Shown one piece after another: positions 1 to 25,641 of a stretch of 25,641 nt of DNA (its first letter is position 1; every line of letters starts with the position of its first letter). The position numbers and the translations under genes were made by a program. The stretch spans positions 1 to 25,641 of IMG/VR virus record IMGVR_UViG_3300029262_000368; one strand, written 5' to 3'. The notes beneath the pieces are model-generated. The model made no database searches and had not been told where the DNA came from. It saw only the letters and a program-made list of their open reading frames with translations. The DNA is from a virus.

Positions 1-63
1 GCATACGCCAAAGCAGTAAAAGAAGGCACATTGAAACCCAAAACGCCTCTTTCCGCAAAATAA
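1..63 (+). CDS. 3' end of an unidentified host gene
   Basis: Frame 1 is open from the window edge to a TAA at 61-63 and gives a lysine-rich tail ending KPKTPLSAK. A good intrinsic terminator follows 15 bases later, which fits the end of a transcription unit. Twenty residues are too few to name a family. It lies on the chromosome side of the dusA junction and is therefore probably a host gene, though an older phage remnant begins right after it. Confidence 0.4.
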   Translation, partial: AYAKAVKEGTLKPKTPLSAK

Positions 64-77
64 TCGATTTCATTAAA

Positions 78-99
78 GCTGCCACATGGTGGCTTTTTT
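78..99 (+). terminator. Rho-independent terminator after the first gene
   Basis: GCCAC (81-85), loop ATG, GTGGC (89-93), followed by six T (94-99). The stem and T-run are oriented to stop plus-strand transcription from the partial gene ending at 63. Confidence 0.7.
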
Positions 100-175
100 A
101 ATGCCTATAATTTCCCTTTCCTGCACTTAATGCCCAGTCCTGAGAACCTTCATTTTCACCGCAAACCATTTTCAT
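98..175 (-). other. Possible truncated gene start downstream of the gene D remnant
   Basis: On the minus strand, just after the TGA that ends the gene D remnant, an ATG (173-175) is preceded by GAGGAGGT at good spacing. It opens a 25-codon frame beginning MKMVCGENEG and ending at a TAA inside the plus-strand terminator. The ribosome site and first codons look like the start of the gene that once followed D in an older prophage. The last codons are probably unrelated flank. No family is recognised. Confidence 0.3.
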
Positions 176-176
176 A

Positions 177-335
177 TCAAACCTCCTCACTCGCCAGCAC
201 ACGGACACCCTGCTTTCCCACCGTCTCATGGGAGTCAGGTTAAAAAGGCACTTTCGGTTTCGTCGATCTAGCTGCGTTCAAACTCTTTGGCCACCCGTGA
301 ACTGAATCCGTAGATGCTAACGACTTAGCGAGTCA
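177..335 (-). pseudogene. Eroded remnant of a phage late control gene D
   Basis: Read on the minus strand this segment resembles two separate pieces of the intact gene D at 6902-7921. Bases 177-232 match the D C-terminus: the remnant ends GKQGVRVLASEEV-stop, against GKAGYRCNVVASEVV-stop in the intact gene. Bases 239-330 match the part of D at about 7433-7535, including a shared run reading tcaaactctttggccac. The roughly 470 bases that separate these parts in the intact gene are missing, and a further ~20-base deletion lies near 270. There is no usable reading frame. It lies outside the present prophage, on the host side of the dusA stump, so it comes from a different, older, related phage. 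Confidence 0.7.
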
Positions 336-699
336 CTCGTTGCCAGATAGAGATTATTAACGCGATAATCAAAAGTGATAGAGAGATCAAAATAATCTAC
401 CGCTCTCTTACTCCTAACTTTCGCTTAGTAATTTATATAAAGTCATGAAGAAAACAAACATCTCCCCCTCCTACCACTCTCAATCCAACATTGCGCAGCA
501 ATAGCGGAGTTCAAGTGTTCTTTTTCTCTATAGTGCAGGTAGCCATACCACAATCCTGTAATTTTATGACATAATCAGTGTTTAAGGTTCGTGGCGTCAC
601 CGAAGTAACGCAACCAGGCAATTGCTGCCATTTTGTTACTCGGCATTGTTCTATTTTCATGCCAACAACCCCCATATTCGATCACGAAAGACTAAATTA
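336..699. other. Non-coding stretch upstream of dusA
   Basis: No supported gene is seen between the gene D remnant and the dusA start. The left part may hold further unrecognisable phage debris. The right part should contain the dusA promoter; CATAAT at 570-575 could be a -10 element, but no convincing -35 is visible. A pyrimidine-rich tract lies around 463-483. Confidence 0.4.
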
Positions 700-810
700 A
701 TGACAGCAACAGATACCATCAATCATAGCGAAACACCTTTAACATCAAGCACTAAGCTCGATCGACGTTTCTCAGTAGCACCCATGCTAGATTGGAAAAA
801 CCTTAAATAA
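700..810 (+). pseudogene. dusA: 5' fragment of dusA, cut by prophage integration
   Basis: DusA reduces uridine to dihydrouridine in the tRNA D-loop using FMN and NADPH. From the ATG at 700 the product is 36 residues, containing LDRRFSVAPMLDW, the conserved N-terminal FMN-side motif of the DusA family (full proteins are about 330 residues). After DW the frame reads KNLK and stops at 808-810, where the family would continue for some 300 more residues. Downstream sequence is AT-rich and prophage-like. The frame can be extended upstream to a TTG at 622, but the start at ATG 700 puts the motif at the usual distance from the N-terminus. Integration into dusA is described for a specific integrase family; the phage normally carries its own replacement 5' end at the other junction. 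Confidence 0.8.
780..800. other. Probable left attachment site in dusA
   Basis: Homology to DusA stops just after the codons for APMLDW (about 778-798), so the crossover must be within or just after this stretch. The exact core cannot be fixed without the right-end copy. Based on the break in the dusA frame and on the known use of dusA 5' sequence as an integration target. Confidence 0.5.
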
Positions 811-849
811 ACTCCTTAACTTTCAATAAATTACACACCCTATCTTTTC

Positions 850-904
850 TTTTTAGCATTTTTTTAGCATTCCATAAAAAATTCATCCCTGTTTTGTAGC
901 ATTT
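850..904 (+). repeat. Three short TTTAGCATT-like repeats beside the attachment site
   Basis: TTTTTAGCATT (850-860), TTTTTTAGCAT (860-870) and a looser TTTTGTAGCATTT (892-904) lie 50-105 bases inside the putative attachment junction. Direct repeats at this distance resemble arm-type binding sites of tyrosine recombinases. The region is AT-rich, so chance similarity is possible. Confidence 0.3.
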
Positions 905-981
905 CGATTCAAAATACACTTCTATTATGTAATGATAAATTACGTTCAAGGAATGGACCAATCCAACGTCAAGGAGACAAC

Positions 982-1137
982 ATGAACCACTTACAGCAAC
1001 TTCTTACCGAATTAGAATGCATTTCCCTTGCTGATATCTCAGCGATACCAGAGCCAAGCCAACACGTCGTCGCGGAGCGTTTAGAGCAGCTTCAGGATGA
1101 GTTAAAAGCAGTATTACAGACCAGTGAGGAGCCATGA
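982..1137 (+). CDS. Small acidic protein, first of two paralogues
   Basis: Encodes 51 residues starting MNHLQQLLTELECISL. A clear AAGGAGA ribosome site lies five bases before the ATG. The stop overlaps the ATG of the 163-residue gene (ATGA at 1134-1137), so the two are translationally coupled. It is rich in Leu, Gln and Glu, with a predicted helix at each end around a Pro-containing middle (AIPEP). No family recognised. A second 51-residue copy at 2033-2188 shares most positions, with conserved blocks such as ECISL, QHVV and LEQLQDELK, and even part of the upstream sequence (GTTCAAGGAAT). Conservation of length and frame argues that both are real genes. Confidence 0.7.
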   Translation: MNHLQQLLTELECISLADISAIPEPSQHVVAERLEQLQDELKAVLQTSEEP

Positions 1138-1625
1138 ATAAAGTCACCAGCATCGCTGTTACGCTTTCTCAAATTGATGAAATAGAAACTTGGAAGCAAT
1201 GCTCTCCTCAGCTAACAAAAGAAGAACGCCTTCAGTGTTATAAGATTGCTCAACGCCTTTGGCTTGAGCGGTCTTATGTCGCTAATCGGTTGTACCTCAA
1301 TTTAGTTGTGATAGAAGAGCTCAAGGCAAATAACTGGCAACCAAACGATACACAGAAGCAAATGATTTGGGCCAGTGTCATAGGTTCAATAGATAGCTCA
1401 ACTCAGAAGCTTCGTTTCAAAACGGTAAAAGAAAAACTGTTAAAAAAATATGGCCGGGATTGGTACAACGCTTGTGACAAGAGAGCTAAAAACGCCTACG
1501 CCGCCAAACAATGGATAAATAAACGCTCACTTAATCCTAGTTCCACGATGCTTGGTAGTATGTTCTTACGTAACGCGTCAAATGAGCAAGTTATCGCGGC
1601 TCTTAAGAGAATCCCAATCAACTAA
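1134..1625 (+). CDS. Hypothetical basic protein coupled to the 51-residue gene
   Basis: Encodes 163 residues, mainly alpha-helical in appearance, lysine-rich, with many aromatic residues (for example WLERSY near 43 and YGRDWYNACDKRAKNAYAAKQW in the C-terminal half, the latter given here in overlapping parts: YGRDWYNACDK then KRAKNAYAAKQW). No signal peptide or membrane segment is visible. It starts inside the stop of the preceding gene, implying equimolar or ordered synthesis. No family recognised. The pair lies next to the attachment site, a usual spot for phage cargo. A small acidic partner followed by a larger basic one resembles a toxin-antitoxin layout, but nothing in the residues shows toxin activity. 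Confidence 0.65.
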   Translation: MNKVTSIAVTLSQIDEIETWKQCSPQLTKEERLQCYKIAQRLWLERSYVANRLYLNLVVIEELKANNWQPNDTQKQMIWASVIGSIDSSTQKLRFKTVKEKLLKKYGRDWYNACDKRAKNAYAAKQWINKRSLNPSSTMLGSMFLRNASNEQVIAALKRIPIN

Positions 1626-2032
1626 CAAATCCTTTCAATTCCGTAACCTAGTATTCACCAACACTGTCCTAAAATCTGACCAATTAACCAATATTTTGAG
1701 GTTACTATGTGGCGCGGTGTTTTTCTATTGCTTAGGCTTTTCTCGACAGAGCACTACCATGTCAAAGTGGCTTCACTATCTACTTAACCCTATGATTTAA
1801 AAAGAAATAGCATCATTAAAAAAAGAAATAGCATCATTAAAAAAAGAAAATCAGCAATCATTTCACCCTATATAAATCAATAACTTACACACAGTTCGGA
1901 TACAGTTTTTCGGCCTTTTAGCTAAGTTAAAAGAGTCTAAAACCCATCAATCAAAGTTATTTTTATGCATAAACCAATTGTTTGTGCCATGCTTATTAGT
2001 GTTCAAGGAATAGACATCACAAGGACGACAAT
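1626..2032 (+). other. 407-base gap with no confident gene
   Basis: The only open frame of note runs to TAA at 1798-1800 and would begin inside the 163-residue gene in another frame; I do not support it as a gene. Near the right the gap carries the tandem 21-base repeats, and at 2001-2011 the GTTCAAGGAAT sequence shared with the upstream region of the other 51-residue gene. The latter shows that the upstream sequence was duplicated along with the gene. Confidence 0.5.
1798..1848 (+). repeat. Tandem 21-base repeat encoding coiled-coil heptads
   Basis: Two complete 21-base units (1798-1818 and 1819-1839) plus a partial third. In one frame they read KKEIASL, a canonical heptad, followed by KKENQQSFHPI and a stop at 1873-1875. 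The first unit begins TAA where the second begins AAA, a single-base difference that makes a stop codon. Upstream of it the same frame is open. Confidence 0.6.
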
Positions 2033-2188
2033 ATGGAACACTTACTGCAACTTCTTAAAGAAATTGAATGTATATCTCTCTCAGATATTTCAACGATACC
2101 ATCTGCAAATCAGCATGTTGTTGTTGAGTATCTAGAGCAACTTCAAGATGAGCTTAAAAGAGCGCTACAACCACCTCAAACAAGCTAA
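2033..2188 (+). CDS. Small acidic protein, second paralogue, solitary
   Basis: Encodes 51 residues starting MEHLLQLLKEIECISL, the same length as the product of 982-1137 and collinear with it throughout. Differences are mostly conservative (L/I, E/D, A/S). The upstream AAGGACGACAAT leader gives an acceptable ribosome site. Unlike the first copy, it is not followed by a 163-residue partner; endonuclease I comes next after an 84-base gap. It looks like a duplicated gene whose partner was lost, or a regulator or immunity gene kept in extra copy. Function unknown. Confidence 0.65.
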   Translation: MEHLLQLLKEIECISLSDISTIPSANQHVVVEYLEQLQDELKRALQPPQTS

Positions 2189-2272
2189 ATAAACCTTTTT
2201 ATCAAATAGTTCATACCGTTTAAACACCTTGGCCTTACAATCCATTCCAATTATTAAATATTGGAGTGGATT

Positions 2273-3124
2273 ATGTATCGCAGTTTCTTTGTATTATTTA
2301 TATTTTTCTCGTCGGTTGTGTCGGCGGGTTATTATGACGGGACGGAGGGATTAACCGGGGACGCGCTCAAGTCAAAATTGCACAGCATCATAGACGGTCA
2401 AAAGGTACTTAAGTATACACAGACTGGAAACACAGACTGGTACGATGGCAAGAAGATGGACGTGTGGGAAGCCTTAGTTTATACCGATTCTGCGTGCCCA
2501 GATGAAGAGCCGAAATGCGGTCTTGTCCAAATGCTTTATCTTGATGAGGCAAGAAATATTGACCAGGCGAATCGAGGCAAGTCTAAACATAACTCATGGG
2601 ACCGTGAACACGTTTGGCCAAAATCCCGTGGGTTCAAAAAACAAAGCCAAGACGGCTATACAGACCTGCACCACCTGCGCCCTGCCGATCGCAATATAAA
2701 CGGCGCTCACAGTAACTATGGTTACGACATGGGCGGCAAGCCATTCATGGACACATTAGCTGATGGCAGCAAAACATTCAGCGGCACATACATAGACAAA
2801 GCCAATGAATCGTTTGAACCAACAGACCGAGCCAAAGGACAAATCGCCCGTATGATCTTCTACATGGCGACACGTTACGAAGCTGGTGACAACGCTTCAC
2901 CAGAAAACATGCCAGACTTGATTATTTTAGACAGCAACAAGAAACAAAGCGGTCAGCCTTCCATAGGCGACCTATGTACACTGGTAAAGTGGAATGAAGA
3001 GTTTGTGGTAACAGACTTTGAGAAACGTCGTAACGACCGAGTAGAAGAACTGCAAGGCAATCGAAATCCGTTTATCGATCACCCTGAGTTCGTGGGTTTG
3101 ATATGGTCACAAAAATGTTCATAA
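2273..3124 (+). CDS. Endonuclease I family secreted nuclease
   Basis: A DNA/RNA nuclease of the EndA/Vvn/NucM (endonuclease I) family, usually periplasmic or extracellular. The ATG at 2273 is chosen because GGAG lies six bases upstream; a TTG at 2261 would overlap that site. Residues 1-18 form a signal peptide (Phe-rich core, VVSA before GYYDG). The beta-beta-alpha metal motif is present: REHVWPKS at about 111-118 (Glu-His pair), DLHHLRP at about 131, then RNINGAHSNYG with the metal-binding Asn. Cysteines in the 75-85 region and near the C-terminus could form disulphides. Length (283 residues) is normal. It is the only clearly exported protein in the accessory zone. Possible jobs are DNA scavenging, biofilm DNA degradation or attack on incoming DNA. 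It overlaps the convergent gene by six bases. Confidence 0.9.
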   Translation: MYRSFFVLFIFFSSVVSAGYYDGTEGLTGDALKSKLHSIIDGQKVLKYTQTGNTDWYDGKKMDVWEALVYTDSACPDEEPKCGLVQMLYLDEARNIDQANRGKSKHNSWDREHVWPKSRGFKKQSQDGYTDLHHLRPADRNINGAHSNYGYDMGGKPFMDTLADGSKTFSGTYIDKANESFEPTDRAKGQIARMIFYMATRYEAGDNASPENMPDLIILDSNKKQSGQPSIGDLCTLVKWNEEFVVTDFEKRRNDRVEELQGNRNPFIDHPEFVGLIWSQKCS

Positions 3125-3805
3125 AGATGCAATAAACTCTTGGCCTATTTCAATTAGAAGCCAAATAAGATTAGGTAGGTTATGAAACATAGAAAATAAA
3201 ACTGCAAGCCAAGCTAACAGCCAAGAGATAAGTCTATCTTGCTCAGTTTCACGCTTAAAGAAATTTCGAAAAATCAGTCCAATGCGAAAAAAAATAAGAT
3301 CATTGAATTCTAATTTAATTCGTACTTTTTTAACTAAATTTATAGTTTGACCTATATTACCTGTTTTCACTTTCAACACCATTTCATATCGGTCCGATAC
3401 AAGCTGTATAGAGTCAATCCAAATATCTTGAACTGTATCTGGATCGGTGCCTACTACGTCATGTATTTTGGATTCAAATTTCTTAATTGAACAAGCATTA
3501 AATAATTTCCAAAATAAATTATATTTTTCAAGCTTAGGCACCTCATTGTTTCCCATTGACTGCTGGTTTATAAGATGCTTAAAAAGTGTTCTTTTTGAGT
3601 TAGTATGAATCCAATAACGCCAAATAAAGTAACTAAACAACAGATGAGCCAGCCAAGGTAGCCACTCAGGGTTCGTTATTTTGTATGGAAGGATACCAAG
3701 CCGTATTACATCTTCTGTCTGTTCAAGCCCTAGCAACCAATACAAAATAAAGGCTATTGAGACTAATTTTAAGTTTCTCGCATGTACATTAATATCTGCG
3801 TCCAA
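3119..3805 (-). CDS. Hypothetical membrane protein
   Basis: Encodes 228 residues. Start is TTG at 3803-3805 with AAGGA eight bases upstream; no ATG offers an alternative that keeps the first helix. Hydrophobic stretches lie at about 13-27 (VSIAFILYWLLGL), 47-66 (rich in Trp and Leu) and 192-222 (ISWLLAWLAVLF and following). A central soluble domain of about 110 residues carries alternating charged and hydrophobic segments. No family recognised. A membrane protein with a central soluble domain among nuclease genes could be a phage-exclusion or lysogenic-conversion factor, but that is inference. Its 3' end overlaps the convergent endonuclease gene. Confidence 0.6.
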   Translation of the reverse strand: MDADINVHARNLKLVSIAFILYWLLGLEQTEDVIRLGILPYKITNPEWLPWLAHLLFSYFIWRYWIHTNSKRTLFKHLINQQSMGNNEVPKLEKYNLFWKLFNACSIKKFESKIHDVVGTDPDTVQDIWIDSIQLVSDRYEMVLKVKTGNIGQTINLVKKVRIKLEFNDLIFFRIGLIFRNFFKRETEQDRLISWLLAWLAVLFSMFHNLPNLIWLLIEIGQEFIASL

Positions 3806-3845
3806 TGTTCTATTCCTTAAAAATTTAATTTCAGAACTATATTAT

Positions 3846-3875
3846 AAAAGCCCACTTCATTCTGTGGGCTTTTTT
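3846..3875 (-). terminator. Bidirectional hairpin terminator
   Basis: AAAA then GCCCAC (3850-3855), an eight-base loop and GTGGGC (3864-3869), then six T. The A-run on the left serves minus-strand transcripts ending after the Rha-tail fragment at 3887. The T-run would also stop plus-strand transcription. The left arm AAAGCCCACTT recurs in the hairpin beyond the second Rha fragment (about 9998-10008). Confidence 0.75.
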
Positions 3876-3886
3876 GTGCTTGTCGT

Positions 3887-4156
3887 TTAAATATCCGTGA
3901 AGTTACGCTTGGCATAGTCTTTGACGCGGTCAACGTTGTCGTTTACCCATTCTGGTGTGCATAGTTGGGCGATTTGAGTTTGGTACATGCGGATGGCTTG
4001 GATCATATCGACCAGCTCTTTAGAGGGTATCACAAAGGGATCGCTTTGCAGTTTTAGGAATTTGATCATGTCGTTGAGGAGTTGGTACTTTTCTTTCACG
4101 TAAAGGCCTGTTTCGAGAGTTGCCGCGTTCGCGGTGGTGGCGAGAAGGTGGTGGAT
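3887..4156 (-). pseudogene. C-terminal fragment of a Rha-like phage regulatory gene
   Basis: The minus frame is open from 4156 to the stop at 3887 (89 codons) with no ATG. A GTG at 4097-4099 could start a 70-residue piece. From KEKYQLLNDMIKFLKLQSDP to the end it is collinear with the C-terminal part of the broken rha gene at 10033-10440, sharing PSKE, MYQ, WVNDN and DYA/DYV-type blocks. It lacks the N-terminal DNA-binding-like Rha region altogether and instead joins, across a frame change near 4157, sequence resembling P4-type Ash leaders. It looks like a 3' remnant or a recombinant between immunity modules. A separate small protein cannot be excluded. Confidence 0.5.
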
Positions 4157-4159
4157 CTA

Positions 4160-4345
4160 AATTCAGGTTGAGACTACCGCCCGTAGGAACGGCCAACCCG
4201 AAGACTGCCCAAACAAAGACCCACCATAACAGGCAGATCTCGGCCACAAAAAAACACGCAGTGCGTGTTTTAGGCCGCTACGGTATAAACGGGCTCTCAA
4301 TCCCGACACTGGATTTTGCCCGTGTAACAAGAATATTAGATCAAG
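4160..4345 (-). pseudogene. Ash/Icd-like immunity-region remnant
   Basis: The minus strand reads KSSVGIESPFIP then an in-frame TAG, then FFVAEICLLWWVFVWAVFG and LAVPTGGSLNLN. This arrangement (a GIE-type opening, an Ala/Val/Trp-rich middle, a Gly-Ser turn) reminds me of the Ash family of P4-like satellites and prophages, recalled from memory. The second minus frame is also open through RSGLKHALRVFLWPRSAC, as often happens in such overlapping-frame loci. The stop codon and frame breaks suggest it is broken. The plus-strand frame over the same bases (4120-4425) is judged a shadow. Confidence 0.3.
4241..4277. other. Long perfect hairpin inside the Ash-like remnant
   Basis: An inner stem AAAACACGC (4251-4259) pairs with GCGTGTTTT (4263-4271) around a three-base loop. 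An outer CGGCC (4241-4245) pairs with GGCCG (4273-4277). As RNA either strand would fold strongly. It may be a transcription attenuator, or part of a small immunity RNA of the kind made from P4-like leaders. It is not followed by a long T-run on either side beyond the stem itself. Confidence 0.5.
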
Positions 4346-4419
4346 ATTTGGGTGGGGCTAATGACCTTACAGCCATCTTTTATATTTCAATTAAAAAATA
4401 TTATCTGGAATTTAATACA

Positions 4420-5799
4420 TTATGAGCTTAGGATTTCAGATATTTCCGCTAAGACATAATGATTGACATCAACTTTTTTAAAAAAGGCTTCAGCTAATTT
4501 AAAGTTAGCTATTGATTCAGTTTCCCTACCTGAATTATAAAGAAACATCGCATAATGAATATTAATATTCCCTGATGCTTCATTATCAAATTGAAACTTA
4601 ACAATTAAAGCTTTAACTATTTCTTCAAAATAAACCCATAAATCACTTTCATCAAATATCATTAATAAATCTTGCATTGCTCTAGGGTTATATTTATTGC
4701 TAGAGAAAAAATTAATCGAATACATTATTGCCGAATCAAAAAAACCCATTCTCAATTCACCAACAATAAGTGGCATTATGTTCTCATAATACTGAGAATC
4801 TACCCCCCACAAAAGCCTTCTATAATAAAGTTCCTTTTCATAATATTTACTTTCGGCACACCAAGTCGATAATTGTGCATATGCATTTTTTAACTGATAA
4901 GAATTCATTAAAAAAATATCAGATTCAAGGGACCTAATAGCACTATCATTATCGAATGAAACCTTTATCGGCTCTGCATTTTCAACAACGTCAATTAGTT
5001 TTTTTATATTTCTTTTTTGCAATTCACTCGGAGAAAAAAGGACAAAAAAAACAATATCTTCACCAATATCTATAAATCCAGTTGTTTCATACTCACCCTT
5101 TAGCTCATCAAATTTTGCAACTCTTATATGTACCTCAAGACCATCAGCTCTAACTGGCGACTGCTGTTCATCGATTACTAAGTTTTTGTATATATGATTC
5201 ATTCTACTATTCTGCTTTAATAGTAAATCACTAATACTTTTTATATTTTCATCCTTTTTATAAAAATTACAATATATCCACTCATGTCTTTTACTAGCCT
5301 CTTCAAAGCTAATACCTCTTTGATATAAAGTGGCAACTGTATTATCTCTTTTTGAGTTATCAACTATCCAACCAAACGGCGATGAGAGTAAAATAGCACT
5401 TTCACCAGAATATGGTATCGCCTTAAGTCCTTGACCATCTAGTAAATCATCAAAATTTAAAACATCAAGTTCTAAATTATTAGGTCCATAATGAGCTCTA
5501 TTTATAGCTGCTTGGGAATAACCTTTTTGCGTTATCAGCATTCCTTGCTGAGCGTCCACATCTTCTAACATCGATATGAATGATTCAACACATTTAACAT
5601 CAATTTTTTTAGAAAAAAACTTAGCATCAACAACTATTCTAATAGGAAAATCTGCGATCAACCCTTCTATCAAAACATCAATCTGCCTTGGTTTTTTCGA
5701 GTACTTTCCAACAACCTTAGCATTATAAGTTATTTTCAAATTAGAATATTTTTTATTGAAATAATTATGTATTTCTTTTTCATAATCCTTCCAATCCAT
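4420..5799 (-). CDS. PD-(D/E)xK (Mrr-like) nuclease with helical C-terminal domain
   Basis: Encodes 459 residues from ATG 5797-5799, which has AAGGA about seven bases upstream; the frame extends to 5844 but without a ribosome site. Residues 1-100 look like a restriction-endonuclease fold: E9 in the first helix, RQIDVLIEG with D41, then IVVDAKFF with D58-x-K60, then a helix and a QQGMLITQKGYSQ strand as in Mrr/RecB-like catalytic domains. The rest is mixed, with the last 110 residues helical and TPR-like (AMFLYNSGRETESIANF). It is markedly AT-rich compared with the tail genes. Expected role: cutting foreign DNA, probably as phage-exclusion cargo. It has no methylase or helicase partner nearby. 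Confidence 0.65.
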   Translation of the reverse strand: MDWKDYEKEIHNYFNKKYSNLKITYNAKVVGKYSKKPRQIDVLIEGLIADFPIRIVVDAKFFSKKIDVKCVESFISMLEDVDAQQGMLITQKGYSQAAINRAHYGPNNLELDVLNFDDLLDGQGLKAIPYSGESAILLSSPFGWIVDNSKRDNTVATLYQRGISFEEASKRHEWIYCNFYKKDENIKSISDLLLKQNSRMNHIYKNLVIDEQQSPVRADGLEVHIRVAKFDELKGEYETTGFIDIGEDIVFFVLFSPSELQKRNIKKLIDVVENAEPIKVSFDNDSAIRSLESDIFLMNSYQLKNAYAQLSTWCAESKYYEKELYYRRLLWGVDSQYYENIMPLIVGELRMGFFDSAIMYSINFFSSNKYNPRAMQDLLMIFDESDLWVYFEEIVKALIVKFQFDNEASGNINIHYAMFLYNSGRETESIANFKLAEAFFKKVDVNHYVLAEISEILSS

Positions 5800-5860
5800 A
5801 AACAAATCCTTTTTTATAATAATCATCACTAATACTTCGAGCATTAATTAAAAAAAACTG

Positions 5861-5896
5861 GGGGCAGGTGAAAAATAATATTTTTTCATCTGACCC
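5861..5896. repeat. REP-like imperfect inverted repeat
   Basis: GGGGCAGGTGAAAAAT (5861-5876), six bases, then TTTTTTCATCTGACCC (5881-5896). The arms are near-complementary over 15 bases with two mismatches. The arm sequence, in the form TTTTTCACCTGACCC, occurs again at 8632-8646 next to the second cargo cassette. It resembles palindromic GGGTCAGGT-type REP elements of gammaproteobacteria. Confidence 0.5.
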
Positions 5897-5950
5897 AAAA
5901 CCTTCAAAAAATGCAAAACATTGAGAATCACTCTTAAATGCTTTGTTAAG

Positions 5951-6763
5951 TTACTTTTCGACTTCTGGTTCAAGTAATTCTAAGACATTGTCAGAAGGTG
6001 TCGTCGGTGAAGCCTCAACATATGGAAGATAAAATTCAGTTTTCAACTTCTCAAGTGACTCTGGAAAACTGGAGACATCGTTAACTACCCCAATCGAAGA
6101 TGCAACCATTACGAGCAAAGCACTTACGCCAGCTACCGCTTTACATGCGATTTTTTTCGAAACTTCTGTATTTCCTACAATGTTATAAATCGACTTTCTA
6201 ATAGGGTCGGGACCATATAAATCAAAATGCTTAATATATTCTAAGATTTTACGTAACTCTTCTATTAGGAATATCTTCAAATAGCTGGATAGTTCATTAC
6301 TTGCTTCAATTTCAATGATTAACTTCGATACTTTAGCTGCGAGATCAGCAACCGCTAAACCGTTAACTTGAGTTGGTCGCACAAAGTGTTCAAGATTGTC
6401 ATTTGCAACTTGAATGATTTCTAAATGACCCTTTTGTATTAATGCCGTTTTAATCGCCATCCATTTATGATGATATGGGGAATGCTTTTGAAAAACATCT
6501 GTGAAATATGCTTGCCATCTTGTATGTAATTTCTGCTGCTTCGGGTAATACTCTGTTACCTTTTTGTAAGCATCATCAATTAAAACAAACACCTGTGAAT
6601 AATGAGGAAGGATTTCTGACGGCTTGTCTTTAACATCCAATATACGGGAAAAAACCGCTGACATTTGCTCATTGTCGTCATGTTTAGCTTTCTGCATTCG
6701 TTCTAAAAATGACTGTAATCTTGCTGCCGGATTATCAGGCAATATTTCACTTCCTATACTCAA
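5951..6763 (-). CDS. Hypothetical protein with one C-terminal membrane helix
   Basis: Encodes 270 residues from TTG 6761-6763, chosen because GGAG lies six bases upstream; an in-frame TTG at 6794-6796 lacks a ribosome site. The first ~190 residues are soluble and helical (NPAARLQSFLERMQKAK near the start, a Trp/His-rich segment around 95-115). A hydrophobic helix follows near 210-232 (AVAGVSALLVMVASSIGVV), then an acidic Pro-rich tail. No family recognised. It sits 138 bases beyond the end of gene D, at the cargo position between late genes and attachment site. A soluble sensor-like domain plus one membrane segment is a layout seen in abortive-infection proteins, so exclusion cargo is possible but unproven. 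Confidence 0.6.
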   Translation of the reverse strand: MSIGSEILPDNPAARLQSFLERMQKAKHDDNEQMSAVFSRILDVKDKPSEILPHYSQVFVLIDDAYKKVTEYYPKQQKLHTRWQAYFTDVFQKHSPYHHKWMAIKTALIQKGHLEIIQVANDNLEHFVRPTQVNGLAVADLAAKVSKLIIEIEASNELSSYLKIFLIEELRKILEYIKHFDLYGPDPIRKSIYNIVGNTEVSKKIACKAVAGVSALLVMVASSIGVVNDVSSFPESLEKLKTEFYLPYVEASPTTPSDNVLELLEPEVEK

Positions 6764-6901
6764 TTTATTCTCCAAAACTAACTTGTAACTTAACAATTAA
6801 GGGTTATACGGCAGCGTAGCTGTGGCTATATCCCTTAGTTGCTATAAACCCTTATTCCTCGATACTAAGCACTTTCACACCATCTGCCAATCAAAAACAC
6901 C

Positions 6902-7921
6902 TCAAACTACTTCACTTGCCACCACATTACACCGATACCCTGCTTTTCCATCACCTCTTGCGGTGACTTTGTCGATGGACCAGTTACCTTTCATTTCGGG
7001 TGGGAAGGTGTCGTTTAGGGTGAGGATGCCTTCGGCGACGAGGTTTGGGTTACCTGGTAAGTCTAGGGTGACGCTTGCGCCTTGGCGTTTTAGTTTGGTG
7101 AGTTCGCTTTGGCTGGCGGCGATGGCGTCGGTTGGGGTTTGGTAGGTTTGACGTAGTTTCTTAAATGGGGCTTCGCCTACTTCTATGGTGGCTTCTTGGC
7201 CTGTGTTGTTGTCTGTCCAGTTGGCTTTCACGCCGTTGAATCGGCTGCGGCTTGGATTGTCCATTTGGCAGTTGGTAAAGCGGTTTTGGTTGCTTGGGGC
7301 GTTTTGCGCGGGCAGTCCGATAACGACGGGCGGAATGGCTTGCCCTGTGATGGTTTTGATTTGGCCACGTTTGGCGAGTACGTACAGGTCGTTGGCGGGT
7401 TTGGCGATGGCGTCGCGCTCTCTTGCGAATCGGGCTAAAAAGGCGCTGTCGGTCTCATCGATTTGGTCTAGGTGGTCGATCTGGATTTGCTCAAACTCTT
7501 TGGCCACTCGTGGGCTGAATCCGTGGGCGGTGACGACTTCCCGAAACAAGGCGGCAAGCGTGGTGTTTTCAAAAGTACGAGTGCGGCGTTCTTTAAAGCC
7601 GGTGGTGTCGTCCACTTGAAACGGTGCAGCGGTGGCGACGATGGTAACGCTGGGTGGAAACAGTTTCGGTACGATGCGGGTGATTTTGAACAGGTCTTTG
7701 TCCATCAGGTTATCACCGTAGCCTTCTTGCCATGTGAGCACTGCGCCCTCTTTCGGCAAGCCCGTTTGCCCTGTGGTGTCGATGTGCAAGGTGAGTTGGT
7801 CGCTTTGTGTGCCAGCGGCGTCGATGCGCTCCCACGAGGTTAAGCGGTTGTTAATGATGCTTTCCCCTGCTCCGCTGACACGCACGCGAGGTAAGTAGTT
7901 CGATGGATTCTCTAGTCCCAT
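6902..7921 (-). CDS. D: Phage late control protein D, tail hub/baseplate protein
   Basis: Encodes 339 residues. P2 gpD-type proteins form the central hub of the contractile-tail baseplate, above the spike, equivalent to T4 gp27. The N-terminus has the typical opening YLPRVRVSGAGESI with LTSWERIDAAGTQSDQLTLHID. The middle carries the diagnostic block EFEQIQIDHLDQIDETDSAFLARFARERDAIA (given in part: DQIDETDSAFLARFA), the most conserved part of the family. The C-terminus has GNPNLVAEGILTL and NWSIDKVTARG. Length is close to P2 gpD (about 390) but shorter. It is the last structural gene, overlapping X by ten bases. Confidence 0.93.
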   Translation of the reverse strand: MGLENPSNYLPRVRVSGAGESIINNRLTSWERIDAAGTQSDQLTLHIDTTGQTGLPKEGAVLTWQEGYGDNLMDKDLFKITRIVPKLFPPSVTIVATAAPFQVDDTTGFKERRTRTFENTTLAALFREVVTAHGFSPRVAKEFEQIQIDHLDQIDETDSAFLARFARERDAIAKPANDLYVLAKRGQIKTITGQAIPPVVIGLPAQNAPSNQNRFTNCQMDNPSRSRFNGVKANWTDNNTGQEATIEVGEAPFKKLRQTYQTPTDAIAASQSELTKLKRQGASVTLDLPGNPNLVAEGILTLNDTFPPEMKGNWSIDKVTARGDGKAGYRCNVVASEVV

Positions 7922-8121
7922 ATATTAATGACCTTTTCTGCGGCCTTTTCAGGCAAAGTGGGGATCTCGATCACAATGCCAGCGGGTAACACTGGCCCGT
8001 ATTCTTCTAAGCCGGGGTTGAGTTCGAACAAGGCTTCTTCCGCTTCGTCGTCGTTACGGTTTAGGGTGATCCAAAGAATATTGGAAATAGTGTCGCCGTC
8101 GCGGCTACGAAGGGTCGTCAT
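7912..8121 (-). CDS. X: Tail protein X, LysM-like
   Basis: Encodes 69 residues starting MTTLRSRDGDTISNILW, a LysM-like fold seen in P2 gpX. The DGDT near residue 8, the LNPGLEEYGPVLPAGIVIEIP block and length all match the family. It is thought to act in baseplate assembly around the hub, between U and D. Its start overlaps U by 17 bases and its stop overlaps D by ten. Confidence 0.9.
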   Translation of the reverse strand: MTTLRSRDGDTISNILWITLNRNDDEAEEALFELNPGLEEYGPVLPAGIVIEIPTLPEKAAEKVINIWD

Positions 8122-8497
8122 TGGCGTATTCCTCTAACTCGATAGTGAAACCAAGGACAAAAGCCGTGCCGTCGTCGATAATCCTGTCTTGTTTTTCTTG
8201 CAGACGTTTAATCACCCACTGACCTAAGTTGTTACCGTAGCCATCGGCCAACACCAATGGTTCCCGCTTGTTTTGCAAGGTACGTAAAGATCCTAAATTA
8301 CTCATACCTTGGGACTGAAACCACGTCCCTGTTAAGGTGATATTTTCCAACTGTTGGCCTGTGTTCTGGCTGAGCGGCTTTTGCCCATAACGGAACACCG
8401 TAACCCAACCGCCATCGCTCGTGCGCTGCAACCCTTCGTAAGGCGTGCCCTCGCTGAGCGAAAAGACAAAGCCACCGAGAGACATCATTTGAGGCAT
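8105..8497 (-). CDS. U: Tail protein U
   Basis: Encodes 130 residues, starting MPQMMSLGGFVFSLSEGTPYEGLQR, here split as MPQMMSLGGFVF and TPYEGLQR, typical of P2 gpU family tail proteins. A strong AAGGAG lies before the ATG. Ends in FTIELEEYANDD, as in the family. In P2, U directly follows T; here over 3 kb of cargo separates them, and a minus-strand terminator lies just upstream of this gene, so it must be reached by readthrough, antitermination or its own promoter. Confidence 0.9.
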   Translation of the reverse strand: MPQMMSLGGFVFSLSEGTPYEGLQRTSDGGWVTVFRYGQKPLSQNTGQQLENITLTGTWFQSQGMSNLGSLRTLQNKREPLVLADGYGNNLGQWVIKRLQEKQDRIIDDGTAFVLGFTIELEEYANDDPS

Positions 8498-8529
8498 AGA
8501 GACTCCTTAATTTAGTGGAGAACAGAAAC

Positions 8530-8555
8530 GAAAAAGCCCATCGAAGGATGGGCTT
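8530..8555 (-). terminator. Terminator between the HNH gene and U
   Basis: AAGCCCATC (8534-8542), loop GAAG, GATGGGCTT (8547-8555). On the minus strand the nine-base stem is followed by TTTTTCGTTTC. It faces transcripts coming from the HNH gene and lies 33 bases before the U start codon. Confidence 0.8.
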
Positions 8556-8602
8556 GGAGGTGTTTGGTATGATTATTTTAAGAGGTTGAGGGGTGTTTTT
8601 TT

Positions 8603-8653
8603 CTGAGCCTAAACTCTAAGACTAGACGCTATTTTTCACCTGACCCTAAACTC
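8603..8653 (+). repeat. Short direct repeat and REP-like arm at the cassette edge
   Basis: CTGAGCCTAAACTC (8603-8616) and CTGACCCTAAACTC (8640-8653) differ at one of 14 positions. The second includes TTTTTCACCTGACCC (8632-8646), the arm of the inverted repeat at 5861-5896. It lies just outside the HNH stop codon. Confidence 0.45.
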
Positions 8654-8662
8654 GAAAACCTC

Positions 8663-9913
8663 TTATACTTTTTTAATTAGTTCTACACTATTTTCAAATG
8701 CTACAACTTTGTATAAATTCCCTGTCCCTACAGACTTTACATAACATTCAATTGAGTTTGGAAAAAAGTAATTAGTAATCAACCAGCTTCCATTTTTACG
8801 CCAATCAATTTCACTCTTGTGTATTAGCTCATCAAGAAAGAACGGGTGCCTTTCACCATTTTTCTTATATAACGGAACAAGCTCTATTTTGTCTCCACCT
8901 TCATAGCGATATTCTGGCAAGTCTATCTCAATTTGCCCTTTAGTTCTATCTTCATCGTTAACAAAACTATAACCAAATTTAGTATAATTAGGGCCCAAAC
9001 ATTCAAGCATAAGCTCGGATAATAGATATTTTTCAAAGATTTTTTTGCTACAATTATTCACACCCACTATAGTCTCAGAAATATCTATAAAATGCTTACT
9101 TGATAAGACAACACCTATTGTAAAAAGCTTATGGAGCTTAATATAACACAGAAGACCAAGATTTGAAGGACACAAAACTAAGTAGTGATTATTGCTATCT
9201 AAGTCAAGATAATCAATAAACGGGTCGAAGACTTCTGACTCTAAACCAGACCCTATTTTCACGAATTTTTCAACGTTAAAGTAATCGGTATTCTTAAGAA
9301 TTTCTGATATTTTAACGGCATCTTCGTCCATAAAATATTCTGATATTGAATCAACAGCAAATTCATATGCTATCTTCAGAAGCCCTATTTTAAACTTCAA
9401 GGTGTCTATCTCCCACCTTGTAAAAACCTTACCATTTCTCTCCTCACGCCGCCACTCACTATCAAACACAGCATTTTTAGGAATATTATGACGACTTAAA
9501 ACTTTTTTAAGAAGTCCGTCAATTTCACCCTCAGATTTCGAATTTACTTCTATTTCAATCCTTTGAACTTCACCATCATCATCCTTCTCAATTTTAATTA
9601 TTGGATGATGAATTACTTCATAGTTTCCGTCCTTATCTATATCAACTCTAGCTTTATTTTCAGGGTTATCTTGACAATAAAAAATGCCTGAGAATGGTTT
9701 CGGAATTTTTCCACTCTTACCAGGTATTTCTTGGTTTGAACGGTATAATTTAGTGAGTTGGTGATTAACTAAGGGAGAATCAATTTTATCTCCCATTGAC
9801 GAATTACATGACTTACAAACATTATATATATGGTAATAACCATTTAAAGAGTCAGGTATAACATGCTCATCACTCATGTCATCTTTATCAAGTCGGCAGA
9901 TAATACAAATCAT
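8663..9913 (-). CDS. HNH-family nuclease-like protein
   Basis: Encodes 416 residues. The first 45 contain a zinc-ribbon HNH motif: C3-x-x-C6, SDEHVIPDSLNG with E16-H17, then C33-KS-C36-N37 and GDKID, as in HNH endonucleases where the His is the general base and Cys pairs hold zinc. The remaining ~370 residues are unrecognised, AT-rich in coding, and contain mixed alpha/beta segments. AAGGAG lies ten bases before the ATG. It sits alone in the T-U insertion with a terminator behind it, the layout of a self-contained moron. Large proteins with an N-terminal HNH and an unknown C-terminal part are common among anti-phage effectors, so exclusion is the leading guess. Confidence 0.65.
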   Translation of the reverse strand: MICIICRLDKDDMSDEHVIPDSLNGYYHIYNVCKSCNSSMGDKIDSPLVNHQLTKLYRSNQEIPGKSGKIPKPFSGIFYCQDNPENKARVDIDKDGNYEVIHHPIIKIEKDDDGEVQRIEIEVNSKSEGEIDGLLKKVLSRHNIPKNAVFDSEWRREERNGKVFTRWEIDTLKFKIGLLKIAYEFAVDSISEYFMDEDAVKISEILKNTDYFNVEKFVKIGSGLESEVFDPFIDYLDLDSNNHYLVLCPSNLGLLCYIKLHKLFTIGVVLSSKHFIDISETIVGVNNCSKKIFEKYLLSELMLECLGPNYTKFGYSFVNDEDRTKGQIEIDLPEYRYEGGDKIELVPLYKKNGERHPFFLDELIHKSEIDWRKNGSWLITNYFFPNSIECYVKSVGTGNLYKVVAFENSVELIKKV

Positions 9914-9983
9914 AGATTCTTAACTCCTTGTGTGATGATATTTACTTTACACCTATTACATCAAACCTATCCCTTTACCCCAA

Positions 9984-10024
9984 TAAAAACAACAACTAAA
10001 GCCCACTTTCGTAGGCTTTAGTTG
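9984..10024 (-). terminator. Terminator after the rha remnant
   Basis: CAACTAAAGCC (9993-10003) pairs with GGCTTTAGTTG (10014-10024), eleven base pairs with a ten-base loop. On the minus strand it is followed by TTGTTTTTATTG. Its arm AAAGCCCACTT matches the terminator behind the other Rha-tail fragment at 3846-3875, so the pair gene end plus terminator was duplicated as a unit. Confidence 0.7.
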
Positions 10025-10032
10025 CTCACTGC

Positions 10033-10440
10033 TTAAAAGTCTACAAAGCTGCGTTGGACGTAGTCTTTCATGCTGTCGATGTTGTCGTTTACCCAGTCGG
10101 GTGTTTGTAGTTGTGTTATTTGCTGTTGGTACATGCGGACGGCTTGCAGCATTTCGACGACTTCTTTTGATGGAAGGACGAGGGGTCGCTTTGTATCTGC
10201 ATGGATTTTACGATGTTGTTGAGCAGTTGGTACTTGTCCTTTTCCGCTAGAGCTAGGTTGTCTGTGATGGCGGGAAGTTGTTTTTGCTCGTGGAGCTGTT
10301 TTTCCATTTAGTTGAAGGCGTTGATGCAGGCTTCTTTGAATTGGGCGGCTTTGGTGCCGGTGAGCCCATGACCAAGAAGACGAAGCCGTCGCGGGTGATG
10401 CGATACGCTCGATCTTGGCGAGTTGCCTAATTCCACCTGA
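10033..10440 (-). pseudogene. Broken rha-type phage regulatory gene
   Basis: Rha-family proteins are phage regulators with a short N-terminal domain. Read on the minus strand with frame corrections, the segment gives YRITRDGFVFLVMG, GLTGTKAAQFKEACINAFN, MEKQLHEQKQLPAITD and KYQLLNNIVKSMQIQSDP, followed by PSKEVVEMLQAVRMYQ to a stop at 10033. The RDGF..L.MGFTG and F(K)..YINAFN blocks are the Rha hallmark. It is broken by a one-base loss near 10365, a TAA in place of a codon after INAFN (near 10308), and another one-base loss near 10183. The N-terminal half is missing. Repaired, its last ~75 residues align with the fragment at 3887-4156. Confidence 0.65.
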
Positions 10441-10520
10441 ATTATCATCAGCTCAAAGATTAGGAACGGTTGAAGATCAACAGAGAGGAACACTAGAAAC
10501 ATACCAACTAAAATGGAGGC

Positions 10521-10553
10521 AAAAAAAAGCCAGCTTTAAGCTGGCTTTTTTTT
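10521..10553. terminator. Bidirectional terminator in the T-U cassette
   Basis: Eight A, AGCCAGC (10528-10534), loop TTTAA, GCTGGCT (10540-10546), eight T. It is symmetrical, so it can stop transcription in both directions. On the minus strand it lies five bases after a TAA at 10558-10560 that closes a 31-codon open stretch ending FVLLIQK, perhaps the last trace of another lost gene. Nothing else is recognised between 10441 and 10693. Confidence 0.75.
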
Positions 10554-10693
10554 GTATTTACTTCTGTATCAGCAGCACAAATCCACCACTAAACAATGAT
10601 GATCTCTGCAATGTCGCTTTGGTCGAGTGATACGCCCCCTCAAAGCCTGTGAATTAATATTAACACAATTGACTGACACGTCAACACTAACCT

Positions 10694-11608
10694 TCATGAA
10701 AAAGGGTAATTGTCAATCACTGCATCTAAATCATTTTCAATACCTAGATCCACGCCTACCTTTAAAATAAAGCCTTCTAATTTGGACAATTTATCCTCAA
10801 GCTCCTTCTTTTTATCAGAGATAGCAAGCCTAGATTGAAATATTTTGTTCTTTTCTTGAGTAAGCTTCTTAGTCTTTATTTCAAGCTGCTCTAACTCAAA
10901 AAGAGCATCTTTGTTGTATTTGGCTGTCAATTTATTGTTGATGAGAGTCCTATCAGAAACACTCAACTTATGAGGAAAATACTTATGCTCATAAGAACTA
11001 TGACTATTTGCCAGTGGATAAACTCTCAAAGCAGATACACTTTGCACCATATTCAACAAGGCATACGATGTTTTTTCAGAGTACCTCAAAGAAAGTTTAC
11101 TAAACACTGAATTGCTAATTTTAACGCTATCAACTTTACTCTCGTTGCCAGGGTGAGTAGACAAAGGAAGAACCTGAACAATCCCATCACTTTCACTTAA
11201 GACTATACATGGCCTTCTTTTATGCATTTCACCCGGAAGCAAATAACCATAAGGTCTATTGATTTTTTTAGCTCCATTGTGGGTTAGAACATCAAAATAA
11301 AAGCCAAACTCAACCTCTACAACAACATACTTTTTTATAAACTTTTCAATATCTTTATTTTGACTTCTAGCAAACTCACCAAGTGACAACGTTGACTCCG
11401 CTTCACTCAATGAAATAATTGCCTTGTCACCATCGACAATAAGTTCCTCTACTTTCCAATTCAAGATGCTCGGGCGAGATGAAAAGGTACATTTATAAAA
11501 CATATCATGAGAATTTGGCTTGAAAGACGGGATAAATGTCTCATTGATTTGATCATGCTTAATGACACCTAAAACACCAGCATCTTGCTCTTGAAAAACC
11601 ACTTCCAT
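10694..11608 (-). CDS. PemK/MazF-like domain protein with C-terminal coiled coil
   Basis: Encodes 304 residues from ATG 11606-11608, which has GGAA upstream; a TTG four codons earlier lacks a ribosome site. Residues ~117-196 resemble the PemK/MazF/CcdB-like fold: YGYLLPGEMHKRRPCIVLSE with the RP-hydrophobic strand, then VQVLPLSTHPG, then SYALLNMVQSVSALRV, equivalent to the toxin's Gly-loop, central strand and closing strand. The N-terminal ~110 residues are unknown. Residues ~230-285 form a heptad-type helix rich in Lys and Glu (LEQLEIKTKKLTQEKNK). No antitoxin gene is adjacent. Activity as an RNA interferase is a possibility, not shown; some family members have lost it. Confidence 0.55.
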   Translation of the reverse strand: MEVVFQEQDAGVLGVIKHDQINETFIPSFKPNSHDMFYKCTFSSRPSILNWKVEELIVDGDKAIISLSEAESTLSLGEFARSQNKDIEKFIKKYVVVEVEFGFYFDVLTHNGAKKINRPYGYLLPGEMHKRRPCIVLSESDGIVQVLPLSTHPGNESKVDSVKISNSVFSKLSLRYSEKTSYALLNMVQSVSALRVYPLANSHSSYEHKYFPHKLSVSDRTLINNKLTAKYNKDALFELEQLEIKTKKLTQEKNKIFQSRLAISDKKKELEDKLSKLEGFILKVGVDLGIENDLDAVIDNYPFS

Positions 11609-11698
11609 TAACTTTTCCAAACTGATTATTGACTAAAAAAATTCACAAAAGACATTATTATGAACTTTACCCACACAACGATCTAGTGAATTATATTT

Positions 11699-14506
11699 TT
11701 AACTCGCTAGCTTATCTGTCAAGCTGCCATCGGACCTTGTCGCCACGTCCATATTTCCCATCATACCTTGGGCAAATTCGGCTTTAAGGCGCTCTATCAC
11801 TTGGTCGCTGACTTGTTGATCGTAGGCAGGGTTGCCTGTGGGTGTAAGGTGGATGGTTGGCGCAAAGGTCATGCTTTTGTTGTTGTTTTGTAGCTGTTGG
11901 CTTTGCTTTGCGATGGTTTCTGGTGCGGGTTGGTCGGTTTTGTCGTCTTCAAACCATCCGCCTATTTTTCCGCCAATCCATTCACCTAGTGAGCCGCCGC
12001 CCATGCCGCCTGCGATGGAGCCGACGATTCCCCCTATGGCTGTGCCTATAATGGGCACGACGGAACCAATAGCCGCACCGGCTAACCCGCCTGCGGCCGC
12101 ACCACCTAAGCCCCCTGCCATATCGCCTGCAGTTGCACCTATTTGTGTGCTTTTGCCTTGTGATACGGCCGAGGCAAGGCCAGCACCTTGTAAGGCGATG
12201 TCTAATGGCCTAAAGAGTTTCCCCGCACCTTTTAGCATGCCGCCAGCCATTCCCCCCATAGGTAACATGGAAGATAAACCGCCAGCGGCTCCGGCTAGGT
12301 CAGCACCAGTCATGGCAAGATCAGCTGCATTGGCTGATCCTGAAAACATAGACAAGACTGCGCCGCTACTGAGCAACCCTGCGAGCCGGCCGTATTTGCC
12401 AAGGTGAAAGCGTCCACGTCTTGCTGGTTTGGCTCGGTTTAATAGGCTGTCTTCGTAGCTCCTTAGCCCTGCCAGTCTATTACTTACTTTGCCATTTCCT
12501 CTTGTCTTTCCCCTTACTCCTTTTCCATTTCTTTCTCGTCCATAACCGCCGCTTGCGCCAGCCCCCAGGTCATTCAGTTTGCGGTTGAGGCGGTCTAACG
12601 AGCGTGATGCTCGGTTGGCACTTTGGGTGGTTTGGTCGGTAGAATTAGTAAGTTTGGTTTTTCCAAGAGTAAAGCGATCACGCCCATTGCCAAGAGTAAG
12701 TTTCGCAAGTTTGAAGGCAATTGCCCCCGCTTTTACGACCGCAATAGCGGCAGCCACACCTAACAATCCACTAGCCAGTTTCGGGTTGGCTTCGGCAAAG
12801 TCGGCCACACTGTCTATTACGCTCATTAAGGGCGGCAAGACAGCATCGAGTACAGGCAAGAGTCTATCGCCTAATACGATGCTCATACGATCAAACTTGG
12901 CACTTAGTTGCGCGAGCATGTGTCCTCGTGTCGCGGCTCGGTTGGCGTATTCAGCGTTTACACTGCCTGTTCGATCAGCTTGATTCGCCACCTTGCCAAA
13001 GGCAGCCACAAGACCGTTGGATGGATCGTCCAATGTGGTAACCAATTTGGCCACCGCACCTTTGACTTCTTCCCCAAAGAGCTGGGAAATCACCGCACCT
13101 CGGTCTTGGGCATCCACGTTTTGTAGACTGCGCATCACTTGCACAAGGGTGCCTTGAGCGTCTTCTTGCATCATGCCGGCAAGTTCTTGGGAATCAAACC
13201 CAATGCGACCCATGGCGTTCTTTTGTGCACCTGTTGCAGCAAAGCCTGCAGTCAGTCGCCCTGTGATGTTTTTAAGAGCGGTGGACGCCACTTCGTCCGT
13301 GGCACCACCCGCTATAAGGCTGGCAGAGAGTGCTGCTGTTTGGTTGTAACTTAACCCTGCGCCCATGGCTGTAGAACCTTGACGCACCATGACGGCGGCA
13401 ATGTCCTTTGCCTTGGCATTCATGTTGTTACTTAAGTAGTTTGTCGCATCAGCTAGGTCTAAGGCTTTTTTCTGTGTGAGCCCCATGGACGCACGAAAGG
13501 TCGCTAAGGTGGAACCAGCTTCATCTGCAGAAACGTCCCACGCAACACTCATTTTTGTGGCGGCTTGGGCGAATTCTAAGAGCTGGTCTTTTTCAATACC
13601 AGATTGCCCTGCAGCGGTAACGATGTCGGCAATGCCTTCTTGTTGGACTCCTAGGCGCCCAGCAAGCTTCATCATCTCTGTTCGGTATTGAGCTTCTTCT
13701 TTTTTGTCCGAAAAGTTGACGACTTTTTTGACATCGGCAAAGGTGTTTTCATACTCGACCGCACGTTTACCCGCCATGATAAGCGGTGCGGTTTTCACAG
13801 CTAACCCAACCGCCTGCCCAACAAGCTCACCTTTTTTAGCATTACGATCGGCAATGCGCCCTTTTAGGGTTTGAATCTTTTTGAGTTTGGTTTGTTGACG
13901 GTCTAAGGCTTGGCTAGCTTTATCTGTTTGTTTCGCAAGTTTGAGCTCTTGTGCACCTAAAGAATTCACTTTAAGGCCAGCGCTGGCCATGTCACTGCGT
14001 AAGCCCCCAAGCTCTTGGGCTTGTTTGCTGTAAGAAGTATTTAGGCGATTAGACGCCATTTCTGAGTTCTTGAGTGCCGCTTTTTCTTTTTTGTAGCTCT
14101 GCTCAGCCGCCTTTTTTGCTTTGGTGAGCTCTTTTACTTTTTGACTACTTTTTAATACTTGCTCAGACTCTACGCCATAAGCTTCCGCTGCATCAAGCAC
14201 CGCTCGTTCAGCGCTAGCAAGTTCCGCAGTATGTTGCTTTACGGTGGCTTTAGCGCTGTTTTCTGCTTGTTTTAAGTGGTTTGTCTCTTGTCTCGCTTGA
14301 GACATGGCCTTACGCGTTTCATCTAAACGTGTACTTAGGGTTTTAAAGCGAGTGACCAGCTTTTGTTGATCACTGAGGCTTTTAAGGCTTTTGCTAGTTT
14401 GTTCTACTTGATCCTCTAGCTTGCCTGCGCTCTGTATAGCACTTTTAAACGGTTTGCTGAATTTATCTACCGCTGATAGTGCGATGGAAATTTTCTGATC
14501 GGCCAC
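11699..14506 (-). CDS. T: Tail tape measure protein
   Basis: Encodes 935 residues, the longest gene here, as expected for the ruler that sets tail length and spans the tube lumen. Starts with GTG at 14504-14506 behind AAGGGGT. Residues ~10-225 are coiled coil (Lys/Glu/Gln/Ala-rich). About 235-560 is the conserved tape-measure core (YENTFADVKKVV, QEGIADIVTAAGQSGI, AWDVSADEAGSTLATFRASM, the last shown in part). Around 720-880 come Gly/Ala-rich hydrophobic segments that could insert in the membrane. It follows the E/E' chaperones, which assist its assembly. It is separated from U by the cargo cassette. Confidence 0.95.
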   Translation of the reverse strand: MADQKISIALSAVDKFSKPFKSAIQSAGKLEDQVEQTSKSLKSLSDQQKLVTRFKTLSTRLDETRKAMSQARQETNHLKQAENSAKATVKQHTAELASAERAVLDAAEAYGVESEQVLKSSQKVKELTKAKKAAEQSYKKEKAALKNSEMASNRLNTSYSKQAQELGGLRSDMASAGLKVNSLGAQELKLAKQTDKASQALDRQQTKLKKIQTLKGRIADRNAKKGELVGQAVGLAVKTAPLIMAGKRAVEYENTFADVKKVVNFSDKKEEAQYRTEMMKLAGRLGVQQEGIADIVTAAGQSGIEKDQLLEFAQAATKMSVAWDVSADEAGSTLATFRASMGLTQKKALDLADATNYLSNNMNAKAKDIAAVMVRQGSTAMGAGLSYNQTAALSASLIAGGATDEVASTALKNITGRLTAGFAATGAQKNAMGRIGFDSQELAGMMQEDAQGTLVQVMRSLQNVDAQDRGAVISQLFGEEVKGAVAKLVTTLDDPSNGLVAAFGKVANQADRTGSVNAEYANRAATRGHMLAQLSAKFDRMSIVLGDRLLPVLDAVLPPLMSVIDSVADFAEANPKLASGLLGVAAAIAVVKAGAIAFKLAKLTLGNGRDRFTLGKTKLTNSTDQTTQSANRASRSLDRLNRKLNDLGAGASGGYGRERNGKGVRGKTRGNGKVSNRLAGLRSYEDSLLNRAKPARRGRFHLGKYGRLAGLLSSGAVLSMFSGSANAADLAMTGADLAGAAGGLSSMLPMGGMAGGMLKGAGKLFRPLDIALQGAGLASAVSQGKSTQIGATAGDMAGGLGGAAAGGLAGAAIGSVVPIIGTAIGGIVGSIAGGMGGGSLGEWIGGKIGGWFEDDKTDQPAPETIAKQSQQLQNNNKSMTFAPTIHLTPTGNPAYDQQVSDQVIERLKAEFAQGMMGNMDVATRSDGSLTDKLAS

Positions 14507-14509
14507 AGC

Positions 14510-15201
14510 CTACCCCTTATTGATACCCAGTTTTGCGGCAGCTAGGTGATAGCGGCGCATGGCTTCATCAATGCGCCAATTCATGATTTCGGATGGTGGA
14601 ACGTGGTAAACCAGAGGAATAACGTCGGTTAGGACTTCGACGTCTTTTGGCGAAAGTAATCCGCCGGTTTGTCCAAAAAATCGATAAGGCGCTCTTGCAG
14701 TTGATTCCAGTCTGGCAGGCTGAGACGTTCTAGTTCAGCGTGTGAGAAACCAGAACAGCTTGAGCTAATAAAGATGGTACGCTCCCATTCATTTTGATGA
14801 GAGTCCATTAGGTCTGTCGTGCCAACGGTAGGCGGACGAAGCTTGTAACTGTTTTTTTGTTGGCCATCGTCACCTTGAATCGGAATGAGTAAGGTAGGTA
14901 AAGCCTTGTCGAATTCGCCTTCAATAAACTGAGTGGCTGAAGTATTCATCAACTCCAATACGTGATTTTGAATACTGGTGTAATCTGGCGTAATGAGCGT
15001 TTTGAGCTCTTTATCTGTGAGTCCCGTGCTTTCGCTAACACAAGCACGAAGTAATTTTGTGTCGTTACTGTTCGCCTTGTTCTTTTCTGAAAGCTCACGG
15101 TGTTGGCCCATGGTAATGGTGTGGACCTTAACGGCTTCGATTTGCTCGCCCTTCTCACTTTCAATAGGCCAAACAAGTAGGTGTTTTTTTGCTTCAAACA
15201 T
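14510..15201 (-). CDS. E': Tail assembly chaperone E+E' frameshift product
   Basis: The long chaperone form, made when ribosomes slip back one base at 14674-14680. The first 176 residues are shared with E, then 54 residues follow in the -1 frame: GQTGGLLSPKDVEVLTD at the joint, PLVYHVPPSEI, MNWRIDEAMRRYHLAAAK, ending INKG at the TAG 14510-14512. The -1 frame is open throughout and fills the gap between E and T exactly, stopping four bases inside the T start region. P2 makes E+E' in the same way. The long form is thought to recruit tape-measure protein and tube protein during tail assembly. Coordinates span both frames. Confidence 0.8.
14629..15201 (-). CDS. E: Tail assembly chaperone E, internally duplicated
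   Basis: Encodes 190 residues, about twice the length of P2 gpE (91). Two halves are alike: residues ~8-92 and ~104-183. Each runs LL..PI....G, a Ser/Cys-containing helix (LLRACVSESTGLTDKEL / TIFISSSCSGFSHAEL), then L..PD(Y/W)..(I/L)Q and an aliphatic helix before a final aromatic. The family role is a cytosolic chaperone of the tape measure. The unslipped frame ends KTSKS. A terminator stands upstream at 15237-15273, between FII and this gene. Confidence 0.85.
   Translation of the reverse strand: MFEAKKHLLVWPIESEKGEQIEAVKVHTITMGQHRELSEKNKANSNDTKLLRACVSESTGLTDKELKTLITPDYTSIQNHVLELMNTSATQFIEGEFDKALPTLLIPIQGDDGQQKNSYKLRPPTVGTTDLMDSHQNEWERTIFISSSCSGFSHAELERLSLPDWNQLQERLIDFLDKPADYFRQKTSKS
14674..14680 (-). 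promoter_or_regulatory. Programmed -1 frameshift site TTTTTTG
   Basis: On the minus strand the bases read T-TTT-TTG in the zero frame of E (codons F175 and L176), the same slippery heptamer as in P2 E/E'. Slipping gives GGA as the next codon and enters the open E' frame. The heptamer lies 15 codons before the E stop. Confidence 0.85.
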
Positions 15202-15236
15202 GACGATTCTCTTTATGATTTACTTTTCGGAAGGAT

Positions 15237-15273
15237 AAAAAAGCCCGCTTACCTTTTAAAAAGTAAGCGGGCT
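15237..15273 (-). terminator. Terminator between FII and E
   Basis: AGCCCGCTTAC (15242-15252) pairs with GTAAGCGGGCT (15263-15273), an eleven-base perfect stem. On the minus strand it is followed by six T. Placed between tail tube and chaperone genes, it would raise tube and sheath mRNA relative to downstream genes. Confidence 0.85.
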
Positions 15274-15308
15274 AAGGGAGTTCAAGCCTTTTAACTAAGG
15301 TGTAAAGG

Positions 15309-15815
15309 TTACGGCAAACCAACATTACGACGGTGCTCGGCTAGAATGTCACCTTGCCCAAGGTTAAGAATTTGGGCATTTCGATCAATCTCGAAAATGA
15401 TCTTTCCATACTCCATTTTCTTGTAAGCACTGACAGACATTTCCATATCATGATCAGGTAGTTCACCCATTTTACTTGGGGATTCTGTAATACCTGTGAT
15501 TTCGCCTGTAATGCTGTACTCAATAGCAAACTTGTTGCCGTCTTCGTCTTGATGGGATTCGTTGACGTTTACCTGGCATAAGTCACCAGAAATCAAACCA
15601 AAGGCAGACAATAGAAGCTGATCGGCACCTTTAATTTTGAACTTGGCCGTAAGCTTTTCGAGCCCAACCATTACTTCACCTGGTATAAAGGAGCCACCAC
15701 GGGTTTCTTGCATGGTCTTTTTAACTTCAGGCGGGGTGAACTCATCGAGCTCTTTGATTAACGGATATCCGTTAATCAGCGCCATTCGGGTGATGCGGGT
15801 ACGTTGTCCAGCCAT
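15309..15815 (-). CDS. FII: Major tail tube protein
   Basis: Encodes 168 residues, matching P2 FII (about 172). Typical start MAGQRTRITRMALING, the block GYPLIKELDEFTPPEVKK, then RGGSFIPGEVMVGLEKL and a C-terminal IFEIDRNAQILNL, all characteristic of the P2 tube family. It forms the inner tube through which DNA passes. GAAGGAG lies before the ATG, and the start is two bases from the sheath stop, so the two are co-expressed. Confidence 0.95.
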   Translation of the reverse strand: MAGQRTRITRMALINGYPLIKELDEFTPPEVKKTMQETRGGSFIPGEVMVGLEKLTAKFKIKGADQLLLSAFGLISGDLCQVNVNESHQDEDGNKFAIEYSITGEITGITESPSKMGELPDHDMEMSVSAYKKMEYGKIIFEIDRNAQILNLGQGDILAEHRRNVGLP

Positions 15816-15816
15816 C

Positions 15817-16986
15817 TTATAGAACTCCTTCTAGAAACGATTCGACGATGCCGACATCTTCAATTAAGTGGTACACCATATGTTCGTTCGGTGCATAGCC
15901 ATGGTATTTGATGGCAATGTGCCATTCGCCGTTTGTGTAGTTTTCAACGTTATTGAGCGTCGGATGAAGATACACTTGAGCACCCATGATGGTTTCGTCA
16001 GCCTGCAAGGATTTGAGCCAGAAATTAAGCTTTTCAATCTCTTGGTTCATGAACGATTCGCTCAAGTTACGCGCCATGGCTCGCTGTGCCGTTTTAGCCA
16101 ACTTACGAATGATGGCGTATTCCAAACCGACTTGGGAAACAAAGCGTCCCATGACACAACGGTTACCGATCAACGAAAAGCCACCCATAGACGTTCGTGC
16201 AAAGTACGAGACGCCATATCGGTTCATTAGATCGCCATTAGTGGCTTTGTCCATGATGTTGTAATCAATGGTTCGTGCTGTGCCATCTATGAGAACCCCC
16301 ATTCCACCTTTCGCAGGGCTTTCCCATAGCTTTACACGGGCAAAACAGGACAATGCAGCAGCTGCACCAGAAGTGTACACATACCCTTTTGCTGCTTGAC
16401 TGTAGACGGATACGAACGGATCAACCAGATAAAATGCGTCGAACCCTGTTCCTTCACCACCGAGAGATTCGGAATAAGCAACCGCTTCATTGTCATTAGT
16501 ATTTGGTCCGTCACCAACTGGAATCGCAAAAATACGTTTACCCAGTGCCGCCAAAGAGTCAGCAACCGGTTTGCTATTAAAGCCTGGTGCAGCAAGATGG
16601 GTTGGAACTTCCTGACAATCTGACAAGGCCTCTATGCCTGTACGCTGACCTGTTGTTGGGTCAACCTTACCGATCACGTTGTTGACCGTTGAAGCTGCGT
16701 CTTCCCCTTCTTCGACAATGACTGCGTAGATAGGAACAGATACTAAACGCTGTAGCTCATAGCATGTTCGCCATAAAGTCCCGCGCTCAGTGCCAACCAT
16801 ATCAAGCTTCGCAGTTCCTGCAGGGTTAGCAATTCGAATAGGACTATTTTTGGGCAAAAGGGGGTCGGCGTCCGGTGCGGTTCCAACGATGCCAAGCACG
16901 ATACTGCCCAGTGGGCCCATGGCCGGCGGCGCTGAATGCTTTTCTACACTCATACCGTTATGAACAAAGGATACAATCTCTGGCAT
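15817..16986 (-). CDS. FI: Contractile tail sheath protein
   Basis: Encodes 389 residues, as in P2 FI (396). The N-terminus HNGMSVEKHSAPPAMGPLG and block SVPIYAVIVEEGED, the middle FYLVDPFVSVY and ending WHIAIKYHGYAPNEHMVYHL are typical sheath features. It contracts to drive the tube into the cell. Its ATG overlaps the stop of the 63-residue gene upstream (TAATG), and the tube gene follows directly. Confidence 0.95.
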   Translation of the reverse strand: MPEIVSFVHNGMSVEKHSAPPAMGPLGSIVLGIVGTAPDADPLLPKNSPIRIANPAGTAKLDMVGTERGTLWRTCYELQRLVSVPIYAVIVEEGEDAASTVNNVIGKVDPTTGQRTGIEALSDCQEVPTHLAAPGFNSKPVADSLAALGKRIFAIPVGDGPNTNDNEAVAYSESLGGEGTGFDAFYLVDPFVSVYSQAAKGYVYTSGAAAALSCFARVKLWESPAKGGMGVLIDGTARTIDYNIMDKATNGDLMNRYGVSYFARTSMGGFSLIGNRCVMGRFVSQVGLEYAIIRKLAKTAQRAMARNLSESFMNQEIEKLNFWLKSLQADETIMGAQVYLHPTLNNVENYTNGEWHIAIKYHGYAPNEHMVYHLIEDVGIVESFLEGVL

Positions 16987-17177
16987 TACGCCTCTCCTTT
17001 TGGTTTTACGGCTGCTGTCACTCGCGTGATTTTACCGCTTAGAATTAAGAATTCTGCTTCACTTGCTAGCAGCTCGACCGTTTCACCTTTTTGATGCCAA
17101 TGCTTGTGATTTGGGCATTGGTAAGGGGAAACCACAGCGTACTTTTGCCGTGGGTTATCCGGCTTTTTTATGGACAT
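16986..17177 (-). CDS. Small phage protein before the sheath gene
   Basis: Encodes 63 residues starting MSIKKPDNPRQKYAVVSPYQ. Contains CPNHKHWH, a Cys/His-rich stretch, then VELLASEAEFLILSGKIT. A small gene just before the sheath is common in contractile phages (DUF2635-like proteins in Mu-type phages), although this one does not clearly show that domain. It is coupled to the sheath gene by a one-base overlap. Function unknown. Confidence 0.65.
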   Translation of the reverse strand: MSIKKPDNPRQKYAVVSPYQCPNHKHWHQKGETVELLASEAEFLILSGKITRVTAAVKPKGEA

Positions 17178-17193
17178 GGGTATTCTCCAGACG

Positions 17194-17215
17194 TAAAAAA
17201 ACCGCTTTCGCGGCT
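17194..17215 (-). terminator. Terminator after the fibre-assembly gene
   Basis: On the minus strand AGCCGC, loop GAAA, GCGGTT (six pairs including one G-U), followed by a run of seven T in total. It lies 28 bases beyond the stop at 17243 and separates the baseplate/fibre genes from the sheath-tube genes. Confidence 0.8.
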
Positions 17216-17242
17216 GGGATTATTGCTCAGTTAGTTGAATAT

Positions 17243-17710
17243 TTATTCAGTTGGTAAGGGTAGCCGTTCTTTGATTTCGGCGACTTTATCTCGCCATTTC
17301 TTCTCAGCTTTGTCTGTTTGGTCGTATTGCCATTCCATGTAGAGCGGGTCAGATTCGGCTTTGTAAGCGGCTTCGCGTTGAGCTACTGTTGAGGCGAGTC
17401 GTTCTTCGAACGTGAGTTCAGGCTTTGGCGGCTCTTCTAACAAAGCGCCTTCGGGAAGCTCTTCACCTAGCTCTGTGATTGTGTGCTTTGTGCCATCAGA
17501 GAGCCAATATTCTTTACCAATATTGTCAATCACATAATGCCAAGCACCGTCTTTAAAATGCAGTTTATAACCCACTAACTCAGGTAGAGGTGGCACTTTT
17601 GTAGTGTTACGGATGGGTATCAAGGCGCCACTAATCGGGTCGCGTTGCTGATCTATTTTACCCGTTAATAACCAATAACTTTCTGATTTATCAAATGCGT
17701 ATAATTTCAC
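17243..17710 (-). CDS. Tail fibre assembly-type protein
   Basis: Encodes 155 residues from GTG 17708-17710 with AGGAAAG upstream. The C-terminal third has AYKAESDPLYMEWQYDQTDKAEKKW (in part: ESDPLYMEWQYDQT) and KVAEIKERLPLP, a block common in phage proteins encoded directly after the tail fibre. The N-terminal part YAFDKSESYWLL and the middle WHYVIDNIGKEYW are repeats of a Trp/Tyr-rich type. Likely a chaperone or cap for the fibre upstream. It ends just before a terminator, closing the fibre operon. Confidence 0.7.
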   Translation of the reverse strand: MKLYAFDKSESYWLLTGKIDQQRDPISGALIPIRNTTKVPPLPELVGYKLHFKDGAWHYVIDNIGKEYWLSDGTKHTITELGEELPEGALLEEPPKPELTFEERLASTVAQREAAYKAESDPLYMEWQYDQTDKAEKKWRDKVAEIKERLPLPTE

Positions 17711-17722
17711 AACTATTCTTTC

Positions 17723-19048
17723 CTACACTAAAAATTCAGCATCTTTCGCAATGTTTTTTGACCGAGTTTCGCTACCACCAAAATATGTTGTACCTAAACC
17801 TGTTCCTGATGTAACGGTATCATCAGGGTCATTTGAACCATCATATTTACCAGCAGTAGTTCTAGCTATTTCGTGACGATGAGCTTTAATTTGATCATCT
17901 TGATAACTGCCAAATACTCGACCACTATCGATACCCCGACCTCTATCAGTGAAACGAACAACAAGCCCTCCATATATCGGCGTAGTAAAAGTTGTCGATC
18001 CATCTCCATCTCCCCAGAATCCACCATATATTTTCAAATTAGAATCTTTGGTAACTTGATCTATTAATCCATCTTTTTTTGCTTTGGCGAGTAAAATTGG
18101 GTGAACATTACGATCTAATTCCCCTGAATCAAAACGCATCTTACACGCTCCTGTGTGAGCGAATGTTGATGTTAATAATTCACCAATAAGAGAAACTGGA
18201 TTTCCAGTTCTCGGGTTTACTTGCTCTGCTATATAAAATGCTCCTGCAATAAAGCGAACAGTCAGTAACGCCGTAACAATAACTTGAGTATCTGATACAA
18301 CTCCCATCAGCGGCACAGCTTCCAAGTCGTCAACCTTGATCGTCATAACATCTGTATTTGTTGTAGCAACAACAAATGAAAATTCATCGAAATCATTCAA
18401 CTCCGTTATCGGCGTTGTACCTTCCTTACTAGTCAACACTACTTCGTTAGCAGTACCCGACACGATAAATGTTTTCTTCTTGCTCTGCAGTGAGTCCGCA
18501 TACACTTTATCAGCTTTGGCTTGTGTCTCTGCGGCCACTTTTGTTTGATATTGCTCATGAGGATCGTTTTCATTTACATGTGCTACAACCGCATTATTTA
18601 AATCCGTCGGTGTGGCAAACTGCACCGAAGGATCAATTTTAACTTGAATGGTATCTGCATTACCTGGTACGAACTTAAGGCGGATCGTGTAGCTTTTCCC
18701 CTGTCCTTCTTCTAATAGCGGTTTGTAATCACCCGCTTGACGAGCATAAGCATACAGCTCACCGCTCTCAGTCTTAATACCGGCTTCACGAATGGTAAAG
18801 CCGCCATCAGCAGCTGGGATTTCAGCCCGAGCAATCCAAACATTTAAATCTTTATCATCTTTTTCTATGGTAATAGCGTACTCTCGGACTTGATGAATCA
18901 AGTCGGTTTGCGTGGCAGGCGATTCGGCATCTGGTAATACCCCATCCCCCACAACCAAGACGGCAAAATCCACCGAGGTGCTGTTAAATTTAGCATCACG
19001 CTCAAGTCCAAAACCTGTTTGTGTAACATAGGTTCTATAATCACTCAT
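17723..19048 (-). CDS. H: Tail fibre protein with collar domain
   Basis: Encodes 441 residues from ATG 19046-19048, overlapping the end of I by eight bases; the frame extends to 19093, but MSDYRTYVTQTGF is the usual start of P2-like fibres. Residues ~1-160 are the DUF3751 baseplate-attachment domain (FAVLVVGDGVLPD, GGFTIREAGI). The middle is spacer. About 355-425 is a tail-collar-like region with YGGLVVRFTDRGRG and GSYQDDQIKAHRHE. The end, SETRSKNIAKDAEFLV, departs from the hydrophobic ...NIA(L)...C/YIK ending usual for such domains, so the tip may be altered. It determines host binding. Confidence 0.85.
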   Translation of the reverse strand: MSDYRTYVTQTGFGLERDAKFNSTSVDFAVLVVGDGVLPDAESPATQTDLIHQVREYAITIEKDDKDLNVWIARAEIPAADGGFTIREAGIKTESGELYAYARQAGDYKPLLEEGQGKSYTIRLKFVPGNADTIQVKIDPSVQFATPTDLNNAVVAHVNENDPHEQYQTKVAAETQAKADKVYADSLQSKKKTFIVSGTANEVVLTSKEGTTPITELNDFDEFSFVVATTNTDVMTIKVDDLEAVPLMGVVSDTQVIVTALLTVRFIAGAFYIAEQVNPRTGNPVSLIGELLTSTFAHTGACKMRFDSGELDRNVHPILLAKAKKDGLIDQVTKDSNLKIYGGFWGDGDGSTTFTTPIYGGLVVRFTDRGRGIDSGRVFGSYQDDQIKAHRHEIARTTAGKYDGSNDPDDTVTSGTGLGTTYFGGSETRSKNIAKDAEFLV

Positions 19049-19712
19049 TTCTTGCTGGCTCCGATGTGGAAATAATTCGTAGATGTTGGGCAAGACCCAT
19101 GTGCGTTATGGCGTTTGATTCACTCCCTTCCGGTACAAACGGCAGTGACGTCATTGTGATGCCCATCTCAGCTGCCACAGCAATACGAGGCAAGGCAATG
19201 GACTCACGAGCTAAATTAAGCTCATAAGTGTCCCGTTCCGACTTCATTTCTGTAAGAAGCTCATCAATCCTCGTATTGATTTCAGCCGTTAATACTTGAT
19301 CAGAACAATACACCCATATTTGAAAAAAATAGGGGGCTCGAGCCGGTGAAAATTGAAACCAAGGGGTCACATCCGAACCAAATCCCATTTGATCTAAGGC
19401 TTTTATAAATCCCATACGTGTGCCACTTAATTGCCTATTCCGCCAAGCAAATTGCACACGGTTCCTTTTAATTAGCTCACTGTCTTCTGAATCCCAAACT
19501 GGCACCTGATGCTCAATACCAAGTGATGTAATTGCCACCTGAGGTGTTTCCTGCGCGTCTAGTAACTCAGGATAAGCATGGTTGACTGAAAATAATACTT
19601 CACTAAGAGCAAGCTCCAAACCCCGCTCTAATGGGCTTTTATTATCTGGAAGGACGCTATAAGTTTTCAGCCCTGATGGTAATTTGGATTGAGTCAATGT
19701 AAGGCGCCTCAT
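19041..19712 (-). CDS. I: Baseplate protein I
   Basis: Encodes 223 residues from ATG 19710-19712 (MRRLTLTQSKLPSG), 56 bases inside the end of J; an earlier in-frame ATG (19743-19745) would lie deeper in J and add residues that do not resemble the family. Contains SPLERGLELALSEVL, HQVPVWDSEDSELIKR and ending in MGLAQHLRII. P2 gpI-type wedge protein at the baseplate rim that links J to the fibre. J, I and H overlap in sequence as in P2. Confidence 0.85.
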   Translation of the reverse strand: MRRLTLTQSKLPSGLKTYSVLPDNKSPLERGLELALSEVLFSVNHAYPELLDAQETPQVAITSLGIEHQVPVWDSEDSELIKRNRVQFAWRNRQLSGTRMGFIKALDQMGFGSDVTPWFQFSPARAPYFFQIWVYCSDQVLTAEINTRIDELLTEMKSERDTYELNLARESIALPRIAVAAEMGITMTSLPFVPEGSESNAITHMGLAQHLRIISTSEPARNE

Positions 19713-20658
19713 TGTATTGGCAGCGTACTGGCTCCGGTGGATCAATCAAATCGCCACGATGTGCACCGGTCGTTTTTAATAAAACGCTGTACAGCATGGA
19801 TGGTTCAATACTGCCTCCAAGCCTGTGTTGCTGGGTTGCATAACTCTGTACAGCTAATTGCGCCGATTCTTTTACTGCTTCCGCATCGGCTCCCTTTCGA
19901 ACATAGAGCTCTGCCCTGCAGGACCACGATTGGATCGTCGGGGCTTTCACGGTAAGTAAGTCGGTTTCTTGAGCAATGTCATCACGCTGCATATAGGCTT
20001 GTGTTGCCGCAATTAGAGCTTCTGTAGGCATACCGTCGTTGGCATGCCCTAATATGAAACAGTCCACTTCACCTGGCGCAACACGCCGTGCTTGAGCATC
20101 TTTGGTTTGCCCCGCCATGTCATGAGGTTCAAAGTCGTAGGTCACCACCACTTTGCTTTGAGTTGGGCTCTCAACAGTGACTTTGGGACGACCGCCTAGG
20201 GTCATGGCATTGAACCGGTAACCTGACCGTGTGCCTGTGGTTGCTAATGCATAGGCTGCGAGGTAATAACGTGTGAGTAAGGCGTCATTACTTTCGACTG
20301 TTGGTGGTACTGGAGGGAAAGCGTTCGGATCGCCTTCATCTAATATTTGGCGCTCAACTCCCAGTTGACTAGCAATAAGATCAACCATTTTGTCGTCACT
20401 CGCGTACATGCCGAACATCTGCAACGCTTGAGCATTCATTTGACGAAAGTGGCTTTGCAAAATCACGGTAAAAGCTTCAGTAAACTTCGTTAATAGCTCC
20501 GCTTCGTTTGCAAACGTTTCAGATACGGCTTCCACATCATCTGGGGAATTGTTCGTTAAGTAATCTAAGATTTTACTTTTGACGGTAAGGAAAAGATCAT
20601 CAAATTTGGGAGTGGTAATGATCTCTGGTTTAGGTAGTGGATTTTGATGTGGAAACAT
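19657..20658 (-). CDS. J: Baseplate assembly protein J
   Basis: Encodes 333 residues, matching P2 gpJ (about 302). Typical features: LASQLGVERQILDEGDPNAFPP (in part: LGVERQILDEGDPN), the LTRYYLAAYAL helix, TGTRSGYRFNAMT and EVDCFILGHANDG. Forms the baseplate wedge with W. Its ATG lies 29 bases before the W stop; its 3' end overlaps I. Confidence 0.92.
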   Translation of the reverse strand: MFPHQNPLPKPEIITTPKFDDLFLTVKSKILDYLTNNSPDDVEAVSETFANEAELLTKFTEAFTVILQSHFRQMNAQALQMFGMYASDDKMVDLIASQLGVERQILDEGDPNAFPPVPPTVESNDALLTRYYLAAYALATTGTRSGYRFNAMTLGGRPKVTVESPTQSKVVVTYDFEPHDMAGQTKDAQARRVAPGEVDCFILGHANDGMPTEALIAATQAYMQRDDIAQETDLLTVKAPTIQSWSCRAELYVRKGADAEAVKESAQLAVQSYATQQHRLGGSIEPSMLYSVLLKTTGAHRGDLIDPPEPVRCQYNEAPYIDSIQITIRAENL

Positions 20659-20989
20659 CTAGTGGCACCTCAAATTTAACATCACGGCCATTCCATTTGC
20701 CTTCAAAATACAGGGCAAGCCCATCCGTTAATCGTTTAGCGACACAGCGAGACGGTACAAAATCCGTTAAACCATTTATCGGCTCATAAAAAGCGGCAAT
20801 GGCTGCAGCTTGAAGGCGAATAAGCATACTATCTGCCATATTTGCGCCCATGTAATCACGTACATTACTGCCAAAAGTCGGTCGTTTCGCTCTACCTACT
20901 TTGGGAGTGGTCATTACTTGGGTAATGCGACTAACAAGCTGGTCAAAGCCGTCTATTTTTCGGCCTGTTTTACGGTCTATACCGATCAT
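20630..20989 (-). CDS. W: Baseplate wedge protein W (gp25-like)
   Basis: Encodes 119 residues. Has the family block ITQVMTTPKVGRAKRPTFGS with RPTFGSNVRDYMGANM, the lysozyme-like gp25 fold of the baseplate wedge. Length agrees with P2 gpW (115). It opens the W-J-I-H run after a small unknown gene. Confidence 0.92.
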   Translation of the reverse strand: MIGIDRKTGRKIDGFDQLVSRITQVMTTPKVGRAKRPTFGSNVRDYMGANMADSMLIRLQAAAIAAFYEPINGLTDFVPSRCVAKRLTDGLALYFEGKWNGRDVKFEVPLDVSTSKSTT

Positions 20990-21010
20990 TTAGGTCACCT
21001 GATCTTATTC

Positions 21011-21208
21011 TTAGGTCACTTTGTACGTACCTGCAGAAGAGCCGCGTGTCACTGGGACCTCTGCATTCTGTGTAATGTGGTTCACAATACCTTCGGCAAA
21101 GGCCAGCCACCAATCATGGCCCGCCGCCTTATTCGCTAAAGGAGCAAAACCTTTTGCTTGCATCGCGGCTTCAATATCCTTCGCTAGCTGCTCTGAGTCT
21201 AATGCCAT
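21011..21208 (-). CDS. Small phage protein between V and W
   Basis: Encodes 65 residues from ATG 21206-21208, which has AAAGGAG seven bases upstream; a longer frame to 21280 would run into V and has no such site. Contains ALDSEQLAKDIEAAM, then WWLAFAEGIVNHI and ends RGSSAGTYKV. Similar short proteins sit at this place in related phages between spike and wedge genes; their role is not known to me. It starts 12 bases after the V stop. Confidence 0.7.
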   Translation of the reverse strand: MALDSEQLAKDIEAAMQAKGFAPLANKAAGHDWWLAFAEGIVNHITQNAEVPVTRGSSAGTYKVT

Positions 21209-21219
21209 GATCACTCCTT

Positions 21220-21837
21220 TTACTTTGCTGCGGTAACAGTGGAAGAACAGTCTGCATGAGGTAACCCGGTGATCATGCATTTATGTGCACCAGTCACAAC
21301 GCCAACCCCTTTATTGAGTTTGATTTGGCTTCCATCCACGGTGACTTCACCACCGGCTTTAACTTTGGCGGTTTTATCCACGTTAACGACCACATCGCCT
21401 TTTACCTCGACTTTGAGTAAATGGTTTTTTGTGTGATACGAGACTAAGGAACCATCGGGATAACAACGAATGATCTCATCAGGGTCGTTACTGGGAGCAG
21501 GAAAACTATCACTAAACAAACCAATTAAGGCGACGGTTTGTGTGCCATTGTTACCCGCGCCATAGTTCAATATCACTGCCTGTTCATTCACACTTGGACA
21601 TCGATAATCTGAGGTGTCGCCAGCGGCAGAGGAAAACCAGCGAATAAAAGGTGTTTTAAGCGCACCATGCTGTACTCGAATTAAAGTCCCAGATTCATGT
21701 ACTTCACTGACGTAACCAAGACGAACCATACTTTGAAGCCGTCGTCTTAGATCTTCTGTTTCTTCGCTTAGTTCTTCTAATCGTTCAAGATAAGGGTTCA
21801 ACATATCGCGAACCATGGCTTCAATAAGTTGACGCAT
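21220..21837 (-). CDS. V: Baseplate spike protein V
   Basis: Encodes 205 residues. Contains an N-terminal helical segment (LERLEELSEETEDLRRRL), an OB-fold domain (RLGYVSEVHESGTLIRV, DTSDYRCPSVNEQAVIL) and a repetitive beta-helix (VEVKGDVVVNVDKTAKVKAG), ending in GLPHADCSSTVTAAK with a His that may bind metal at the tip. Matches gp45/gpV spike proteins that pierce the outer membrane. It overlaps the gene before it by one base (TAATG). Confidence 0.9.
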   Translation of the reverse strand: MRQLIEAMVRDMLNPYLERLEELSEETEDLRRRLQSMVRLGYVSEVHESGTLIRVQHGALKTPFIRWFSSAAGDTSDYRCPSVNEQAVILNYGAGNNGTQTVALIGLFSDSFPAPSNDPDEIIRCYPDGSLVSYHTKNHLLKVEVKGDVVVNVDKTAKVKAGGEVTVDGSQIKLNKGVGVVTGAHKCMITGLPHADCSSTVTAAK

Positions 21838-22361
21838 TAGAGGCTCCGGTATTCGTTCTGGTTGTCTTCATCTATTGGGTTAGCGGCGATACGAACGCCA
21901 CTTTTCACTGTCTCTGGCTGCCAAGTAGATGCGCCCAAATAGAGCTTTTGCTCCCAATTCACCACCCATGAATCAAAACCGCCAAGGGTCTCTTCGCGAA
22001 AACTGCCAGGGTACGCCTCGATGCTAAACGGCTTTTCTAATACGGAGCCTTTCAACCAAATACCCTTTTCATAAACAAACTGAGAAACAGCAATAGCGAA
22101 CTCTTGAAGCTCCATTTGTAAACCCGTCACTTCTCGGCCCAACACACAATGAATAGCGAATTGCGCAACAACAGGATAACGACCATCACCCACGTCTGCT
22201 GCTTTGGGCAGTTCTTCAATATTCAACAAGCAAGCTGGTGCAAGTGTTTCAAGATTTTCACTTGGGTCATAGCTGTCTATAGTGACTCTTGGAAAGCGTA
22301 CTTTCAGAGCATCAATAATGGCTTGGTGTACGTCGCTTAAGGTGATATTAGTGTTTACCAC
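21837..22361 (-). CDS. Tail terminator/completion-type protein
   Basis: Encodes 174 residues from GTG 22359-22361, immediately after the preceding stop. The opening LSDVHQAIIDALKVRFPRV and RYPVVAQFAIHCVLG resemble phage tail-completion proteins (Gp37/DUF1834-like) that cap the tail tube. It lies between the Z-like protein and spike V. Naming is tentative; the position and size agree. Confidence 0.6.
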   Translation of the reverse strand: MVNTNITLSDVHQAIIDALKVRFPRVTIDSYDPSENLETLAPACLLNIEELPKAADVGDGRYPVVAQFAIHCVLGREVTGLQMELQEFAIAVSQFVYEKGIWLKGSVLEKPFSIEAYPGSFREETLGGFDSWVVNWEQKLYLGASTWQPETVKSGVRIAANPIDEDNQNEYRSL

Positions 22362-22931
22362 TTACTGCCCCTCGACGTTCATTACAAAGTTAATCTCTTG
22401 CTTTAAAATTTGACGAAAGCGCGCCTCGGCTCGAACGTGATAGCGCTCAATAATGGGTTCAGCAATGTCATTAATTAAAAAACGCTCTTCTTCGATGGGC
22501 AACTCTGTCCATTGCCCGTCAGACCGTTTTAAACGCCTACCGCCCTTACTAAACTTTCGTTTAAACACACTACTGTGGCCACTCTTCATAGTGCCAATAA
22601 AGGCGCCTATAAAATGATGTTTACCGACTCTAACGCCCACATCAGTTTGCCTAGGCTTGCCCAAGGCACTAACATCAATCGGCGATAAGCCAAACCAGAC
22701 GTTAACGGTTCGCCTGCCATCCTTCATGTAAAAAGTCTTGTAATAGCGAGCCGCTAATACACGCTGAGGAACAGACAAAGCCACACCTAACTCGCGTTTG
22801 GTTTGTGTCTCTAACCAACGAGCTGTTTTTTTAAGCGTCCGTGCCACCGCTTTTTGAAGCTGACGGATAGACAACTCTAATTGCTCTTCTAAGTCGGCAA
22901 TACCCGCCCCTAAATCTATTTCTAGGTTCAT
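22362..22931 (-). CDS. Minor tail protein Z-like (tail completion)
   Basis: Encodes 189 residues starting MNLEIDLGAGIADLEEQL, with AVARTLKKTARWLETQTKR and VPQRVLAARYYK, then FGLSPIDVSALGKPRQT. This is the pattern of the prophage minor tail protein Z family of lambda-like phages, rich in basic residues for contact with DNA or tail. It lies between the head-tail joiner and the tail terminator, as expected. Confidence 0.75.
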   Translation of the reverse strand: MNLEIDLGAGIADLEEQLELSIRQLQKAVARTLKKTARWLETQTKRELGVALSVPQRVLAARYYKTFYMKDGRRTVNVWFGLSPIDVSALGKPRQTDVGVRVGKHHFIGAFIGTMKSGHSSVFKRKFSKGGRRLKRSDGQWTELPIEEERFLINDIAEPIIERYHVRAEARFRQILKQEINFVMNVEGQ

Positions 22932-22934
22932 ACA

Positions 22935-23288
22935 TTATCGCCAGTTGTGGTCTTTGTTTTGCGTTACTTTCAAGGGAAGGACGATTTCAAACTCTGCCTT
23001 TTTAAATGGCAGGATTAAATAGGATACGCCGTCTATTTCGAGGCGGTCCCCTTCTTCACAAGGGCAATGATCAGGTGCTACGCAAAAAGTTGCGGTGATC
23101 ACCTCTACATGCAACTGTCCTGCATTTTTTGATTTCGATGAGGTAATCACATCGCTTTCAATGAATGAGAACGTCCCTGTTACTGTGCCGGTTATGCCTG
23201 TTTTCGATATCCACACCACATCTTGCCCAAACTCTTTATCAATATCGCTCTTGAGTGTCGCTAAGACAGCACGATGACTAAGGTTCAT
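22935..23288 (-). CDS. Head-tail joining protein
   Basis: Encodes 117 residues. The middle TFSFIESDVITSSKSKNAGQL and CEEGDRLEIDGVSYLILP resemble the lambda FII-type head-tail joining proteins (also labelled ATP-binding sugar transporter-like in databases). It follows the major capsid gene with a 50-base gap, matching the head-to-tail order. The starting ATG is well placed, at 23286-23288. Confidence 0.7.
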   Translation of the reverse strand: MNLSHRAVLATLKSDIDKEFGQDVVWISKTGITGTVTGTFSFIESDVITSSKSKNAGQLHVEVITATFCVAPDHCPCEEGDRLEIDGVSYLILPFKKAEFEIVLPLKVTQNKDHNWR

Positions 23289-23338
23289 AAGCGCCTCATG
23301 AGTTAAAAAGATAAAGAGTTGGGGAAGAGACTTGTCGC

Positions 23339-24325
23339 TTAGTTAGAGCTGTAGATTTCTGCTAGCAAAGAAGGATCACGGGCAATCGGTAAGTAAATCG
23401 CGCGGGAGCGGATTTCCAAGCCTTCGTCATGGTCTAACTCTTTGGTGGTAATATGGCACTCACGGGCTTTGGCTGAGCTAGAATGCAAGACATCAGCTGG
23501 TGCTCGTAACATACCAAACAAGCCTTTCACACCCAGTGGGTAACTTGCGCCTTTGGTGGCTACTTCATCCGCTTCATCAGAAACAAATTTAATACCACAA
23601 ATGTTAATTTCACTTGGATCATCGGCGAAGGCCACTACGCGTTTTGCGTGAATCTCGTCACTGTAAAACGCTTTGATGCTGGCGTGGTTCAAGATTTTTT
23701 CAATCAGTTCCTGACCAATACGACACTCGACGCCCTGCAAAGTAAGGTGACCATGTTTTTTTGCGTTGTCTACGGTGGCCTTACGAAGCCCCTTCAACAA
23801 TGCAGGCACATCCGTTGCTGGTGTACCAAGTTTCAAATCCAGCTTACGCTCTTGCACACCCAGCACATCAAACAAGTTAATTAACACCGTGCCTTTCTTA
23901 TTCTTCACTTTACCTTTCAATGCTGAATAGGCTGTATAAGCAGCGGTGTAGCGATGATTGTCTTTGTGCTTACCCATCTGACTTTTTACTAAAGCCGCTA
24001 ACTCTTGAGCTTTAATCTTTTTATCCCGTAATGAGCCAATACGTGACAGGTCACTAGGTACAATACGTGTATCAAATGGATAACGAATCAAACGTACCGG
24101 TACTGCGCTTTCAGCATCGTGTTCATCAATGTTTGGGTTTTGGCCAATTTCACCTGGCATTAAGACTTGAAGCTGCTGTCCAGACTTCACAATCATCACG
24201 TTACGATGCTCGACATTTTCCACAGTGAACATGCTCAAGACAGCCGCATCTATGTGAACAGATGCATTAAAACCAGTCGTTAACGCGGTAAGCGAGAACG
24301 CCTCGTGATCGAATAAATCTTCCAT
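23339..24325 (-). CDS. Major capsid protein (lambda gpE-like)
   Basis: Encodes 328 residues, close to lambda gpE (341). Features: FSLTALTTGFNASVHID at the start, HDAESAVPVRLIRYPFDTR (part of the P-domain), RIGQELIEKILNHASIKAFY and a C-terminal CHITTKELDHDEGLEIRSRA, all typical of the capsid E family. It forms the icosahedral shell together with the decoration protein upstream. A head of this type is unlike P2's own N protein, so head and tail have different ancestry. Confidence 0.9.
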   Translation of the reverse strand: MEDLFDHEAFSLTALTTGFNASVHIDAAVLSMFTVENVEHRNVMIVKSGQQLQVLMPGEIGQNPNIDEHDAESAVPVRLIRYPFDTRIVPSDLSRIGSLRDKKIKAQELAALVKSQMGKHKDNHRYTAAYTAYSALKGKVKNKKGTVLINLFDVLGVQERKLDLKLGTPATDVPALLKGLRKATVDNAKKHGHLTLQGVECRIGQELIEKILNHASIKAFYSDEIHAKRVVAFADDPSEINICGIKFVSDEADEVATKGASYPLGVKGLFGMLRAPADVLHSSSAKARECHITTKELDHDEGLEIRSRAIYLPIARDPSLLAEIYSSN

Positions 24326-24327
24326 TA

Positions 24328-24660
24328 CTATGACCCTTTTTTGATAACGATGAATGCTTTCTCAAGCTGCTCGGTGATGGCTATTTTGGCCAGCTCTGTC
24401 ACCCCATCTGGCCATGCGATGTAAAGTGCATTGAATACTGAATTCGCCCAGTAAACCTTACCGCCGCCAGCATGAATGCCATAAGCATCACTGCCGTCGT
24501 AGCCTTCTGATGCTATATCAAGCGCTTCACCGTCTTTGGTGACGATGGCCCACTCTGGCTGTGCCGCTGCGGCATCAATTTGTTTGATGCACAGTTCGCC
24601 ACGCTCATGGGACCAAAGGAGTATTAACGAGTCGGAGACCTTATTTTTAATCTCTTGCAT
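24328..24660 (-). CDS. Head decoration protein (lambda gpD-like)
   Basis: Encodes 110 residues, as in lambda gpD. Short, beta-rich, contains YGIHAGGGKVYWANSVF, GVTELAKIAI and a LEKAFIVIKKGS end. Decoration proteins stabilise the expanded capsid as trimers. Its ATG overlaps the protease stop by one base, and the capsid gene follows two bases later. Confidence 0.8.
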   Translation of the reverse strand: MQEIKNKVSDSLILLWSHERGELCIKQIDAAAAQPEWAIVTKDGEALDIASEGYDGSDAYGIHAGGGKVYWANSVFNALYIAWPDGVTELAKIAITEQLEKAFIVIKKGS

Positions 24661-25641
24661 TACGCGTCCTCAATCAGTTGTAGCATGTCGTAGCTCTCTT
24701 CTTTGTGAGACTCCAACCCGCTGGTTAATGAAATTTCTTCGTCCTTTTTCGCGGCGGCTTCTTTTAATACTTTGGACGCAGCTTCTTCACTCACATTATC
24801 TTGAATAAGCTGTCCCGCCATTTCTGGAACACCGGCAGCGATCGCTAGCTGATTAATCTTATGCGTCAACTCAGTCTGAGCTGATGCTTGCGTAGCGGAC
24901 GATTGCTGCAATGCGACAATTTGCGCTTTTAAATCAGCCGTTTCCGACTCATGAGTAGCGTTAATCTGTGCAACAATTCGCTTGTGCTTTGAATCTGTCA
25001 TCATGGTATGGATCTCTTCCTCTGTTTTGATGCCATCGATTAGGCCTTGATCGAGTAAATCGCGAGCGCTAAATGTCTTCGCTTGCAATGCTTGAACTTG
25101 AGCCGCGCCAATGCCTCGGTTTTGTGCCACCAATTGAAAGAAGGCGTCACCTAACTGGTTCACCATGGCTTGGTGACGTGTGCTTTCTCCATCACTCAAA
25201 GCGAGGTGCGGCGAACCGTCGGCTTTCGCATCGCCGGTGGTAAAGTAGGTAATGGTCTCTTTCTCGTTGTGAATTTCACGACGACCAAAGATCACACCAA
25301 TAGAACCCGCCATACTGTGTGGGCTGGCGTAAAGTTCAGTACAGGCACTCGCCAAGGCATAATTGGCAGAATACGAACCGCCATTAATAAAACCGATGAC
25401 CGGCTTAATGGCGCCAATTTCTGTAATCAAATTAGCCAGATCAAAACAACCAGACGCCTCACCACCAGGACCATCAAATTCCACGAAGATCTTCTTAACC
25501 GAATCATCCTGAGCCAGCGCGTTGAAGTTTTCACGTAAATCACGATAAGAAAGGATTTCGTTACAGTTGGCGTCTAACCCATTGAAACGGTGTGAAGTAG
25601 GTCCAAAGATTGATAGGTGACAAAAGGTGTCTTCTCGCCCA
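24660..25641 (-). CDS. Capsid maturation protease, S49/SppA family (5' end beyond window)
   Basis: The frame is open to the right edge, so the start lies outside; at least 326 residues are inside. Features: HLSIFGPTSHRFNGLD, FVEFDGPGGEASGCFDL, then NGGSYSANYALASACTELY with the likely nucleophilic Ser, and HSMAGSIGVIFGRREIHNE. Family members (lambda gpC-like) cleave head proteins during maturation; the C-terminal ~110 residues are helical and Glu/Gln/Ala-rich and may act as scaffold, as in lambda C/Nu3, where the scaffold shares this 3' end. The portal and terminase genes should lie to the right. Confidence 0.85.
   Translation of the reverse strand, partial: GREDTFCHLSIFGPTSHRFNGLDANCNEILSYRDLRENFNALAQDDSVKKIFVEFDGPGGEASGCFDLANLITEIGAIKPVIGFINGGSYSANYALASACTELYASPHSMAGSIGVIFGRREIHNEKETITYFTTGDAKADGSPHLALSDGESTRHQAMVNQLGDAFFQLVAQNRGIGAAQVQALQAKTFSARDLLDQGLIDGIKTEEEIHTMMTDSKHKRIVAQINATHESETADLKAQIVALQQSSATQASAQTELTHKINQLAIAAGVPEMAGQLIQDNVSEEAASKVLKEAAAKKDEEISLTSGLESHKEESYDMLQLIEDA

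Follow-up and report, generated by a model that had tools for sequence, protein, structure and literature searches.

The E gene of the virus analysed here very probably encodes an ordinary tail assembly chaperone of the P2 type, made as E and, by a -1 frameshift, as E+E', whose chaperone domain was duplicated once in the ancestor of its lineage. The window, i.e., the whole stretch of DNA that was analysed, is an IMG/VR virus record of 25,641 nucleotides (IMGVR_UViG_3300029262_000368). The E gene and its neighbours are arranged there as follows:

11699..14506, minus strand: T, tail length tape measure protein, 935 aa (PF10145; phrog_28, E=2e-89)
14510..14674, minus strand: putative E' extension in the -1 frame, 54 residues and the stop codon (coding-type substitutions; conserved GGLLS...DV.PLVY core)
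14629..15201, minus strand: E, two-domain tail assembly chaperone, 190 aa in the 0 frame (ORF; PF10109; phrog_166; AlphaFold2)
14653..14892, minus strand: TAC domain copy 2, residues about 104-183, which bears the slip site (PF10109, 33 bits; hhalign with copy 1, 99.2%)
14674..14680, minus strand: T TTT TTG slippery heptamer, codons F175-L176 (in-frame phase; conserved in relatives)
14926..15180, minus strand: TAC domain copy 1, residues about 8-92, without TTTTTTN (PF10109, 22 bits; N-copy clade 98/98)
15309..15815, minus strand: FII, tail tube protein (PF04985, E=1e-30)
15817..16986, minus strand: FI, tail sheath protein (phrog_23, E=9e-59)

The gene order is thus sheath-tube-E-E'-T, all coded on the minus strand, and E lies between the tail tube (FII) and tape measure (T) genes, which is the genomic context of TAC_7 proteins. 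T has the start codon GTG at 14506. Just after T, an ORF of 308 aa (10694-11620, minus strand) has a weak PemK/MazF-like match of 22.5 bits against a cut-off of 23.1 and is an odd neighbour of tail genes. Another ORF of the tail gene region (8663-9913, minus strand, 416 aa) encodes an HNH_5 endonuclease domain and has no PHROGs match.

E is composed of two tandem TAC_7 domains, and the doubling, which the first-pass annotation had described as two gpE-type domains in tandem, is confirmed. The Pfam profile PF10109 (Phage_TAC_7, curated cut-off of 25 bits) matches the whole of E with 51.3 bits in two stretches; when searched alone, copy 2 reached 33 bits, above the cut-off, and copy 1 reached 22 bits, below it. 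The two halves are similar at the very residues named in that annotation (8-92 and 104-183), with BLASTP E=3e-8 and 19 of 84 residues identical (23%), and the coordinates given there were exact. When 43 non-redundant relatives were used to build profiles of the N and C halves and these were aligned in hhalign, the probability was 99.2% and the score 99.3, compared with 28.2 for the best of 50 column shuffles. Also, phrog_166, a tail protein family, matches both halves over its full length, as residues 5-189 of E correspond to positions 16-200 of 201 in the profile (E=1e-35).

The AlphaFold2 model of the 190-aa E (pLDDT 92, pTM 0.86) has two repeats of the same predicted fold, each with two strands and then four helices in the same order. 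Codons 175-176, where the slip would occur, terminate helix 162-176, which is the final core helix of copy 2, so E+E' would keep both domains and swap only a short terminal helix for E'. The best PDB fold match of E, a weak one (prob 0.95, E 0.13), is YqbN (3klu), a protein of the tail chaperone family. No match was found in the PDB fold search with copy 2 folded alone, and no solved relative of E was found in the sequence search. In a viral fold library, other tail chaperones of two-domain size were recognized, e.g., A0A8S5V8Z8 with TM 0.59 over the full length; matches of this type suggest that doubled chaperones may be commoner still.

One T TTT TTG is present in E (14680-14674), near the 3' end of the gene and in the X XXY YYZ phase relative to the 0 frame. 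Both the codons (F-L) and the phase are those of P2 gpE, in agreement with the initial reading that the heptamer is at the P2 position. A -1 shift at this place would replace the last 14 residues of E by 54 new ones, up to a stop codon at 14512-14510, and the predicted E+E' is 230 aa long. The E' frame ends 3 nt before the GTG of T and so was correctly described as a 54-residue extension ending next to that gene. E of the window also has in-frame AAAAAAA (15190) and AAAAAAC (14857), neither of which is common to the relatives at those places.

Relatives of E were identified in VP882, phiHAP-1, several Aeromonas phages, a Vibrio prophage, and viral contigs, and in bacterial genomes of Marinomonas, Vibrio, Shewanella, Pseudomonas, Edwardsiella, and others, with Marinomonas as the nearest named hosts (79% identity). 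The doubled arrangement is old and widespread in this P2-like lineage, occurring in marine gammaproteobacterial phages, Aeromonas phages, and Pseudomonas R-tailocin loci. TTTTTTG or TTTTTTA is at the expected place in 181 of the 183 loci with E, and the other two run off the end of their contig; 178 loci have an extension of 51-56 aa, and three have a short one (4, 17, and 26 aa). Loci were partly from the same contig and were therefore clustered, with 175 usable loci forming 97 clusters at 95% and 43 clusters at 80% identity. Each of the 43 non-redundant relatives (80% clusters) has a doubled E, a heptamer in copy 2 (TTTTTTG in 37, TTTTTTA in 6), and an extension of 51-56 aa, these counts being of kin sequences and so not of independent events. 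The restriction of the slippery heptamer to the second copy, claimed at first for the window, extends to the relatives, as TTTTTTN is absent from copy 1 in 175/175 usable loci. Slippage in copy 1 would truncate the protein, which probably explains why the site is retained in the last copy alone.

In L053, L068, L116, L172, and other Pseudomonas-type loci, T TTT TTA is followed by AAC or AAT, which creates a second overlapping heptamer, TTTAAAC or TTTAAAT, in the same frame. Decay or sequencing errors are possibly behind the E' of 17 aa in L082, the E' of 4 aa in L025, and the broken E frame of L183 (148 aa).

Frameshifting itself, its rate, and the chaperone role of the products are what we infer from these data. 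Most ribosomes would produce the two-domain E of 190 aa, and a minority would slip by -1 on T TTT TTG and produce E+E', with E' in place of the E terminus. In lambda, the tape measure is covered by gpG, and the frameshift-made gpGT binds the tail tube protein through its T part; tail assembly depends critically on the ratio of the short to the frameshifted chaperone (PMC5009743). P2 frameshifts 2-3 times more often than lambda (PMC5009743). E and E+E' most likely act as lambda gpG/gpGT do: E would cover the tape measure T, E+E' would recruit the tube protein FII, and both would leave before the tail is completed. There would be two TAC modules per chain and one E' per E+E', and the suggestion of the first-pass annotation that doubling alters the E : E+E' stoichiometry is plausible, by arithmetic only, from the two modules per chain.

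The two copies could be equivalent, each E chain being a covalent pseudo-dimer that fills two neighbouring tape measure positions, in which case half as many chains would be needed and the number of E' per TAC module would be half the slip rate. This is a serious possibility that falls somewhat short of probable: the predicted order of elements is the same in both copies, T is not doubled in length, as expected if the chain number halves, and doubling arose at least twice, but the copies have diverged to about 21-23% identity and copy 1 fits PF10109 less well (22 vs 33 bits). Alternatively, copy 1 may have become specialised, e.g., for contacts between chaperones, with tape measure binding and the slip site retained by copy 2. 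Such a division of labour may well exist, and we stop just short of expecting it; it agrees with the longer stem of the N-copy clade in the domain tree (0.79 vs 0.27 for the C copies), with the greater variability of the N copies, and with the location of invariant residues mostly in copy 2, although the overlap with E' itself imposes some of the conservation seen in copy 2.

The length of the tape measure gives no sign of module number scaling with tail length. T is 384-1014 aa long in representatives with doubled E, where some of the shortest ORFs may be disrupted or have a wrongly assigned start, and 571-973 aa long in single-domain loci. The idea that doubling tracks a longer tape measure was rejected, as these ranges overlap. 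In two Pseudomonas tailocin loci, L243 and L244, the module with doubled E has the longer T (795 vs 592 aa in one locus and 733 vs 588 aa in the other). In L243 (8773-9354, 16311-16607) and in L244, the mutS-cinA interval is occupied by two adjacent tail modules, of which one has a doubled E and the other a single TAC and a TTTTTTC heptamer.

For the P2-type chaperone with a domain duplicated in the lineage ancestor, a single duplication that preceded the diversification of the lineage is the simplest and most likely reading of the tree of 61 domains, in which the deep order is unsure owing to few columns and the sampling of single-domain proteins is limited. In this tree, the N copies are classified in one clade (98/98) and the C copies nearly so, and a 99/99 branch splits the single-domain proteins and those of a second doubling from the N and C copies. 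The low identity between the halves would also be compatible with fusion of two different pre-existing TAC genes, but this is improbable, as, according to the same branch, every single-domain TAC_7 of the limited sample is more distant from the N and C copies than these are from one another.

The second doubled TAC_7 was found in Pseudomonas prophages (L245, L246, L264-L267). It is 201 aa long, its halves are 54-72% identical, and it groups in the tree with single-domain proteins of about 104 aa; judged from these sequences, its doubling is independent and recent, and doubling arose at least twice. It resembles E of the window in having two tandem domains before the shift point, but its extension of about 37 aa is in the +1 frame, not -1, at GGG-CTT-TAA or GGG-GTT-TGA. 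The +1 site resembles that of prfB type.

In 60 Pseudomonas genomes, 84 PF10109 loci were found: 20 window-type doubled, 8 other doubled, and 56 single. The window-type loci are between mutS and cinA in eight out of nine genomes checked, with the ninth split over contigs; the mutS-cinA interval is a known R-tailocin site (PMC7815802, PMC2647930). A class-wide survey was sparse, with matches in 6/185 genomes. The doubling had been called unusual compared with P2, which is true against P2 gpE (91 aa, single domain) and too strong generally, as all homologues found in the lineage are doubled, PHROGs already includes the full-length family (phrog_166), a second doubled family exists, and 28/84 Pseudomonas loci are doubled. 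More generally, tail chaperones might repeatedly become covalent two-module proteins with the recoding signal in the last copy only, the ratio of E' domains to tape-binding modules being reset by domain number and slip rate; this is offered tentatively, as a rather doubtful generalization.

Use of the frameshift is indicated by the codon before F175, which ends in T in 43/43 non-redundant relatives even though its residue varies (D, N, H, A, S), compared with 21% of E codons elsewhere. A T before TTT is a requirement of the slip. In other codons, the base rates are 51% TTT for Phe and 28% TTR for Leu. Past the E stop codon, 26/16/58% of substitutions are at E' codon positions 1/2/3 (57.5% at the third position), a pattern by which E' is judged to be under coding constraint, and the GGLLS...DV.PLVY core of E' is kept across the relatives. 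The run CGGCGGACTACTTTC downstream of the slip site, in the E/E' overlap, is almost invariant, which dual coding explains, as the run encodes A-D-Y/F-F in E and G-G-L-L-S in E'. Since both overlapping motifs are kept, both C-termini appear to be under selection.

In the window, the 60 nt downstream of the slip site fold better than shuffled sequences (z -3.2), with z about -1.9 for 80 nt and about -2.0 for 120 nt. Folding above shuffles was absent in phiHAP-1, the Aeromonas phage, and P2, and no consensus RNA structure was found downstream of the slip site in an alignment of 35 sequences. A conserved RNA stimulator was rejected because of the missing consensus structure, the weaker z at 80 and 120 nt, and nucleotide conservation that fits dual coding. 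An F-L codon pair that forms the heptamer by chance, with E' never made, would fit the lack of such a stimulator, but is hardly credible against a heptamer conserved in 43/43 relatives behind a T-ending codon, the coding-type substitutions in E', and its constant length.

E of the window as a frameshifted P2-type chaperone is similar to P2 E/E+E' (FETUD operon) in gene order, in the TAC_7-type domain, and in T TTT TTG read in the same phase on F-L codons. The TTTTTTG of P2 gpE is 25 nt before the stop codon and its 57-residue extension also ends near T, compared with 54 residues in the window. Unlike the single domain of P2 gpE, the window protein has two, and it should be considered a variant of the P2 type, not a plain member. 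PF06528, the P2 GpE extension family, did not match E' of the window, and the window-family E' is weakly similar to P2 E', with 73% in hhalign over 19 columns and at most 13.6% for shuffles. VP882 gp30 and phiHAP-1 gp22 share the doubling, the heptamer, and E' with the window protein. Lambda gpG/gpGT would be comparable by analogy, as a tape measure chaperone with a slip-made minor long form (PMC5009743), but it belongs to a different protein family, has a different slip sequence, and is single-domain. Single-domain Phage_TAC_7 proteins of Burkholderia prophages were reported as antifungal or anti-oomycete proteins (PMC5581363, PMC12029163), which would not be expected of a tail chaperone family.

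The family is already known in PHROGs as phrog_166, and no annotation of its members goes beyond tail or hypothetical protein. No description of the doubling was found in a search of the open-access literature. The VP882, phiHAP-1, and Aeromonas phage records of GenBank have only the 0-frame E, as a hypothetical or tail protein, and E+E' is missing from them, so the finding corrects their annotation. A lineage with two modules per chain would represent a natural change in the balance of short and frameshifted chaperone, which is critical in lambda (PMC5009743).
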